Shown here piece by piece: positions 1 through 64,000 of a stretch of 64,000 bases of DNA (its first letter is position 1; each line of letters opens with the position of its first letter). The stretch lies in the NCBI GenBank assembly GCA_016841445.1, contig JAENZD010000003.1, positions 251,969-315,968 on the forward strand, given 5' to 3'. A program made the position numbers and the translations under genes. A model generated the notes under the pieces. The model saw only the letters and a list, made by a program, of their open reading frames with translations. It did not search any database and was not told where the DNA came from. The DNA comes from Anaerolineaceae bacterium (GTDB lineage Bacteria > Chloroflexota > Anaerolineae > Anaerolineales > Anaerolineaceae).

Positions 1-1
1 A

Positions 2-571
2 GAGGATCACCCTTCATGGTCCCCGGATGGGGAGTGGATCTTATTTGATGCGGATTATGATGGCGATGGCTTTTTTGAGATCTATTCGATGGCAGTGGAT
101 GGGCGTGACCTCATCCGGTTAACAGAGGGACCGCATAATGACCAGTTTGGTGAATGGTCGCCTGATGGTAAGACCATTGCCTTTGCTTCCGATCGAAGCG
201 GAAATTGGGATATTTACTTGATGCAATCGGATGGAACTGGGCAGCAAGCTTTAACGGACCAGTCAAACTGGGAAGTGTTCCCAACATGGTCACCGGATGG
301 CGCGTGGATCGCATATGTCGGATTGGTTCCCGGCTCAGGTAATACGGATGTGTTCGTGATGAACACATCTGGCTCGTATTTATTCCAGGTTTCCAATGGT
401 TCTGGTTTTGACGAAAACCCGACCTTTTCACCAGACGGCAAATGGATTGCCTATCAGGCTCAAATGGGTGGTGATTTCGATATATTTGTCACAGCTTTCC
501 ATGGGGATGGGGAAACTTACGAGATGTTCTCATTTCCCTCAGATGAGCTTTGGCCTTCCTGGGGGCATTGA
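2..571 (+). CDS. PD40/TolB-type beta-propeller protein, C-terminal part (5' end outside window)
   Basis: The reading frame is open from base 2, so the gene is cut by the window edge; the track start at 89 is only an internal Met. The 189 visible residues consist of about four copies of the WD40-like PD40 repeat, each with an SPDG or SPDGKWIA core followed by a D-I-(Y/F) strand, as in the TolB C-terminal propeller. Such repeats form a scaffold for protein or ligand contacts and are usually on secreted proteins or lipoproteins in Chloroflexota. The catalytic or anchoring part, if any, lies upstream and cannot be seen. It ends in TGA 571, about 110 bp from the convergent tRNA-Sec. Confidence 0.85.
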   Translation, partial: EDHPSWSPDGEWILFDADYDGDGFFEIYSMAVDGRDLIRLTEGPHNDQFGEWSPDGKTIAFASDRSGNWDIYLMQSDGTGQQALTDQSNWEVFPTWSPDGAWIAYVGLVPGSGNTDVFVMNTSGSYLFQVSNGSGFDENPTFSPDGKWIAYQAQMGGDFDIFVTAFHGDGETYEMFSFPSDELWPSWGH

Positions 572-679
572 GTTGAACTCATCCATGATGTATCAGATTG
601 AGCGACAAAAAAGTCCTTGAAATATTTATCGAAAACTTGCATCATGAAGGAATTCCATGCATGGGAATTAAACACAAGG

Positions 680-773
680 CGGGAATGGATGGGAGTCGAA
701 CCCACCACGGCTCGCAACGCGACCCGACACCGGTGTTGAAGACCGGGAGGCCCACCAGGACCTAACCATTCCC
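680..773 (-). tRNA. selC: tRNA-Sec (anticodon UCA)
   Basis: Read on the minus strand this is a 94-nt tRNA with the hallmarks of bacterial selenocysteine tRNA: an 8-bp acceptor stem (GGGAATGG with CCATTCCC), a 6-bp D stem (AGGTCC with GGGCCT) closed by a 4-nt loop, a 5-bp anticodon stem with loop CTTCAAC that places TCA at positions 34-36, a long variable arm, and a T arm with TTCGACT. The discriminator is G and CCA is not encoded. It decodes UGA as selenocysteine together with SelA, SelB and SelD, none of which lies in this window. Its presence makes the UGA-containing rhodanese at 43.6 kb readable. Confidence 0.96.
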
Positions 774-922
774 ACCCATAAGAATATCTTTTCAACCTGT
801 GCTTGTCAACTGATATTGCTGGTAATAAAGCTTTAATTTCATTAAACATTGCTTAACAATGGAATCCGTGCTCAATGGTAAAATTTTTTACATGATTTGT
901 TAATATGGAGGTGAATAAAATT

Positions 923-2380
923 ATGCCGGAGTTCACGAACACACCCGATTGGGTCAAGAACGCTGTTTTTTACCAGATTTTTCCGGATCGTTTTGCTAAA
1001 TCCGAATCGATTGAAAAACCAACTCATATTGAGCCCTGGGATTCTCCACTCACAAGATATGGCTTCAAGGGCGGCGACCTGCGGGGGGTGATTGAGAAAC
1101 TGGATTACCTGCAGGATCTGGGTATTACTGCGATCTACTTCAACCCGATCTTCGCCTCCACTGCCAACCACCGTTACCATCCCCATGATTACTACCAGGT
1201 TGACCCGATTTTAGGCGGTAACGATGCCTTCCTGGATTTGCTTAAAGCAGCCCACAAGCGGGGCGTTCATGTTGTGCTGGATGGTGTTTTCAACCATGCA
1301 AGCCGGGGTTTCTTTCAATTTAACCATATCCTCGAGAACGGAGATAAGTCACCCTACCTGGACTGGTTCACAGTCTATGGCTTTCCGCTGAATGCCTACC
1401 AGGGAAAACCCAATTACGCCTGCTGGTGGAACCTGCCAGCCCTACCGCAGTTGAACACCGAAAACTCCCAGGTGCGGGAATTTCTGTTTGGTATTGCTCG
1501 TCATTGGATCGAGCAGGGGATTGATGGGTGGCGGCTGGATGTGCCGTTTGAGATCAAGCACGAAGGGTTCTGGCAGAAGTTCCGCCAAATTGTGAAAACC
1601 GCAAACCCGAACGCTTACATTAATGGCGAGGTGCCCTGGGAAGCCCAGGATTGGCTGGGTGGTGATAGGTTTGACGGTGTGATGAACTACCAGCTGACCG
1701 CTGCCTTGGTGGGATTTTTTGGGGAAGGATTCCGCGATGATTCAATGGTAACCGGGATGATGGGGTTGGCTGATATCCCCGCCATGGATGCTGATGGTTT
1801 CGCCGCACGGACAAAGCAGCTTTTGGAGATCTACCCCCGACAGAATGCCCTGGCGCAGCTCAACTTGCTGGACAGCCACGACATGCCCCGTTATCTCACA
1901 ATGATGAGCGGAGAAAAGAAAGCACTTCGGTTGGCATTCCTGTTTCTAATGACATACCCGGGAGCGCCATGTATTTATTATGGAGATGAGATTGGGATGG
2001 AAGGGGGCCGGGATCCTGAGAACCGGGGTACCTTCCCCTGGGATGAGAGCGAGTGGGACCATAGCTTGCGTAATGACATTAAGAAATTCATCCGCATTCG
2101 CCACAATAACAAGGTGCTGCGGACGGGTGAATACGTGCCCCTTTTTGCAAAAGGCAGGCAGCTCCTCTTCCTGCGCTACCTGGAAGGGAAGCACATGCTG
2201 GTGGCGATCAACGCCGGAGACCAGCCCTGGGACTTAAATGTGCCTGTTGATTCGTATTTTACAGATAAAGCACAACTTAAAAATTTACTGGGTGGAGAAG
2301 GCGCAGTGATCGAAGAAAATCACCTGCGGAAATGCACCATTCCATCCTTGGAAGGTGCCGTCTTCAAGCCTGAAATTTAG
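923..2380 (+). CDS. GH13 family alpha-glycosidase (neopullulanase/cyclomaltodextrinase-like)
   Basis: Hydrolyses alpha-1,4 (possibly alpha-1,6) glucosidic bonds of maltodextrins; the lack of a signal peptide suggests a cytoplasmic enzyme. About 485 residues with the four GH13 motifs in order: DGVFNH near residue 120, GWRLDV with the nucleophile Asp near 206, GEVPWE with the acid/base Glu near 236, and LLDSHD with the third acidic residue near 320. The YYGDEIGMEGG loop after motif IV is typical of neopullulanase-type members. The N-terminal starch-binding domain found in many neopullulanases is absent, so this is a catalytic (beta/alpha)8 barrel plus a short C domain. I chose ATG 923 because GGAGGTG at 907-913 is a good ribosome site 9 nt before it; the track start at 905 would swallow that site. 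Exact substrate is not determinable. Confidence 0.9.
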   Translation: MPEFTNTPDWVKNAVFYQIFPDRFAKSESIEKPTHIEPWDSPLTRYGFKGGDLRGVIEKLDYLQDLGITAIYFNPIFASTANHRYHPHDYYQVDPILGGNDAFLDLLKAAHKRGVHVVLDGVFNHASRGFFQFNHILENGDKSPYLDWFTVYGFPLNAYQGKPNYACWWNLPALPQLNTENSQVREFLFGIARHWIEQGIDGWRLDVPFEIKHEGFWQKFRQIVKTANPNAYINGEVPWEAQDWLGGDRFDGVMNYQLTAALVGFFGEGFRDDSMVTGMMGLADIPAMDADGFAARTKQLLEIYPRQNALAQLNLLDSHDMPRYLTMMSGEKKALRLAFLFLMTYPGAPCIYYGDEIGMEGGRDPENRGTFPWDESEWDHSLRNDIKKFIRIRHNNKVLRTGEYVPLFAKGRQLLFLRYLEGKHMLVAINAGDQPWDLNVPVDSYFTDKAQLKNLLGGEGAVIEENHLRKCTIPSLEGAVFKPEI

Positions 2381-2401
2381 CTGTAATTATTGAGGGATAT
2401 A

Positions 2402-3409
2402 TTACGATTTTCGCTGGTCTTTTCGGGTGACCTTCAAGATTGCAATTTTCGTTGGGTGGTTGAAGGGGGAGGGGTCAACCGGCGGTGTGTCCACCACGGT
2501 TGCGGGATAGCCGGTGATATCGGGGGGGATGGGGATGATTTGATCGAAAGTCAGGTACTCACTGCGGCATAGTGCATCCAGTTCAGCCATAAAATCTGAT
2601 CCTGAAAGATAAAGGGCGTTATTGATTAACACCAACCAGCCTTGATGGGCAACCATTGGACGGACTTTATTGACCAAACGGGTCGTCTCGTTTTGCAGGT
2701 CGATCCTGCCGGCATTGGTCTGTGAGAAGTAGGGCGGGTCAATGATCACGATGTCGAAAAGCTTGTTCTCTTGACGGAAGCGGCCGGCAACACGGAAGTA
2801 ATCCCCGGGAAGGACCTTTAGCCTGTCATTGATAAGCTCATTTAAAGCCCAGGACTTCCGCGCAATATCCAGGAAATGGCGATTGAGATCCGTTTGGATC
2901 ACCTCTCTGGCGCCTCCCATTCCCGCAGCAACGCCCAAACTGCCGGTGTAGGCAAAGGTATTTAAAATCCTTGATCCGGAGGTGTTTTCCAGCAGCCAGC
3001 GTCGCAGATTGCGCGTGTCTGGGTAGAAACTGGCATCCTGGTTTATCTGCAGATCGAGGGCATACTGGACATTAAATTCTTGGATGGATGAATCCAGGAC
3101 TTCACCCCAGAGCAGTTTGCCATTTTTCATGTGCTGATCTGGATGATTTCGCTGTTTCAGCAGAATTGAGTTTGCCCAATGAAGGTGGTTTTTTACCCAT
3201 TCAGAAATTTCTTCAATTATTAATTGGGATTCGGATATTTCCCGATGATTAAGTATCACCAGCGTCTGTCCGTAGCGGTCCAGAACGACGCCTGGCAAGC
3301 CCTCGTAGAAACCGTTGAAAAGCCGGTAAACATTACACTCTTTTGCCGTTCCTTCTCGTTGCTGAAAGGCATTATTCATGCGAATTTTTAAGGTTTGATC
3401 CTGTTCCAT
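2402..3409 (-). CDS. class I SAM-dependent rRNA (cytosine-C5) methyltransferase, RlmI-like
   Basis: 335 residues. The N-terminal half has the RlmI-type alpha/beta domain (YRLFNGFYEGLPG, then VVLDRYG near 41-47), followed by a Rossmann methyltransferase with motif I-like FAYTG near 152-156, an acidic TDLN near 173 and the catalytic-region motif DPPYF at 223-227. The family methylates C5 of a cytosine in 23S rRNA (m5C1962 in E. coli). The usual N-terminal PUA domain seems shortened or missing, so the RNA target may differ. There is no clear Shine-Dalgarno; a TAAAAT hexamer ends 6 nt before the ATG, hinting at a leaderless transcript. It diverges from the ZIP transporter and converges on the glycosidase. 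Confidence 0.82.
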   Translation of the reverse strand: MEQDQTLKIRMNNAFQQREGTAKECNVYRLFNGFYEGLPGVVLDRYGQTLVILNHREISESQLIIEEISEWVKNHLHWANSILLKQRNHPDQHMKNGKLLWGEVLDSSIQEFNVQYALDLQINQDASFYPDTRNLRRWLLENTSGSRILNTFAYTGSLGVAAGMGGAREVIQTDLNRHFLDIARKSWALNELINDRLKVLPGDYFRVAGRFRQENKLFDIVIIDPPYFSQTNAGRIDLQNETTRLVNKVRPMVAHQGWLVLINNALYLSGSDFMAELDALCRSEYLTFDQIIPIPPDITGYPATVVDTPPVDPSPFNHPTKIAILKVTRKDQRKS

Positions 3410-3475
3410 AACTTGATTTTACCTCTAATGTCGTTTATAATAATTTAGGTAAGAATAAATATATATTTAATTGTG

Positions 3476-3501
3476 ACTAAATGATGATAAAATCATTTAG
3501 T
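3476..3501. promoter_or_regulatory. perfect 10-6-10 palindrome in the divergent RlmI-like/ZIP promoter region (operator candidate)
   Basis: ACTAAATGAT and ATCATTTAGT are exact reverse complements separated by 6 bp (GATAAA). The element ends 24 bp before the ZIP start and 66 bp from the methyltransferase start. Size and symmetry fit the operator of a dimeric metal-responsive repressor (Fur, Zur, MntR or DtxR type), which would suit a metal importer. The binding protein is not identifiable here, and it could also form an RNA hairpin in the leader. Confidence 0.5.
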
Positions 3502-3525
3502 GTAAATTGATAAGAAAGGACAAAG

Positions 3526-4338
3526 ATGGTTGATTTCATTTCAAATTATTCGCCAATCATACAAGCTTTATTTGGCACATTGTTTACATGGGGATTGACC
3601 GCATTGGGATCAGGATTGATTTTCTTCACAAAAGAAGTCAGCCGGAAATTATTGGACGGCATGCTGGGGTTCGCGTCAGGTGTGATGATTGCTGCTAGCT
3701 ACTGGTCTCTGTTGGCACCCGCGATTGAGCTTTCTGAGAACTTACCTGTCCCATCCTGGTTTCCTGCAGCCTCTGGATTTCTTCTGGGGGGTGCGTTCTT
3801 GTTTGCTGTTGATAAACTTTTGCCTCATATGCACATTGGCCATGAAGGAGCGGGTTCTGAAGGACCCAAAACATCCTGGCAGCGCAGTGTGCTGTTGATC
3901 ACGGCTATTACCCTCCATAATATTCCAGAAGGCCTGGCGGTTGGCGTTGCCTTTGGTGCAGCAGCTGCCGGTGTTGAGGCTGCCAGTGTTGGTGCGGCTG
4001 TGGCTTTGGCGATTGGTATCGGTATTCAAAATTTCCCGGAAGGATTGGCGGTTTCAGCGCCGCTTCGACGGGAAGGATGGAAAAGAGGACGGTCATTTTT
4101 TTACGGTCAATTATCAGGGATGGTCGAACCGGTCGCCGGTTTACTTGGCGCTGCGGCAACTTTCTTTATCCGCCCTATCCTGCCTTACGCATTGGCATTT
4201 GCGGCTGGTGCAATGATCTATGTTGTGGCTGAAGAATTGATCCCCGAATCGAAAAGAGAAGGCCATTCCGATATCCCAACCATCGGTGTGATGCTGGGAT
4301 TTGCCGCAATGATGCTGTTAGATGTGGCTTTGGGATAA
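3526..4338 (+). CDS. ZIP family divalent metal transporter (ZupT/GufA-like)
   Basis: Integral inner-membrane protein of 270 residues with about eight predicted membrane segments, expected to move Zn2+ or related divalent metals into the cytoplasm. The ZIP signature is clear: HNIPEGLAVG in TM4 and NFPEGLAVS in TM5, supplying the conserved His, Asn, Pro and Glu of the binuclear metal site. The intracellular loop before TM4 is short with a few His residues (HMHIGHEG). The start has AAAGGA 7-12 nt upstream. A perfect palindrome just upstream suggests metal-dependent control. Metal specificity cannot be read from the sequence. Confidence 0.9.
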   Translation: MVDFISNYSPIIQALFGTLFTWGLTALGSGLIFFTKEVSRKLLDGMLGFASGVMIAASYWSLLAPAIELSENLPVPSWFPAASGFLLGGAFLFAVDKLLPHMHIGHEGAGSEGPKTSWQRSVLLITAITLHNIPEGLAVGVAFGAAAAGVEAASVGAAVALAIGIGIQNFPEGLAVSAPLRREGWKRGRSFFYGQLSGMVEPVAGLLGAAATFFIRPILPYALAFAAGAMIYVVAEELIPESKREGHSDIPTIGVMLGFAAMMLLDVALG

Positions 4339-4409
4339 ATAGCATTAGACACGACAAATCGTTTATTAATTTTCAAATATGAGCACTTAATCAAAGCATT
4401 TCTATCAAT

Positions 4410-4585
4410 CCCTCACCCTGCGCTCTCCCTTGTAAGGCTCTACTGAGCCTTTACACTTCGCTGATCCGACAGGAAATCGGTCAGTTCGAAAGGTAGAGGG
4501 TTATTTAATTTATTTATGGGTGATAGTAAGAAATTTAACAGATCATCCTCTCCCACCTACGGGGGGAGAGGATTGAGGTGAGGGG
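4410..4585. repeat. intergenic inverted-repeat element (REP/MITE-like, about 176 bp)
   Basis: The outer arms match as CCCTCACC-N5-CTCTCCC on the left and its complement GGGAGAG-N6-GGTGAGGG on the right. The interior has no ORF and contains smaller inverted segments. It fills the gap between convergent genes. Elements with CCCTCACCC...CTCTCCC ends are common mobile or REP-like repeats in bacterial intergenic DNA; no second full copy occurs in this window. Confidence 0.5.
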
Positions 4586-4593
4586 GGTAATTG

Positions 4594-5319
4594 TTATTTC
4601 CAAACCTGGTACAGCGCTAAATCGCCCGATTTCCCATCGGAATAGAAAACCTCAGCAACTTTAAAGCCTGCTTCCCTGGCAAGTTTAGTCAGGCTTTCAT
4701 CACTGAATGTGTGCACATAACGGATGCCGGGGATATCGCCTGCACGCCAGTCCAGCAAGACATCGCCCTCATCAACTTCCTCTGGATCGATCCCGACGGC
4801 TGACCAGGGCAGGACCCGCTTGCGCAGACGTGCGCTGTTCTGCCACTGCCAGACGGAGACAGCAACTCGACCATCGGGTTTAATCAGTTTTCTGAAATTC
4901 GCGATGGTCTTCTGGCGCAGGTTTTCCCCCGGGATATGATGTAAAACTGCAAATGAGACCAACCAGTCATAATTCTCCCTGTTGATCTGGTTCGGCCAAT
5001 CCGGAACAGCCAGGTCAGCCCATCTGAAGGTTATTTCTGCATTCTGGGTCTCATCAGTCAATCTTTTAGCTGCGGTCAGCAGCCCTTCACTCATGTCGAC
5101 CCCCAAGTAGTTCCCTGAAAATCCCTGTGAAATCAGCGACCGCGCAAGCGTTCCGTTGCCGCAGCCCACATCGAGGATGAACGCCTCTTTCACGAACCGT
5201 TCACTTAACCGCAAGACACCAGGCTGAACTTGTCCACGGGTCACGGAAAATGAAGGCGCAAAGCGATCATAGAACTGGCGGTTGATTTGGAGGAGCTTCT
5301 GAAAAGTTTCAGCCTTCAT
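4594..5319 (-). CDS. class I SAM-dependent methyltransferase, Trm9/UbiE-like fold
   Basis: About 241 residues from the internal Met (MKAETFQ). Motif I is LDVGCGNGTLA, followed by GVDMSEGLL for the ribose-binding acidic residue, RWADLAVPDW, and VSFAVLHHIPG as motif IV. Overall it resembles the yeast Trm9/ABH8 C-terminal family of tRNA wobble-uridine methyltransferases, although this is only fold-level similarity. The track start at 5385 lies inside the terminator hairpin of the upstream gene (MDSNPPVF is the hairpin itself), so ATG 5319 is chosen. There is no Shine-Dalgarno; a promoter-like TTGGCA-18-TATACT ends 9 nt before the ATG, suggesting a leaderless mRNA. If it is a tRNA wobble enzyme, Elp3 1.3 kb away would act on the same nucleoside; that link is speculative. 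Confidence 0.75.
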   Translation of the reverse strand: MKAETFQKLLQINRQFYDRFAPSFSVTRGQVQPGVLRLSERFVKEAFILDVGCGNGTLARSLISQGFSGNYLGVDMSEGLLTAAKRLTDETQNAEITFRWADLAVPDWPNQINRENYDWLVSFAVLHHIPGENLRQKTIANFRKLIKPDGRVAVSVWQWQNSARLRKRVLPWSAVGIDPEEVDEGDVLLDWRAGDIPGIRYVHTFSDESLTKLAREAGFKVAEVFYSDGKSGDLALYQVWK

Positions 5320-5328
5320 ATTGATACC

Positions 5329-5358
5329 AGTATATTGTAGAATGCTGCCTTTTGCCAA
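5329..5358 (-). promoter_or_regulatory. sigma70-type promoter for the 4594-5319 methyltransferase
   Basis: On the minus strand TTGGCA (5353-5358) and TATACT (5329-5334) are 18 bp apart. The expected transcription start falls within a few bases of the ATG at 5319, consistent with a leaderless or nearly leaderless message. Confidence 0.45.
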
Positions 5359-5390
5359 TAAAAAAACCGGTGGGTTGCTGTCCACCGGTT
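5358..5390 (-). terminator. rho-independent terminator of the M50/CBS protease gene
   Basis: AACCGGTGG and CCACCGGTT form a perfect 9-bp stem with an 8-nt loop, followed on the minus strand by a run of seven T. It begins 20 bp after the stop at 5410. Confidence 0.85.
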
Positions 5391-5409
5391 AATCGTATCA
5401 ATTTTCGTT

Positions 5410-6519
5410 CTAAACAGGTTTAACTGTTTCTTCAGGCGGCTGCTGGTTGTGCTTCTTCACTTGCTGGTTGAGCCACATGCGCTGCTGTACACTTTCGGGG
5501 GTGATGAATCCGATCAGCTCCCGGTCCACGGTCACCGGCAGCACCCGAACGGTTGAAAATTTAACAAAGGCGTCCACCAGGGGTAGATCAGGAGAAATTT
5601 TTTCCGGTTCGAGGTTAATACCCGAGTAAGCGGGAGCCCGGTCTCCGTAGCGCTCGATCGTCCGCAGTAAACTGCTGGCTTGAATGAACCCCAGGAAGTT
5701 CCCGTTGGAGACCACAGGGATGTAACGCTGCCCGGATTGCATCGCCAGTTGAAACACGCTGCCCAGGGGCTGGTTGGCGTCTACCTGAGTGTACTGGGTG
5801 ACCAATGCATCTCGAACGGATAAACCTTTGAGCCCTGCTTTGATTTCAACGCTTTGCGCTTCTGCCCCGGCACCGGACCAGATGAAGAAAGCGGTCAGGA
5901 CCAGCCAGGGATTGAAGAAAAATCCGGCTATTCCCAGCAGGAGGGCAAACCCTTTGCCAATGTTGGCAGCAATCCGGGTCGCTTTGACATGGGGTATCCG
6001 GGTCGCAAGTAAGGATCGCAGTACCCGGCCGCCGTCCATCGGGAAAGCAGGGATCAGGTTGAACGCGACCAGTGTCAGGTTAACAGAGAGCAGGCGCACC
6101 CAGAAGTTGCCCAGCAGGAGATCAACGCTGAGCGGCTGGAAGAAAAATCCTGAAACCAACAAACCAAAGAACAGAACCCCGGCTATCACGACATTGACAA
6201 GGGGACCTGCAATTGCGATTAACAGTTCTTCTTTGGGATCTTCCGGCATGCTTTCTAAACGGGCAACGCCGCCAATAGGAAGCAGCGTGATATCTTTTGT
6301 GGGGATATTGAAACGTTTTGCCATCAACGCGTGACCAAATTCATGCATGACCACAAATAAGAACAGCACGATGATGAACAGGATGTCCAATGCTGCAGAA
6401 GCAGCGGTCCCGCCGTTGGAAAAAGCTAAAAACCCGATATAAACCAATAAAAAGAAAAACGTCAGGTGTATTTTGAGATCGATCCCAAAGATTCGACCAA
6501 TATGCCATGACCATTTCAT
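5410..6519 (-). CDS. M50 family site-2 intramembrane metalloprotease with two C-terminal CBS domains
   Basis: 369 residues with about six membrane segments. The zinc site is HEFGH at 59-63 and NLIPAFPMDGG near 154-164, the two S2P signatures. The last 130 residues form a CBS pair (about 235-360), which in this subfamily (Rip3-like, MJ0392 type) senses adenine nucleotides and gates substrate entry. Proteases of this group cleave membrane-spanning anti-sigma factors or signal proteins within the bilayer. AGAGGTG precedes the ATG. No anti-sigma factor is nearby, so the substrate is unknown. A second, unrelated-looking S2P occurs at 30.4 kb. Confidence 0.9.
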   Translation of the reverse strand: MKWSWHIGRIFGIDLKIHLTFFFLLVYIGFLAFSNGGTAASAALDILFIIVLFLFVVMHEFGHALMAKRFNIPTKDITLLPIGGVARLESMPEDPKEELLIAIAGPLVNVVIAGVLFFGLLVSGFFFQPLSVDLLLGNFWVRLLSVNLTLVAFNLIPAFPMDGGRVLRSLLATRIPHVKATRIAANIGKGFALLLGIAGFFFNPWLVLTAFFIWSGAGAEAQSVEIKAGLKGLSVRDALVTQYTQVDANQPLGSVFQLAMQSGQRYIPVVSNGNFLGFIQASSLLRTIERYGDRAPAYSGINLEPEKISPDLPLVDAFVKFSTVRVLPVTVDRELIGFITPESVQQRMWLNQQVKKHNQQPPEETVKPV

Positions 6520-6668
6520 TTTTTCACCTCTTTATTCTTTATCTTTTTTGACTTTTACCAGTATCGTGCTTTTATATTAGATTTTTATTGCTGAAATGTA
6601 AAATCTTTGTAAATACTTTCGGAAGGAAATATTACAATTCGGGTTAAATCTGGGTAAAATTCACCCGT

Positions 6669-8300
6669 ATGAAAGCAGAAACCTGGAAAAAGAAACGCGC
6701 TTATACCGATGAAGATAAAGCATTTGCGCTGGCGATATTGAAGGATGTCTCAGAGGGAATGGACCTGCGTGACGCGCAGAGAAACCACCCAAAGTCTGAC
6801 GGCGGTGGGTTCATCCCCAAGCATGCCCTGGTGGCTGTATATTACGAGAAGGTTGAAAGCGGTGAGTGGGAGGAAAATGAACGCCTGCTGTCGAAGATCC
6901 GCATGAAACCTACCCGAACGCTTTCAGGCGTCACAACCGTGACTGTTCTGACCCGCTATCACCCCTGCCCAGGTGAGTGCATATTCTGCCCGCAGGAAGA
7001 TAAAATGCCCAAGAGCTACTTGAGTGAAGAGCCGGGTGCCAAGCGTGGTTTGGAGAATGCCTTTGATCCTTACCTGCAGGTGCACAACCGGATTGCTGCA
7101 CTCAAAGCGGTAGGACATACCACGGATAAAATTGAACTGCTGATCCTGGGAGGGAGCTTCAGCGCTTACCCCCTGGATTACCAGGAATGGTTCGTGAAGC
7201 GCTGTTTTGATGCGATGAACGGCGTGAACCCGGGGGATGATCCCGGCTTCGAAACCCTGGCTGAAGCCCAGGTGCGGAACGTACGCGCTGAACACCGCAA
7301 TGTAGGGCTGGTGATTGAGACGAGGCCAGACCTGGTGACACAGGAAGCCCTGAAGTGGTACCGCACCCTTGGCGTAACCAAGGTGCAGATGGGTGCGCAG
7401 AGCCTTGATGATCATATTCTGAAACTCAACAGGCGCGGCCACACCGCACAAGAAACCCTGGATGCCGTTGCGCTCCTGCGCTCAGGTGGTTTCAAAGTGG
7501 TACTGCATTGGATGCCAAACCTGTACGGCGCAACCCCCGAATCCGACAGGGAAGATTTCCAGCGCCTGTGGGGTGAGGGAAGTTACTGCCCCGATGAACT
7601 GAAGATCTACCCCTGCCAGCTTTTAGAACACACGAAGCTCTACGACCTGTGGCAGGAAGGAAAGTATGAACCTTATTCTGAAGGGACGCTGCTGAACCTG
7701 ATCGCAAATTTGAAAATTCATGTTCCGCGCTACTGTCGGATCAACAGGATCATCCGTGATATTCCATCCACTTATGTTGTAGCCGGCAACAAGAACAGCA
7801 GCCTGCGGCAGGACATCCAGCGGGAAATGACGCGACGGGGCACGCTGTGTGAATGCGTTCGGTGTAGAGAGGTGCGAGGGACGAAGGTCAACTTGGGAGA
7901 GGTTTCACTGCACGACATGATCTACTACCCAGCGAACGCAGAGGAACATTTTCTGTCTTTCGACACACAGGAGGACAAGCTGGCTGGTTTTTTGCGTTTG
8001 TCTCTACCGGAAGATACCCATGATTCAGGTATTGCGGACCTGGCGGGAGCGGCTATTATCCGTGAGGTGCATGTATATGGCCTTTCACTCGAAGTGGGCG
8101 AAGAGCGGATTGGGATTGCTCAGCACAGCGGCTTAGGGACACGCCTGATCGAAGAGGCTGAACAGATTGCGAAATCAAAGGGTTTTGAACGGCTGGCGGT
8201 AATTGCAGCTGTTGGTACAAGAGCATACTATGCCGGGCGCGGGTTTGAAATGGGGGAGATGTACATGGTGAAAACGCTGTGTAATCCGGGAATTGATTAA
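6669..8300 (+). CDS. elp3: Elp3-type tRNA U34 5-carboxymethyl-modifying enzyme (radical SAM plus GNAT)
   Basis: 543 residues. The N-terminal region is followed by a radical-SAM core with C100, C104 and C107 in PCPGECIFC for the 4Fe-4S cluster, then LILGGSFSAYP and QMGAQS strands, and a C-terminal GNAT acetyltransferase (about 395-540) with the acetyl-CoA-binding region near LGTRLIEEAE. Elp3 carboxymethylates wobble uridines using acetyl-CoA and S-adenosylmethionine. A bacterial Elp3 from Dehalococcoides mccartyi, also Chloroflexota, is structurally characterised, so the gene fits this phylum. It stands alone, without other Elongator subunits, as expected for bacteria. No Shine-Dalgarno is visible; TAAAAT lies 8 nt before the ATG. 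Confidence 0.95.
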   Translation: MKAETWKKKRAYTDEDKAFALAILKDVSEGMDLRDAQRNHPKSDGGGFIPKHALVAVYYEKVESGEWEENERLLSKIRMKPTRTLSGVTTVTVLTRYHPCPGECIFCPQEDKMPKSYLSEEPGAKRGLENAFDPYLQVHNRIAALKAVGHTTDKIELLILGGSFSAYPLDYQEWFVKRCFDAMNGVNPGDDPGFETLAEAQVRNVRAEHRNVGLVIETRPDLVTQEALKWYRTLGVTKVQMGAQSLDDHILKLNRRGHTAQETLDAVALLRSGGFKVVLHWMPNLYGATPESDREDFQRLWGEGSYCPDELKIYPCQLLEHTKLYDLWQEGKYEPYSEGTLLNLIANLKIHVPRYCRINRIIRDIPSTYVVAGNKNSSLRQDIQREMTRRGTLCECVRCREVRGTKVNLGEVSLHDMIYYPANAEEHFLSFDTQEDKLAGFLRLSLPEDTHDSGIADLAGAAIIREVHVYGLSLEVGEERIGIAQHSGLGTRLIEEAEQIAKSKGFERLAVIAAVGTRAYYAGRGFEMGEMYMVKTLCNPGID

Positions 8301-8322
8301 AGGGCACCAAAACCATTTAGGG

Positions 8323-8473
8323 TGTAGGGCGAGGTACGCCTCACCTTTATTTTGAGTTTAGGTTTTTAACATTCGGCGGTAAAAAGGTTGGACTCTTTCT
8401 TATTGGTAATTTCGTTTTGGTTCCTCTTTCGGAAACACAAAATTTCTTGGATTCGGCTTGCCGAACCCCTACA
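8323..8473. repeat. possible small inverted-repeat element in the 359-bp gap between elp3 and the BI-1 gene
   Basis: The segment begins TGTAGGGCGAGG and ends with the near-complement CCGAACCCCTACA, giving 7 exact plus several imperfect terminal base pairs, and holds smaller hairpins (GGCGAGG-tacg-CCTCACC and CGGCTTGCCG). This suggests a decayed MITE-like repeat. The rest of the gap, to 8659, has a short CACCATTCACCATTCA tandem and a TATAAT hexamer at 8624-8629 likely serving the next gene; no ORF is credible. Confidence 0.3.
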
Positions 8474-8659
8474 AAAATGGATTTCCTAATGTTACTAATT
8501 TATCACTCCATAATATTAATCCTTCAATGACCATCCAATCACCATTCACCATTCACACTTCATCCAATGGACATGCGTTTATCATAGTCATTACAGATGC
8601 TAACGAAAAGGATCCTCGAGTGTTATAATGATTAATAATGATCAAACAAGGAGTTTGAG

Positions 8660-9406
8660 ATGTATAACAATTCGAATCAATATACAGATGAATTGAACGC
8701 AGATCAGAGCCTGACTTCGCTCGCTGATCTCGCCTTTGACGATGTTTTTAAAGCTGTCATGCGGCGGGTTTACCTATGGATGGCATTGGGTTTGCTGGTT
8801 TCCGCAGGTGCGGCTTTAGCAACTGTGCTGACACCCCTTGGCAACCTGGTTTTCAGCAGCATATGGGTTTTCTATGGATTGATGTTCGGTGAGCTAGCAC
8901 TGGTGATGGCTTTGAGCGCTGGAATCATGAAGATGCACCCTTCGCTGGCTGGTGTGATGTTCTTTGCCTATGCTGCCTTGAATGGCTTGACGCTATCAGT
9001 TATTTTTGTGGTATACACGCTGGGCAGCATCGGGATGACTTTCTTCGTTGCAGCAGCCTTATTCGGTGCGATGAGCCTGATTGGCTACTCAACCAAAAAG
9101 GACCTCACCCGCTGGCGCAGTTACCTGCTGATGGGGTTAATTGGATTGGTACTTGCCTCCATCGTTAATATTTTCTTCGCCAGCTCAGGTCTTGATTGGG
9201 TGGTTTCAATTGTAGGCGTTCTGCTGTTCCTGGGATTGACCATCTATGATACCCAACGTATCAAGGTCATGACCGTTCAGACCATGCAGATGGGAGATGA
9301 AGCCGTAACAGCGAAAATGGGCATTTTAGGTGCCCTGCGGTTGTATTTGGATTTCGTCAACCTGTTCCTGTACCTGCTGCGGTTCTTGGGACGAAGACGG
9401 CGGTAG
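8660..9406 (+). CDS. Bax inhibitor-1 / YccA family membrane protein
   Basis: 248 residues with seven predicted membrane segments after a 35-residue cytoplasmic N terminus. The BI-1 signatures are present: the YAALNGLTLSVIF region in TM3-4 and the late IYDTQRIK motif near 195 with conserved Asp, followed by LRLYLDFVNLFLYLLR before a basic tail (GRRRR). Members are pH-dependent Ca2+ leak channels, and E. coli YccA also modulates FtsH. AAGGAG lies 8 nt before the ATG. A strong terminator follows, into whose T-run an IS200-like element is inserted. Confidence 0.9.
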   Translation: MYNNSNQYTDELNADQSLTSLADLAFDDVFKAVMRRVYLWMALGLLVSAGAALATVLTPLGNLVFSSIWVFYGLMFGELALVMALSAGIMKMHPSLAGVMFFAYAALNGLTLSVIFVVYTLGSIGMTFFVAAALFGAMSLIGYSTKKDLTRWRSYLLMGLIGLVLASIVNIFFASSGLDWVVSIVGVLLFLGLTIYDTQRIKVMTVQTMQMGDEAVTAKMGILGALRLYLDFVNLFLYLLRFLGRRRR

Positions 9407-9440
9407 GGTCAGTCATAAAATAAAAATAGAATAGTATTTA

Positions 9441-9473
9441 ATGGCGGGGTCAGATTTTGACCTCGCCGTTTAT
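9441..9473 (+). terminator. rho-independent terminator after the BI-1 gene
   Basis: GGCGGGGTCA and TGACCTCGCC form an interrupted 10-bp stem with a 5-nt loop, followed by GTTTATT. The IS200-like left end starts immediately at the end of this T-rich tail. Confidence 0.75.
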
Positions 9474-10178
9474 TAACCCTTTAGGGGGTTGAGGGCGGAA
9501 CGCCCGAAACAGAAAACCACCGGCTAAGCCGGTGGAAGCCAAAGGCTTATAGAAAAGAAATCACTCCGGTAAAATGGCAGAAGTTCAAGCCGCCACAAAA
9601 CGAGGAGTGATTTCAATGGTAAAGAGTTTAGCACACACGAAGTGGATGTGTAAGTATGACATCGTATTTACGCCGAAATATCGACGGAAGATAGTTTACA
9701 ACAAGTACAAAGAGAGAATAGTAGAGATAATAAGGGATCTGTGTAAATGGAAAGGGGTAGAGATTATAGAGGGGACAGCAATGGTGGACCACATCCATTT
9801 GCTGGTATCAATCCCACCGAAGTACAGTATCTCGAGTATCATGGGGTACCTAAAAGGGAAAAGCGCCCTAATGATATTTGATAGGCATGCGAACCTGAAG
9901 TACAAGTATGGGAATCGGCATTTCTGGTCTAGAGGATACTACGTAAGCACGGTGGGATTGAATGAAGCGACGATAGCGAAGTATGTAAGAGAGCAAGAGA
10001 AACATGATCAGATGATGGATAAGATCACAACGAAAGAGATAGAAGACCCCTTTAGGGGTAGCTAAGTCATCGTTGCACCAGGCTTGAACAAAGTGAAAGC
10101 AGCACCTTGAGGTGCCGCAAGCAACAGACCCTTATAGGGTCAGGTCAAGCCACCCGCTATGCGGGTGGTCTTGACTTT
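9473..10178 (+). mobile_element. IS200/IS605-family insertion sequence (tnpA only)
   Basis: About 706 bp. The left end TTAACCCTTTAGGGGG is repeated exactly over 47 bp at the window end (63954-64000), which fixes the boundary. Subterminal hairpins are typical of the family: left CCACCGGC-taa-GCCGGTGG at 9517-9535 and right CCACCCGC-tat-GCGGGTGG at 10150-10168, the right one nested in a longer GTCAAG...CTTGAC pair. There are no terminal inverted repeats or target duplication, as expected for single-strand HUH transposition. It encodes only TnpA; no TnpB is present. The right boundary is placed by the outer hairpin and is uncertain by a few bases. Confidence 0.88.
9616..10065 (+). CDS. tnpA: IS200-type TnpA transposase (Y1 HUH transposase)
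   Basis: 149 residues from the second Met (MVKSLAHTKW), which matches the usual TnpA N terminus and has GAGGAG upstream; the track start at 9574 adds 14 non-conserved residues. The HUH motif is HIH in MVDHIHLLV, and the catalytic tyrosine is expected in the helix near YVREQEK. The enzyme cuts and rejoins single-stranded DNA at the hairpin-flanked ends. Length is normal for the family and no stop or frameshift is seen, so it is probably active. Confidence 0.93.
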   Translation: MVKSLAHTKWMCKYDIVFTPKYRRKIVYNKYKERIVEIIRDLCKWKGVEIIEGTAMVDHIHLLVSIPPKYSISSIMGYLKGKSALMIFDRHANLKYKYGNRHFWSRGYYVSTVGLNEATIAKYVREQEKHDQMMDKITTKEIEDPFRGS

Positions 10179-10474
10179 AAGAAGAATGATATTTGGAGTG
10201 GTTGTAGACGCACGCTGCACTGCTGTAATCATTTCACAATCTCCATTTTCAAAGATTTAGATAGCTACCGTCGCTTCACTACGTCGCAATGGCAAGATAA
10301 TTGTCGCTTTTCGGAAACTTATATTTTTATCGAGAACCGACTAATGAGAAAAAGAAACCCTCTTCTAAAATTATTTGAAAAATAGGACTAAATCGTCTAT
10401 ATATATAATATATAATTTTTCTTTTTCCGAAGGATGAAAAAATCAATAGTTAGAAAAATTAAGGAGATTTATAA
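10179..10474. other. gene-poor stretch between the IS right end and the VOC gene
   Basis: There is no credible ORF; the track ORF at 10107-10385 crosses the IS end. It contains a CGTCGCTTCACTACGTCGCAATGGCA segment resembling widespread intergenic repeats, and an AT-rich TATATAATATATAAT tract that may hold the promoter of the next gene. Confidence 0.4.
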
Positions 10475-10918
10475 ATGGAAAAACAAGCAGCCCCAGAAGG
10501 ATACACAACCATAACCCCCAGTTTTGCAGCCAGAGAACCGGATAGATTCATTAAATTTATCAAAGAGGTATTTGACGCTGAGGAAAAATACGTCATGAAA
10601 ACACCAAACGGTCTTTTTATACATGGAGAATTTCTGATTGGAAACTCAGTCATCATGGTAGGTGAAGCAACTGAAGATTCGGACGAATCAAGCAATTCGT
10701 TATATGTCTATGTACAAGATGTAGATAAGACTTACCAGAAGGCAATCGATGCTGGCGCTGAATCGATTATGGCTGTTGAAGACCAGTTCTACGGTGATCG
10801 CATTGGCGGTTTTAAGGATATGTTTGGAAACAAATGGGTCATTGCCACAGCCGTCAGGGAAGTTTCCGAAGAGGAAATGGCAAAAGCGTTTGAAGAATTT
10901 GATAAAGCAACGGGTTAA
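10475..10918 (+). CDS. VOC/glyoxalase-fold protein, PhnB-like
   Basis: 147 residues with two beta-alpha-beta-beta-beta modules; it begins with the TITPSFAAREPDRFIKF pattern and includes the late FYGDRIGGFKDMFGNKWVIA, typical of the PhnB/YdcZ-type glyoxalase-like proteins. Such proteins bind small molecules, sometimes with a divalent metal, and include antibiotic-binding and isomerase members; no substrate can be assigned. AAGGAG lies 9 nt before the ATG. It is a single-gene unit facing the APH-like gene. Confidence 0.85.
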   Translation: MEKQAAPEGYTTITPSFAAREPDRFIKFIKEVFDAEEKYVMKTPNGLFIHGEFLIGNSVIMVGEATEDSDESSNSLYVYVQDVDKTYQKAIDAGAESIMAVEDQFYGDRIGGFKDMFGNKWVIATAVREVSEEEMAKAFEEFDKATG

Positions 10919-11028
10919 TTGATTTGATAAATGAGATTGCAGCTCAGATTTGTATTATGCAATGTTTAGCACTTCAATCATTCAATTTTTTTGGATATTG
11001 ACGATGTAAAACCCCACACTCCGTTCTA

Positions 11029-12027
11029 TTATTGTGGCGGCAGAATAACCTTGCGTTCCTCAATATGATGTTCAAAGACTGGAACATATCTTTCGATCAT
11101 TTTCCCCAAATATTTTGGATCATTATGGGCTACCCAATTAATTTTCCACAATAATCTGCCGACTTGAAATGGCTCAATCGGATTCTCAGGCCATGACATT
11201 TTTGTCTTATACCCACGCTTGAAAGATTCAAGAAGAACCAGGTAGCGAGATTCGCCCACAGTTTCCATCAGATCTAACATCGCCATAGCAATATCATGAA
11301 TGCGGTAACCCCAGATTGTGTCCTCAAAATCCAGCGGATAGAGCTTTCCACGGAAAAGCTTAATATTGTCATGCCACAGGTCACAATGGATTACCCTGAG
11401 ATCTGACTTGTTAATTTTAGCGTAAGCATCTTTTACGATTTGATCCATGTGCCTGAGCAAGCCCTGATGGGGGATTGATAATCTTTTGTTTTGTCCTTCC
11501 CCAGTGATCAGATTTTCTTCTCCGCGTGACAGCCAATACTCAAAGCGCTTCTGGGTAAACCCCGGCGGAGGGTCCCAGGTTGATCCATGATGATGCAGGT
11601 CAGCAAACAACATCCCCATCTTTTCCAGGTTTGACGGCGTAAGGTAATGACCCAGAAGCTTTCCCGGTACCCAGGACATTAATGTCATATACCAGCAGTC
11701 AGGGATGCCAGGGAAATCAACCTGCAATACCATTTCACCCGTTCGTGATGGAATGATGCTCGGTACAGGTATATCCGTTTCTGCTTTTAGAGCTCTCAGC
11801 CAGTATGCTTCTGAGAGGAGGTCTTGATAGGTCCGCCAACCAGGGTAAGCCAGGCGCAGCATAAACTGCTCACCTGAGGCAGATTTCACCTTGTAGAGGA
11901 GGTTAGTATGGAATCCGAAGTAAGTCAACGTTGGCTGTTTGAGATCAAATTGGGATAATCCCTTTACCGCCATGGTATGCAGCCGGTGAAGCTTACCCGC
12001 ACGAGTTAGCTGTTCATAAGCCTTCAT
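11029..12027 (-). CDS. APH-fold phosphotransferase (choline/homoserine-kinase-like)
   Basis: 332 residues with the aminoglycoside-phosphotransferase/CotH-like kinase fold. The catalytic loop is VIHCDLWHDN near 215-224 (Asp and Asn of the Brenner HxDxxxxN motif) and the metal-binding Asp is in PLDFEDTIWG. The N-lobe strand QFMLRLAYPG carries the expected ATP-lysine region with Arg in place of Lys, so the ATP anchor may be altered. Substrate is unknown: members phosphorylate antibiotics, choline, homoserine or sugars. AAGG lies upstream of the ATG. There is no operon partner. Confidence 0.8.
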   Translation of the reverse strand: MKAYEQLTRAGKLHRLHTMAVKGLSQFDLKQPTLTYFGFHTNLLYKVKSASGEQFMLRLAYPGWRTYQDLLSEAYWLRALKAETDIPVPSIIPSRTGEMVLQVDFPGIPDCWYMTLMSWVPGKLLGHYLTPSNLEKMGMLFADLHHHGSTWDPPPGFTQKRFEYWLSRGEENLITGEGQNKRLSIPHQGLLRHMDQIVKDAYAKINKSDLRVIHCDLWHDNIKLFRGKLYPLDFEDTIWGYRIHDIAMAMLDLMETVGESRYLVLLESFKRGYKTKMSWPENPIEPFQVGRLLWKINWVAHNDPKYLGKMIERYVPVFEHHIEERKVILPPQ

Positions 12028-12209
12028 GTAATAACCTTAACTTGAAAAAATCTTTTGATTATCAGAAATGCAAGTCAAATAGGGGAAAATGGCAACGTGA
12101 TCATAGAAAGGACAAAAATAGATTAGACCTCCCTGGAATTCGTAAACATCAAGAAATATTAATAGAATTGACTAACAAAGGTTTTGTGGTTTACAGTTTC
12201 TATTTTGTT

Positions 12210-12782
12210 TCAGAAAATCTTCAAAATAATTTCCTCGATGAGGTCATATAAGCGATTCGATAAGGGCAGAAAAGCAATTGCGATGACCCCCATGACTGCA
12301 CCGACGATCCAACCAGCGATCACATCCAGCAGGTAATGAACCCCCAGCGCAACTCTTGATATTCCCACCCATGGTGCCCAAAGGGCAATGACCAAGACAA
12401 ACCAGGGCGGCCCGGCGGCAAAACCCATGATGACCAGGGCAGCGGTGCGTGCCGCGTGACCAGACGGAAAGGAATGCGGATCGGTGATGCGGTAGATCTG
12501 CCCCCAATCACCTTCAGGCCGAGGACGGTGGATGCTAACCTTCATGAGTATCACGATCACCGCCATGATGCTGAGACCCAGGGCTAAGAACACTGCTCTG
12601 CGCCCCCAGGCTTCACCGCTAAAAATCCAGACCAGGATCAGCCCGGCTAACCAGAACCAGGAATCCCCGGAATGGGCAAATATTTTTAAGATGAGCGATA
12701 AGGCTTTTTTATCGTTGGGTACCAGCAGCGCCTTAGAAAATTTTGCGTCCCATTTTAACAGCTTCCGCATCCAGCGTTTCAT
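12210..12782 (-). CDS. PAP2 family (type 2 phosphatidic acid) phosphatase
   Basis: 190 residues with five or six membrane segments and the three PAP2 motifs: KVSIHRPRP, SFPSGHAARTAA and SRVALGVHYLLDV, providing the Lys/Arg, the Ser-Gly-His and the nucleophile-activating His-Asp. It dephosphorylates lipid phosphates such as phosphatidate, PGP or undecaprenyl diphosphate at the membrane. I place the start at ATG 12782, which overlaps the preceding stop as ATGA, rather than at 12806. It is the third gene of an overlapping operon with a nucleotidyltransferase and a dehydrogenase-like protein. Confidence 0.9.
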   Translation of the reverse strand: MKRWMRKLLKWDAKFSKALLVPNDKKALSLILKIFAHSGDSWFWLAGLILVWIFSGEAWGRRAVFLALGLSIMAVIVILMKVSIHRPRPEGDWGQIYRITDPHSFPSGHAARTAALVIMGFAAGPPWFVLVIALWAPWVGISRVALGVHYLLDVIAGWIVGAVMGVIAIAFLPLSNRLYDLIEEIILKIF

Positions 12783-13558
12783 GCCAAACCCTTTAAATCC
12801 TCCCACAGGATTGCCAACTGGTGGGGTTTATCCGCGTCCATCGCCATTTCTGCATACGGTGTAGGAAGGGCACTTGCCTGGAGCGAGAGCCGTTTCTCAA
12901 CCCTTTTGACAATTGTTTGCAATGATGCCAACCTTAAGGCAACCAGTGCCAGATTATCCAATCCCAGCAGGCGGGCTTGTTTGAGGGGGCGTTTCCTGGC
13001 TTCCGTCAATGCTTTCCAGATCGGTCTTTCTACGGAAAACAGGCGGACATCCACTGCGTTCATATCCCCACCACACACCGCAATGTCATTAAATTGAACA
13101 AAGGAGCGGTTAGCGTTGGGGAATCTCTTTTCCATCGTCTTGCGTTCTACAACGGTATAGTAGATCAAAGCCTCTGGCTCTTTTAAGATTTGATCTGATA
13201 ACCATTGGATCATTTCGGGCCTGAGTGCGGGAATATCTGCACTGGCTACGAAGACTTTTCGTTGGTTTGGGTGATCCTGTGCTGCTTGTAATACACCTGT
13301 CCGGATGTTATCAAACATGCTTCCACCGTCTGGCAGGTAGTGAACCGTTTTTGATGTAGTGAGCCCCAAGTCTGGTGATAACCCCATCGCATAAATATCC
13401 CCTACGACATCTGATGCCGTCAACGCGTTCAGTACCCATTGAGCCATTGTTTTGCCATGAATCTCAATCAGGGTGCGGCGTCCATCCGGGCTTTGGGGAT
13501 AGAGGGGGTCGTCCATCGCCATTTGTCCGCCCCCCAGAAGTACCACGTCCATTTTCAT
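12779..13558 (-). CDS. MobA-like NTP-transferase domain protein
   Basis: About 259 residues. The Rossmann-like nucleotidyltransferase fold is indicated by VVLLGGGQMAMDD at the N terminus, where the family has LAGGxSxRM, then TLIEIHGKTMAQWV, and FVASADIPALRPEM for the metal-binding Asp. It probably transfers a nucleotide to a phosphorylated small molecule; the target is unknown. The basic signature Arg of MobA-type loops is missing, so activity could be altered. The real start is ATG 13558, sharing its A with the previous stop (TGATG). It is translationally coupled on both sides. Confidence 0.7.
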   Translation of the reverse strand: MKMDVVLLGGGQMAMDDPLYPQSPDGRRTLIEIHGKTMAQWVLNALTASDVVGDIYAMGLSPDLGLTTSKTVHYLPDGGSMFDNIRTGVLQAAQDHPNQRKVFVASADIPALRPEMIQWLSDQILKEPEALIYYTVVERKTMEKRFPNANRSFVQFNDIAVCGGDMNAVDVRLFSVERPIWKALTEARKRPLKQARLLGLDNLALVALRLASLQTIVKRVEKRLSLQASALPTPYAEMAMDADKPHQLAILWEDLKGLA

Positions 13559-14484
13559 CAATTTAGCACCTGTATTTGTGGTTTAAATTTAACTGCATCA
13601 ACCAAACTTTCTAACATTGTGAAATAACAGTTGGCATGGCGGTAATCAACTTTTTCCCTGTAACCGCTGGCTGCCAGCAGGCCGGCCTCCATCATGTTCG
13701 TGCCGAAAGAGCGCCCTTCATAAACAGGGGTGGTGGTCATCAGGTATTTGACACCCGCTCCACGGAAAAGTTCAACATCGTGCGGCGTGGTGGTGTTTGT
13801 CACAATCACTTTTCCTTCGAGATGATCAGGCATGTAGCGCGTGATGTAATGGCAGTCACCGGCGATAACGGATGCCCAATCAAACGTGCTTTGGAACTTG
13901 GGTTTACGCTCATGCTGTTTTTCACCAATGGGGTAGACCCATTTGAATGGCAGGCGGCTGACGGGGGGAATCAACACAGCAGCCAGCAATTTAACCCCGC
14001 GCTCGCGGTGAATGGGAAGCCCTATGCCCAGTGAGAACATGGCATCACCGAAGATGCAGTCATAGCCTGCGTCAACGAATGCCCGCAGCAGACCGTAGCG
14101 ATCCACGGCTGTCATCACCAGGGCTTTCCGTCCGATCTGATCCAGGTATGCAGCGATCTCATCTTCCAATACACGCGCTGAACGGACCTCAAGGGTGTTT
14201 TTCAATCCGCATCCATCCACAACAGGTGTCAGTTTGACATCTTTAACAAGGGGAGATATGGAATGCAGGGGATACCATTTCCCATCGACGAACAACCCCA
14301 GGTCTGCACCACCTACACCGAAGGCATCCACTTTTCCATCCAGCTCACGGTACATCTGCCGGGCGGCTTTCATGTCGCCATCGGTGCCGACCCTGCGGAT
14401 CAGCACTTCCTCTCCAAGGAGGTTGATGACCACGGATTTATCCCTTATTGATGATCCAATACTGACGCTGACTGCTTCTTTCAT
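13558..14484 (-). CDS. conserved protein, quinate/shikimate-dehydrogenase-like by recollection; function uncertain
   Basis: 308 residues, soluble. It starts with a conserved block SVSIGSSIRDK and RRVGTDGDM, then DAFGVGGADLGL, and carries a central KALVMTAVDRYGL and the region VIVTNTTTPHDVELFRGAGV. Proteins with this N terminus are often auto-named quinate 5-dehydrogenase; I recall this naming but see no diagnostic NAD(P)-binding GxGxxG, so I would not trust it. AAGGAAAC precedes the ATG. It leads a three-gene overlapping operon with a nucleotidyltransferase and a PAP2 phosphatase, which points to synthesis of an activated or phosphorylated metabolite or lipid head group (inference). Confidence 0.6.
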   Translation of the reverse strand: MKEAVSVSIGSSIRDKSVVINLLGEEVLIRRVGTDGDMKAARQMYRELDGKVDAFGVGGADLGLFVDGKWYPLHSISPLVKDVKLTPVVDGCGLKNTLEVRSARVLEDEIAAYLDQIGRKALVMTAVDRYGLLRAFVDAGYDCIFGDAMFSLGIGLPIHRERGVKLLAAVLIPPVSRLPFKWVYPIGEKQHERKPKFQSTFDWASVIAGDCHYITRYMPDHLEGKVIVTNTTTPHDVELFRGAGVKYLMTTTPVYEGRSFGTNMMEAGLLAASGYREKVDYRHANCYFTMLESLVDAVKFKPQIQVLN

Positions 14485-14635
14485 TGCTGTTTCCTTATAT
14501 GAATCCTAGCGGCTAGTATAACACACACTGAATAGAGTGAGACGCTTCTCTTCTACACTAAACACGATGGATTTGAGAAAGGTACGCTTGTTCATCAAGT
14601 ATAATTCAATCGGTTAATCAGACAAGGAGACAGGA

Positions 14636-15289
14636 TTGAACAGTACAAAACGCGCTTTTCTCTGGGACATGGACGGCACCATTATCGATACCGGTGAAAG
14701 CCATTACACTTCCTGGAAAATGATTTTGAAAAAACATGGCGTCGACCTTGGGCGGGAAGCTTTCTATAAAAATTTCGGACAGAACAACCAGGCCTGCACC
14801 AAAGTCTATTTGGGGTATGATCCGACACCGGCATTGTTGAAAGAAATTTCAGAAGAGAAGGAAGCACTTTTCCGCCAGGTAGCTTTAGAAATCGCAACTC
14901 TTGTGAATGGCGTTGAGGGTTGGCTTGGCGAGATAAAAAACATGGGCATACCCCAGGTGATTGCCTCATCTGCGCCTTTAGCAAATATCATGGCTATGCT
15001 TGATGGATTTGAATTGGGGCATTATTTTGAGGATATTATTTCCGGGTATGAACTGCCAGCGAAACCTGCGCCAGATGTGTTCCTGCAAGCTGCCCGGGTA
15101 TTAGGTCTCTCACCCGAACAGTGCTGCGTGATTGAAGATTCAATCGTCGGTGTCCAGGCTGCAAAAAATGCGGGAATGGCATGCATCGCAGTGACCACCT
15201 CCCAGCACCCATCAAAATTAGATCTGGCTGACATCGTGATCAAAGATTTCACTCAACCGATTTCTGAGGTTCTCCGGTTGCTGCCTTAA
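14636..15289 (+). CDS. HAD superfamily phosphatase / beta-phosphoglucomutase-like
   Basis: 217 residues. Motif I is WDMDGTIIDTG with nucleophile and acid/base Asp, motif II VIASSAPL, motif III Lys in ELPAKPAPDVFL, and motif IV VIEDSIVGVQAA; the small alpha cap (residues about 18-85) marks subfamily IA. It acts on a small phosphorylated metabolite, perhaps a sugar phosphate. The start codon is TTG 14636 with AAGGAGAC 5 nt upstream, and TATAAT lies 30 bp further up. It is monocistronic. Confidence 0.88.
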   Translation: MNSTKRAFLWDMDGTIIDTGESHYTSWKMILKKHGVDLGREAFYKNFGQNNQACTKVYLGYDPTPALLKEISEEKEALFRQVALEIATLVNGVEGWLGEIKNMGIPQVIASSAPLANIMAMLDGFELGHYFEDIISGYELPAKPAPDVFLQAARVLGLSPEQCCVIEDSIVGVQAAKNAGMACIAVTTSQHPSKLDLADIVIKDFTQPISEVLRLLP

Positions 15290-15421
15290 TCGTATACTTG
15301 TGTTAATGCTCGGCGATGATATATTATAAGAGTATCAAGTGCTATAAATATTCCCATTTACTGAAGATTGCTGGATTCAACGGTTTCGAAACCGCTGGTT
15401 GTGAATTTTTAGGAGGTACTG

Positions 15422-18400
15422 ATGAAAAAGGCGAACCAAATCCATCCACAGAGGTCCGTGGTGAAGGTCCTTTCATTATTGGTTATCTTTTCCAGTTTGA
15501 TCGGCGGGTGCCAGCTACCCTGGCGGGCTTCACAAGAAGAGACGCCGCAAGCATCAGAAATTTCCTCAGATTCGACAGCGACACCTCAGCCTCGTAAAGA
15601 TCTCCCCCCGGCATTGGTTGAAGTTTCCCCAATCCCAAACAGCATCATTTCGCTGCAGCAGCCAATTTCTCTTTCCTTTAACCAACCCATGGATATTGCT
15701 TCTGTTGAAGCAGCTGTGAGCTTTGACCCGCAGGTCAGCGGACGGTTTTCCTGGGATGATGACCAGGTGCTGACATTCACGCCAGATGAGATCCTTCCTC
15801 CTGGTACATTGCTTAATATGGAAGTTGCTGCCCAGGCACAAGCCGCAAACGGGAAAGCACTCCAGGATCCAATTAATATCCATTTCCAAATGACAGAAGA
15901 ACTGGCAGCGCTGCAGGTTGTCCCCTCCGACCGCTCTTTGGATGTGGACCCGGAAAGCGTGGTATTTGTCACGTTTAACCAGCCGGTTGTCCCACTGGGA
16001 GCGGAAGACGATGCTGAGCCGGGATTTACACTTTCACCGGATGTGAGCGGCACCGGAGCGTGGTTGAACACCAGCACTTATGCCTTCACACCCGATCCCT
16101 CAATGAACGGGGGGACGCTCTATACAACGACATTAAATGAGGACCTGAAAAGTGTTTATGGCGCAGGGTTAGCCTCTACTCAGTCCTTAAATTATCGGTT
16201 CACGACAACCAAACCCCAGGTAATGAATATTCTTCCACTTTCCTCAAGGAAACTACGTTTGGATGGACCGGTAGAGATTGAATTTAATATTCGCATGGAT
16301 ACGGAAAATGTTGATTCTCATTTTAGTTTGATTGGACCTGACGGGTCAGCAGTTGACGGGTCGTTTGAATGGGATGAGGCGCTCAAGGCTGTAAAATTTA
16401 CGCCACGTACAAATCTCGAACGGAACACAACGTACACCATTCAACTGACCGAGGGTGCGCAGTCGTTGGGCGGCATCCCGATCGATGTCCCAATTGAAAT
16501 GACCAGAACCACGTATTCAGTGCTCACACTGGACTCGACTGCGCTGCCAGAGTTTGAGAGCTATTCATGGGGGTATGGTTACTACATTATCAACCTGACA
16601 GCACCCTTTGACCGCGAGGATTTCTCCGATACCATCCAGGTTGAGCCTGATGTTAGCGGGAAGAGTGTTTTTTCGATGGATGAGGATACCCTGTACATCG
16701 GCGGTTATTTTGAGCCGGAAACGGTGTACAGTGTGACTCTTGAGGCGGGCTTGAAGGATATTTGGGGCGGCCAGTTGGGTTTGGATATTACCAACACTTT
16801 CTTAACCGGTCCGGCCGAACCTGTATTAACGGTCGAGACAGGGATGACTTCTTATAATATGCTGTTCATCCCGGATACAGCTTCTGAGATCGTTCTGCAG
16901 GCGACGAATATCAATACTGTCACATTTGAGTTATCCCCGATCAGTCTTGAAGATTTAAAGACTTTGCTGCATCCGGATAATTATAACTACCGTCAGATGT
17001 ATTTACCGGGCAACCTTGAATCAACGACGCATAACCTGGCATTGGTCAGAAATGAAAATGAAATTGTTACACTACCCCTGGAATACCAGGGCGAAACACT
17101 ACAACCTGGCATTTACTTCCTGGCAGTCTCAACCCCAGATATCCGTGCTGATGAATACCAAAGCTACCAAAAGTTTTACCTGATCGTCAGCCAGAACAAC
17201 CTTGTGATGAAAATTGCGCCCGAACAAGCCTTTGTTTGGGGGACAGAACTGGCAGATTATGCGCCGCTGGTGGATGCCGATGTCTCTATCTATACAACAG
17301 AGGGAGAGCAGGTAGCGAGTGGTCAGACGGACTCACAGGGTATTTTTATCCACGAAATGACCCGAACGGAAGAGACTTACGGTAGTTTTTATGCTGTTGT
17401 TGGGGAACCAGGCGACCCGAATTTTGGTTTTACGATCTCTTATTGGAATCAAAATTATTCTCTTTACGAAATGGGAATCAACCTGGCTTCGAATCCGCCA
17501 AAGCTTGATGTTTATGCCTATACCGACCGCCCTATCTACCGACCAGGTGATGATGTGCATTTCAAGGCGGCCGTTTATTCAAAGGACAACGGCACACCCA
17601 TAATGCCAGCTATTGAGCAGATAACTGTGACAATTGATGGCGACCCAGGTCTTTCGGGTATCCCATCCCAGCTATTTAATGAAGAATTGGTATTGGATTC
17701 TTATGGGATGCTGGAGGGACAGGTGACCCTTTCCGAGGATGCAAATGTCGGCCGGTACAGTATTAATTTTGAAGTTGATGATCGCTATATTGCTTCAGTA
17801 TCCTTTGAGGTTGCGGCTTACCGAAAGCCAGAGATCGAAATTCAGCTTGATCTCAGCGATTCCGAGATCATCGCAGGAGAATCTGTGGATGCCAGTGCAC
17901 TCGTGAAAACTTACTTCGGTTTCCCGGTTTCTGACCAAAGTTACACCTGGCATCTCTATGAGAAGCAAAGTTATTTTTATCTGCCCGGCTACCAGGTGGG
18001 CCCTTATTCTATCGATTGGCTCAACCCCAGATTACCTGGTGATTCCCCGGCAGGTCCGATAGTCAGCAGCGGTGAAGGCCTCACAGATGGTCAGGGATAC
18101 CTGGAAGTCGAATTATCAGAGGAGGATTTATTAACCAGCGAAAACACACACGGCAGCACCAACCGCTACACATTTGAGACAACGGTCCTGGACGAAAGTG
18201 GTTTCACGGTCAGCCAACGGGAAACCATCCTTGTCCATCCTGAGACCTTTTACATCGGCATCCAACCGCAAACCTATTTTGGCAGCGCTGATGAAGCATT
18301 TGATTTTGAAATCCTGACCGTTGATTGGGAAAAAGAGCCGCTTGAGAACATCGCCCTTGAAGCCACCTTCGAATCGATCCAATGGCAATACGAAGAAACA

Positions 18401-21400
18401 GGCGATCCGGGTTACCCTTACAAGTTTGTACCTGAAACAGAGTTGATCGCCGGCGCCAGTCCGCAGACAGGATCGGATGGCCGCGCCAGGGTGAGTTTCA
18501 CACCACCGCAAGCCGGCACCTATCAACTGACGGTACATTCAGGAGAAGCTGTCACCCAGGTTGTGATCTGGGTGGGCGGTTCTGGCGCAGCCATATGGCC
18601 GAGGCAGTCGGGCAACCAGATTCGTTTGATCCCGGATGAGGAAAATTACCAGCCAGGTCAAATTGCTGAAATCTTTGTTCCCAACCCATTCTCTGATGGG
18701 GCAAAAGCGCTGATCACGGTGGAACGTGGTGAGGTGATGGAATCCCGAGTGATTAATATTTCTGGCTCCGGACAGGTGGTTTCGATCCCCATTTCACAGG
18801 ATGCCATCCCTAATATCTACGTGTCTGCCATGCTGCTGGGGCGGGATGAGGGCGGTTATTTTGCATACCGGCAGGGTACTGTCAATTTACCAGTGGCTCC
18901 GATCAGCAAGGAACTGAACGTTTCTCTCGTCGTTGATCCTGACCAGGCAGAACCCGGTGACATGGTTTCTGCAGCAATCAGTGTCACAGACCAGCAGGGC
19001 AATCCTGTGCAAGGTGCGTTTTCAGTGGCTGTTGTCGATAAAGCAGTTATGGCACTGGTTGAATCCAACCGGGAGCCAATTCTTGAGGCTTTTTATGGAA
19101 CTCAACCGCTCTCGATCCTGACAGGATTTTCACTTCAGACTTACGGACTACGCTCAGAACTGCAGGCGATGGCTTACGGACAGGGCGGGGGTGGCGGTGA
19201 GGGGATGGAGGCTGTTACAGTCCGAGAGGAATTCCCGGATACTGCTTACTGGCGTGGGGAAGTGATTACTGGAAGCGACGGCATGGCAATGTTGGAGATC
19301 CCCCTTCCGGATTCACTGACGACGTGGGTCGTGAGCGTTGTCGGTCTGACACAGACATACCTGGTAGGTGAGGCCGAAGCAGAAATTCAAACGCAAAAAC
19401 CGTTGATGATCCAACCTGTGACCCCGCGCTTCTTTGTGGATGGCGACAGTGTGGAATTGGCGGCTGTTGTATACAACAATACGGCGGGAACCCAGGCTGT
19501 GGATGTCTCTATTCAAACGAACGGATTTACACTGGCGGATGAAACCACCCGACTGCAGATGATTGATCTTGAGCCGGGTGAAAGCAAGCGAGTGGTTTGG
19601 AAAGGAACGGTCGATAGTGTTGAAACAGTAGAACTGGTCTTCAAAGCTGTTTCCGGCGATTTGCAGGATGCCAGCGCACCTCTTTGGGGTGATCTGGATG
19701 TTAAACGATATGTCATGCCCAACACATTCAGTACTGCGGGTCAACTCGCTGAGGCTGGGCAGCGACTGGAACTGATCAGCTTGCCGCTATCCACAGATCC
19801 TTCATCAGGAGATCTCTCGCTGGTGCTGAACCCTTCCTTAACCTCGACGCTCCTCGAGAGCCTGGAGGCGATGGACGCAACGCAGTATGAGGATACCCTT
19901 TCGATTCTCTCCCGATTGCTTGGCAACCTGAACGGGTATCTGGCCTTGAAAGAACTGGGGATAGACTCCCCACAGCTTGAGAAAAACCTGAAGGACCTGA
20001 CAAAGACCGGCATTAACCAGCTTTTGGAAACGCAAAATTTCGACGGTGGTTGGTCCTGGCGAGGTGGTGCTGAAAATGATTTTCCCGTCTCGAACGCCTT
20101 TATTACGGCTTACGTCCTGATCGGTCTGGAAAAGGCTGCTGAGGCTGGCTTTAAAGTCGGAGAAGACTCCACCGATCGAGCCGTTGAATTTCTAGCGAAT
20201 AACATTTCTGTCATAAGAAACACATCATCCAGTGAAGAATGGGACCGTTTATCCTTCATTGTTTATGCATTGAGAAACAGTGATATCTCGTTAAGTACGG
20301 GGATCAATGGGTTGTACGAATACCGCTCTGAGTTAAATCCCTGGGCATTGGCTTTGCTTAGTCTTACACTTAACGATATCGGTGGCCGGGATGAAGAAGT
20401 CCGGACCCTGCTGAATGATTTAGAAGCGCGTGCTGTCCGCTCAGCAACTGGCGTTTACTGGGAATCTGAAGAAGTCTCCTGGACCCTGCCGGGAACGATT
20501 AATTTCAATACAGCAGTGGCTTTATATGCACTCTCACAGCTCGACCCGGCATCCACCAGCCTTGTTCCTTCTCTTCAATATTTGTTGGTTAACCGCCAGG
20601 GAGAGACTCTGGGCCATTCTGGTTTTGAAACTGCCTGGATCTTGATGGCATTGACACAGGCGATCAAAGGCACCGGCGATTACCAGGCAGATTTCAATTT
20701 CCAATCGATATTGAATGACGTCGTGATAGCTGAAGGCAGCGCAGAAGGGACAAGGCCTCATGCTGCGGTGCAAGCATCTCTACCGATTGGTTCTTTTTAC
20801 CCCGATTCACCTAACGCATTGGTCATTGAACGGAGCGAAGGCAGCGGGACGCTTTACTACCGTGTGGATCTGAATACCTACCAGCCTGCTTCTTCTGCTG
20901 AACCAATCAATCAAGGTATCAGCATTACGCGGGATTACTACATCACCGGCGAGGGCTGCCCGACTGACCCCGAATGTGAGTCGGTTGACCGGGTACAGCT
21001 AATAGACGGCCAGCAGCCGCCGATGGTGACGGTCGCTTTGACGGTGATTGTTCCGCATGATATGGTCAATGTGATGTTGGAGGATTTCATCCCCTCAGGG
21101 ACGGAAATTGTCAATCGAAGGCTGCTGACGACCCAGATCCTGCAGGAAGGGACAGATCAGTTCTATGATCCGCGAGATCCGTTTGGAGATGGATGGGGCT
21201 GGTGGTATTTCAATCAACCGAAAATATATGACGACCATGTTCTCTGGACCGCGGATTCGTTACCAGCAGGGACCTATACTTTGACCTACGAGTTGTATCC
21301 TTTCCAAAAGGGGACTTATCAAATCTTGCCGGCACATGCCTGGCAATATTTCTACCCTGAAATACAGGGGACTTCTGCAGGTGGCTTATTCATCATTGAA

Positions 21401-21403
21401 TAA
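15422..21403 (+). CDS. alpha-2-macroglobulin family lipoprotein lacking the thioester motif
   Basis: 1993 residues, the largest protein here. The signal peptide ends in a lipobox (LIGG-C30). It follows the bacterial macroglobulin plan: Ig-like SbsA-type domains at about 60-370, MG domains including the MG2-like segment DVYAYTDRPIYRPGD near 700, a bait-like region, the A2M signature TAYWRGEVITGSDG near 1278, and an alpha/alpha-toroid complement-like domain near 1450-1750. At the place where CxEQ should form the thioester (about residue 1490, LLESLEA...TLSILSRLLGNL) the Cys and Gln are missing. Thioester-less homologues such as E. coli YfaS exist. It probably guards the cell surface against proteases by a non-covalent mechanism, or is structural. 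The usual partner pbpC is not adjacent. AGGAGGT precedes the ATG and a CGGTTTCGAAACCG palindrome (15381-15394) lies upstream. Confidence 0.9.
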   Translation: MKKANQIHPQRSVVKVLSLLVIFSSLIGGCQLPWRASQEETPQASEISSDSTATPQPRKDLPPALVEVSPIPNSIISLQQPISLSFNQPMDIASVEAAVSFDPQVSGRFSWDDDQVLTFTPDEILPPGTLLNMEVAAQAQAANGKALQDPINIHFQMTEELAALQVVPSDRSLDVDPESVVFVTFNQPVVPLGAEDDAEPGFTLSPDVSGTGAWLNTSTYAFTPDPSMNGGTLYTTTLNEDLKSVYGAGLASTQSLNYRFTTTKPQVMNILPLSSRKLRLDGPVEIEFNIRMDTENVDSHFSLIGPDGSAVDGSFEWDEALKAVKFTPRTNLERNTTYTIQLTEGAQSLGGIPIDVPIEMTRTTYSVLTLDSTALPEFESYSWGYGYYIINLTAPFDREDFSDTIQVEPDVSGKSVFSMDEDTLYIGGYFEPETVYSVTLEAGLKDIWGGQLGLDITNTFLTGPAEPVLTVETGMTSYNMLFIPDTASEIVLQATNINTVTFELSPISLEDLKTLLHPDNYNYRQMYLPGNLESTTHNLALVRNENEIVTLPLEYQGETLQPGIYFLAVSTPDIRADEYQSYQKFYLIVSQNNLVMKIAPEQAFVWGTELADYAPLVDADVSIYTTEGEQVASGQTDSQGIFIHEMTRTEETYGSFYAVVGEPGDPNFGFTISYWNQNYSLYEMGINLASNPPKLDVYAYTDRPIYRPGDDVHFKAAVYSKDNGTPIMPAIEQITVTIDGDPGLSGIPSQLFNEELVLDSYGMLEGQVTLSEDANVGRYSINFEVDDRYIASVSFEVAAYRKPEIEIQLDLSDSEIIAGESVDASALVKTYFGFPVSDQSYTWHLYEKQSYFYLPGYQVGPYSIDWLNPRLPGDSPAGPIVSSGEGLTDGQGYLEVELSEEDLLTSENTHGSTNRYTFETTVLDESGFTVSQRETILVHPETFYIGIQPQTYFGSADEAFDFEILTVDWEKEPLENIALEATFESIQWQYEETGDPGYPYKFVPETELIAGASPQTGSDGRARVSFTPPQAGTYQLTVHSGEAVTQVVIWVGGSGAAIWPRQSGNQIRLIPDEENYQPGQIAEIFVPNPFSDGAKALITVERGEVMESRVINISGSGQVVSIPISQDAIPNIYVSAMLLGRDEGGYFAYRQGTVNLPVAPISKELNVSLVVDPDQAEPGDMVSAAISVTDQQGNPVQGAFSVAVVDKAVMALVESNREPILEAFYGTQPLSILTGFSLQTYGLRSELQAMAYGQGGGGGEGMEAVTVREEFPDTAYWRGEVITGSDGMAMLEIPLPDSLTTWVVSVVGLTQTYLVGEAEAEIQTQKPLMIQPVTPRFFVDGDSVELAAVVYNNTAGTQAVDVSIQTNGFTLADETTRLQMIDLEPGESKRVVWKGTVDSVETVELVFKAVSGDLQDASAPLWGDLDVKRYVMPNTFSTAGQLAEAGQRLELISLPLSTDPSSGDLSLVLNPSLTSTLLESLEAMDATQYEDTLSILSRLLGNLNGYLALKELGIDSPQLEKNLKDLTKTGINQLLETQNFDGGWSWRGGAENDFPVSNAFITAYVLIGLEKAAEAGFKVGEDSTDRAVEFLANNISVIRNTSSSEEWDRLSFIVYALRNSDISLSTGINGLYEYRSELNPWALALLSLTLNDIGGRDEEVRTLLNDLEARAVRSATGVYWESEEVSWTLPGTINFNTAVALYALSQLDPASTSLVPSLQYLLVNRQGETLGHSGFETAWILMALTQAIKGTGDYQADFNFQSILNDVVIAEGSAEGTRPHAAVQASLPIGSFYPDSPNALVIERSEGSGTLYYRVDLNTYQPASSAEPINQGISITRDYYITGEGCPTDPECESVDRVQLIDGQQPPMVTVALTVIVPHDMVNVMLEDFIPSGTEIVNRRLLTTQILQEGTDQFYDPRDPFGDGWGWWYFNQPKIYDDHVLWTADSLPAGTYTLTYELYPFQKGTYQILPAHAWQYFYPEIQGTSAGGLFIIE

Positions 21404-21420
21404 ATATGGCTCAAAAATGA

Positions 21421-21457
21421 AAAGCGCTGTTTGAAAGTGAAAACAGCGCTTTTTTAT
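21421..21457. terminator. bidirectional rho-independent terminator
   Basis: AAAGCGCTGTTT and AAACAGCGCTTT make a 12-bp stem with an 8-nt loop and T- or A-rich flanks on both sides. It separates the convergent macroglobulin and rhomboid genes. Confidence 0.9.
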
Positions 21458-21501
21458 TATAGGATTTGATCCAACGAAGATAGGTTGAGACTGTTGGGAA
21501 T

Positions 21502-22263
21502 TCAGGATGTGATGAAGGGTATCAGCGCGATGACCGTGAACCCAATAAAAACAACCAGGCTGGCGATCACGAGATCACCCTTTTTCCTTTGATCAACGAT
21601 GTGCAGGAATGGTGATTGACCTGAAATTTTCAGTGATGGTCCGGCTTTCCAGGCAAAGAAAATCCCACCGATGAGTCCGCCAATATGCCCCATATTATCG
21701 ATCTGGGTGCCGGGTGCAAAGCCATAGACCAGGTTGATACCCAAAATGAAAACCAGGTTCATTAATGACCGTTGAGTATTTGTTTTCCCAAACAGCTTCC
21801 GATTTTGGAAAATGAAAACACCTTCTGCTGCCAGGAGACCAAAAACAGCCGTGGAGGCACCAAGGGATGGGTTTTCAGTCAGGACAAATGAAAGGACATT
21901 CCCGGAAAATCCGCACAGGAGGTAGAGCAGCAGCAGCCGGCCATGCCCATAAAACCGCTCAAGCCTGCTGCCGATGATATATAAGGCGTACATATTCATG
22001 CCCAGATGCAGGATCGAACCATGCAGCAAGATGGGGGTTATCAATCGCCAGACTTCCCCCTGCATGATATATTCGTTAACCTTGCCGCCGTAAAGGAAAA
22101 GTAGATCAAAGCCATAGACGGTCTCTACCAGGAATTGGATGACATAGACCGCCACCGTAACCCCAATTAGAACATAGGTCATGATGGGTTTTATTTGTGG
22201 AACAGAAACCTGAAGCCGTTCAGGTGGCCTTTCATTAAATGATGAGGGAGGGGTTTCACTCAA
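21502..22263 (-). CDS. rhomboid family intramembrane serine protease
   Basis: 253 residues with six predicted membrane segments. The catalytic serine is S137 in LGASTAVFG and the catalytic histidine is H193 in NMGHIGGLIGG, with the HGSILHLGMNM loop carrying the conserved His and Asn. It cleaves transmembrane helices of unknown substrates. The start is TTG 22263, overlapping the end of gmk by 8 nt (TTGAGTGA), so the two are translationally coupled. A C-terminal extra hydrophobic helix is present. Confidence 0.93.
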   Translation of the reverse strand: MSETPPSSFNERPPERLQVSVPQIKPIMTYVLIGVTVAVYVIQFLVETVYGFDLLFLYGGKVNEYIMQGEVWRLITPILLHGSILHLGMNMYALYIIGSRLERFYGHGRLLLLYLLCGFSGNVLSFVLTENPSLGASTAVFGLLAAEGVFIFQNRKLFGKTNTQRSLMNLVFILGINLVYGFAPGTQIDNMGHIGGLIGGIFFAWKAGPSLKISGQSPFLHIVDQRKKGDLVIASLVVFIGFTVIALIPFITS

Positions 22264-22891
22264 ACTGCACTCTCCTGGGGTTTACGCGGTGATGCTCAGC
22301 TTCGATGATGCTTTCGATAACATCCAAAGTCTCGTCCAGTTTATCCGCTTCATTAGCAACGATATAATCGAAAATATCCAGGGTTTCATATTCTTCTTTG
22401 GCTGTTTTGATACGTACGCCCAGTTCTTCATCGGTTTCGCTGCGTCGATCTCTCAGCCGCTGAATCCATTCTGCTTTGCTCTTGGCTGTCAGGAAGATCA
22501 AAATGGCGTCCGGGCAAAGGTTATGGACGGTTTGCGCACCCTGAACATCCAGGCGCATGACAACATCTTTGCCGCTGTCCAGTGCTTTTTTTACCTGCGA
22601 TTTAGGCACACCTTTATAGTTGGAATAAACCCAGGCATATTCCAGGAATTCGCCATCAGCTATCATTTTTTCAAATGTTTCTTCACTGTAGAAAAAATAA
22701 TCTTTCCCAGGCACTTCATTTTCCCGAGGCTGGCGGTTGGTTGCTGTGATCACAAAATGAAACGGGAGGTCCCGTTTTTTCATGCCCAGCACGACCGTAT
22801 CCTTGCCGATTCCTGAGGGGCCTGAAATGACGATCAGCAGGGGTGCGTGTTCCGGTTGTTTTAATTCGAAATCAATCCCAATATCATTCAT
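22256..22891 (-). CDS. gmk: guanylate kinase
   Basis: Phosphorylates GMP (and dGMP) with ATP in the cytosol for nucleotide synthesis. 211 residues with the P-loop SGPSGIGKDT, the GMP-binding TNRQPRENEVPGKDYFF with conserved Arg, Glu and Tyr, the VYSNYKGVPKSQV lid and the DVQGAQTV segment. The P-loop has Asp instead of the common Gly or Ser before the final Thr, a modest variation. It is followed by an overlapping rhomboid gene. The Shine-Dalgarno is weak (AAGTGA). Confidence 0.96.
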   Translation of the reverse strand: MNDIGIDFELKQPEHAPLLIVISGPSGIGKDTVVLGMKKRDLPFHFVITATNRQPRENEVPGKDYFFYSEETFEKMIADGEFLEYAWVYSNYKGVPKSQVKKALDSGKDVVMRLDVQGAQTVHNLCPDAILIFLTAKSKAEWIQRLRDRRSETDEELGVRIKTAKEEYETLDIFDYIVANEADKLDETLDVIESIIEAEHHRVNPRRVQFE

Positions 22892-23003
22892 TGAAAATTC
22901 ACTTTGTTTATAATAATATCATCACTAAGTTAGTTATACCTTGCCAACAAAGGTTCAGTGCTTGATTATAATGCATTTTAGAACATGATCTGGAGAAAAG
23001 CTA

Positions 23004-23393
23004 ATGCCAACGTATACATACCGGTGTGAAAATTGTCATAAAAGATTTGATGTCATTCTTTCCTACAGTGAATATGGCCAGGTGGTCGTGCATTGCTCAA
23101 AATGCGGCAGCAGCGATGTCAGGCGCATCATCCAAAAAGTTCGGATTGCCCGGTCCGATGACAGCCGTCTTGAGGATATGATTGATCCTGGAAATATGGA
23201 TGGCCTGGAAGATGACCCCAAAACCCTGGGGCGATTGATGCGGAAAATGGAAAGTGAAATGGGTGAAGATGCAGGACCTGAGTTTGATGAGGTTGTCTCC
23301 AGGCTTGAAAGAGGGCAGGATCCGGAGCAGATTGAGAAAGAAATGCCTGGATTGGGGGATAATCTTGACGCAGCGGATGATCTTGACGATTGA
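23004..23393 (+). CDS. FmdB-family zinc-ribbon protein
   Basis: 129 residues. It begins PTYTYRCENCHKRFDV and has CSKCGSSDVRR further on, so two CxxC knuckles bind one zinc ion. The remaining two thirds is acidic and predicted helical or disordered. FmdB proteins are putative regulators, first named for methylotroph formamidase/amidase genes; function here is unknown. TATAAT and GGAGAAAAG lie upstream of the ATG. It diverges from gmk. Confidence 0.9.
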   Translation: MPTYTYRCENCHKRFDVILSYSEYGQVVVHCSKCGSSDVRRIIQKVRIARSDDSRLEDMIDPGNMDGLEDDPKTLGRLMRKMESEMGEDAGPEFDEVVSRLERGQDPEQIEKEMPGLGDNLDAADDLDD

Positions 23394-23396
23394 TCT

Positions 23397-24683
23397 TTAC
23401 TGACCCAATTTGATTAATAATCCTTCATAAGAATCAATCCAGGAGACAGCGTTTAGGAAACCAGCCAGGGTGTCAAACTGATCCCGGTAGGTGACCACTG
23501 CCGGACCGATGGGGTCCTCTCCTGATGCACCACCACCGGGCTGGTCGTTGTATGCCCCATAGAATGAGAAATACGCCTGGTTCAATTTGCGGATCAGGTA
23601 ACCATTTTCCCAGAAGAACTGCCGGCGCTGCTCCATGAACTGTTCGGCAGCCTCAACGTCACCCTGTGCAAGCAAACGGTCGACTTCCACCCGTGTGAGG
23701 CGCATTTCAGCCCGGAAATTAAAAGTTTGGGGGTCGATTTCTGGAACGGGAGTGTTAGTTTCGCTTTCTTCTACTTCCTTGGGGACGTATTCCGGATAAT
23801 ATTCCCGAAGAATCATTAAGCCTAATTCTTTCCCAGCCAGGGAGGCCACGGTTTCATTGATCGTGCGCAGCGCATCGGTGGTGTAATAGTTGATCCCTAA
23901 AGGACGCAGGGTCAGGAAATTATGAACCCATTCATGGGAGATGACTTCCGTAAGCCTAACGATATCTGTCGTTTGCATGACCATTGTGGGGTAGGTGCCA
24001 ATGCCCCCAATCGGGACGACTAATGCAGAATGATCCAGGTCCGCATAAATTTCATTTTCCAGCTTTTCCATTTGTTCCGTTTCCAAACCGGGTTCCAGGG
24101 AAATATCCAGGACCTGCGCGATCTGGGTGCGAGGTGAAATGATCAGGGAATAGGGAATTTCGCTTATCCTGTAGAGGGAGGGCGGCAGGACCTGTCCGAG
24201 GATATCCAGACCATTTGACTCGATGACAGACATTAGCTGTGCTTGCAAGATAGATTCAGCTAAAAATGCCTGAGAATATAAAATTTTTTGTTCTGCATCG
24301 CGTTCCATCCGGAGTGATTGGCTTTTTGCTTCAGGGTCAGTGATCTCAGGGTCAGCGTACATCAACAAGACTTGCCGGTTGAGGGTGTTAACCTTTTGGA
24401 CTTGCGCCAGGTAGGTCAGCACAAATTCGGATTGCTGGTCTTCCGATATGAATTTATCCATGCTTAATGCCCAGTTTGAAAGCTTGGCAATAACAGCATC
24501 CAGAGTCCAGGTTCCGAAATCGAATTCGATAGGTCGGGTTATCGCATGCACATAAGATGATAAACTGCCTGGTGGTTGGGTTGATCCTGCTGCGAGCAGG
24601 ATGACACCGCCCAGAACGATGATTGTTCGGAGAAGACGCCAGAAAATTCGGAAGAAATGTTTGATTTTTCCTGATTGAACCAT
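23397..24683 (-). CDS. membrane-anchored protein with HEXXH putative zinc-peptidase motif
   Basis: 428 residues. One N-terminal membrane segment (about 15-33) is followed by an extracytoplasmic domain. The motif ISHEWVHNF (HEWVH at 250-254), with Glu in TINETVASLAGKE about 20 residues later, fits a gluzincin-type zinc site. The region RVEVDRLLAQGDVEAAEQFMEQRR is a helical hairpin and the Cys-poor remainder is unassigned. I do not recognise the family, and peptidase activity is an inference from the motif. It is convergent with fmdB, 3 bp from it. Confidence 0.6.
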   Translation of the reverse strand: MVQSGKIKHFFRIFWRLLRTIIVLGGVILLAAGSTQPPGSLSSYVHAITRPIEFDFGTWTLDAVIAKLSNWALSMDKFISEDQQSEFVLTYLAQVQKVNTLNRQVLLMYADPEITDPEAKSQSLRMERDAEQKILYSQAFLAESILQAQLMSVIESNGLDILGQVLPPSLYRISEIPYSLIISPRTQIAQVLDISLEPGLETEQMEKLENEIYADLDHSALVVPIGGIGTYPTMVMQTTDIVRLTEVISHEWVHNFLTLRPLGINYYTTDALRTINETVASLAGKELGLMILREYYPEYVPKEVEESETNTPVPEIDPQTFNFRAEMRLTRVEVDRLLAQGDVEAAEQFMEQRRQFFWENGYLIRKLNQAYFSFYGAYNDQPGGGASGEDPIGPAVVTYRDQFDTLAGFLNAVSWIDSYEGLLIKLGQ

Positions 24684-24784
24684 GTTCGAATTTTAGCACA
24701 TACGACAAGCGATATCCTGTGAATCAGATCAGCAACCTGATACAATAGTAGAAGTTTAACCGTTACATTAAGGAGAGAATTGTT

Positions 24785-25195
24785 TTGGAAACAAAATCGA
24801 AGACCCCTGCACCTGTAAAAATAATTGCCGTCCTATTAATTATTTTGGGACTATTTGCTGGATTTGGCAGCTTGATCTTATGGGGACAAGGCTTTTTATT
24901 CAATTTTCCGGGGGATGTAAAACTGGCGACCCCGATTGCGGACTTCTTTATCAATTTTCCAATTTCAGTCATCGCTGGCATTGGATTATTAGGAATGCGC
25001 AAGTACGGTTATGCAACATCCCAGTTCGTTGCAGGTATATACATTTACGCTTCAGTTCTGATCTTTGTGGATATGTTCCAGGGAGAACTCCCATCAAGCC
25101 CTGAAATCTGGGCGCCGCAAGCCCTGGCCGTTGTGATCGGTTTGATCCTGGTGTTCTACCTCTGGCGTTTGAGGGATAAGTTCGTTGGAAAATAA
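24785..25195 (+). CDS. small four-helix membrane protein of unknown function
   Basis: 136 residues with four strongly hydrophobic helices, from residue 11 to near 132, a short polar N terminus and a basic C terminus. The start is TTG 24785 with AAGGAGAG 8 nt upstream. No catalytic or binding motif is visible. A TACAAT hexamer about 40 bp upstream may be its promoter. It is monocistronic and convergent with the SGNH-like lipoprotein. Confidence 0.6.
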   Translation: METKSKTPAPVKIIAVLLIILGLFAGFGSLILWGQGFLFNFPGDVKLATPIADFFINFPISVIAGIGLLGMRKYGYATSQFVAGIYIYASVLIFVDMFQGELPSSPEIWAPQALAVVIGLILVFYLWRLRDKFVGK

Positions 25196-25219
25196 AATAA
25201 CCAGTTATTGAAAACTAAA

Positions 25220-27289
25220 TTATCGCCAGTAAATATTCGTGATGTAGAAGAAATCTGTACTGGAGAGAAGTGCTGGATCAATTAAGATTAATTTCTCACC
25301 GGTAGTGAGATCCGTTTGATAGATGCTGACCTCGTAAGGTCCTTCCTCAAGCGGCTCTGTCAGGAAGAACAGGACCCGGTCACCTTCAGGGGACCACACA
25401 AGCCGGGGTTCCAATGATCCGCTTAAACCGTCGAGCTTCCCGTAATCATACAGGATCCCTAAGTCTAAATTCCAGAGGTAGGTCTGCAGTCGCAGGGAAT
25501 ACCGGTAGTATTCACTATAAACATTGTAGAGGATAAGCAGCTGATTGCTGCCTGGGGAGAACGCATAGGTTTCAACTTCAGGGTAGACCATAAAGCCTGA
25601 TTCTTCCGGCAAATACAGGACGCGCCGGCTTGATGCGCCATCGGCTGTCTCTTCCATGATCAAATACCAGATATGTCCATAGTTCTCTTTAGTCGCCGCA
25701 TCCGGGTTTAAATAGGCAACCTTACTCCCGTCCGGTGAGAATGTGGGTTTGATGACCTTGTCCATCAGCGTGATGCTGTCATCTGAATTTTTCTGGAAAA
25801 TACCTTCGGATTGGCAGAAGTCCTTGCTGGAACAGGAGCCTATTTCAATAATTAGTGTGTCGTCATCTGCCCCGGGTATCAGACGATAAGCTTCACCTGT
25901 GCTGGTTTGGATGGGATCACTGGTATCGAGGAAGACGAGATCTTCGTCATTTGAGAGCCAATAAGCACCTAGCACACCCAGGTAATTGAACGTCTCCGAG
26001 ACCAGTTCAGCCGTTCCATCCTGCAAATTGACTTGGTAGAGCTCATTCTGGTTGTTCACCAGCAGATGATTACCATCGCCACTTACATCCTGCAGGTCAA
26101 AGCCTTCGGGTAACACCTGGGTTAATTCCTGGGTTTCTACAACATATGCATACACACCGCCGCTGACGATTTCACCATCCCTTGAGATGGCAGTCCCAAA
26201 AAAGATACATTCCGAAGCGCAATCCGGGATTTCGACTTGAATATCATTCTCTTGTGTCGGTTCAGGCGTGGCTGTCGGTATCGCCGTTTCTTCTACGGCT
26301 GCAGTTTGGGTGGATTCAACAGCCGTCCACACCTGGTATAGAGCGCGTAAGGCGAGCGTGTTTTTGAGGTTGTATCCTGCCTGGCTCAGGTGGAAGCCTT
26401 CTCTTTCCGGGTCGATACCAAAGTTATCCAGGTATTGAGCTGCCCGCCAGAAATTGACTACCGGAAGCTGATATTCATAGGCAACTCTGACAACCACCGG
26501 GTTGATAATATGGGTGCCGTTGCGCAGTTCGGAGGAGTCAGCTTTGGTGAGCAGGATTGGCACAGCACCCTGTTCGATGACGGTATCGACGATTTGCCGG
26601 AGGTAGATCTCGTAGCGGTCAATGGATTCCGGGTCCAGCCAGGTTTCCAGGGTGATGATCACAAAAGCCGGGTTGTTTAGACGAAACTCGCATGTCAGCG
26701 GGGTTTCTCCGGGTTTACACAATTCGGGATCAGCCTGAAGCGGGTTGAGGATCGACGCGGCTGTGAAGCCACCGCGAGCTGTCACCGCCCAGCGTTTGAA
26801 GGAGGGTTCAAAGGCGTTGATTGCTTTCCAGAGTTGGCTTTCTGCTGGTGCGGGTTCCAGTTCTCCCCGGGAGTATGGTCCCATAAATACATATGGAATG
26901 GATTGGCAGTCACCGATGACAGAAAAACCAAGCGGATCTCTACCGAGGGCTTGTCCCCTCTGATATATTTCGAGCACCCGATCACTGATTGACTCGGGTG
27001 AAATCGGCGCATCCCGCCAATCACTCAGGGTTGGGGCAGGTGTGGGTTGGTCTGTGGGTTGTTCCTGAACGGATTCGGGTTGGGGGGAGGATTCTGCCGC
27101 TGCGGGTAAAGTATTTGTAATATCTGGTGATATGGTATCTTCAATTAATTCAGTTTCTCCTACTTCAACCTCAGTGTCCGGTTTGGATTCAGTGACACTA
27201 GGTGGAATTTGCTGGCATGCGGCAAGCAATATTACGATAATAAATGCCAATGAAAGCTTAGTAAAGCGCTGGGTTGAAGAAAAAGCCAT
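25220..27289 (-). CDS. lipoprotein with SGNH-hydrolase-like domain followed by a PD40-type beta-propeller
   Basis: 689 residues. The signal peptide ends in LLAA-C25, followed by a Pro/Glu/Thr-rich linker. Residues about 85-315 look like an SGNH/GDSL hydrolase: FSVIGDCQS in block I (Cys in place of the catalytic Ser), an ILLTKADSS block, and DPEREGFHLSQAGYN resembling the DxxH of block V. Residues about 350-689 hold PD40-like repeats such as FSPDGSKVAYL and WSPEGDRVLFF. Such proteins act on the outer face of the envelope. The Ser to Cys change in block I questions hydrolase activity. A good minus-strand promoter lies upstream at 27348-27376 and GGAG is 11 nt before the ATG. Confidence 0.7.
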   Translation of the reverse strand: MAFSSTQRFTKLSLAFIIVILLAACQQIPPSVTESKPDTEVEVGETELIEDTISPDITNTLPAAAESSPQPESVQEQPTDQPTPAPTLSDWRDAPISPESISDRVLEIYQRGQALGRDPLGFSVIGDCQSIPYVFMGPYSRGELEPAPAESQLWKAINAFEPSFKRWAVTARGGFTAASILNPLQADPELCKPGETPLTCEFRLNNPAFVIITLETWLDPESIDRYEIYLRQIVDTVIEQGAVPILLTKADSSELRNGTHIINPVVVRVAYEYQLPVVNFWRAAQYLDNFGIDPEREGFHLSQAGYNLKNTLALRALYQVWTAVESTQTAAVEETAIPTATPEPTQENDIQVEIPDCASECIFFGTAISRDGEIVSGGVYAYVVETQELTQVLPEGFDLQDVSGDGNHLLVNNQNELYQVNLQDGTAELVSETFNYLGVLGAYWLSNDEDLVFLDTSDPIQTSTGEAYRLIPGADDDTLIIEIGSCSSKDFCQSEGIFQKNSDDSITLMDKVIKPTFSPDGSKVAYLNPDAATKENYGHIWYLIMEETADGASSRRVLYLPEESGFMVYPEVETYAFSPGSNQLLILYNVYSEYYRYSLRLQTYLWNLDLGILYDYGKLDGLSGSLEPRLVWSPEGDRVLFFLTEPLEEGPYEVSIYQTDLTTGEKLILIDPALLSSTDFFYITNIYWR

Positions 27290-27347
27290 AAAATCAAGTC
27301 TCCGATACTCTCATCCCTAAGATTTAATACCAGGTGAGCGTGAATGG

Positions 27348-27376
27348 ATTGTACTAATCGCCATCGAACCTGTCAA
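27348..27376 (-). promoter_or_regulatory. sigma70-type promoter of the SGNH/propeller lipoprotein gene
   Basis: On the minus strand a consensus TTGACA (27371-27376) is 17 bp from TACAAT (27348-27353), predicting a start near 27341 and a 50-nt leader. Confidence 0.75.
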
Positions 27377-27430
27377 ATAAGCGGGAAGTAGAAAGGAATT
27401 TCAGGCTTCTGGATTCCTATCCTTTTAAAA

Positions 27431-27466
27431 TCTGGACTAATGGTTTCAGTCCAGAAGTGATTTTTT
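27431..27466. terminator. hairpin with T-run, terminator-like, in the 523-bp intergenic region
   Basis: TCTGGACT and AGTCCAGA pair perfectly around a 9-nt loop; AGTGATTTTTT follows on the plus strand and ATTTTAAAA on the minus strand. No gene obviously ends here, so it may be part of a leader. Around it, CCAGGT-A/G-AG-C/G-GTGAAT occurs twice (about 27331 and 27488). Confidence 0.35.
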
Positions 27467-27584
27467 GATCCAGAAAGGGAAATCACACCCAGGTAAGGGT
27501 GAATTCTTTGTTTTATCTGCGAATAAGCTTTAACAAGGCATTAACCTGCTGTTGAACATTGGAGCCCGACTGTTTGATAAGATG

Positions 27585-27735
27585 GTATCCATAATGTTAG
27601 TTACCTTCTTTGAAAACGTTAAGCGACACCCACATCATTATCACCGAACCTCTCCTGGAGGAGCGGCGCTTGGCGCTTAACTGAAACTTTCATTGCGACA
27701 ATCAAAAGCCTCCCTACCAGGGAGGATTTTTTTTT
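27585..27735 (+). ncRNA. candidate structured leader or small RNA ending in an intrinsic terminator
   Basis: A promoter-like TTGAAC-17-TGATAA precedes this stretch. GTTAAGCG (27618-27625) can pair with CGCTTAAC (27674-27681), enclosing smaller helices, and the stretch ends with CCTCCCT-acc-AGGGAGG and nine T at 27709-27735. GGAGG at 27657 could alternatively pair with the CCTCC arm and break the terminator. The next gene, 78 bp on, is an amino-acid-transporter component, so an attenuator is plausible. It matches no riboswitch consensus I know. Confidence 0.4.
27707..27735 (+). terminator. intrinsic terminator upstream of the amino-acid ABC operon
   Basis: CCTCCCT and AGGGAGG form a 7-bp stem with a 3-nt loop followed by ATTTTTTTTT. 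It lies before, not after, a gene, pointing to attenuation or to the end of a small RNA. Confidence 0.8.
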
Positions 27736-27812
27736 ATCCAAAAGGAGGCTGATCTATAAATAATTTATTGTTGTAAGTTACCAAAACCAACATAAGAAAT
27801 GAGGAGAAAAAC

Positions 27813-28559
27813 ATGAAAAGCAAAATTTATTATATAGTTGTAGGTCTTTTCGCACTATTAGCGCTGGCAGGATGCCAGGGGTCGGATGGTGCATTGGTCG
27901 TTGCGACAGATGCGGCTTTCCCACCATTTGAATATGTCGATGAGGAAACCAAGGATATCATCGGTTTTGATATTGACCTGATGAATGCGATCGCTGAAGA
28001 AGCTAACCTGGATATTGAATTCAAAAATGTTGCCTGGGATCCGCTCCTGGCTGGTATGGCAGATTGTCAGTATGATATGGCAATTTCCGCGATCACGATC
28101 CTCCCTGAACGCGCTGAGCAGTTCAGCTTCTCGGATCCATATATCAACGCCGGACAGATCATCACTGTAGCAGTGGATAATGATACTGTTACCAGTCCGG
28201 ATGACCTGGTTGGTGCAATAATTGGAGCCCAGCTTGGGACAACAGGCGCGATGGAAGTAGAAGAAATTCCAGATGCGACACTTAAAACCTATGACACATA
28301 TGAGCTGGCATTCCTGGACCTGATGAACGGCCAGGTCGATGCGGTTATCGCAGACTACCCAACCGCAGTTGCATTTGTGAATATGAATTCCGATGATTTA
28401 AAGGTCGTCGGTGATGTTTTCACAGATGAGTATTACGGCATTGCCTTTTGTAAAGGTAATGACGAACTCATATCCCAGGTTAATGATGCGCTTGCCGCGC
28501 TTCAAGCTGAAGGTTTCATTGATGAGCTTGTCAACACATGGTATGGCGATTCTAACTAA
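27813..28559 (+). CDS. polar amino-acid ABC transporter, substrate-binding lipoprotein (family 3)
   Basis: 248 residues: signal peptide with lipobox LALAG-C21, then a two-lobe binding domain starting LVVATDAAFPPFEY and IGFDIDLMNAIAEE, the classic family 3 pattern, with AISAITILPERAEQFSFSDPY and the hinge LGTTGAM. It captures an amino acid outside the membrane and delivers it to the downstream permease. The ligand cannot be fixed. GAGGAG is 9 nt before the ATG. A GC-rich hairpin follows, which may stabilise this first cistron for higher expression. Confidence 0.92.
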   Translation: MKSKIYYIVVGLFALLALAGCQGSDGALVVATDAAFPPFEYVDEETKDIIGFDIDLMNAIAEEANLDIEFKNVAWDPLLAGMADCQYDMAISAITILPERAEQFSFSDPYINAGQIITVAVDNDTVTSPDDLVGAIIGAQLGTTGAMEVEEIPDATLKTYDTYELAFLDLMNGQVDAVIADYPTAVAFVNMNSDDLKVVGDVFTDEYYGIAFCKGNDELISQVNDALAALQAEGFIDELVNTWYGDSN

Positions 28560-28582
28560 GGCTTAACCCAAGTACAGAAATC

Positions 28583-28613
28583 CCCCCGTGTGGGTCAAAT
28601 GGCCCCACGGGGG
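28583..28613 (+). other. GC-rich intercistronic hairpin after the binding-protein gene
   Basis: CCCCCGTG and CACGGGGG pair with an interior GGG/CCC extension and no T-run. Such stem-loops between a binding protein and its permease commonly protect upstream mRNA, giving excess binding protein (known from mal and his operons; inferred here). Confidence 0.65.
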
Positions 28614-28629
28614 TGAAAGGTTCTTATCT

Positions 28630-29442
28630 ATGGATGATGAAAATGGATTAGAGAAAATTCCTGGTCGAGGAGCCGCTAAATATCAGATTGACCACTGGTG
28701 GTGGCTGGTCGTTGCTGTTGCCGGGATTGTTCTATTATTGAGCTTGACCCAACCTGATCCGTACTGGCGAATCGTCAAATTCGTCAGTGATGGAGTCCTG
28801 GTGACAGTCGGGGTGACCCTGGTTTCCTTCTTGCTGACATTAATTCTGGGTCTGGTCATTGCCCTTGGCAGAATTTCAAAAAATGGCTTTTTCCGTTGGA
28901 TCACAACAATTTATGTAGAAGTTGCACGCGGCATTCCCTTATTGGTGCAATTATTATTCTGGTATTTTGCGTTTCCTTCGCTGATCCAATCCTTTGGGCG
29001 TCTGCTCAGCTTACAGATCTTAGAGAGGTATCATGCCAACCCCTATATCATGGCTATCCTGGGGCTCTGTTTCTGCTATGGTGCATATATGAGTGAAATT
29101 TACAGGGCAGGCATTCAAAGTATCTCTAAAGGCCAGAATGAAGCGGCTCGCAGCTTAGGCATGACTCACGGGCAGGCCATGCGATATATTATCCTGCCGC
29201 AAGCGGTTAAAGTGATCCTTCCACCCGTAGGAAATGAATTTATCTCATTACTGAAAGATTCCTCCCTGGTCAGTGTTGTAGCGGTCGCCGATATGACCCG
29301 GCGAGGTCGTGAATTCATGGCTGCGAATTTCATCCCGGTTGAAACATGGTTGATGATTGCGCTTTTATACCTGATCATGACCCTTATCGCTGCCCGGGTA
29401 GTTGCCTGGATTGAAAAAAAGACTCAAACAGAGGAGCGTTGA
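28630..29442 (+). CDS. polar amino-acid ABC transporter permease (HisM/GlnP family)
   Basis: About 270 residues from ATG 28630, with GGTGAAAGG upstream; the track GTG at 28588 lies inside the hairpin. The protein has an N-terminal helix (about 22-42), then the HEQRo-type permease core with [35 protein letters not shown] and the EAA loop [25 protein letters not shown], which contacts the ATPase. A single permease gene suggests a homodimeric channel. It ends 1 nt before the ATPase start region. Confidence 0.93.
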
Positions 29443-29443
29443 T

Positions 29444-30178
29444 ATGGAACCAACACCCATTATCCAGATACAAAATTTGCACAAACATTTCGGTGAAACA
29501 GCCGCTTTAAACGGGGTTGATCTAGTTGTTCATCAAGGTGAAGTCGTGGTCATCATTGGGCCTTCAGGGTCTGGAAAATCGACACTTCTGCGCTGCATCA
29601 ACCGTTTGGAAACATTCCAGACGGGCAGCGTCATTGTTGACGAAATCCCGCTGACGACAGCAGAAAATATCAACGCGATTCGGACTGAAGTTGGGATGGT
29701 TTTCCAATCCTTCAATCTTTTTCCCCACCTGACGGTTTTGGAGAACGTGACCCTGGCGCAAAAAGTTGTTCGGAAGCGAACAAAGGCAGAAGCCAATGCC
29801 ATTGCGTACGAATTGCTTGAAAAAGTAGGTATTCCTGAGAAATGCCAGGGTTATCCCGGCCAACTTTCCGGCGGCCAACAGCAGCGGGTTGCAATCGCTC
29901 GTGCTTTAGCGATGAACCCCAAGATCATGCTTTTTGATGAGCCAACCAGTGCCCTCGACCCAGAAATGATCCAGGAGGTTTTGGATGTCATGCTTCAACT
30001 GGCGAAAGAAGGCATGACGATGGTTGTCGTCTCCCATGAAATGGGCTTTGCACGTGCAGCCGCCGACCGAGCCGTGTTGATGGATGAAGGGTTGATCATC
30101 GAACAAGCAGTTCCGGATGTTCTCTTCAGCCAGCCAACCCAAGAACGTACCAAACGTTTCTTAAGTAAAATCTTATAA
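29444..30178 (+). CDS. polar amino-acid ABC transporter ATPase (GlnQ family)
   Basis: 244 residues from ATG 29444, chosen because GAGGAG lies 8 nt before it; the track start at 29402 runs into the permease. Walker [11 protein letters not shown]-loop [13 protein letters not shown], signature [15 protein letters not shown], Walker [13 protein letters not shown] and H-loop VVSHEMGFA are all intact. It energises uptake of the amino acid bound by the upstream lipoprotein. Confidence 0.96.
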
Positions 30179-30363
30179 ATAATCACTTTTGGCTGCATCC
30201 TGCTTTAAAAATTGCGAGTGGAAAGGCCTGAATATTAACCGGCCTGATCTCTCTGATGATACGTCTGAGTTGTTTTGCGTTGATTTCCAGTTTGTTAAGC
30301 TTGAATTATATGGTTTAATTAACCCGATTACCTTTATTGCATAAAAAAACGATCGGAATTGAT

Positions 30364-31587
30364 ATGACGGAAAATCAACAAAAAACTTTATCGGTTGAAA
30401 CAACTGAAATTACACAGCATGTTAAGGAAATATTTGAGATAAAAAGCATTGTCACCGGGGGCGGGAAAAATGGTTTCCGTGCCCAGTATCGCGGCAGACT
30501 CATCATTGAGGATAGTGAAACAGCTTACGACCAGTTGGCAGACGCAATAAGACCCATGGGATTGACGCCCTTATTCCGTGTCGTCGATGGCGAACAAATC
30601 ATACTTGTTGTGGATAAACGTCCGGAGGCAAAACCTGGGCCGATCTGGGTTAATATCCTTTTGTTTATTCTGACAATATTGAGCGTGATGTTCACAGGCG
30701 CAACCTTCATGGATTCAGAAATGACAAACCCATTTCAGCTGGGATTGGGCGGATTTATTCAGTATATGCTAAAAGGTTGGCCGTTTGCCTTAAGCTTATT
30801 AGGAATCCTGCTCGCACATGAACTGGGCCATTACCTGGTGGGACGCTCACGCGGAGAAAATGTGACCTTGCCTTATTTTATCCCTTTCCCTCTGAGCGCT
30901 TTCGGCACGATGGGTGCGTTTATCAATATGAAAGAGATCCCAAAGAACAAAAAACACCTGATGGATATCGGGCTGGCCGGCCCACTGATCGGACTTTTGG
31001 TAGCCATTCCCGTTTTGTTCATTGGGCTCAGCTTATCAAGTGTTGGACCGATTGAAGCTGAACTCCCGGAGGGCGCAGTTCATTTCCTGGAGGGGAACTC
31101 GATCTTTTATTTGTTTGCCAAATTTGTCACCTTTGGAAAGGTCTTGCCCCAGCCCGTTTCATATGAGGGACTGAACCCCATCCTGTATTGGCTGCGCTAC
31201 TTTTTCTCGGGTTCCCCGGTCCCAATTGGAGGTTTAGATGTTCAAATCCACCCGGTTGCCTGGGCAGGATGGGCTGGATTATTTGTCACTGGAATCAACT
31301 TGATCCCGGCTGGCCAGCTCGATGGCGGTCACATCCTGTACGTTTTGTTTGGAAAGAAAACCGCAAAAAAGATACTGCCTTTTATTTTGGGTGCAATGGC
31401 TGTTTTGGGTTTCTTTTGGATGGGTTGGTGGTTTTGGGCGGTCATGATCCTTGTTTTTGGCAGACGGTATGCTGAACCCCTTGACCAGATCACCCAGATC
31501 GACACCAAGCGGAAAGTGCTGGGTGTCATTGCGCTGATCGTCTTTATCCTGATCTTTACCCCTGTTCCCCTGGTGATAATCCAATGA
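30364..31587 (+). CDS. site-2 protease family membrane metalloprotease
   Basis: About 407 residues from ATG 30364 (the track TTG at 30337 is unlikely). A 90-residue cytosolic domain precedes about seven membrane segments. The zinc site is LAHELGHYLVG and the later NLIPAGQLDGGH gives the LDG motif. It resembles the plant/cyanobacterial EGY-like S2P group, with the N-terminal domain before the first helix. Substrate is unknown. The stop overlaps the start of the next gene (ATGA), so it forms an operon with an orphan solute-binding lipoprotein and RNase HI. Confidence 0.88.
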   Translation: MTENQQKTLSVETTEITQHVKEIFEIKSIVTGGGKNGFRAQYRGRLIIEDSETAYDQLADAIRPMGLTPLFRVVDGEQIILVVDKRPEAKPGPIWVNILLFILTILSVMFTGATFMDSEMTNPFQLGLGGFIQYMLKGWPFALSLLGILLAHELGHYLVGRSRGENVTLPYFIPFPLSAFGTMGAFINMKEIPKNKKHLMDIGLAGPLIGLLVAIPVLFIGLSLSSVGPIEAELPEGAVHFLEGNSIFYLFAKFVTFGKVLPQPVSYEGLNPILYWLRYFFSGSPVPIGGLDVQIHPVAWAGWAGLFVTGINLIPAGQLDGGHILYVLFGKKTAKKILPFILGAMAVLGFFWMGWWFWAVMILVFGRRYAEPLDQITQIDTKRKVLGVIALIVFILIFTPVPLVIIQ

Positions 31588-33050
31588 AAAAGTACTCAAA
31601 TTCATTTTTCGCGTTGAAAGATTCCTTACTTCTCATATCCATTTTCATCCTGCTGTCCGCGTTGATTGGTTGTAGTTCAGCAGTTACCCCAACGCCTGCA
31701 CAGACCGAGACGGAAAGCACCGAAGCAGTTGACGCTACGACAGCGGAGAATTCCCCTTCAACGACAACAACAAGTGAACCTGGTTCTGATCCCACTCAAG
31801 AAATCATTGTAGAACCCTTAGTGGATGAAGAGCAATTACAGGGGACAGTTATCCAGTTCGTCCATGCTTTTGGAGGTCCGGGTTCCGAGGTCATGGCAGG
31901 AATTGCCCAGGAATTTTCCCTGTCCAATCCTTATGGCATCTGGGTGGATGTTCAAGCTTATGGCAGTGAAGACATTCTTCTATCTGCATTGGACGCCGAG
32001 ATCGAGAAAGGTACACAACCAACACTGGTTGCTGTGCATCCTTATGAGCTGGTCGCCTTAACCCAGGCCTACGAGCCCGTTGACTTGGCACCTTATTTTG
32101 AAGACCTAACCTGGGGGCTTTCAACGGATGACCAGACGGATATCTCAACGGTATTCCTCGATCAATTTCGGGTCGGGGATCGCTTAATTGCGCTGCCTCT
32201 TGCACCGCAGGCGACTGTGATCTTCTACAACCGGAGTTGGGCAGCCGAGCTTGGCTTCTCAGAGACACCGGATGATGAAATTTCATTCCGAGAGCAATCG
32301 AGCCAGGCCATCAAAGCCAATTTAGCGGATCTTAATGAGGATAATGACGGCTTGGGCGGATGGATCATAAATTACGATCCTCAGGTGCTGTTGAGCTGGT
32401 TTGGTGCATTTGGCGGTGAATGGGGGGAGGATTCCACACCCAAATTTAATTCGGATGCCGGTCTTGAGACATTTCAGTACCTCAAATCCGTGTATGATGA
32501 AGGATATTTCTGGATCAGCCGCCAACCTGAGCCCTATCTTTATTTTGCTGACCGAAATGCGCTCATGTATTCGGGGAGACTTGACCAAATCCCGGAACAG
32601 CAAGGCTGGATGACCCTGGAAAATAATTCCGATGAATGGGGTGTGATCGGCTACCCGGGTTCTGAGCGAGTTATCATGTTGGTAGACAGCCCTGGGTTGA
32701 TGGTTTCAGCCGGATCACCCGAGGAGCAGATGGCTGCCTGGCTGTTTGCAAAGTTCTTAATCGAGCCAGAAAACCAGGCGGATATCGTTCAGACATTATT
32801 TACACTGCCGGTCAGACCATCAACGATAGACTTATTGCCGACGTTTATCGACCAATACCCCCAGTGGATGGATGCTTATAATCTGATCAAAATATCGAAA
32901 CCGGTTCCGACGGCAGAAGAATGGGGGATCGCCCAATGGGTGCTTCAGGATGCGAGTTACCGGGTCTTTCCATATGAAGATGTAAATCTAGCTGAGATTT
33001 TGGAGCAGCTGGATGCCACGGTTGATGATCTGGAAAGGATAACACCTTGA
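31584..33050 (+). CDS. family 1 extracellular solute-binding lipoprotein (sugar-type), without transporter partners
   Basis: 488 residues: lipobox SALIG-C30, a Thr/Pro/Glu-rich linker to about 90, then a family 1 binding fold with VIQFVHAFGGPG, the IALPLAPQATVIFYNRSW segment typical of sugar-binding proteins, WLINYDP-like and AWLFAKFL regions. It would bind an oligosaccharide or similar ligand outside the membrane. No permease or ATPase is next to it; the neighbours are a site-2 protease (4-nt overlap) and RNase HI (1-nt overlap). It may be a receptor, or share a transporter encoded elsewhere. Confidence 0.82.
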   Translation: MKKYSNSFFALKDSLLLISIFILLSALIGCSSAVTPTPAQTETESTEAVDATTAENSPSTTTTSEPGSDPTQEIIVEPLVDEEQLQGTVIQFVHAFGGPGSEVMAGIAQEFSLSNPYGIWVDVQAYGSEDILLSALDAEIEKGTQPTLVAVHPYELVALTQAYEPVDLAPYFEDLTWGLSTDDQTDISTVFLDQFRVGDRLIALPLAPQATVIFYNRSWAAELGFSETPDDEISFREQSSQAIKANLADLNEDNDGLGGWIINYDPQVLLSWFGAFGGEWGEDSTPKFNSDAGLETFQYLKSVYDEGYFWISRQPEPYLYFADRNALMYSGRLDQIPEQQGWMTLENNSDEWGVIGYPGSERVIMLVDSPGLMVSAGSPEEQMAAWLFAKFLIEPENQADIVQTLFTLPVRPSTIDLLPTFIDQYPQWMDAYNLIKISKPVPTAEEWGIAQWVLQDASYRVFPYEDVNLAEILEQLDATVDDLERITP

Positions 33051-33484
33051 TGCCAGGTAAGCCAAATGTGACTATTTATACTGATGGCTCCTGCCAGGGG
33101 AATCCCGGACCGGGCGGTTGGGGAGCAATCCTCCGCTCGGGGAAGCATGAACGGCTCCTGTCGGGTGGAGAAAAGGATACGACCAACAACCGCATGGAGC
33201 TGCATGCTGCGCTGGAAGCACTGCGGGCGCTGACAGAATCCTGCCGGGTGACGCTTTATACTGATTCGGAATACTTAAGGAAGGGGATCACCGAGTGGAT
33301 GCCTGGCTGGAAGCGGCGAAACTGGCGGCGAAAAGGGGGGCAGTTGGCGAATGTGGACCTGTGGATGAAACTGGATGAGGAAATCGGTAGGCACGAAATC
33401 AACTGGCGCTGGGTGAAGGGACATGCCGGGAACGCTTTAAATGAGCGTGTCGACCGTCTGGCAAAGCAGGCGATACCGAAGTAA
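33050..33484 (+). CDS. rnhA: ribonuclease HI
   Basis: 144 residues from ATG 33050, which shares an A with the previous stop (TGATG). Cleaves the RNA strand of RNA-DNA hybrids in the cytosol. The catalytic residues are visible: Asp in IYTDGSCQGNPGPGGWG, Glu in NNRMELHA, Asp in LYTDSEYL and the last Asp in ERVDRLAKQA, with the basic handle WKRRNWRRKGG. Length is normal. Confidence 0.96.
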   Translation: MPGKPNVTIYTDGSCQGNPGPGGWGAILRSGKHERLLSGGEKDTTNNRMELHAALEALRALTESCRVTLYTDSEYLRKGITEWMPGWKRRNWRRKGGQLANVDLWMKLDEEIGRHEINWRWVKGHAGNALNERVDRLAKQAIPK

Positions 33485-33719
33485 TTACATCAAGGTTAAG
33501 TATCATGCCAGGAAAAGATATGTGGCAGTGTGAATAGGCTTAAAATGACAAGATCCATACGAAAATTGCTTCGACCCTAAAGGGTCTTGCAATGACATAC
33601 CGAGCAAAGGGATTCCTGGCTGTTTATAGTGATGAACCAAACCGAAGGATTGTCAAGGTCAGCGTTCAATGCTATATTTGGAACATCAACAGATTTTTGG
33701 GTAATTATAGGATCAATCG

Positions 33720-35792
33720 ATGTTCAAATTTCTTTCATCGCGACGGGTGGTTGTCCAACTAACACTTGTGTTTTTTGTGATCATCCTGATCATGGGACTG
33801 GGTGTAGGCCTGCCTTCCATGCTGATCATGTCACGCCAGACCAAGACCCAGCTCAACGCATTAATCGATCAATCCAACCAGACAACGCAGGTATTGCTCG
33901 AAAACAAAGCTTCCTATCTTCAGGAACTTGCTCAATTAATTGCAGAGCGTCCAACCTTGAACCAACTCCTTTTAGACCCGGATAATACACAGTCAATCAT
34001 TGAATACCTAGATGATTTTCGAGAGAACATCCAGGTCGATGTGATCGCCGTCTGTGATTCGGAGAACGCTGTTGTCATAACAGGAGATGGTGATCCTTCA
34101 CCCCTGTGCGGAATTAGCGATCCTGAGGGTATCACGCTCCTGGATGGGCAAGGTTGGTGGCTGTCAGAGTCAACGATCCCCGAAACTTCACCTGGAAATC
34201 TACGCGTGATCGTTGCTCAATCGCTGGATTCGATATTTGCAGAATTCAGTATTCAATCAAATTTATATTACGTTTTATATACCGGAGGTCATCTCTTATC
34301 AAGTAATTTGCCTGAATATTTAGATTCTCTGCCTGACATTCGGTCCGGTGAAATACAGTCCTACCAGATTCTTGCATTGGAAAACAACGAATCAGGTGGA
34401 CAAAATTTCCTGTCAACAGTCATCCCTTTGAGCGATGAAACAAGTTATAAACTGGTCGGTTTGTTGAACATCAGTGATTCTCTTGCTTTGAACCAGCAGC
34501 TCCGGAATACCATTCTATTCATCCTGGTCCTCCTCAGTATCTTTGGGACAGGTCTCTCTGTGTTGATTTCCCGCCGCTTCAGCCAACCGCTTAACCAGTT
34601 GGCGCGATCAGCCAATGCGATGCAAGAAGGGGATCTATCGACCCGGATCATCAACGCTTCAAAGATATGGGAGATCGATCAGCTCTCGAATGCCCTGGAA
34701 GATGCCAGGATCAGCCTTAAGCATTCGCTTGATCAACTGTGGAAGGAAAAGGACTGGATTGAGAACTTGCTAAATTCAATTGTTGAGGGCATCCTGACCA
34801 TTGATGACCAGGCGCGGATCACATATGCCAGCGAGGCTATCGAACGGCTGATCGGTGTGGAATTATCTACCTTGTTAGGCCAGCCTGTTGATCATTTCTT
34901 TTCAAGTGCCCCAGGAGAAGATTTATTCAGCCATCAAATCCCTCCTGAAAATCAAAACAGGCGGGTTCCAGTACTGATTAGCGGCCAGGAGGTCTTACTG
35001 GCATTATCGACGTCGAAATTTGTCCCGCTGGAAGCTGGGAATGCGACCCGGGCATTGGTGGTCCGGGATGTCACAGATGAAGAACGCATTCACAGGTTAT
35101 TAGGTGAGTTCATGGCGAATATCACCCACGAATTTCGGACACCGCTTTCTGCGCTATCGGCGTCTGTTGAGCTGCTGATGGATAAGCTGCCAGACCTCTC
35201 AACAACAGAGATACAGGAATTGGTTGGTGCACTCAACGTGGGTATTCTCAACCTGCAGTCTTTCATCGATAACCTGATTGAAGCCGCAAGTATTGAAGGC
35301 GGCCGGTTTAAAGTCAATGTGAAGCCCACCGCCTTTCAGGGAATCATAGACGATGCCGTCAGCATGGTTGAGCCAATTGCCCAAAGGTTGGGTGTAGAGA
35401 TCAACCAACCTAAAAACAAGCAGGCATTCCTGGTGATGGCTGACCAACACCGGACCTGCCAGGCTTTGGTCAACCTGCTCTCAAACGCGATAAAATTCAG
35501 TCCTCCGGGCGGTCAGATTAACCTCTCAACGGTGCTCATGGGGAACCAGGTCTATATCGAAGTCAGTGATCAGGGAAAAGGCGTATCTGAAGAACGGCAA
35601 TCCCAGTTGTTCAACCGGTTTATATCCTCTTCAACGAAAGATGATGACACTGATTTTGGATTGGGCTTGGGCCTTGCAGTTGTTAAAGCCATTATTGAAG
35701 CACAAAACGGCAGCGTTGGTTTTAAGAATCGCGAAGAAGGCGGGGCACAATTCTGGATCACGCTGCCGATGGTTATGGATGATAAATCATGA
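33720..35792 (+). CDS. membrane sensor histidine kinase (extracytoplasmic sensor, HAMP, PAS, HisKA, HATPase)
   Basis: 690 residues: helix at about 10-33, a 225-residue extracytoplasmic domain with a Cys pair (VCDS and PLCG), a second helix near 262-282, HAMP (about 283-336) with SRRFSQPLNQLARSANAMQ, PAS (about 345-455), then the phosphoacceptor H470 in NITHEFRTPLSALSA, N-box NLLSNAIKFSPPGG, G1 DQGKGV and G2 GLGLGLAVVKAI. It is orthodox and probably bifunctional. It overlaps the response regulator by ATGA and lies upstream of the sulfate-type ABC operon, so it may sense sulfate or a related anion (inference). There is no clear Shine-Dalgarno; TAATTA lies upstream. Confidence 0.93.
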   Translation: MFKFLSSRRVVVQLTLVFFVIILIMGLGVGLPSMLIMSRQTKTQLNALIDQSNQTTQVLLENKASYLQELAQLIAERPTLNQLLLDPDNTQSIIEYLDDFRENIQVDVIAVCDSENAVVITGDGDPSPLCGISDPEGITLLDGQGWWLSESTIPETSPGNLRVIVAQSLDSIFAEFSIQSNLYYVLYTGGHLLSSNLPEYLDSLPDIRSGEIQSYQILALENNESGGQNFLSTVIPLSDETSYKLVGLLNISDSLALNQQLRNTILFILVLLSIFGTGLSVLISRRFSQPLNQLARSANAMQEGDLSTRIINASKIWEIDQLSNALEDARISLKHSLDQLWKEKDWIENLLNSIVEGILTIDDQARITYASEAIERLIGVELSTLLGQPVDHFFSSAPGEDLFSHQIPPENQNRRVPVLISGQEVLLALSTSKFVPLEAGNATRALVVRDVTDEERIHRLLGEFMANITHEFRTPLSALSASVELLMDKLPDLSTTEIQELVGALNVGILNLQSFIDNLIEAASIEGGRFKVNVKPTAFQGIIDDAVSMVEPIAQRLGVEINQPKNKQAFLVMADQHRTCQALVNLLSNAIKFSPPGGQINLSTVLMGNQVYIEVSDQGKGVSEERQSQLFNRFISSSTKDDDTDFGLGLGLAVVKAIIEAQNGSVGFKNREEGGAQFWITLPMVMDDKS

Positions 35793-36478
35793 AAGCTCTG
35801 ATTGTTGATGATGACCGTACTTTGGCTGATCTCCTGGCTTTTACGCTGCGCCGGGAAGGTTTTGAGCCGCACCTGGCATTTGATGCGCCAGGGGCAATGA
35901 AGCAATTCCATAAAGAACCGGTGGATATCGTCATATTGGATGTCAATTTGTCCGGTGGTGCAGGGATGGAAAATGGGTTCGATATCTGCCAGGCGATTCG
36001 ACTGGAGTCCTCTGTACCGATCATCTTATTAACAGTTCGCGATGATGAAGCAGATATTGTAAAAGGATTGGGACTTGGCGCAGATGATTATGTCCACAAA
36101 CCATTCAGCCCCCGCCAGCTGGTTGCCAGGGTTAACAGCCTGATTCGCAGGTCTTCCATGAGCACTGCACCACAGGAAGCGCTTTATACCTGCCAGGATA
36201 TACAATTTGATCCCAACATGCGGGAATTTGTGAAAGGAGACCAACCACCGGTACTTCTCACAAGATTAGAATCCCGTTTATTAGAATATTTTATGCTCAA
36301 TGCCGGCCAGGTCCTTCCATCTGAAAATATTATTGATAATGTTTGGGGTCCTGAGGGCGGAAGCACAGAAATGCTGCGGCAGTTAGTGCGCCGTCTCAGG
36401 ATTAAGATCGAAGAAGATCCACAAGATCCAGACTGGATCAAGAATTTAGGGGGTGTGGGGTATGGTTTTAACATTTAA
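35789..36478 (+). CDS. OmpR/PhoB-family response regulator
   Basis: 229 residues. The receiver has the acidic triad in ALIVDDDR, phospho-acceptor D51 in DIVILDVNL and K104 in DYVHKPFSP; a short extra GGAGMEN loop after D51 is unusual. The C-terminal winged helix (about 135-228) ends GGVGYGFNI. Its start overlaps the kinase gene (ATGA). Next to it, 25 bp after the stop, are four TCACA half-sites with 11-12 bp spacing, the geometry bound by this family, so it probably controls the following ABC operon. Confidence 0.95.
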   Translation: MKALIVDDDRTLADLLAFTLRREGFEPHLAFDAPGAMKQFHKEPVDIVILDVNLSGGAGMENGFDICQAIRLESSVPIILLTVRDDEADIVKGLGLGADDYVHKPFSPRQLVARVNSLIRRSSMSTAPQEALYTCQDIQFDPNMREFVKGDQPPVLLTRLESRLLEYFMLNAGQVLPSENIIDNVWGPEGGSTEMLRQLVRRLRIKIEEDPQDPDWIKNLGGVGYGFNI

Positions 36479-36503
36479 TTAAAGGAACAAGGCAGGGGGA
36501 ATT

Positions 36504-36558
36504 CTGTCACAGAAATATCACAGGTCTGTCACACCGGGTATCACGCAGGTTTTATAAA
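36504..36558 (+). promoter_or_regulatory. Pho-box-like tandem direct repeats plus -10, promoter of the sulfate ABC operon
   Basis: TCACA starts at 36507, 36518 and 36529 and TCACG at 36541, so half-sites recur at 11, 11 and 12 bp on one face of the helix. Two are in CTGTCACA and two in ATCAC. A TATAAA at 36553-36558 follows 7 bp after the last half-site, while no good -35 is present, as in promoters activated by PhoB-type regulators that replace the -35. Predicted start is near 36566. The binding protein is inferred to be the adjacent regulator. Confidence 0.65.
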
Positions 36559-36631
36559 ATTGATGTGATTGGGAGATTGTCATGATATCTCCGATTGATC
36601 AATGTTTGCCTAATATATTTCTGGAGATTGC

Positions 36632-38533
36632 ATGTCGATATGCCTTGAGAACATCAGTAAACATTACGGATACCAGGTCGTGGTTAAAAATCTGAGCCTC
36701 GAAGTCCAGGATGGCGAATTTTTCGTTCTTTTAGGCGCAAGCGGGAGCGGAAAAACAACAGTGCTCAATATCATTGCCGGCCTGGTGCAGCCGGATAGGG
36801 GAGAGGTCATGCTCCATGGGCGGAATGTGACCCATTTACCACCGCAGAAGCGGAATATTGGATTTGTTTTCCAGAATTATGCATTATTCCAGTATATGAC
36901 GGTTGCTGAAAATATTGAATTTGGCCTGCAGGTCCGGAAAGTGGCCAAAGAAAATCGGGAGAAAAAGAGAGATGAATTGCTGGATATGGTCGGCCTGGTC
37001 GGCATGGGGAACCGAATGCCAAACCAGCTCTCAGGCGGACAGCAGCAGCGGGTGGCGTTAGCGCGTGCATTAGCGCTTGAACCAGATGTCCTTCTTTTGG
37101 ACGAACCATTGGGAGCTCTGGATGCAAAGATCCGAGTGGAATTAAGACGCACACTAAAAAATATCCAGCAAAAATCAGGTGTAACCGCGATTTTAGTGAC
37201 CCACGACCAGGAAGAGGCTTTTAATTTAGGTGACCGGATTGGGGTCATGAATTTTGGCCGGTTGATCGAAGTAGGTACGCCGCAAGCCCTGTACCAATAC
37301 CCCAAAACGGAATATGTCGCTTCGTTTTTAGGTTCAGCCAATTTGTGGTTGGGGAGTATTGTTGGCAATCAGGTTCATTTCGGGACGCATGCATTACCGC
37401 TCCCCGAAGATGCTATTCAACTCAGTTCCAACAGCAGGGCGCAGATCCTTTTCCGGCCAGAAGATGTCGCTTTGGGAAAATCTATTGATGACCTTGGCTG
37501 TATCCCCTTAGGAGAAGGAAAAGTCATAGAGAAGGGCTTCAGCGGTGCTGCAGAACGGCTTTGTGTTGAAATCCCGGCAATACAGGGTGTCCGGGCGATA
37601 TCCCCAACAGTCCCGTATGGTAACCCTGATTTCTTGTTGGATGTCAACCGTTCACCTGAGCAAAGTACAAATACCCCTTTGATCCCGGGAAATAACGCAT
37701 GGGTCGGGATCAGACGTCTGCATGTTATTTCACATCCCGGTCTAAAATTTTTGATTGTCACAGATTCATCCCTGCGCAGTCAATCTGCGGTCTCATTAGG
37801 CGGGTATATGGCCAGGATGTCCCATGCCCGGGTGCTGCTCTTAGGTGTGGGTCAGGACAAAGTTAAGTTAGAGGAGCACTTGATTGATGCCAGGAAACTA
37901 TTAGGCAGCGGTATGGCATCCCTGCAGGTGAAATCTTCCCCAAATGACTTAACTGGTGCTATCACGAACGCGGTTGAAATGCAGCCATTTGATTTGGTGA
38001 TTCTAGGGTGGCGACCCACAGCAGGTTTTGACCAGCCAGATCAGATTTTGCAAACAGGAGAACATCACTTGCTCCTGGCAGCAAAACCGGTTGCAAAGCT
38101 CAGCAAGGCATTGATCTGTTTAGCCAGCGGGGAGCCCGGGAAAGATAATGTGATTTTCGCAGGTCGACTTCTCCGGCATTTGGGGGCAGAGGCAACCTTG
38201 TTGACTGTTGTACCGCCTGCACAAGATGAAGATGAATCCCATGAAAGGATTGATCGGTTCCTGGCAGGTGGCCAAAACAGCCTGTCACGTTTTGGTGTGC
38301 CCTCTGTGGTCAAGATTAAAAAGGGTGAGTTGGTTGATGCTGTAAGGGAGGAAATGAGCAGTGGCGATTACGACCTGGTCGTTCTTGGTGCACCTCTTCC
38401 TACTTCCACGAGAAAAACCAGCATGACAGGTGCAATTCGTGATGTCCTTTCGAATGTTGAGAATTGTTCATTTTTAATCATCCGCTCCCATCAATACCAG
38501 CGGCTTCAAACTCGTTATTGGAGGAATCCATGA
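36632..38533 (+). CDS. cysA: sulfate/thiosulfate ABC ATPase fused to two universal-stress-protein-like domains
   Basis: 633 residues, far longer than usual CysA (about 350). Residues 1-235 are the ATPase with Walker A GASGSGKTT, signature [15 protein letters not shown], Walker B LLLDEPLGALD and H-loop VTHDQEE; about 240-365 is a TOBE-type regulatory segment (RAQILFRPEDVAL). From about 372 a first USP-like Rossmann domain begins (FLIVTDSSLRSQSAV), and a second at about 487 (KALICLASGEPGKDN to FLIIRS). The canonical USP GxxGx9G(S/T) ATP motif is not clearly kept. The tail may sense nucleotide state. It leads the ABC operon, overlapping the binding-protein gene by ATGA. CTGGAG precedes the ATG. 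Confidence 0.88.
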   Translation: MSICLENISKHYGYQVVVKNLSLEVQDGEFFVLLGASGSGKTTVLNIIAGLVQPDRGEVMLHGRNVTHLPPQKRNIGFVFQNYALFQYMTVAENIEFGLQVRKVAKENREKKRDELLDMVGLVGMGNRMPNQLSGGQQQRVALARALALEPDVLLLDEPLGALDAKIRVELRRTLKNIQQKSGVTAILVTHDQEEAFNLGDRIGVMNFGRLIEVGTPQALYQYPKTEYVASFLGSANLWLGSIVGNQVHFGTHALPLPEDAIQLSSNSRAQILFRPEDVALGKSIDDLGCIPLGEGKVIEKGFSGAAERLCVEIPAIQGVRAISPTVPYGNPDFLLDVNRSPEQSTNTPLIPGNNAWVGIRRLHVISHPGLKFLIVTDSSLRSQSAVSLGGYMARMSHARVLLLGVGQDKVKLEEHLIDARKLLGSGMASLQVKSSPNDLTGAITNAVEMQPFDLVILGWRPTAGFDQPDQILQTGEHHLLLAAKPVAKLSKALICLASGEPGKDNVIFAGRLLRHLGAEATLLTVVPPAQDEDESHERIDRFLAGGQNSLSRFGVPSVVKIKKGELVDAVREEMSSGDYDLVVLGAPLPTSTRKTSMTGAIRDVLSNVENCSFLIIRSHQYQRLQTRYWRNP

Positions 38534-39573
38534 AAAACAATAAAAAACTGATCTCAATGTGTTTGATGATCCTATTCCTGCTTGTCTCCTGCAGCGGGGG
38601 GTCTCAAAACAACTCGGCCAATGAAGTAAAGTTGATCCTGGGTGCGTACACAACCCCCAGAGAAGCTTACAGCCAGATCATCCCGCTGTTTCAAGCCTTT
38701 TGGTTGGAAGAAACTGGTCAAAGGGTTGTCGTCGAGGAGTCGTACCTTGGGTCTGGCGCGCAATCACGAGCAGTGATCAATGGATTTGAGGCAGATGTGG
38801 TTGCACTCTCCCTGGAAGCAGACGTGAACCGGATCCAGGATGCAGGGCTGATCAGCCATGATTGGAAACTGGGGGAGGAGAAGGGAATCATTACGACATC
38901 CGTTGTTGCGTTTGCAGTTCGAGAAGGGAACCCCCTGGCCATAGAAGACTGGAATGACCTTCTCCAACCCGGCTTGGAAATCCTAACGCCCAATCCCAGT
39001 ACAAGCGGGGGGGCGATGTGGAACGTTTTGGCATTATACGGTGCAGCCTTAAGAGGGAAAATTGATGGTGTACCTGGAGACGATGCGGATGCAGCCCAGG
39101 ACTTCTTAAAAGATGTTTTAACAAACGTGAGTGTGATGGACAAAGCTGCTCGAGACAGCATCATCAATTTTGAGAATGGGATTGGTGACCTTGCGATTAC
39201 CTATGAGAATGAAGTACTTGTCGGCAGGCAATCCGGGCAAACTTATGAACTTGTGATCCCTTCCTCGACCATATTGATTGAAAATCCCGTCGCGATCGTC
39301 GATACAAGTGTGGATAAACACGGTAATCGGGCGGTTGCTGAGGCATTTGTCGAATTCCTCTATTCGGAACAGGCTCAGGAGATTTTTGCCCAGCACGGCC
39401 TGCGCGTTGTGAATGACACAGTTGCTGAGGCATCTAAATCACAATACCCGGATGTCCCGGACTTGTTTACCGTCGATTACTTTGGCGGATGGGATGTGAT
39501 CATGACTGACATCTTTGGAGAATCAGGCATCTTTACCCAGGCGATCCTGGATGTGCAGGGGGGAAGCCAGTGA
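38530..39573 (+). CDS. sulfate/thiosulfate-type substrate-binding lipoprotein
   Basis: About 347 residues from ATG 38530 (GGAGGAATCC upstream; it overlaps the ATPase stop by ATGA). The lipobox is LLVS-C21. The fold matches Sbp/CysP: LGAYTTPREAY, GSGAQSRAVINGFEADVVALSLE, AFAVREGNPLAIEDWNDLL and TPNPSTSGGAMWN, the loops that dehydrate and hold the oxyanion. Some residues of canonical Sbp (HGGSGKQ, KTSGGARW) are changed to YLGSGAQ and STSGGAMW, so ligand preference could differ from sulfate. Confidence 0.85.
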   Translation: MKNNKKLISMCLMILFLLVSCSGGSQNNSANEVKLILGAYTTPREAYSQIIPLFQAFWLEETGQRVVVEESYLGSGAQSRAVINGFEADVVALSLEADVNRIQDAGLISHDWKLGEEKGIITTSVVAFAVREGNPLAIEDWNDLLQPGLEILTPNPSTSGGAMWNVLALYGAALRGKIDGVPGDDADAAQDFLKDVLTNVSVMDKAARDSIINFENGIGDLAITYENEVLVGRQSGQTYELVIPSSTILIENPVAIVDTSVDKHGNRAVAEAFVEFLYSEQAQEIFAQHGLRVVNDTVAEASKSQYPDVPDLFTVDYFGGWDVIMTDIFGESGIFTQAILDVQGGSQ

Positions 39574-40409
39574 TGGATATTCCGTTATCCGGAACTTTTC
39601 AAAAGAGAAAACTGCCTCACCTCGCCATGCGAAGTGCGGGGTTGACCTATATCATTTTGATGATCGTGGTTCCGTTAATTGTGATCCTCCAGGACGGATT
39701 CCGGGAGGGTGTATCGGAATTGATACGCCAAATATCACTGCCCATTGCGAAACATGCCATTGTACTGACCCTGTGGACTTCAGCATTGATGACCCTGATC
39801 AATGCCGTGATGGGACTTATCACAACCTATGTGATCGTCCGATTTTCCTTTCCTGGAAAGCGACTATTGAATGCTTTGATCGATTTACCTTTGGCTATCC
39901 CAACCCTTGTGACCGGGGTTATGCTGGTGATGCTGTACGGTCCACAAGAAGCGATAGGCGGGTTTCTCTCACAAAAAATTAGTTTGGATATTATTTTTGC
40001 TCCTCCAGGGATCGTCATTTCCCTGCTATTCATATCCTTTCCTTTTGTTGTCAGAAATATTCAGCCTGTACTTCAGGAACTGGACCTTACCCAGGAAGAT
40101 GCTGCCGCCACGTTAGGCGCAAGTCCCTGGAAAATTTTCTGGAAAGTGGTTTTCCCGAGTCTGTTTTTGCCGCTGCTCAGTGGGTCGCTTCTCAGTTTTT
40201 CCCGCGCTGTGGGCGAGTTCGGTGCTGTTGTCATTGTGGCGGGGAATATTCCTTTGAAGACTCAGACCGCAGCAGTTTACGTATTGGGTGCGGTTGAATC
40301 CGAGAACCGTTTAGGTGCCAGTGCAGTCTCAATTCTTTTGGTTGCGATTGCGCTGCTGGTGTTATTTATTGCCAACAAACTGCATCAACGCTGGGGTGTA
40401 AAACAGTGA
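39573..40409 (+). CDS. cysT: sulfate ABC transporter permease CysT-like
   Basis: 278 residues with six membrane segments. The EAA loop is EDAAATLGASPWKIFWKVVFPSL. The sequence runs like CysT/CysU, with IDLPLAIPTLVTGVMLVMLYGP. The start codon is ATG 39573 (TGATG overlap) or GTG 39570. It pairs with the next permease to form a heterodimeric channel. Confidence 0.9.
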   Translation: MDIPLSGTFQKRKLPHLAMRSAGLTYIILMIVVPLIVILQDGFREGVSELIRQISLPIAKHAIVLTLWTSALMTLINAVMGLITTYVIVRFSFPGKRLLNALIDLPLAIPTLVTGVMLVMLYGPQEAIGGFLSQKISLDIIFAPPGIVISLLFISFPFVVRNIQPVLQELDLTQEDAAATLGASPWKIFWKVVFPSLFLPLLSGSLLSFSRAVGEFGAVVIVAGNIPLKTQTAAVYVLGAVESENRLGASAVSILLVAIALLVLFIANKLHQRWGVKQ

Positions 40410-41221
40410 AAAACAGGAAGCTGGGATTGGGTGCCTGGCTGTTGATCGGGCTGGTCATCCTATATATGGGCTTTTTGTTGATTGCCCCGATAACGGCATT
40501 GATCAAAGGTGCTTTTGAAGATGGGATTAACCCTGTACTTGGAAGCATACGGTCAGAAGCATTCCTAAAATCATTGCTTTTGTCCGTTGAGATCGCAGTT
40601 CTCGTTGTTGGCGTGCAGACTATTTTTGGAACGCTGACAGCCTGGGTGATTGTACGCCATGATTTCAGGGGAAAAGGAATTCTGAATAACGTGATCGACA
40701 TTCCCTTTGCGATCTCTCCAGTCGTCGTGGGCTATATGTTATTGCTCCTGTTTGGGCGGAATGGCTTTCTTAGCCCTGTTTTAGAGGCACTCAATGTTAA
40801 GGTTGCTTTTGCTGTCCCGGGGATGTGCCTGGCGACGCTGTTTGTCTGCCTGCCTTTCATGATTAGAGAGATGATTCCGGTCATCAAAGGACTTGACCGG
40901 CAGCAGGAGTTAGCTGCTGCTACCCTCGGTGCAAATGCATGGGTCAATTTCTGGCAGATCATTTTTCCCCAATTAAAGAGCGCATTGATCTATGGGATGA
41001 CCCTGACATTAGCGAGGGCATTGGGAGAGTTTGGCGCGGTCTTGATCATTGGCGGAGGTATCCAGGGCAGGACTGAAACTGCGACCCTGTACATTTTCCG
41101 GTGTTTGGAGGAACGGCAATTCGTTCAAGCCTACACGATGTCGATCATCCTGGGTTTGTTTTCTGTCCTTATCGTTGTTCTGGCGGATCGGATCAAGCAC
41201 AAGGTCAAATTCGCCGATTAA
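40406..41221 (+). CDS. cysW: sulfate ABC transporter permease CysW-like
   Basis: 271 residues with six membrane segments and the EAA loop QELAAATLGANAWVNFWQIIFP. The GTG start overlaps the previous stop as GTGA. A VIDIPFAISPVVVGYMLLLLFG segment is typical of CysW. It is the last gene of the cysA-binding protein-cysT-cysW unit. No sulfate reduction genes are nearby. Confidence 0.9.
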   Translation: MKNRKLGLGAWLLIGLVILYMGFLLIAPITALIKGAFEDGINPVLGSIRSEAFLKSLLLSVEIAVLVVGVQTIFGTLTAWVIVRHDFRGKGILNNVIDIPFAISPVVVGYMLLLLFGRNGFLSPVLEALNVKVAFAVPGMCLATLFVCLPFMIREMIPVIKGLDRQQELAAATLGANAWVNFWQIIFPQLKSALIYGMTLTLARALGEFGAVLIIGGGIQGRTETATLYIFRCLEERQFVQAYTMSIILGLFSVLIVVLADRIKHKVKFAD

Positions 41222-41578
41222 AGTAGTCATAGTGGCACTTGTGATGTGCGTTCAAGGATAAATACGAAGATAATAAACAATAAGATTAATAATTAGAGTC
41301 GTTTGGAAATTGCGACTATTAATTTAAATTTAGTTCTTTTTAATCTCCTTCTCATTTGGATCGTCTATCATCAGTGTAGGTGCTAAATGCCTGCTGTTTT
41401 CCCGGGAAAATCACCTCTTGAATGCGGTGGGAGAAAATTGCCATTTGGAAATTAGCAAAAATTTAGTTCGTTCGTTGTTTTGTTCTGGAAGACATATTTA
41501 CTGGCTGGTGGGCGGGCGTACGAAAATCGATACGGCAACCCAGCCAAAAAAACACAAAAAAGATTATTGGAGGTAACC
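41222..41578. other. 357-bp intergenic region without a gene
   Basis: It holds a short direct duplication: TTTGGAAATT followed by AAATTTAGTTC at 41302-41336 and again at 41444-41469. Near the end GGCTGG...CCAGCC (about 41501-41548) can form a hairpin just before the AGGTAACC ribosome site of the next gene. I see no riboswitch consensus, no ORF and no terminator for cysW. Confidence 0.4.
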
Positions 41579-42412
41579 ATGAAAAAACTAATGACGATTG
41601 TTATCACTGGCGCAGTAATTATTGGTATGACCGCGGTAGGGACGGTGTTCGCTAAGTCAAACCCGGGCACACCACTTGCATTGTTGGAGGAGACAGAAGA
41701 ACCTGTTGAAACCGAAGTGCCAGAAGAAGATCCCATCGATCCAGAGTTAGTCTGCTTGGGTGAGATGGAACATCCCGAGCTTGTTGAACTTGCGGCTTTA
41801 TACGAAGTAACCTACGAAGAATTAGTTGTCTATTTCTGCGGTGGTGTTGAAGTTGTTGATATTCAGTTGGCCCTGGAGACGGCTGCTCACGAAGGTATTG
41901 AGTTGACGTATGTTGATGTCCTTGAGCTGCGATTTTTTGAGGGTGAAGTTGTTTTGACCTGGGAAGAAATCTGGGCGCTCCTTGAAATCGAGGATATGGA
42001 AGTTCCGGAAGAAGAAGAGGAAGAAGAGGAAGAGGGAGCAGTCTGTAGCGGCACAATGGTCCATCCTGTGCTGACAAGCTTGGCTGAAGAATATTTGGTT
42101 GATTACCAGACTCTTTTAGATTATTTCTGCCAGGGATTTGGCGTGGGTGAGATCAAACTAGCTCTTCAAACGGCCGGTAAGGAAAATGTAGTTTTGACAT
42201 ACGAAGAACTTTTGGCACTGCGCTCCAAAGACGGCGAAGATGAGATGGGTTGGGGACAGATTTGGCAGGAATTGGGATTGATCGGCAAGAATAAACAGAA
42301 TACTGAAGAGAATCAAGAAATGGAAACCCTGGAATACAAAAAGAATAATAAACCTGCAGTACCTCCAGGACAGGCTAAAGAAAAGCCAAATAAAAAGGAT
42401 AAAGATAATTAA
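41579..42412 (+). CDS. secreted protein with two copies of an FCxG / GWGxIW domain; function unknown
   Basis: 277 residues from ATG 41579 (GGAGGTAACC upstream; the track start is 33 codons too far up). A signal peptide (about 1-22) is followed by a duplicated about 75-residue domain: each copy has C-x-G/E-x-M-x-HP, an alpha-helical (Y)xELxxYFCxG, xIxLALxTA, LTYxxxLxLR and ends with an (I/W)W segment; the second ends MGWGQIWQELG. An acidic stretch (nine Glu) links them, and the tail is Lys/Pro-rich. The paired Cys in each copy may form a disulfide. I recall similar repeats in Anaerolineae proteins but no known function. Confidence 0.7.
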   Translation: MKKLMTIVITGAVIIGMTAVGTVFAKSNPGTPLALLEETEEPVETEVPEEDPIDPELVCLGEMEHPELVELAALYEVTYEELVVYFCGGVEVVDIQLALETAAHEGIELTYVDVLELRFFEGEVVLTWEEIWALLEIEDMEVPEEEEEEEEEGAVCSGTMVHPVLTSLAEEYLVDYQTLLDYFCQGFGVGEIKLALQTAGKENVVLTYEELLALRSKDGEDEMGWGQIWQELGLIGKNKQNTEENQEMETLEYKKNNKPAVPPGQAKEKPNKKDKDN

Positions 42413-42439
42413 TCCTGGTTAGTTAAAAAATAGTTCAAG

Positions 42440-42471
42440 AAGTCCGTTCCTTTTTGGGAGCGGACTTTTTT
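42440..42471 (+). terminator. rho-independent terminator after the FCxG protein gene
   Basis: AAGTCCG and CGGACTT enclose an inner TCC/GGGA pairing and are followed by six T. Confidence 0.85.
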
Positions 42472-42535
42472 GCTGCCTTTTCACATTTTGTATCAAATAC
42501 AGTAGGAAATTTTAAGGTTTCTCAAAAAAATATCT

Positions 42536-42619
42536 TTGTTAGGTTTATCTTAGTTTGATATAATAGGTCTGAAAACGATTTTCTACCGAGAATTAACGCG
42601 GCAATTAATCAAATTAAGA
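42536..42619 (+). promoter_or_regulatory. promoter of the LamG-like lipoprotein gene embedded in a long imperfect inverted repeat
   Basis: TTGTTA (42536) and TATAAT (42559) are 17 bp apart. The segment TCTTAGTTTGAT (42548-42559) is complementary to ATCAAATTAAGA (42608-42619) in 12 of 12 positions if one G-T pair is allowed, and the match extends by TAAT/ATTA across a bulge. It could be an operator or looping site; a ligand-sensing RNA is unlikely because one arm lies upstream of the expected start. Confidence 0.45.
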
Positions 42620-42648
42620 CACAATAATCTCCAAATGGAAGGTGAAGC

Positions 42649-43482
42649 ATGAGAAAAATTTATATTATGACCTTATCAGTGTTGATCATTTTTGTTGCAC
42701 TTATCAGTCTTGCTTGTTCGCTTACTGGGGGAAGTGATCCAACTGCAACACCGGTTCTGGAAACCGAAGAAGAAGAGGCTGTACGACGAGAACCAAGGGA
42801 AACTGAACCACCCGCGCCAGAACCAACTGCAACCCAGGAACCCATGCCCCCAGAAACTGAAGAACCTGAGGAAATAGAGGAAGTTGTTGAAACTGAAGAA
42901 GTGGTTGATGAACCACCAGCCTGGTTTACTGAAGAGTTCGATGGGGATATGGATAACTGGACTTATTTCTTGATGAGTGGCAGCGAGATGAACATGGATC
43001 TATATGCTGATGTTGATTCTTTGGTTTTTGATCTGCGCGGTGAAAATCAGTGGGTTTATGTTCTTTATGATCCGTACTTTTATTCTGATGTCGTCATTGA
43101 AGCATTCGCAGAAAATAAGGGAAAGAATACAAATAATGTCAGCCTGATCTGTAACTACACAGATGAATACGGGTGGTATGAGTTTAATATTACAAACGGT
43201 GGAATGTACGATATCCTCGTCTATGATGAAATTGACGGTGAATATCGAACGCTGACCAGTGGCGGTTCTGTTCATGTGAATACGGGGCGGAACACAAACA
43301 TTTACACAGCCGTTTGCATGGGTAACCAGCTTGCGCTTTATATTAACGGGTACCTTGAGAAGGAACATACAGATACGATCTATAATTTGAAGGAAGGTCA
43401 GGTCGGGATTTCTGTTTCCTCCTTTGATGTTTTGCCTATCCTCGTTGAGATCGAATACTTTGATATTAGCAGTGCTTATTAA
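42649..43482 (+). CDS. lipoprotein with Glu/Pro/Thr linker and a concanavalin-like (LamG/DUF1080-type) domain
   Basis: 277 residues. The lipobox is LISLA-C23. A low-complexity linker rich in E, P and T runs to about 88, then a beta-sandwich domain begins FTEEFDGDMDNWTYF and includes LYINGYLEKEH and GQVGISVSSF, the pattern of LamG-like carbohydrate or peptide-binding jellyrolls. It is surface attached; the ligand is unknown. GGAAGGTGA lies 5 nt before the ATG. It ends before a bidirectional terminator shared with the copper operon. Confidence 0.8.
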   Translation: MRKIYIMTLSVLIIFVALISLACSLTGGSDPTATPVLETEEEEAVRREPRETEPPAPEPTATQEPMPPETEEPEEIEEVVETEEVVDEPPAWFTEEFDGDMDNWTYFLMSGSEMNMDLYADVDSLVFDLRGENQWVYVLYDPYFYSDVVIEAFAENKGKNTNNVSLICNYTDEYGWYEFNITNGGMYDILVYDEIDGEYRTLTSGGSVHVNTGRNTNIYTAVCMGNQLALYINGYLEKEHTDTIYNLKEGQVGISVSSFDVLPILVEIEYFDISSAY

Positions 43483-43545
43483 AAACCTTCCATCTCAAAT
43501 CATGGATATTTGGGTGTAGGCCTTCGATCAGCCTGCACATGAAAT

Positions 43546-43582
43546 AAAAGCCCTTCCCATTGAATGTTTGGGAAGGGCTTTT
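43546..43582. terminator. bidirectional terminator between the LamG-like gene and the copper operon
   Basis: AAAAGCCCTTCCC and GGGAAGGGCTTTT form a 13-bp stem with an 11-nt loop, giving U-runs in both directions. Confidence 0.92.
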
Positions 43583-43601
43583 CATCGTTAATCTGATCTT
43601 A

Positions 43602-44060
43602 TTAAGGTTCTGTCGGGTAACCGGCTTCGATCCAGGCTTCATAGCCGCCCAGGATCGGATTGGCTCGTGAGAAACCTGCTTCGTACATTAGAAACGCCAC
43701 ACGGGCGCTTGTATTTTCAGCCGGTCAGGTGCAGTAAGTGACGTACCAGGCTTCGGGATCCAATTCGGCTAAGGATGAATCGATTTGATCAAGTGGAACA
43801 TTGATCGCACCTTCAGCATGGCCAGCCTGGAATTGGGTTACTGTTCGGGTGTCGACCAGGATTGCTTCTCCGCTGGTGAAAGCTTCATATGCTTCATCTA
43901 CTGTTACTCTTGGAATGTCATCCTGGGTGGCGTAATCACCTGGATTTTCAATATTTGCCCGGCGTAAGCTTTGGGCAAGGATCAAACCACCAATACTCAA
44001 TACGATGACTACAGCAAATAAAATGATCGGTAATATAGTTTTATTCTTTTTGCTTTTCAA
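43602..44060 (-). CDS. selenocysteine-containing rhodanese-like membrane-anchored protein (UGA read as Sec)
   Basis: 152 residues with Sec at 112. The track stops at the TGA (43725-43727), but the same frame continues for 40 codons to TAA at 43602 with clear rhodanese sequence: YCT-U-PAENTSARVA, then GGYEAWIEAGYP. The family normally has YCxCPxE here, so U replaces the second Cys of the CxC motif. A SECIS-like hairpin starts 14 nt after the TGA and the window encodes tRNA-Sec. Residues about 8-30 form a membrane anchor, so the single rhodanese domain (about 48-150) faces outside. TTG start with AAAGGA upstream. It lies 28 nt after copA. Role: sulfur or redox chemistry, possibly copper-related (inference). 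Confidence 0.9.
43692..43710 (-). promoter_or_regulatory. bacterial SECIS element (selenocysteine insertion hairpin)
   Basis: The mRNA after the UGA has 14 nt, then AAGCGCC paired with GGCGUUU (7 bp including one G-U) around loop CGUGU. Distance, stem length, 5-nt loop and a G at loop position 2 match bacterial SECIS rules for SelB binding. Confidence 0.85.
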
Positions 44061-44088
44061 GGTTTATCCTTTCTTTATGAGGGTTTAC

Positions 44089-46509
44089 TCACTTAAAACG
44101 TTTTAGACGCAGGCTGTTTGTGACAACAAATATGCTGCTGAACGACATCGCGCCTGCTGCCAGCATGGGATTTAATAACCCAAGAGCAGCTGCAGGAATC
44201 AGGATGATGTTATAGAAGAACGCCCAGAACAGGTTTTGTTTAATTGTTCTGAGAGTCTTCCTGGAAAGCGATATTGCTTTCGGTACTCCCCTTAAATCTC
44301 CGCTGATCAGCACAACAGGTGCTGAAGCCATGGCGACATCTGTGCCTGTACCGATGGCAATCCCAATATCTGCTTTTGCCAGGGCTGGGGCATCATTGAT
44401 CCCGTCGCCTACCATCGCTACGACGTGCCCACCATCCTGCAGTTTTTGGATTTCTGCAGCTTTTTCACCCGGCAGCACCTCTGCAAGCACCGTATCCACG
44501 CCAACCTGCTGGGCAATGGCATCTGCTGTACGCTGGTTGTCACCGGTCATCATGGCGACCGTAAGCCCCATCTTATGGAGGGAGTCGATTGCTTCAACGG
44601 ATCCCTCTTTGATGGTATCCGCTATGCCAACAATAGCAGTTACTTGATTTTCAACAAAAATTAAAATTGCAGAATTTCCGGCTGCTTCAAGATGCTGCAG
44701 GTCGCTTTCTAAATCGCTGATATTGATATTACGTTCTTTCGCAAGGCGCCGGCTGCCAACAGCTATCTGCCGGCTATCAACTTCCGCCTGGACGCCGTGG
44801 CCAGCAATTGCTAAAAAACCGAGAGGTTCACTGAGTTTCAAACCCCTGGCATTGGCTTCCGCTGTGATTGCTTCACCCAGGGGGTGCTCACTTCCTTTTT
44901 CGACGGATGCCGCCAGACGGATGATCTCATCTTCACTCCTGCTTGTGCCGTAGGTCAATACACGTGTTACTGCTGGTTGCCCTTTGGTGATCGTCCCTGT
45001 TTTATCCAGCACAACCATCGTGATTTCCCCAGCTCGTTCCAGGCTGTCACTTTTCTTGATGAGGATGCCCAATTCGGCACCCTTCCCTGTGCCAACCATC
45101 ACCGCGGTTGGGGTCGCCAAACCCATTGCACAGGGGCAGGCAATCACCAGAACGGCGACGGTGTTGATCAGCGCTCGCGTAAATAAGCTGACAGCTGGAT
45201 CAGGACCTAAGGGTACCAGGAAGTACCAAACGATAAATGTGACTGCCGCTATACCGATCACAACGGGGACGAAGATGGCTGAAATTTTGTCTGCCAGGTT
45301 TTGGATGGGTGCTTTGCTGGCCTGGGCTTCTTCAACTAATTTGATGATTTGCGAGAGGGCTGTTTCTTTGCCAATCTTTGTAGCCTCAAATTTTAGCAGC
45401 CCCAGTTTGTTAATCGTGCCGCCGATGACCTCATCACCTGAATTTTTTTCAACAGGAAGGGATTCCCCTGTCAGCATTGACTCATCGATACTGGAACGTC
45501 CATCAACCACAACCCCATCTACCGGGATTTTCTCGCCGGGATGAACCAGGACAACATCTCCAACTTCAACACGATCAACAGTGACCTCCACTTCAATACC
45601 ATCCCGGATGATGTAGGCTTTGCGTGGGCGCAGGTCCATCAGCTTTCGAATGGCATCACTGGCACCTCCCTTTGCCTTGACTTCAAGGAATTTACCGAGC
45701 TTAACCAGGGTGATAATAACAGCTGAAGTCTCAAAATATACATGCCCGGGGATCAACCCAAAGACAATGGGTATTGAATAGAAATATGCGGCTGAGGATC
45801 CCAGTGCCACCAATACATCCATGTTTGCTGAACCGCTGCGGATAGATTTAAATCCATTCAGATAATACTGCCAACCAACATAGAATTGAACCGGTGTCGC
45901 AAGCGCCCAAAACAGGTATGCAAGCCAGGGTGCATGCGCGATGCTCATGGGCAGCAAGCCGAAATCCCGACCCATAGAAAGGAGGAACAATGGCACGGTG
46001 AAGATCAGGCCAATTATCAGGAGCTTTCGCTGTAGGGCAACTTCTTTTTTGCGTGCTTTTGCTTCAGCATCCTCAAGATTCAGGTCTGCTTCGATCGGCT
46101 CAAAACCTGCCGAGCGGATTGTGCGTCGCAGTTCATTTTGGCTGACAACAGTTGGGATGTACCGAACCAATGCTTTCTGGCTGGCAAGATTAACGCTTGC
46201 CTCGATCACACCTTCTATAGCTTTCAGTTTCTTTTCAAGACGTAGTACATCAGCCTGATCTGATAAATTCTTGATCCCAAGTGAGGCTTCTCCCATTGCG
46301 ACCTCATACCCCGCGCGTTGGACGCGTCCGATGAAATCTGCTATGGATGCCTTTTCAGGATCATAGCTGACTGCGGCGCGTTCTGAGGAAAGGTTGACAT
46401 TGGCAGTTTCAACGCCGTCTACCTTCTTCAGGTTGCGTTCAACAGTCGCGACGCAGTTTGCGCAGGTCATTCCCAGGATGGGGAGGGTCAGGTGCTTCTC
46501 TTCAGCCAT
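44089..46509 (-). CDS. copA: copper-exporting P1B-type ATPase
   Basis: 806 residues. An N-terminal heavy-metal domain has GMTCANC (C16, C19); a second HMA-like domain (about 78-145) has lost its CxxC ([11 protein letters not shown]). Eight membrane helices follow, with [11 protein letters not shown] (CPC copper site), phosphorylation motif [13 protein letters not shown] and [16 protein letters not shown]. It pumps Cu+ out of the cytoplasm with ATP. It is 3 bp after copZ and 28 bp before the Sec-rhodanese in one operon. The start is ATG 46509. Confidence 0.96.
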
Positions 46510-46512
46510 AAG

Positions 46513-46719
46513 TTACTCCGCTACTGGATAATTTATCTCGGCCAGTGTATCGATAATGAGCTCTTCAGTTGCCGGTGCTTCAAATGTGACCGTTACGAGT
46601 TTGGTTTCAAGATTTGCTTCAACGTTTTTTACGCCTTCGAGGTCAGATAGTTCCATCGTGACAGTATGGATGCAGTGGTGGCAATGAATGCCGGGTACAG
46701 AATAAGTTTTTGTTTCCAT
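46513..46719 (-). CDS. copZ: copper chaperone CopZ-like (HMA domain)
   Basis: 68 residues from ATG 46719 (AGGAGATTGATC upstream; the TTG two codons earlier is inside the ribosome site spacer). Single heavy-metal-associated fold with PGIHCHHC binding Cu+; the extra His residues in the site are unusual. It hands copper to CopA, encoded 3 bp downstream. Confidence 0.93.
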   Translation of the reverse strand: METKTYSVPGIHCHHCIHTVTMELSDLEGVKNVEANLETKLVTVTFEAPATEELIIDTLAEINYPVAE

Positions 46720-46752
46720 GATCAATCTCCTTTAAAACAATTGGTTAATTTT

Positions 46753-47028
46753 TTAGCCCTTGTTTGCTGCCTGGAAAATTTCTGTGATTTCATTCAAAAC
46801 ACGGTCTCTCTCTGCAGGGTCATCTCCCTGGACTGCATTTGTCAGGCAAGAATTTAGATGACCATCCAGGATGCGGGTGCTGACCTTATTAAGGGCAGAT
46901 TGTACTGCTTGAATCTGGTGGATCACGTCAATGCAGTACTGGTCGTTCTCAAGCATCTTCTGAATGCCGCGGATATGCCCTTCAATCGTCTTCAACCTTT
47001 GAATATTTTCTGTATGATCGTGCATCAT
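46753..47028 (-). CDS. csoR: CsoR-family copper-sensing repressor
   Basis: 91 residues, all-alpha DUF156 fold. The Cu+ ligands of CsoR are kept: C32, H57 and C61 in the CIDVI and LDGHLNSC segments. The apo form binds DNA and Cu+ releases it. It is the first gene of the csoR-copZ-copA-rhodanese unit, with a GC-rich inverted repeat directly upstream of its start. GGAG precedes ATG. Confidence 0.93.
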   Translation of the reverse strand: MMHDHTENIQRLKTIEGHIRGIQKMLENDQYCIDVIHQIQAVQSALNKVSTRILDGHLNSCLTNAVQGDDPAERDRVLNEITEIFQAANKG

Positions 47029-47041
47029 TTTCTAACTCCTG

Positions 47042-47064
47042 AGCCCCCCGGTGGGGGGTGGGCT
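47042..47064. promoter_or_regulatory. CsoR operator candidate
   Basis: AGCCC...GGGCT frames a CCCCCCGGTGGGGGG core, similar in composition and length to known CsoR operators (GC tract with dyad symmetry). It sits 14-36 bp before the csoR start on the minus strand. A -35/-10 pair TTGCTT-17-TAAACT is visible further upstream. Confidence 0.6.
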
Positions 47065-47194
47065 TGTAATCTAACAAAGTTTACTATAATTGTCGTAATT
47101 AAGCAAGAGATTTTATAAGAGATTACTGCACAAGGTCTTTTTTCAATTATTGAACGGTATAATGGACGCTTATTCAACATTGGAGTCGTCTTTG

Positions 47195-48085
47195 ATGAAG
47201 AAAAAAACAGCCGGGATCTTATTATTTGTTGTTGCAGCGTTCGCACTCTCATTTTCAACGATCTTGTTGAAATATATTCCCCAACTTACTTCAATTTCAG
47301 CAGGCCAAACAGGTATTTTGCGGTTCTTAATAGCTGCGCCTATTATGTGGTTGTTTGGATATTTTCGTTCTCCTGAAGAAAGAAAAATACCCAGAGGTTC
47401 TTTGAAGTTCGTCGCCTTAGGTCTCGTATTCGCCGTTTCCAGTTTCAGCGCAGTTTTTGCTCTGGAACTTCTTTCGGCATCCATTTATAATATTGTTGTT
47501 TATATCTACCCCACATTTGTTGTATTGTTTTCTTTATTAATGAAAAGACCTGTCCCCAGGTTATTCTGGATCGGTTTGCCGTTATCCATGATGGGTTTAT
47601 TTTTGGTTACCTTTAAATTTAATACGTCCATCACAGTGGATCCATGGGGAATTTTTATCACGATTATTAATGCGCTTGCCTTAAGCAGTTACATGATATT
47701 GAGTGACAGGTTATTCCAGAATGGCATAAAGAAAAGTCTTGGAACAAAGTTAGTTTTAACCGGTTCGATGATTGCAGGTTTTCTGATGATACCAATTGTG
47801 GGATTCAGACTACCTGATACTTTCTTGGGTTGGGTGCTGGTGTTTTCACTGGGTATTGTGGGTACAGTCGTTCCAATTTTAGCGATGAATACAGGGCTTC
47901 AGTACCTCGGCGCAGCGAGAGGCTCGATTATTGTATCATTTCAGCCTGTTTTAACTATTTTATTTGCGACCATTTTCTTAGATGAAAGTCTTTCATTACA
48001 GCAATGGTTGGGTGGGGCATTGGTGGTCACTGGGATCCTGTTAATTCAGCTTAGCTCAGACAACAAACAGGAACGAGTACAATAA
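47195..48085 (+). CDS. EamA/DMT family transporter
   Basis: 296 residues from ATG 47195, chosen for TTGGAG upstream and a TATAAT at 47158-47163; the track start adds 15 residues across the promoter. Ten helices in two EamA repeats, the first beginning LLKYIPQLTSISAGQTGILRF and the second near SRLF... LTGSMIAGF, ending with the ARGSIIVSFQPVLTILFA signature. These carriers export metabolites or amino acids; substrate unknown. It diverges from csoR. Confidence 0.9.
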   Translation: MKKKTAGILLFVVAAFALSFSTILLKYIPQLTSISAGQTGILRFLIAAPIMWLFGYFRSPEERKIPRGSLKFVALGLVFAVSSFSAVFALELLSASIYNIVVYIYPTFVVLFSLLMKRPVPRLFWIGLPLSMMGLFLVTFKFNTSITVDPWGIFITIINALALSSYMILSDRLFQNGIKKSLGTKLVLTGSMIAGFLMIPIVGFRLPDTFLGWVLVFSLGIVGTVVPILAMNTGLQYLGAARGSIIVSFQPVLTILFATIFLDESLSLQQWLGGALVVTGILLIQLSSDNKQERVQ

Positions 48086-48167
48086 AAGTCTATTGGGAAG
48101 CTTTTCTGGAGTTATAGTTGGCTTTTGAAAAAAATGCTGATAGGTTTAATTAAAAACTAGTGGAAAC

Positions 48168-48551
48168 ATGAAAAATATGATTCAGAAAACTATTCTAGGT
48201 GCTGCGGTTGGGGCTGTGACCACCCTTTTACTGACATTTGGCATCATATTTGGGTTGACTTCGTTTTCAGGGAGTTTGACGAGCTCAACAGTAAACACAG
48301 TTATCAGCACGATGACGATCCTATTGGCACCGGTTGCTGGCGGATTCCTGGCAGGACTAATCGGAAGATCAAACCCCAAGAAAGCAGGATTATTTGCTGG
48401 TTTGAGCGCCAGTCTTGTAATCCTGGCCGCCTGGCTAATCCTGACTGGATTCAATAGTTCAACACTGGTAAGTGGTGTGGTGATCATTTTTATCTGGGTG
48501 ATCCTGGCAAGGTTGGCATCCAGTTTTGTCCGCCCCAAAATGCAACCTTAA
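48168..48551 (+). CDS. small four-helix membrane protein of unknown function
   Basis: 127 residues with four hydrophobic helices of 20-22 residues and a Gly-rich GRSNPKKAGL loop between helices 2 and 3, similar to the general pattern of small YccF/DUF-type membrane proteins. No known motif. There is no clear Shine-Dalgarno. It is followed by a terminator at 48668. Confidence 0.6.
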   Translation: MKNMIQKTILGAAVGAVTTLLLTFGIIFGLTSFSGSLTSSTVNTVISTMTILLAPVAGGFLAGLIGRSNPKKAGLFAGLSASLVILAAWLILTGFNSSTLVSGVVIIFIWVILARLASSFVRPKMQP

Positions 48552-48667
48552 AATATTCCATCAAAGGCAATAACTATTGGATTTCTAATAAAAATCCAAT
48601 ACAATCAAAATATAATGCTTGTGAACGAGGTGAACAGCAAGCTCATCTTCTTCTCCTTTTCTATTCA

Positions 48668-48705
48668 ACAGACCCTCCTCGATTTTTTTGAGGAGGGTTG
48701 TTCTT
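48668..48705 (+). terminator. rho-independent terminator between convergent genes
   Basis: ACCCTCCTC and GAGGAGGGT form a 9-bp stem with a T-rich loop, extended by AAC/GTT, then TTCTTTTT. Confidence 0.8.
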
Positions 48706-48737
48706 TTTAATGTCCTTGGTTTTGATTAAAACGGGAT

Positions 48738-50123
48738 TTATTTTCCACGATAAGCTGGAACAGGGATAACGATGATACTGCAAATCCTTTCGTCCTGCAT
48801 ACGGCTGTAAAGACGTGGATCAAGATCCTCAGTTTTACTTGATGTTGTGATCACAGTCGGCAGTTCAGCATTATAGCGATAGTTGAAAAGCTGGTAAAGC
48901 TTTTCTCGAGCCCATGGTGTTGCGGACTGTGTCCCTAAATCGTCAAGGATCAGCAGACGGGATTTCCTGACTTCCTCAAAGCGGCGGTCCAGTGAAACGT
49001 CACTGTTTGGGCTGAAGGTTGCCCGGAGATGATCAAGTAAATCAGGAACGCTGACCATCAGCGGCGGGAAACCAAGCCCAGCCTGGTAGTTACCTATAGC
49101 GGCAGCTAGATGGGTTTTCCCGGAGCCATAGGGTCCGGTAAAGACAAGCCAGCCTTGGGGGTTTTCCCCAAAATCACGCGCTGCCTCAAAGGCTTTTTTC
49201 AGGTCGCGTTGGTTTTCAGACGAGAGTTTTTCATTTTTCCGCAAGCTAAAGTTGCCAAAAGTTTGCCGCCCATGCAGCCCCAGGGTGGAAAGTTCGGGAT
49301 GCCCTGTGTCGTCAGTGGGATTGCGGTAATCAGGGGCAAGAAGTTTCACAACCGTCACCAGGTTTGGATCCTGCAGACGTGAGCGAATCCGTCCCTCAAA
49401 GTCGTTAATGATCAAGTTACTGGTTACAACGGTGGGCAGCTGGTTGATATAGCGATGGTTCATGATCTGGAAGATCTTTTCCTGCGCCCAGGCTGTGGCA
49501 TTTTGAGTACCGAAGTCATCTAAAATGAGAAGCGGTGTTTCGCGTATTTCCTCAAAACGATCTTCAAAGCTCATATCTCCACCAGAATAAGAAAAACGAA
49601 GCCAATCCAACAAGTCCGGTACGGTCAGGAATAAAGTAGACACGCCTGCCTCGATAGCAAAATTGGCAATTGAAGCGGCTAAATGCGTCTTTCCGCTGCC
49701 ATAGCGCCCGACCATCAAAAGCCAACCCTGGCGGTTCTCTGCAAAGGTGCGGGCCTGGTTGAAGGCGTGTTCCAGGGAGTCAGCCTGGATTTTTCCTAAT
49801 CCGACCCTGCCGCGTTTTTCGAAGTTTTCAAACCGCAATTCCTTTAAGGCATCCAGGCTGCTCATCCGAAACAAGCGTGCCCGGGCAGTTTGGATGATCT
49901 CGTCAGAGCGGCAGGAGCAGGGGACGATCTTGCCAAAATCCGGATGGTCGATGGGCAGATCCCGCCGCAGGTACCCAATCCCACCGCAAATCGGGCAGTT
50001 GGGGTCTCCGGGCATACTCACCTGCCGGATAGGATCATCCAGGCGAGCGGGGTCATTTGCGTCCGAGCCAGCTTTCGCGGTAGCTGTCCGGATCTTGCGA
50101 ATCGTCTCGTCGATTTTGCTCAT
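48738..50123 (-). CDS. helicase-loader-like protein with N-terminal zinc ribbon and two tandem AAA+ domains
   Basis: 461 residues from ATG 50123 (AAGGACGTGGAA upstream). A DnaI-like zinc ribbon CPICGGIGY...PCSC near 42-70 leads into AAA+ domain 1 (Walker A GRYGSGKTHLAAS, Walker B LILDDFGTQ) and domain 2 (GPYGSGKTHLAAA, LILDDLGTQ). DnaC/DnaI/IstB-type loaders have one AAA+; here the whole module is duplicated and both appear catalytically complete. It loads or modulates replicative helicase DnaB (inference). The start overlaps the DnaD-like gene by 71 nt, longer than typical. Confidence 0.85.
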   Translation of the reverse strand: MSKIDETIRKIRTATAKAGSDANDPARLDDPIRQVSMPGDPNCPICGGIGYLRRDLPIDHPDFGKIVPCSCRSDEIIQTARARLFRMSSLDALKELRFENFEKRGRVGLGKIQADSLEHAFNQARTFAENRQGWLLMVGRYGSGKTHLAASIANFAIEAGVSTLFLTVPDLLDWLRFSYSGGDMSFEDRFEEIRETPLLILDDFGTQNATAWAQEKIFQIMNHRYINQLPTVVTSNLIINDFEGRIRSRLQDPNLVTVVKLLAPDYRNPTDDTGHPELSTLGLHGRQTFGNFSLRKNEKLSSENQRDLKKAFEAARDFGENPQGWLVFTGPYGSGKTHLAAAIGNYQAGLGFPPLMVSVPDLLDHLRATFSPNSDVSLDRRFEEVRKSRLLILDDLGTQSATPWAREKLYQLFNYRYNAELPTVITTSSKTEDLDPRLYSRMQDERICSIIVIPVPAYRGK

Positions 50124-50745
50124 TTCCACGTCCTTCTTTTTGCCAGCGATCCAGGATCGCCTGGACATATTTCCAATTGCGTGCATTACGGGTGACAGCT
50201 AACCTGATAGCTTCTTCAATCCAGGTGGTGGGGTATGCCTTCTCATCTTCCTTAAGAATTTCAGCCATCATGGGGGTAATCGCACCAATATTTTCTTCGT
50301 ATAGCTTAAAGATATTTGGTTGGTCAGCATCCGGTTTCAATGCCGTTAAATTATATTCAGATTCCTGCCAGTGACCAGCATTGATTGCCTTGACTGCTGT
50401 CTCGGCTTGCGGGTGATTCAGGAAATAATAAGTCCTGTCATTGTGTTTATCTTTAGCAAACAGCAGGATATTTTGTGTTATCAGCCCCTTTAGCGCAGTT
50501 TTGACCTGCTCCTGTTCGCCCAAAAGGTCTGAGACCAGCGGGTTGGAAAGGATATCATCTTCCCTGAAATATCCAGATAATCTTTCTTGCTGGTTAAGCA
50601 TTTTGAAAAGGCAAAGCAGCAGTTTTATCTGCTCCGGGTCCACCAACAGCGGCAGAACCTGAGTGAAAAAAGATTCCGGTACAGGGATTAGCTGCCTGGG
50701 TGAATCATGGAAACCGGAAAAAGATGCCTTGGAGGGGTTCGTCAT
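50053..50745 (-). CDS. DnaD-domain primosome-type protein
   Basis: 230 residues. The N-terminal half resembles the winged-helix DDBH1 part of DnaD (ESFFTQVLPLL, LLLCLFKML, REDDI), and the C-terminal half matches DDBH2: YEENIGAITPMMAEILK, then WIEEAIRLAV and NARNWKYVQAILDRW. DnaD proteins bridge DnaA or PriA with the helicase loader. It lies 6 bp downstream of dnaB, between it and the AAA+ loader. Confidence 0.88.
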   Translation of the reverse strand: MTNPSKASFSGFHDSPRQLIPVPESFFTQVLPLLVDPEQIKLLLCLFKMLNQQERLSGYFREDDILSNPLVSDLLGEQEQVKTALKGLITQNILLFAKDKHNDRTYYFLNHPQAETAVKAINAGHWQESEYNLTALKPDADQPNIFKLYEENIGAITPMMAEILKEDEKAYPTTWIEEAIRLAVTRNARNWKYVQAILDRWQKEGRGNEQNRRDDSQDPDSYRESWLGRK

Positions 50746-50751
50746 CGGAGG

Positions 50752-52128
50752 TTACCCCCGGTTTTCATTGGATTGTTCCCTGGCTGCATTCTCAAACTTG
50801 GCCAGTTTTTCAATAAATACCAGCCCAATACCGGGGTGGGTTGGTCCGTTACGGTGCTTTGCAACGATCATTTCAGTCTTATTCCGTTCTTCTTTGATGT
50901 CGCTCTGAGCATCGCGGTGGATGAACATAACAATATCAGCATCCTGTTCGAGCGAACCGGATTCACGGAGGTCCGAAAGCTGAGGCCTTTTATCATCACG
51001 ACGTTCTACTGCACGTGAAAGTTGTGCGGCAGCCAAGACGGGTACATTTAATTCTTTTGCTAACACCTTTAAATTGCGGGAAATGTTTGAAACTTCCTGG
51101 ACACGGTTATCCGTCCTGAAATCACCTGACATTAACTGCAGATAATCAACAATGATCAAATCAAGCCCGTATTCGTTATAAAGCCGCCGGCACTTGGTCC
51201 GCAGGGATAAGGGCGTTATAGCAGGTGTGTCATCCAGGAAGATTGTTGTGTTATCATAAGAACCTAATGCTTGGAAAAAGACATCCCATTCATTATCGTT
51301 CAATTTTCCTGAACGCAATTGTTGGCTGTCAATGCGGGTATCCATCGCAATCAAGCGCTGCAAAAGCTGTTCATTTGACATTTCCATTGAAAACATGGCA
51401 ACACGTCTCTTATTGGCCAATGCAGCATTTTTTAAGGTGCCCAGCAAGAATCCGGTCTTACCCATGCCTGGGCGACCGGCAACAATGATGAAATCGGACT
51501 TCTGAAGGCCACCTAAAAGTTTGTCGATATCCACCAAACCTGTTGGCACACCGCCAACATCATCAGGGTGCCTGTTTACTTCGTCGACCCGGTCATAATA
51601 TTCAGCGATTACTTCTTTGATTGGGACCAGGTCGCGCTTGATTCGCCGCTGACTGATATTGAAGACCGATTTTTCTGCCTCATCAATGACGGTATCAATA
51701 GATTGATCCTGGTGATATGCCAGCCTTGCGATCTCATTCGCTGCCTCAAGCATGCGGCGCCGGATGGCATTCTGCTCAATGATCCTGCCATACGATTCTG
51801 CGTGGTAAGCATTTGGCGCACGATTGATCAGGGAAAATAAATAAGCCTGACCGCCGACCTCATCAATTTGCCCCCGATTGGCAAGGGTCTCCATTACCGT
51901 GACGAGATCAATGGGCTGACGTGTTTCATTGAGGTGTTGAAAGGACTCCCATAGCCACTGGTTGCGGACGATAAAAAAATCCTCAGCTTTCAGGAATTGG
52001 CTGACCTCAAGGAATACTTCCTGGTTGATAAGAACCGCCCCGATCAATGCTTCTTCTGCTTCCCGGTTGCTTGGAAGTGTTAAAGCTTGTGAAAGAGTAT
52101 TTTCGTTGAATGTAAGTTCATCGCTCAT
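50752..52128 (-). CDS. dnaB: replicative DNA helicase
   Basis: 458 residues: N-terminal hairpin domain (about 10-150), linker helix, RecA-type ATPase with Walker A GRPGMGKTG, Walker B LIIVDYLQLM, H3 GRP/QLSRAVE and the arginine finger region. It unwinds the fork, hexameric. It is the first gene of dnaB-dnaD-like-loader; a terminator separates it from the bfn gene upstream. The Shine-Dalgarno is weak. Confidence 0.97.
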   Translation of the reverse strand: MSDELTFNENTLSQALTLPSNREAEEALIGAVLINQEVFLEVSQFLKAEDFFIVRNQWLWESFQHLNETRQPIDLVTVMETLANRGQIDEVGGQAYLFSLINRAPNAYHAESYGRIIEQNAIRRRMLEAANEIARLAYHQDQSIDTVIDEAEKSVFNISQRRIKRDLVPIKEVIAEYYDRVDEVNRHPDDVGGVPTGLVDIDKLLGGLQKSDFIIVAGRPGMGKTGFLLGTLKNAALANKRRVAMFSMEMSNEQLLQRLIAMDTRIDSQQLRSGKLNDNEWDVFFQALGSYDNTTIFLDDTPAITPLSLRTKCRRLYNEYGLDLIIVDYLQLMSGDFRTDNRVQEVSNISRNLKVLAKELNVPVLAAAQLSRAVERRDDKRPQLSDLRESGSLEQDADIVMFIHRDAQSDIKEERNKTEMIVAKHRNGPTHPGIGLVFIEKLAKFENAAREQSNENRG

Positions 52129-52178
52129 GATAGTTAATCTTTGGAACCTGTAGATTGAAAACGCTAACTAAATTGTAC

Positions 52179-52216
52179 AAAAAACCGGGGATCAGATTCA
52201 ACTGAAGTCACCCGGT
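52179..52216 (-). terminator. terminator after the bifunctional-nuclease gene
   Basis: On the minus strand ACCGGG (52211-52216) and CCCGGT (52184-52189) pair, with a 21-nt loop holding a smaller pairing, followed by TTTTTTG. Confidence 0.6.
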
Positions 52217-52240
52217 AATTAGTGCCACCATTTTTAATGA

Positions 52241-52795
52241 TTAATCTTCATCATCTTCCTCTATGGAATCATCGTCTGAATCCAAATCGTCGATGGAGAA
52301 GTTTTGCAGGAAATCTTCGAATACATCCAGATTGGACTCATCCACTTCGTCTTCAAAGTCATCGATCTCGGATGATAAAATGTCCTCTTCCGGGACGATA
52401 CCCGCCTGGTCCATTACATCTTCAGTTACCAAAATTGGAACCCGCATCCGCGCCGCTAAAGCTAAGGCATCCGAGGGGCGGCAGTCCACGTCTTTTCGTT
52501 CACCATTCATCTCCAAAACCAGGTTACCGTAAAACACATCATCAGAAAGCGACATGATCTCAACCTGAATAAGCTTTGCATGGAGAGATTGGATCAGGGT
52601 CTTTAATAGGTCATGTGTTTGCGGTCTGGCAACCTGGATGTCCTGCAATGCGATCGTGATCGCTTCTGCCTCATAAAGCCCTATCCAAATTGGCAAGTAA
52701 CGCTCTAAGTTTGCCTGTTTTAAAATCACAATGCGCTGCTGGTTGGTCAAACTGACGCGAACACTGTCAATTTCAACCTCGATCATTTTAGACAT
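52241..52795 (-). CDS. bifunctional nuclease family protein (BFN, DUF151)
   Basis: 184 residues. A BFN fold is indicated by VILKQANLERYLPIWIGLYEAEAI, then the DCRPSDALALAARMRVPI signature, with residues 1-135 conserved and an acidic C-terminal tail (DEDDEED type) that is longer than usual. Family members bind or cut nucleic acids and link to stress control. GGAGATCTC precedes the ATG. Confidence 0.9.
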   Translation of the reverse strand: MSKMIEVEIDSVRVSLTNQQRIVILKQANLERYLPIWIGLYEAEAITIALQDIQVARPQTHDLLKTLIQSLHAKLIQVEIMSLSDDVFYGNLVLEMNGERKDVDCRPSDALALAARMRVPILVTEDVMDQAGIVPEEDILSSEIDDFEDEVDESNLDVFEDFLQNFSIDDLDSDDDSIEEDDED

Positions 52796-53117
52796 GAGAT
52801 CTCCTACCGTATGATGTCATCTGATTCTAACACGGTGAGTTACAGGACGCAACTGAATTGAACCTTATCATTTACGATTTTTTAAGGTTTTGGAGTATAA
52901 TCGATTCAGGCAAATGGGCTACCAATAGCTGGGTCGTTAAGTGAACAAATTTCATCAAGGTAAATTATGCCGCCTTTGATACATTTATGGACTATACTTG
53001 TATCACTGGAACTTCTGGATAATAATTGTGATCTGGTTAGAAATCTTTTCTAAATAGAAACTTTAGAAAATGATTCATGTTAATTAACATGAAATAAATT
53101 TGAAGGGAATCATTTAC
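52796..53117 (+). promoter_or_regulatory. 322-bp regulatory region of the orphan regulator with a 20-bp perfect palindrome
   Basis: TATAAT at 52896-52901 predicts a long leader. TGATACA...TGTATCA and the perfect palindrome TTCATGTTAATTAACATGAA (53074-53093), ending 24 bp before the start, suggest operators; autoregulation is an inference. No coding capacity is seen. Confidence 0.5.
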
Positions 53118-53783
53118 ATGCAAGATACGGCATTAGCCGTCCTGATAGTTGAGGGCAGGAGAGGCAGTCATGCCTCATTTGGCGAGGAACTTAAAGAAAA
53201 AGATTATCAAGTTTTTTGTGCGCCAAGCGGCAGTGCCGGATTAGATTTGATGGAGTCTGCCAGCCCTTCAGTTATTGTGGTGGATGCAGCATCCCTGCGC
53301 ACCAGCGGTGTGAGGATTTGCCAATCTTTCCGGATGGCAGACAATGATATCCCGATCATATTAATTGTAGACGAAGATCGAGCGCTTCCAGAAGATGTGG
53401 ATGCAAATTTAGTTCTGAAGCACCCTTTCACTGTTCAGAAGTTGATCAACCGCCTGGATGCTTACCAACCAACTGACAAAAAATATTTGATAGAAGCAGG
53501 CCCGATCGAACTTAATACACTGACACAGCTCGTAACCTGTAATGGTCATCAAACAAAACTTACCCCACGCTTGGTTAAAATTCTGGAAATATTGATTAAA
53601 AGCAAGGGAAAAGTGGTAAAACGCAACCCACTTTTCACCAAAGTATGGGATACAGAGTATACCGGTGATACGCGCACACTTGATGTTCATATTAGCTGGT
53701 TGAGACAGGCCATTGAAGAAAATCCCGGCCATCCAAAATTCATCCGGACAATCCGCGGTGTGGGCTATATCCTCGAAGTTTAA
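53118..53783 (+). CDS. orphan OmpR-type regulator with degenerate receiver domain
   Basis: 221 residues from ATG 53118 (AAGGGA upstream). The receiver begins AVLIVEGRRG, so the metal-binding acidic pair is lost (Glu-Gly), although D56 in SVIVVDAAS and K101 in LVLKHPF remain. The C-terminal winged-helix domain (about 125-221) is complete with GDTRTLDVHISWLRQ and GVGYILE. Such regulators often work without phosphorylation. No histidine kinase is adjacent. A terminator follows. Confidence 0.85.
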   Translation: MQDTALAVLIVEGRRGSHASFGEELKEKDYQVFCAPSGSAGLDLMESASPSVIVVDAASLRTSGVRICQSFRMADNDIPIILIVDEDRALPEDVDANLVLKHPFTVQKLINRLDAYQPTDKKYLIEAGPIELNTLTQLVTCNGHQTKLTPRLVKILEILIKSKGKVVKRNPLFTKVWDTEYTGDTRTLDVHISWLRQAIEENPGHPKFIRTIRGVGYILEV

Positions 53784-53810
53784 TCATTCAGGTAAATAAT
53801 GGATCACCTG

Positions 53811-53838
53811 ATAAAACCCGTGAGGGTTTTATTTTTTG
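53811..53838 (+). terminator. rho-independent terminator after the orphan regulator
   Basis: ATAAAACCC and GGGTTTTAT flank a GTGA tetraloop and are followed by T6. Confidence 0.9.
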
Positions 53839-53934
53839 ATACTAATATTTTCTCAAGATGCTAATAAGGATCAAATCAGGTTTGGAGACTTTAAGCCCTT
53901 TGAGTAGAATTAGGAAAAAACAAAAGAAGGAAAT

Positions 53935-55365
53935 ATGGGTCAAAATAAAATCAAGACCATTATCATATCCGTTGTTATCATACTCCTTGTTGGGTGTAGT
54001 GTTTTCGGGGTGATTTTAGCCTCCGGTCTGGGGATAGCCTTATTCAGACCTTTCCGGACCGAAACAGGGGAGGATGTTGTCTCTACACAGGTGGTTATTA
54101 ATACAAATGTTGCCCCTTCTTCTACCCCAGGTCCAATGATCACTGAGGATAGAACGCCTATTCCCACCCAAGAACTCCCAGCGGATTTAACAGAGATGCT
54201 GACGGATATTGAAACACAGGTGATGCGTTTGCGGGGATTAAGCACCTCTCAAAACGTTGTCCGAACCCTAATTTCGATGGATGAACTTGAGGATATCGTC
54301 GCTAATGATTTCTTTTCTGAGTACAGCGATGAAGACGCGAGAAAAGATACCCTTGCCCTCTCATTGCTGGGCCTGATTCCTGAGGGTTTTGACCTAAAAT
54401 CGCTTTATACGGAATTGTACAGCGAGCAAATCGCTGGATTTTATGACGATGAGACCAAACAAATTTATGTGGTTCAGGGTGTGGGTTTTGGTGGTAGTGA
54501 AAAATTGACTTATTCCCATGAGTTTACCCATGTACTGCAGGATCAAACTTATGATTTTGAAAACGGCCTTGGTTACAACGATGATATGTGTGAAGCGGAT
54601 TCGGAGAAATGCGCTGCAATCCAATCATTAATTGAAGGTGATGCCTCATTGACAGAGATCCTGTGGTTCCAAACTTATGCGACTCAAGAAGATTATGATG
54701 ATCTACTGGAAATGTTCAATAATTTAGAGACTCCGGTTCTCGATTCTGCGCCAGAATATATTACTGCTGACCTGTATTTCCCATATGAGAAAGGTCTGGC
54801 TTTTGTGCAGTATCTATATGAGGAAGGTGGATATCCAGCCGTAGATGGTGCATACCAGGATTCGCCCTTATCAACGGAACAGATTTTACATCCAGAGCGT
54901 TACCCATCGGATATCCCTACGTCGGTGACACTCCCTGATTTTGGGGTTGCCCTTGGCGGTGACTGGGTGCTTTTTGATCAAAATGTTATGGGCGAATGGT
55001 ACACATTCCTGATTTTAAACAAGGCTTTTGAAAAGGAATTTCAACTGTCTGAGGGGACAGCCTTGGCAGCTTCTGAGGGTTGGGGCGGAGATGCTTATGC
55101 ATTTTATCTAAACGAATCAACGGACGATGTTGTTTTCATCCTGGATTCGGTTTGGGATACCAGCGGAGATGCTGAGGAATTTGGAGAAGGATTCATCCAG
55201 TATGCGGATCTTCGGTGGGGAGAATCGGAGAACCAAATAATGGATCTGCCCGCATGGGAGGGATCAGTAGGTATCTCTGTTTTCCTGATTGAAGGCGATC
55301 GCACCTTATGGGTTATGGCCCCATCTGAAGACCTGATCAGTCAAATCCTATCTGAATTAAGATGA
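53935..55365 (+). CDS. membrane-anchored HEXXH putative metallopeptidase
   Basis: 476 residues. N-terminal helix at about 8-32, Thr/Pro-rich linker to about 82, then a helical domain with the zinc-binding HEFTH (195-199) in SHEFTHVLQDQTYDF and a third ligand candidate E234 in IEGDASL, the EGDA pattern. Two Cys in DMCEADSEKC may form a disulfide, consistent with an external location. Peptidase activity is inferred. The ATGA overlap with the HAD gene shows co-translation. Confidence 0.75.
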   Translation: MGQNKIKTIIISVVIILLVGCSVFGVILASGLGIALFRPFRTETGEDVVSTQVVINTNVAPSSTPGPMITEDRTPIPTQELPADLTEMLTDIETQVMRLRGLSTSQNVVRTLISMDELEDIVANDFFSEYSDEDARKDTLALSLLGLIPEGFDLKSLYTELYSEQIAGFYDDETKQIYVVQGVGFGGSEKLTYSHEFTHVLQDQTYDFENGLGYNDDMCEADSEKCAAIQSLIEGDASLTEILWFQTYATQEDYDDLLEMFNNLETPVLDSAPEYITADLYFPYEKGLAFVQYLYEEGGYPAVDGAYQDSPLSTEQILHPERYPSDIPTSVTLPDFGVALGGDWVLFDQNVMGEWYTFLILNKAFEKEFQLSEGTALAASEGWGGDAYAFYLNESTDDVVFILDSVWDTSGDAEEFGEGFIQYADLRWGESENQIMDLPAWEGSVGISVFLIEGDRTLWVMAPSEDLISQILSELR

Positions 55366-56129
55366 AAGAACCGGAAAAGGCAGAACCAGGCGTGTTTGAT
55401 ATCACTCGAATCAAGGGTTTGCTGTTTGATGTCGACGGTACCTTGAGTGATACAGACGACCATATGGTTGAACTGATTTCCCATTTTCTTTCCCCTGCAG
55501 CATGGCTTTTCAGAAACAAAGACCCCAGGCGTTTTGCACGTCGATTAGTGATGGCATCGGAAACACCTGCTAATTTGCTGTATGGATTAGCTGATTCCCT
55601 GGGACTTGATGCGCCCATTGCGAAAGTCTACAATCGTGTTTCACAAAGAAGAAAGAAACAAAACCGTAAGCAGGTAGATTTCAGGATCATTGTAGGGGTT
55701 AAGGAGATGTTAGCCCAATTTAAAGGGAGATTTTCAATGGCGGTGGTCAGCGCACGGGATGCCCTGACAACCCGACGCTTTTTAGAGAGGTTTGACCTCC
55801 TACCGTATTTCGATGTTGTTGTGACTTCGCAAACTTGCAATCATACCAAACCCTATCCTGATCCAGTAATTTTCGCGGCTGAACAATTGGGTTTAGCCCC
55901 GGAAAGCTGCGCAATGATTGGCGATACAATTGTTGATATTCGGGCGGGGAAATCAGCCGGGGCACAAACGATTGGTGTTTTATGTGGGTTTGGAACGGAA
56001 CGAGAATTAAAACGTTCTGGCGCAGATCTTTTACTGTCTTGCACACCGGATATCGTCGATATCTTTATGAACCAAGGTGATTCTCCTGCACAGGGGTTAT
56101 CCAATACAGAAGGAAAGGCGACTCCGTAA
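55362..56129 (+). CDS. HAD superfamily hydrolase (subfamily IA)
   Basis: 255 residues. Nucleophile motif GLLFDVDGTLSDTDD, alpha-helical cap of about 100 residues, motif II VVSARD, motif III Lys near NHTKPYPDPV and motif IV MIGDTIVDIRAG. A phosphatase for an unknown small phosphate; cap is larger than in phosphoglycolate phosphatase. Start overlaps the previous stop. It is second in a probable operon with the peptidase-like and acyltransferase genes. Confidence 0.85.
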   Translation: MKEPEKAEPGVFDITRIKGLLFDVDGTLSDTDDHMVELISHFLSPAAWLFRNKDPRRFARRLVMASETPANLLYGLADSLGLDAPIAKVYNRVSQRRKKQNRKQVDFRIIVGVKEMLAQFKGRFSMAVVSARDALTTRRFLERFDLLPYFDVVVTSQTCNHTKPYPDPVIFAAEQLGLAPESCAMIGDTIVDIRAGKSAGAQTIGVLCGFGTERELKRSGADLLLSCTPDIVDIFMNQGDSPAQGLSNTEGKATP

Positions 56130-56250
56130 CCAATCTATGATTTTTGGTTATAATAGGTGAGATCGGCCAAGGCGCACTGGCTTAATGGGGATGTCGCTGT
56201 AATGAAATTTACTTTGGTGATCTACTAGTTGAAACAGGAGCAGGAAGTCA

Positions 56251-56961
56251 ATGGCAAGCGAAGACCTAACCCAAGAATATATTGATAAATACCCCTGGCC
56301 GAGGCGCAGATTCATTCGTTGGTTGCTGCGATCCAGCATAGATATTGCTGCCGGTTTGCTAGTGCGATGGGAAATTACCGGAAAAGAAAATATTCCCCAA
56401 ACGGGGCCGTTATTAGTTGTCGGGAATCACTTTCATTTTGTAGATACGATTGCACCTATTAAGACCGTACGCAAGCCCCTGGAGTTTATCGGGGATTTTG
56501 AAATGCCAAATGCCCCGCCCATCATGCGGATTTTTCCTAATGCCTGGCAGACGTTGAAAATTGAGCAGGGGACGCCCAATTATGAAGCTCTGCAAGCTTC
56601 AGAGGCAATTCTTGCACAGAATGGAATGCTGGTCATTTATCCTGAAGGGCATGTTCACTCCGGTCCACTGAACCCCGCCTTACCCGGCGCTGCGTATATG
56701 GCACTTCGTACCGGGGTTCCCATTCTTCCGATGGGGACAATTTCTGACAATCATTGGAAATTGTTCAATACCATCACAGAACAAAAACGCCGGTTGAAAG
56801 TCATGACCAAAATCGGAAAAATATTTGGACCTCTCAAGACGGAAAATCCGAACCGGCCCAGCCGTAAGGAGATCAAAGCTGCAGGAGATTTGATCATGAC
56901 AAAAATTGCAGCCTTACTCCCTAAAGAATACCGCGGGGATTTTGATCCAGAGCTTTCGTAA
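56251..56961 (+). CDS. lysophospholipid acyltransferase, PlsC family
   Basis: 236 residues. It contains the acyltransferase block I VVGNHFHFVDTI, with the His-x4-Asp pair, block II-like region and YPEGHVHSG of block III, the core that moves an acyl group onto lysophosphatidate. No N-terminal helix, so it is membrane-peripheral. CAGGAG and GGAAG precede the ATG. It ends before a terminator. Confidence 0.88.
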   Translation: MASEDLTQEYIDKYPWPRRRFIRWLLRSSIDIAAGLLVRWEITGKENIPQTGPLLVVGNHFHFVDTIAPIKTVRKPLEFIGDFEMPNAPPIMRIFPNAWQTLKIEQGTPNYEALQASEAILAQNGMLVIYPEGHVHSGPLNPALPGAAYMALRTGVPILPMGTISDNHWKLFNTITEQKRRLKVMTKIGKIFGPLKTENPNRPSRKEIKAAGDLIMTKIAALLPKEYRGDFDPELS

Positions 56962-56987
56962 TCATTGAGAAATCGCTTAAAGAATAG

Positions 56988-57025
56988 AGAGGTCCTGTGA
57001 TTTTTACAGGACCTCTTTTCATTTT
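56988..57025 (+). terminator. rho-independent terminator after the acyltransferase gene
   Basis: AGAGGTCCTGT and ACAGGACCTCT form an 11-bp stem with a 7-nt loop, then TTTCATTTT. Confidence 0.92.
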
Positions 57026-57130
57026 AGGGATATGGTCTTATCCTTAATATTGGATAGTATGATAATCTTATGTTTTTCAAATAATTTACTCTTAAAATGA
57101 ATAAGTTGGATTGAAAAAAAGGAATTATTT

Positions 57131-58090
57131 ATGCAATATCGAGATTATTACCAGGCATTAGGTGTCAGCAAGGATGCCAGCCAGGACGAAATTAAGAAGG
57201 CTTATCGAAATCTGGCTCGAAAGTATCATCCGGATGTCAACCCTGATGACCCCAATGCAGAAGAAAAATTCAAGGATATCAACGAGGCCTACCAGGTTCT
57301 TTCGGATGAGGAAAATCGGAAGAAATATGACCAATTTGGGGCTCAATGGAAGCAGTACCAGCAAAGAGGAGGACAGGCAGAAGACTTCGATTGGTCCCAG
57401 TGGGCGTCGCAGGGTCAACGCGGTGGCACACAGTATCGATCTGTTTCCCCGGAAGAATTCGAGCAGATGTTCGGTGGTGGTTTGGGCGGGTTCTCTGATT
57501 TCTTTGAAACTTTGTTTGGCGGAATGGGAGGTGCAAGATCTGCCAGACGTACAACAAACCGACCCGGTGCTCAAAATTTATCCCGAGGACAGAATATTGA
57601 ACACCCGGTTGAGATCAGTTTGGAGGAAGCTTTCCATGGTACGACCCGCCTGTTGACCTATGAAGGCGGACGCAGAATCGAAGCCACCATTCCCCCCGGC
57701 GTAAAAACAGGTTCGAAGATCCGTTTAGCAGGCCAGGGGGCAGAAGGATCGCGTGGCTCTGGTGATTTGCTGTTAAAGATTAAAGTAAGATCGCACCCAA
57801 TCTATGATCGAGATGGGGATGATTTACGGATGGCACAGCCCGTGGATTTCTTCACCGCTTTACTTGGCGGAGAAGTTTTAGTTAAGGCAATTGACAAAGA
57901 AGTAAAACTTACCATTCCACCTGAAAGTGATTCTGGGAAAGTGATCCGATTACGCGGGCTGGGCATGCCAAAATTAAAAAGCCCTAAAAAAAACGGAGAT
58001 CTTTATGTGACCCTGCAAATCACTGTCCCAAAGAATCTGACAACGCAGCAAAAGGATAAACTGCAAGAATTACAAAAAGAAATTGAGTAG
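57131..58090 (+). CDS. DnaJ-type co-chaperone lacking the zinc finger (CbpA-like)
   Basis: 319 residues: J domain (4-70) with HPD at 33-35, a Gly/Phe-rich linker ([20 protein letters not shown]), then the two C-terminal substrate-binding domains and dimerisation tail. The CxxCxGxG zinc region of DnaJ is absent, as in CbpA. It stimulates DnaK ATPase. dnaK is not in the window. It is upstream of pgl. Confidence 0.93.
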
Positions 58091-58167
58091 TTCTGACAGC
58101 AGATGTCATGAATGGAATCCCCTTATCTGTCTAAATAAAAGATTGTTTTCCCATTGGAAGGTTAACG

Positions 58168-58893
58168 ATGGTAGAAATCCAAAAATATCACGATAAAAAT
58201 AAAATGATCCAGGAAGCCGCTGAGCTGTTCATAAATCTCGCAGCGGAGTCGATTGAAGAAAGAGGCGTTTTTTCAGCAGCCTTATCAGGCGGCAGTACCC
58301 CTCAACCGCTTTATCATTTATTGGGTGAATCAAAACTGGAAAAACAATTGGATTGGAACCACATCCACCTTTTCTTTGGGGATGAACGTTATGTTCACTC
58401 CGAGCATCCCGATTCTAATTTTCGAATGGTAAAGGAAAACTTGTTGGATCAGATTGTCATTCCTCAGGAGAATGTTCACAGGGTACCAACCGAAATGGAT
58501 CCTCGAATGGCTGCCTTCAGCTACGAAGAGCAATTAAGGACATTTTTTGCGGGTGAGTGGCCGCACTTTGATTTGATCCTGCTCGGTATGGGTGCGGACG
58601 GACATACGGCTTCACTGTTTCCCCATTCTGCCGGACTGAACGAAGAGCACCGTTGGTTCATCGCCAACTATGCACCCGGGATGGAAAAATGGCGATTAAC
58701 CTTGACAAAGAACGCCATCAACAACGCCAGGCAGATCCTTGTGATGGTGAGCGGAGCCGATAAGGCTCATGTGTTGGCAGAAGTCCTTGAAGGCAAATCT
58801 CCTGATGTAAAACCAATCCAGTTGATTTCACCAATCGATGGAAGCATGACCTGGATGGTTGACCAGGATGCTGGCAGCCTATTATCCTTGTGA
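58168..58893 (+). CDS. pgl: 6-phosphogluconolactonase
   Basis: 241 residues of the SOL/DevB family. Hydrolyses 6-phosphogluconolactone in the oxidative pentose phosphate path. ALSGGSTPQPLYHLL, FFGDERYV and GMGADGHTASLFPHS are the family signatures. GGAAGG lies upstream. zwf and gnd are not adjacent. A TAGCTGTT...AACAGCTA hairpin without a T-run follows at 58934-58959. Confidence 0.93.
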   Translation: MVEIQKYHDKNKMIQEAAELFINLAAESIEERGVFSAALSGGSTPQPLYHLLGESKLEKQLDWNHIHLFFGDERYVHSEHPDSNFRMVKENLLDQIVIPQENVHRVPTEMDPRMAAFSYEEQLRTFFAGEWPHFDLILLGMGADGHTASLFPHSAGLNEEHRWFIANYAPGMEKWRLTLTKNAINNARQILVMVSGADKAHVLAEVLEGKSPDVKPIQLISPIDGSMTWMVDQDAGSLLSL

Positions 58894-59050
58894 TGTCCTG
58901 TACCATTTGATATTTCACCTTTTAAACTTAAACTAGCTGTTCATTGCCCAAAACAGCTAATAAAGGTATGATTCCTGCCTGTTCTAACCCCAAAAGAGCA
59001 TGTTGTAGGTATGCTTGACGATCAATATTTAAGGATGTTATCATTCTGAT

Positions 59051-60352
59051 ATGTATTTAAAGGGCAGTAAGTGGTCCATGAATAAGCGTAGACGGCGATC
59101 AAACCCCTGGTTGATCGTTTTATTGCTAATTGGTATTGGTTTTATTGTTTACATAAACGTGGTCTGGATTCCCACGATCCCACCGCCGTTTGTGCCAACG
59201 CCAACGCCTACGCGTGATCCCCAATCTTTTTCTCAGGAGGCGGAAGCTTATCTGACAGAAGGTCAGGTTGGGTTAGCAATGGAATCATTAGAGGCAGCGA
59301 TTAATGCGAACCCCCAGGAGGTCTCGAACTATTTGACCTTAGCGAAATTGCAGATATACCGTGGGGAATATGAACACGCCAGGGAAAATGCTGAGAATGC
59401 CTTACTCCTGGACAGAACCCGCCCCTATGCCTTTGCTTTGTTAGCCTGGTCAAAAGGCTATCAGGGTGAGTACCTGGATGGCATCGCTGACGTTGAGGCT
59501 GCATTGGATTTAGATCCAAATGATGCGTTTGCACACGCCATCTATGCCTTGATTTTAGCCAGGCAGGTTGTCAATAATGTTGGCGAAATCGACACATTGG
59601 ATCAGGCAATTGAACATTCCCGGCAAGCTTTGAATCTCAACCCCGATCTATTAGAGGCACGATGGGCGCGCGGTTATGTCTTGGAAATCACCAGCAATTA
59701 TGAAGAAGCTGTCCTGCAGTTAGAGGCGGCGATAGAAATCGACGATACAATTGGTGACCTTCATCTGGCTCTAGGTAGAAATTATTTCACACTCGAAGAT
59801 TACATCGGCGCAATTGATGAGTTCACCTCAGCGTACCGGTATAATCCAGGAGACCCTGCGCCAAACTGGTACATTTCACAGGTTTACGCTCGCCAAGGTG
59901 AGTATGCGAAAGCAATTCAATATGCGGAACAGGCTGTGAGTGATGGGCCCGATGACCCTTATATGCATGCCAATTTGGGAACAATGTTCTATCGTGATTT
60001 GCGATATAACCAGGCGATAGAAGAACTTGAGTTGGCTGTAAGAGGCGGTACAACGAGTGATGGTACCCTTGTAGAGGGGATACCATTGGACTATTCTATG
60101 ACAGTGATTGAAATATACAGTCGTTTTGGATTATCCCTGGCCCGTCTAAACCGGTGCAGTGAAGCTGTGCAGGTTGCGACGGCCATGCTGCAAACGGTGC
60201 CGGATGATGAAACAGCTGTTTACAATGCTGAAGAGATGATCAACATTTGCCAGGCATTCCAGGAGAATCCACCTACACCAACACCAACCCTGGAAGTGAG
60301 TGACCAGGAAACCCAGCCAACAGCGACACCGACTAAGACTGAGGGTAACTGA
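59051..60352 (+). CDS. membrane-anchored TPR protein (first of a tandem paralogue pair)
   Basis: 433 residues. The N terminus MYLKGSK is like the next gene's MYLHGKD, supporting this start despite no strong ribosome site. A basic RRRR stretch, one helix (about 20-40), a PTPTPTRDP linker and then about 8-9 tetratricopeptide repeats (for example LALGRNYFTLEDYIGAIDEF) fill the rest, ending in a Thr/Pro tail. Scaffolding for protein complexes outside the membrane is likely. Partners unknown. Confidence 0.8.
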   Translation: MYLKGSKWSMNKRRRRSNPWLIVLLLIGIGFIVYINVVWIPTIPPPFVPTPTPTRDPQSFSQEAEAYLTEGQVGLAMESLEAAINANPQEVSNYLTLAKLQIYRGEYEHARENAENALLLDRTRPYAFALLAWSKGYQGEYLDGIADVEAALDLDPNDAFAHAIYALILARQVVNNVGEIDTLDQAIEHSRQALNLNPDLLEARWARGYVLEITSNYEEAVLQLEAAIEIDDTIGDLHLALGRNYFTLEDYIGAIDEFTSAYRYNPGDPAPNWYISQVYARQGEYAKAIQYAEQAVSDGPDDPYMHANLGTMFYRDLRYNQAIEELELAVRGGTTSDGTLVEGIPLDYSMTVIEIYSRFGLSLARLNRCSEAVQVATAMLQTVPDDETAVYNAEEMINICQAFQENPPTPTPTLEVSDQETQPTATPTKTEGN

Positions 60353-60375
60353 GACCTGGTTCAGGTAATAAAATT

Positions 60376-61773
60376 ATGTATCTTCACGGAAAAGACCCTA
60401 CTTTTCGTAAAACTCGAAATAAGTCCAATCCATACATCATTCTGGTATTGGTGCTATTGATCGTGTTTACATTTACAATCATCAGCGGTTTACTCAAAGG
60501 GGATGTCCAGCCGCTATTTTTGCCCACACCAACGCCTACCCGAACCACAAACTCCTTCTTCATCGAAGGCGAGACGCAATTTTCCGCTGGCAACCTGGAT
60601 GCTGCAATCGATGCATTTAAAAAAGCGGCAGAATTGGACCCACAGAACCCTGACCCCTTAATCGAACTTGCCCGGATCCAAACTTATTCCTCCGCATTAT
60701 TAACAACGGATGCCGAACGAACCCAGCGTTTGGGGGAAGCCATGGAATCAATTGATCAGGCGAAGAAATTAGCACCAACCAGCAGTGAAGTGCTGGCGGT
60801 TCGTTCTTTTGTGCTGGATTGGAATTCTAATACTTTGCTGGTTGATGATGAAACATCTGAAGATCTGCTCAACCAAGCTGAAGCAGAAGCTTTATTGGCT
60901 CTACAAATTGACAGCACCAATACCCTTGCGTTGGCGTACTACGCAGAAATCCTGGTGGATCAAACAAAGTGGAATCAGGCGCAGCAATATATTCAACAGG
61001 CTGTGGAACGAAATCCGGATTTGATGGACGTGCACCGGATCCAGGCATACACGTATGAAACATTGGGCGAGTACAATCTTGCAATTCAGGAGTACAAACA
61101 AGCTATCGAGATCATGCCCAATTACACCTACCTGCACATTGCGGTTGGCCGGATTTACCGTCACCTGCAGCTTTACGACCAGGCCCTGGAGTATTTTGCA
61201 AGGGCAGCGAATTTAAATGAACAGCTTGGGATCATTGATCCTATACCTTACCTGGCGATTGCCAATACCTATGCCCAGGATGGAGAATTCTTTGCGGCAG
61301 CCTTAAATGTGGAACGAGCCCTTGAGTTCACGCCTGCTAACCCCGATGTATATGGGCAATTGGGTGTGATTTACCATAAATCTCGTAACTATGAGGGCGC
61401 TATTCCTGCTCTCCAATGTGCTATCGAGGGTTGCGATGCCCAACAAAGCTGTGAAGTCCGGCAGTGTGACCCTGAAAACGACCCCATGTCAGCAATAGAA
61501 GGTCTTCCGTTAACAGGCAGTACGATCGTCTATTATTTTACTTATGGTTCTGTCCTATCAGGATTGCATCGCGAAGGGGATGATTACTGCGACCGGGCGA
61601 TGGGTATTTTTGACCAATTGCGTTCCATCTATGCTGATGATCCATCCATCATGAGCATTGTGCGGGCAGGCGAAGATATTTGCACTTACACAGAAGAAAC
61701 GGATGTGGAAAAAACTCCAACAGTGACGCCAACAATTGAATTAGTGACACCAACTGCAACACCAGAAAATTGA
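60376..61773 (+). CDS. membrane-anchored TPR protein (second of a tandem paralogue pair)
   Basis: 465 residues with the same plan as the preceding protein: MYLHGKD, basic stretch, one helix, PTPTPTRTT linker, TPRs such as YTYLHIAVGRIYRHLQLYDQALEYFARA, and a PTPT tail. A Cys-containing insert (CAIEGCDAQQSCEVRQC) near 345-365 has four Cys and may form disulfides. Only 23 bp separates it from the first gene, so they are co-transcribed and arose by duplication. Confidence 0.8.
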   Translation: MYLHGKDPTFRKTRNKSNPYIILVLVLLIVFTFTIISGLLKGDVQPLFLPTPTPTRTTNSFFIEGETQFSAGNLDAAIDAFKKAAELDPQNPDPLIELARIQTYSSALLTTDAERTQRLGEAMESIDQAKKLAPTSSEVLAVRSFVLDWNSNTLLVDDETSEDLLNQAEAEALLALQIDSTNTLALAYYAEILVDQTKWNQAQQYIQQAVERNPDLMDVHRIQAYTYETLGEYNLAIQEYKQAIEIMPNYTYLHIAVGRIYRHLQLYDQALEYFARAANLNEQLGIIDPIPYLAIANTYAQDGEFFAAALNVERALEFTPANPDVYGQLGVIYHKSRNYEGAIPALQCAIEGCDAQQSCEVRQCDPENDPMSAIEGLPLTGSTIVYYFTYGSVLSGLHREGDDYCDRAMGIFDQLRSIYADDPSIMSIVRAGEDICTYTEETDVEKTPTVTPTIELVTPTATPEN

Positions 61774-61816
61774 TGGGGCATTTGTAAACGTTTTATAAGA
61801 ATCCTTCGAAAATCCC

Positions 61817-61845
61817 TTGACGCATTTTTTGAACAAAGGTAAGAT
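61817..61845 (+). promoter_or_regulatory. sigma70-type promoter of groESL
   Basis: TTGACG (61817-61822) and TAAGAT (61840-61845) are 17 bp apart. The start is expected near 61852, at the edge of CIRCE. Confidence 0.85.
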
Positions 61846-61852
61846 TTATATA

Positions 61853-61879
61853 TTAGCACTCTTGTTGTTAGAGTGCTAA
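61853..61879. promoter_or_regulatory. CIRCE operator (HrcA-binding site)
   Basis: TTAGCACTC-N9-GAGTGCTAA is an exact match to the CIRCE consensus. HrcA bound here blocks groESL transcription at normal temperature; hrcA is not in the window. Confidence 0.98.
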
Positions 61880-61927
61880 AACTTTGATATCAATACATAA
61901 GAATCACTAATTTAATTGGAGGAACGA

Positions 61928-62224
61928 ATGGCAATCTCACTTAAACCTTTGGGAAACCGACTTGTGGTCCAACCCATCGAGGAAGAAGAAATTACCGCTG
62001 GAGGCATCGTGCTTCCTGAAACGGCAAAAGAGAAACCACAAAAAGGTACAGTCCTGGCAGTGGGTCCTGGCGAGCGCAACGATGATGGCGACTACATCGC
62101 TATGGAACTCAAAGAAGGCGATAAAGTCCTGTTTGCTAAGTATTCAGGGACTGAAGTCAAGTTTGATGGCAAAAAACTATTGATCATGCGCGAGAGTGAC
62201 ATTCTCGCGAAATTGAACGAGTAA
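61928..62224 (+). CDS. groES: co-chaperonin GroES
   Basis: 98 residues from ATG 61928; GGAGGAACGA upstream and the N terminus [14 protein letters not shown] fit the family, so the track TTG at 61916 is rejected. The mobile loop ([19 protein letters not shown]) and the C-terminal MRESDILA are typical. Caps GroEL. Transcribed with groEL 28 bp later. Confidence 0.98.
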
Positions 62225-62252
62225 TTATCTAAGATTGAAGGAGTAAAAAGAA

Positions 62253-63899
62253 ATGGCTAAACAACTCTTGTTTTCCGAAGAAGCCCGGATTGCTTTAAAA
62301 ACCGGTATTGATGTTGTCGTAAAATCTGTTGCAACAACTCTGGGTCCAAAAGGACGCAATGTTGCGATTGATCGGAAATTTGGTTCGCCTACCATCACCC
62401 ATGACGGCGTGACCGTAGCAAAAGAAATTGAACTGGAAGATCCCTTTGAGAATATGGGTGCCCAGCTCTTAAAAGAAGCAGCCACCAAGACCAATGATAT
62501 CGCTGGTGACGGCACCACAACTTCAACTGTTCTGGCACATTCGATTGTGACGGAAGGTCTGAAGAACCTGGCTGCAGGTGCAAACCCAATGCTGCTAAAA
62601 CGCGGTATTGAAGCTGCATCAAAAGCTGTATCAGACGCAATTGCTGAACAGGCAATTGATATTACAACCAAGGCTGAAATTGCCAATGTTGCCACCATCT
62701 CTGCACAGGACCGCGAAATTGGCGAACTGATCGCTGAAGTGATGGACAAAGTTGGTAAAGATGGCGTGATCACGGTTGAAGAATCCCGTGGTCTGCAATT
62801 CGAAACCGAATATGTTGAAGGTATGCAGTTTGACCGTGGTTATATTTCACCTTATTTCGTGACCGATACTGAGACGATGGAAGCCGTGATCGAAGATGCC
62901 AAGGTTCTTGTCTATGACAAGAAGGTATCTGCTGCTAGCGACATTGTGCCGTTACTTGAAAAATTGGTGCAGGTTGGCAAACGTGAGCTCGTGATCATCG
63001 CTGAGGATATCGATGGTGAAGCTCTAGCTACCCTAGTATTGAACAAATTGCGCGGTATGCTCAACGTGTTGGCCGTCAAAGCCCCCGGTTTTGGTGACCG
63101 CCGCAAGGCCATGCTGCAGGATATTGCTGTACTGACCGGCGCAACCGTTATTTCTGAAGAGACCGGTCGAAAACTCGAGACTGTCACGATCGAAGATCTT
63201 GGACAGGCTGAGAAAGTTGTCAGTGACAAAGACGAAACAACTGTTGTTGGCGGTAAAGGTGATTCTGGTGCTATCAAAGGACGAATTGAACAGATCCGTG
63301 TTGAGATTGAGAACACCACCAGCGACTATGATCGTGAAAAACTGCAGGAACGCCTGGCAAAACTCTCTGGTGGCGTTGCCATCATCCGTGTTGGTGCTGC
63401 AACTGAGACTGAACTGAAAGAAAAGAAACATCGCGTTGAAGACGCTCTTTCAGCAACCCGTGCTGCTGTTGAAGAAGGTATCGTACCTGGCGGTGGCGTT
63501 GCTTTAATCAATGCGATCAGCTCCCTTGATGGATTAAAGATGGACAGCACTGACGCTCAGATTGGTGTCAAAATCGTGCGTGATTCTCTTGAAATCCCGA
63601 TGCGAAAAATCGCTGAGAATGCCGGTAAAGAAGGTTCAGTGGTTGTTGAAAATGTCCGCCGAGCACAGGCTGAAAAATCCAGCAAGTTGATTGGATACGA
63701 TGTCCTGACCGAAAAATACGGTGATATGGTTGAAGGTGGTGTGATTGATCCCGCTAAAGTGACCCGCGGCGCCCTGGAAAATGCAGCTTCAATTGCTGCT
63801 ATGATCCTCACGACCGAAGCGCTCATTACTGATATCCCTGAAAAGGAAGCCCCAATGCCTGGTGGCGGACCTGGAATGGGTGGCATGGGCGGTTACTAA
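62253..63899 (+). CDS. groEL: chaperonin GroEL
   Basis: 548 residues, normal length. ATP-binding [21 protein letters not shown], and GGGVALINA are intact; the C-terminal tail ends [12 protein letters not shown]. Folds proteins in an ATP-driven double ring. AAGGAG lies upstream of ATG. It is followed by a strong terminator and the left end of an IS200-like element. Confidence 0.99.
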
Positions 63900-63920
63900 A
63901 CCGACAAAAAGTAAATTCAA

Positions 63921-63953
63921 AAAGGCTGTTCCGAATTGGAACAGCCTTTTTTG
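63921..63953 (+). terminator. rho-independent terminator of groESL
   Basis: AAAGGCTGTTCC and GGAACAGCCTTT form a 12-bp stem with a 5-nt loop and a run of T. The IS left end begins directly after it. Confidence 0.95.
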
Positions 63954-64000
63954 TTAACCCTTTAGGGGGTTGAGGGCGGAACGCCCGAAACAGAAAACCA
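63954..64000 (+). mobile_element. left end of a second IS200/IS605-family copy (runs off the window)
   Basis: These 47 bp equal 9473-9519 exactly, including the GGGCG-gaa-CGCCC hairpin and the start of the CCACCGGC hairpin. tnpA should follow beyond the window. Confidence 0.9.

Follow-up and report, generated by a model that had tools for sequence, protein, structure and literature searches.

A conserved four-copy TCAC promoter module between a PhoB-like two-component system and a sulfate-family ABC transporter operon in Anaerolineaceae

Does the two-component system encoded directly ahead of a sulfate-family transporter operon in an Anaerolineaceae bacterium control that operon, and through which DNA element? 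We analyzed a stretch of 64,000 nucleotides (hereafter the window) on contig 2 of the 3.35-Mb genome. In the window, a histidine kinase gene and an OmpR/PhoB-type regulator gene are followed by a 153-bp gap and then by the genes for a CysA-type ATPase, a binding lipoprotein, CysT and CysW. Neighboring genes within the kinase-regulator block and within the transporter block are joined by ATGA/GTGA overlaps. The gap before cysA holds CTGTCACAGAA-ATATCACAGGT-CTGTCACACCGG-GTATCACG, which starts at position 36504. The features of the locus are as follows.

33720 to 35792, plus strand: sensor histidine kinase (Pfam; orthologue alignment), with TM, extracytoplasmic CACHE/PAS-like sensor, HAMP, PAS, HisKA and HATPase domains and a conserved cysteine pair (C112, C130)
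35789 to 36478, plus strand: OmpR/PhoB-type response regulator (Pfam, alignment, tree), overlapping the kinase gene at ATGA; recognition helix EMLRQLVRRLR
36505 to 36510, plus strand: putative operator half-site 1, TGTCAC
36516 to 36521, plus strand: putative operator half-site 2, TATCAC (11-bp step)
36527 to 36532, plus strand: putative operator half-site 3, TGTCAC (11-bp step)
36539 to 36544, plus strand: putative operator half-site 4, TATCAC (12-bp step)
36555 to 36560, plus strand: -10 element TAAAAT, lined up with the TAnAnT found in the other 18 sites of the alignment
36632 to 38533, plus strand: CysA-type ABC ATPase, extended at its C-terminus by a long stretch that matches Usp (profile search)
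38530 to 39573, plus strand: sulfate-family substrate-binding lipoprotein (TIGR00971), overlapping cysA at ATGA
39570 to 40409, plus strand: CysT-type permease (TIGR00969, 277.6 bits; cut-off, 240)
40406 to 41221, plus strand: CysW-type permease (TIGR00969, 263.5 bits; cut-off, 240)

The binding lipoprotein scored 260.9 bits against TIGR00971 (cut-off, 155.5), and its top match among solved structures was the sulfate-binding protein 1sbp. Relatives with 48-54% identity are encoded in two Anaerolineae MAGs. Since the CysA-type ATPase remained under the TIGR00968 cut-off (309.4 against 342.75), it was assigned to the sulfate transporter by operon context. With the binding protein and both permeases above their cut-offs, the operon encodes a sulfate-family ABC transporter, for which sulfate transport is predicted. 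The Usp match in the C-terminal extension of CysA (window 37700-38530) reached 32.1 bits against a cut-off of 24, and separate tandem-Usp proteins recur in operons of other families that have the same promoter. Near the sulfate operon, a minus-strand ORF (43725-44060) was judged by eye to be a membrane-anchored rhodanese look-alike.

As for the use of the imported sulfate, a Sat-type ATP sulfurylase (Sat-APS kinase) was found in 11 of the 16 genus genomes, and in the window's genome it is a Sat-APS kinase fusion; a sulfotransferase lies nearby there and also in G010. CysH/CysD (PF01507) gave only marginal matches in the genus. Thus, the sulfate taken up is probably channeled into PAPS and sulfation, not into cysteine synthesis; reductive sulfate assimilation was rejected as its use on the marginal PF01507 matches. 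At locus L163 (5933-10007), a bifunctional Sat-APS kinase gene lies near a sulfotransferase gene and a glycosyltransferase-like gene.

Conservation of the repeat/-10 module

The four TCAC cores of the window start at 36507, 36518, 36529 and 36541, with a spacing of 11/11/12. The first-pass annotation of this DNA had reported four half-sites at 11-12 bp steps before a sulfate ABC operon, and had placed them between an OmpR/PhoB-type regulator gene and that operon. The half-sites were seen at these positions, and the gene context was borne out by the Pfam and TIGR profiles. The annotation had also named TATAAA as the -10 element. This hexamer does exist, at 36553-36558, but the register with the other aligned sites gives TAAAAT, which TATAAA overlaps from 2 bp upstream and which begins 10 bp past the last TCAC.

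In the alignment of 19 sites, the TCAC cores were invariant or near-invariant, a T stood two bases before each of cores 1 and 2, and the last step was 12 bp. The TAnAnT -10 started 14 bases after the start of core 4 in every site, and within its columns (49-54), T49, A50 and T54 were invariant. At the expected place of a -35 element (columns 26-31), no conserved bases were found past the edge of core 3. The lack of a -35 that had been noted earlier therefore holds across the aligned sites. With 11-bp direct repeats upstream of a fixed -10 and no conserved -35, the region has a predicted operator architecture of the PhoB type. PHO boxes are 11-nt direct repeats (PMC4415409), and PhoB promoters lack a -35 element, PhoB recruiting sigma region 4 (PMC4496699). 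Thus, the layout matches those of PHO boxes and PhoB promoters.

In the window's genome, the exact 11/11/12 pattern has a single occurrence, at the cysA promoter, so the genome scan proposed by the first-pass annotation returned the sulfate operon promoter and no second exact site; a three-copy site with one mismatch was found on another contig (C3). When the 16 genus genomes were scanned, the exact pattern was found ten times, one per genome in ten species and always in the gap before cysA. Four of the genus genomes (G001, G005, G007 and G014) lack the transporter, and two (G002 and G012) are broken at it. In all ten readable promoters, the four TCAC cores and the fixed -10 were retained while the flanks diverged. 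A profile scan of the genus detected no good operator site upstream of the kinase gene. In one genus member, a one-mismatch four-copy site lies elsewhere (L120, G010:C1:1320867), a possible second target.

The scan was extended to 400 genomes of the order with a pattern tighter than that used for the genus. Twenty-nine exact sites were detected in 25 genomes, and the reversed-pattern control gave 0. Scores of 49-70 bits of the four-copy TCAC profile at its training sites are not independent evidence, since the same sites had been used to build it; the evidence free of this training consists of the exact-pattern counts and two weaker sites (L141 and L156).

The repeat might have been absent before orthologous operons. 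In the genus this was not the case, as 10 of 10 readable promoters carry it. Outside the genus, it precedes most orthologous operons, in L138 and L148 as a four-copy site before sbp and in L141 and L156 in the weaker versions; however, no repeat module was found at the operon of the L139, L145 and L146 relatives, and the repeat is altered to 11/11/11 in L142 and to two copies in L075. Where the sulfate genes were split apart, the pieces often had their own copies of the module. G223 (L140), in which the gene for the binding protein has been relocated ahead of the kinase gene, has one four-copy site before sbp-HK-RR and a second before cysA. G112 (L143) has the same split and two sites, the second core before sbp being TAAC. 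In G323 (L147), the second site faces a divergently transcribed operon, which encodes a further sulfate-type binding protein as well as a tandem Usp protein.

The regulator, the kinase and the genome's own phosphate system

The regulator matched PF00072 and PF00486 above the cut-offs and thus belongs to the OmpR/PhoB family. Against the PhoB equivalog TIGR02154, it scored 148.1 bits (cut-off, 296.2), but this cut-off alone is not decisive, since the genome's PhoB at the PhoR-PstB-PhoU locus also scored below it (231.5). The regulator gene is not linked to phoU or pst genes; a separate locus (L119) holds PhoB-PhoR-PstB-PhoU, and the pstSCAB operon is at L117. In a tree of 24 rows, the orthologues of the regulator grouped in a single clade (100/99), to which neither the genome's PhoB nor the five other paralogues belonged. 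The recognition helix reads MLRQL[VI][RH]RLR in 15 of the 17 aligned orthologues; the remaining two, which are the most distant, have LLKQLVHRLR and MLKQLVYRLR, whereas PhoB has TVDVHVRWLR. The closest solved sequence is RegX3 of Mycobacterium tuberculosis (2oqr).

Within the genus, the regulator and the transporter were both present in 11 genomes, 4 genomes had neither, and one case was broken; the exception among the 12 transporter genomes is G002, in which the contig is broken within cysA. Since the two sets of genes are adjacent, this co-occurrence represents linkage and is not independent evidence.

The sensor domain of the kinase gave no match when aligned against solved sequences. Its modeled fold appears weakly CACHE/PAS-like, with CACHE/PAS sensors as the top-ranking matches, and the model (pLDDT 51.6) is too poor to name a ligand. 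The residues C112 and C130 of the sensor (window 33720-34619) showed no variation among 14 aligned kinases, and Pst-linked relatives keep them too. The pair is possibly a structural disulfide or a redox/metal switch.

In seven genus members, the pstS promoter has an 11-bp repeat of another sequence, TTAAC-N6-TTCAY-N6-GTTAA...GTTAAAT, which is probably a Pho box of the genus. Upstream of pstS in these genomes (L169-L175), the TTAAC/TTCAY/TTAA repeat is accompanied by a -10-like TGATATGAT. At the pst promoter of the window's genome, the four-copy TCAC profile gave -23 bits, as against the range at its training sites. A separate helix and a separate operator, each conserved, are as expected of two insulated paralogues.

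Targets outside the genus and alternative readings

Eleven of the 29 exact sites were in genomes without a linked CysA-type sulfate operon; for two of these (G115 and G181), the contig ends before the target can be read. Directly upstream of non-CysA-type sites lie orthologues of the regulator that belong to the same clade (L212, L213, L215 and L217). In G202, the genes behind the site encode an MshEN protein, PstS-like, PstC, PstA and PstB proteins, a sulfate-type binding protein, an Na/Pi-cotransporter-like membrane protein and a tandem Usp protein, and the order is similar in G107 and G152. NuoE/NuoF genes follow the operator in G107 and G199, and before these genes the operator stands alone. 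HEAT-repeat and V-type ATPase genes lie behind the site in G185. At L213 (5232-12990), L209 and L211, the same four-copy promoter stands before PstSCAB-like operons in which the second binding protein is of the sulfate type and tandem Usp is encoded as well; those of L213 and L209 include an MshEN-type protein.

Genomes with non-CysA-type sites were all absent from the list of sulfate binding proteins at E 1e-60, and a Sat-type ATP sulfurylase is encoded in 7 of 9 of them. On one reading, the Pst-like system with the sulfate-type binding protein would be the sulfate importer of these genomes. The clade might have kept its operator (four copies of TGTCAC, 11/11/12) while its targets swapped between a CysATW-type transporter and a PstSCAB-type transporter with a sulfate-type binding protein, maybe importing sulfate; we regard this as a tentative and rather doubtful scenario. 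The earlier proposal of a PhoB-like pair controlling sulfate rather than phosphate uptake stands for the window's genus, where the only exact site is at the sulfate operon. It does not extend to the whole regulator clade, as the same promoter precedes a PstSCAB-like operon, NuoE/F and V-ATPase genes.

In view of these targets in other families, the signal may extend beyond sulfate limitation. The same regulator and operator could respond to energy, redox or general oxyanion status, and in the genus the sulfate operon would simply be the target. The operons with PstSCAB-like, sulfate-type binding and Usp proteins and the V-ATPase genes, found with the same clade and operator, are consistent with this, as is, again in other families, the operator ahead of NuoE/F; the cysteine pair, kept in sensors of both sulfate and Pst-linked settings, also leans to a shared signal. 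On the other hand, the single exact target in the genus argues for sulfate, and the presence of Sat in most genomes with non-CysA-type sites means that the Pst-like system could itself import sulfate. We give a wider signal appreciable weight, though well short of an even chance.

Other readings concern the repeat itself. TGTCAC at 11-bp steps resembles the PHO boxes of E. coli (CTGTCAT) and Streptomyces (GTTCACC) (PMC4415409), and the operator could be the Pho box of the genome's own PhoB, with the operon in the phosphate regulon. However, the seven pstS promoters of the genus carry the other repeat, the profile score at the pst promoter is negative and the recognition helices are unlike; membership in the Pho regulon is improbable and was rejected on the pst promoters. 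The TCACA core would also fit a CRP/FNR-type site (TGTGA-N6-TCACA), but the four copies run in the same direction at 11-12 bp, with no TGTGA partner upstream at the CRP spacing. The aligned sites conserve direct repeats, and no inverted TGTGA-N6-TCACA was seen in the genus promoters. This geometry is wrong for CRP/FNR, and such a site is very improbable. TCAC is short and might recur by chance or in a low-complexity repeat without function; yet none of 200 versions of the window simulated with an order-1 Markov model contained four TCAC at 10-12 bp spacing, the reversed control was likewise 0 in the 400 genomes, and conservation of the repeat spans ten species as well as several families. A chance origin is scarcely credible and was rejected on both zero counts.

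Proposed mechanism and related systems

Genome comparison shows a repeat/-10 module that is both conserved and specific; it is found together with the regulator clade and is unlike the PhoB/pst module. We conclude, with a probability of about 0.7, that the two-component system encoded next to the four repeats uses them as its operator and would switch on cysA-sbp-cysT-cysW by a PhoB-like mechanism. When triggered, the membrane kinase would lead to phosphorylation of the regulator. The phosphorylated regulator would then occupy all four TGTCAC half-sites in head-to-tail orientation along the same face of the DNA, and would probably do so in the form of two dimers in tandem. Since the promoter is without a -35, the bound regulator would recruit sigma region 4, bring RNA polymerase to the fixed -10 and turn on the operon. 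The binding by the regulator, the sigma contact and activation rather than repression are what we infer from the sequences. That the trigger in the genus is sulfate scarcity is the least certain part. A dedicated PhoB-like sulfate promoter in the genus is well supported by the sequence comparisons.

The system resembles E. coli PhoB and its pho box in having an OmpR/PhoB-type regulator, 11-bp direct repeats with a TGTCA core, a fixed -10 and no -35. It differs in the recognition helix, in the sub-cut-off TIGR02154 score, in its sulfate-family ABC target and in its four half-sites, of which the last follows at a conserved 12-bp step. The PHO box of Streptomyces PhoP also consists of TCAC-containing 11-nt direct repeats, but there it serves the phosphate regulon, with targets unlike those seen here. 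SenX3-RegX3 of M. tuberculosis, to which the closest solved sequence belongs, is a phosphate system (PMC4415409).

CysB and CymR, known regulators of bacterial sulfate uptake, are one-component, cytoplasmic proteins. Control of the CysB/CymR type also acts on sulfate transport genes, but, unlike the present system, it has no kinase and no tandem direct repeats. Our literature search found no paper on two-component control of bacterial sulfate uptake. A PhoB-like sulfate pair with an operator unlike that of the phosphate system of the same cell would be a case of paralogous nutrient switches insulated by changes in recognition helix and operator, and the sites outside the genus may serve as a natural series for studying how new targets come under one operator.
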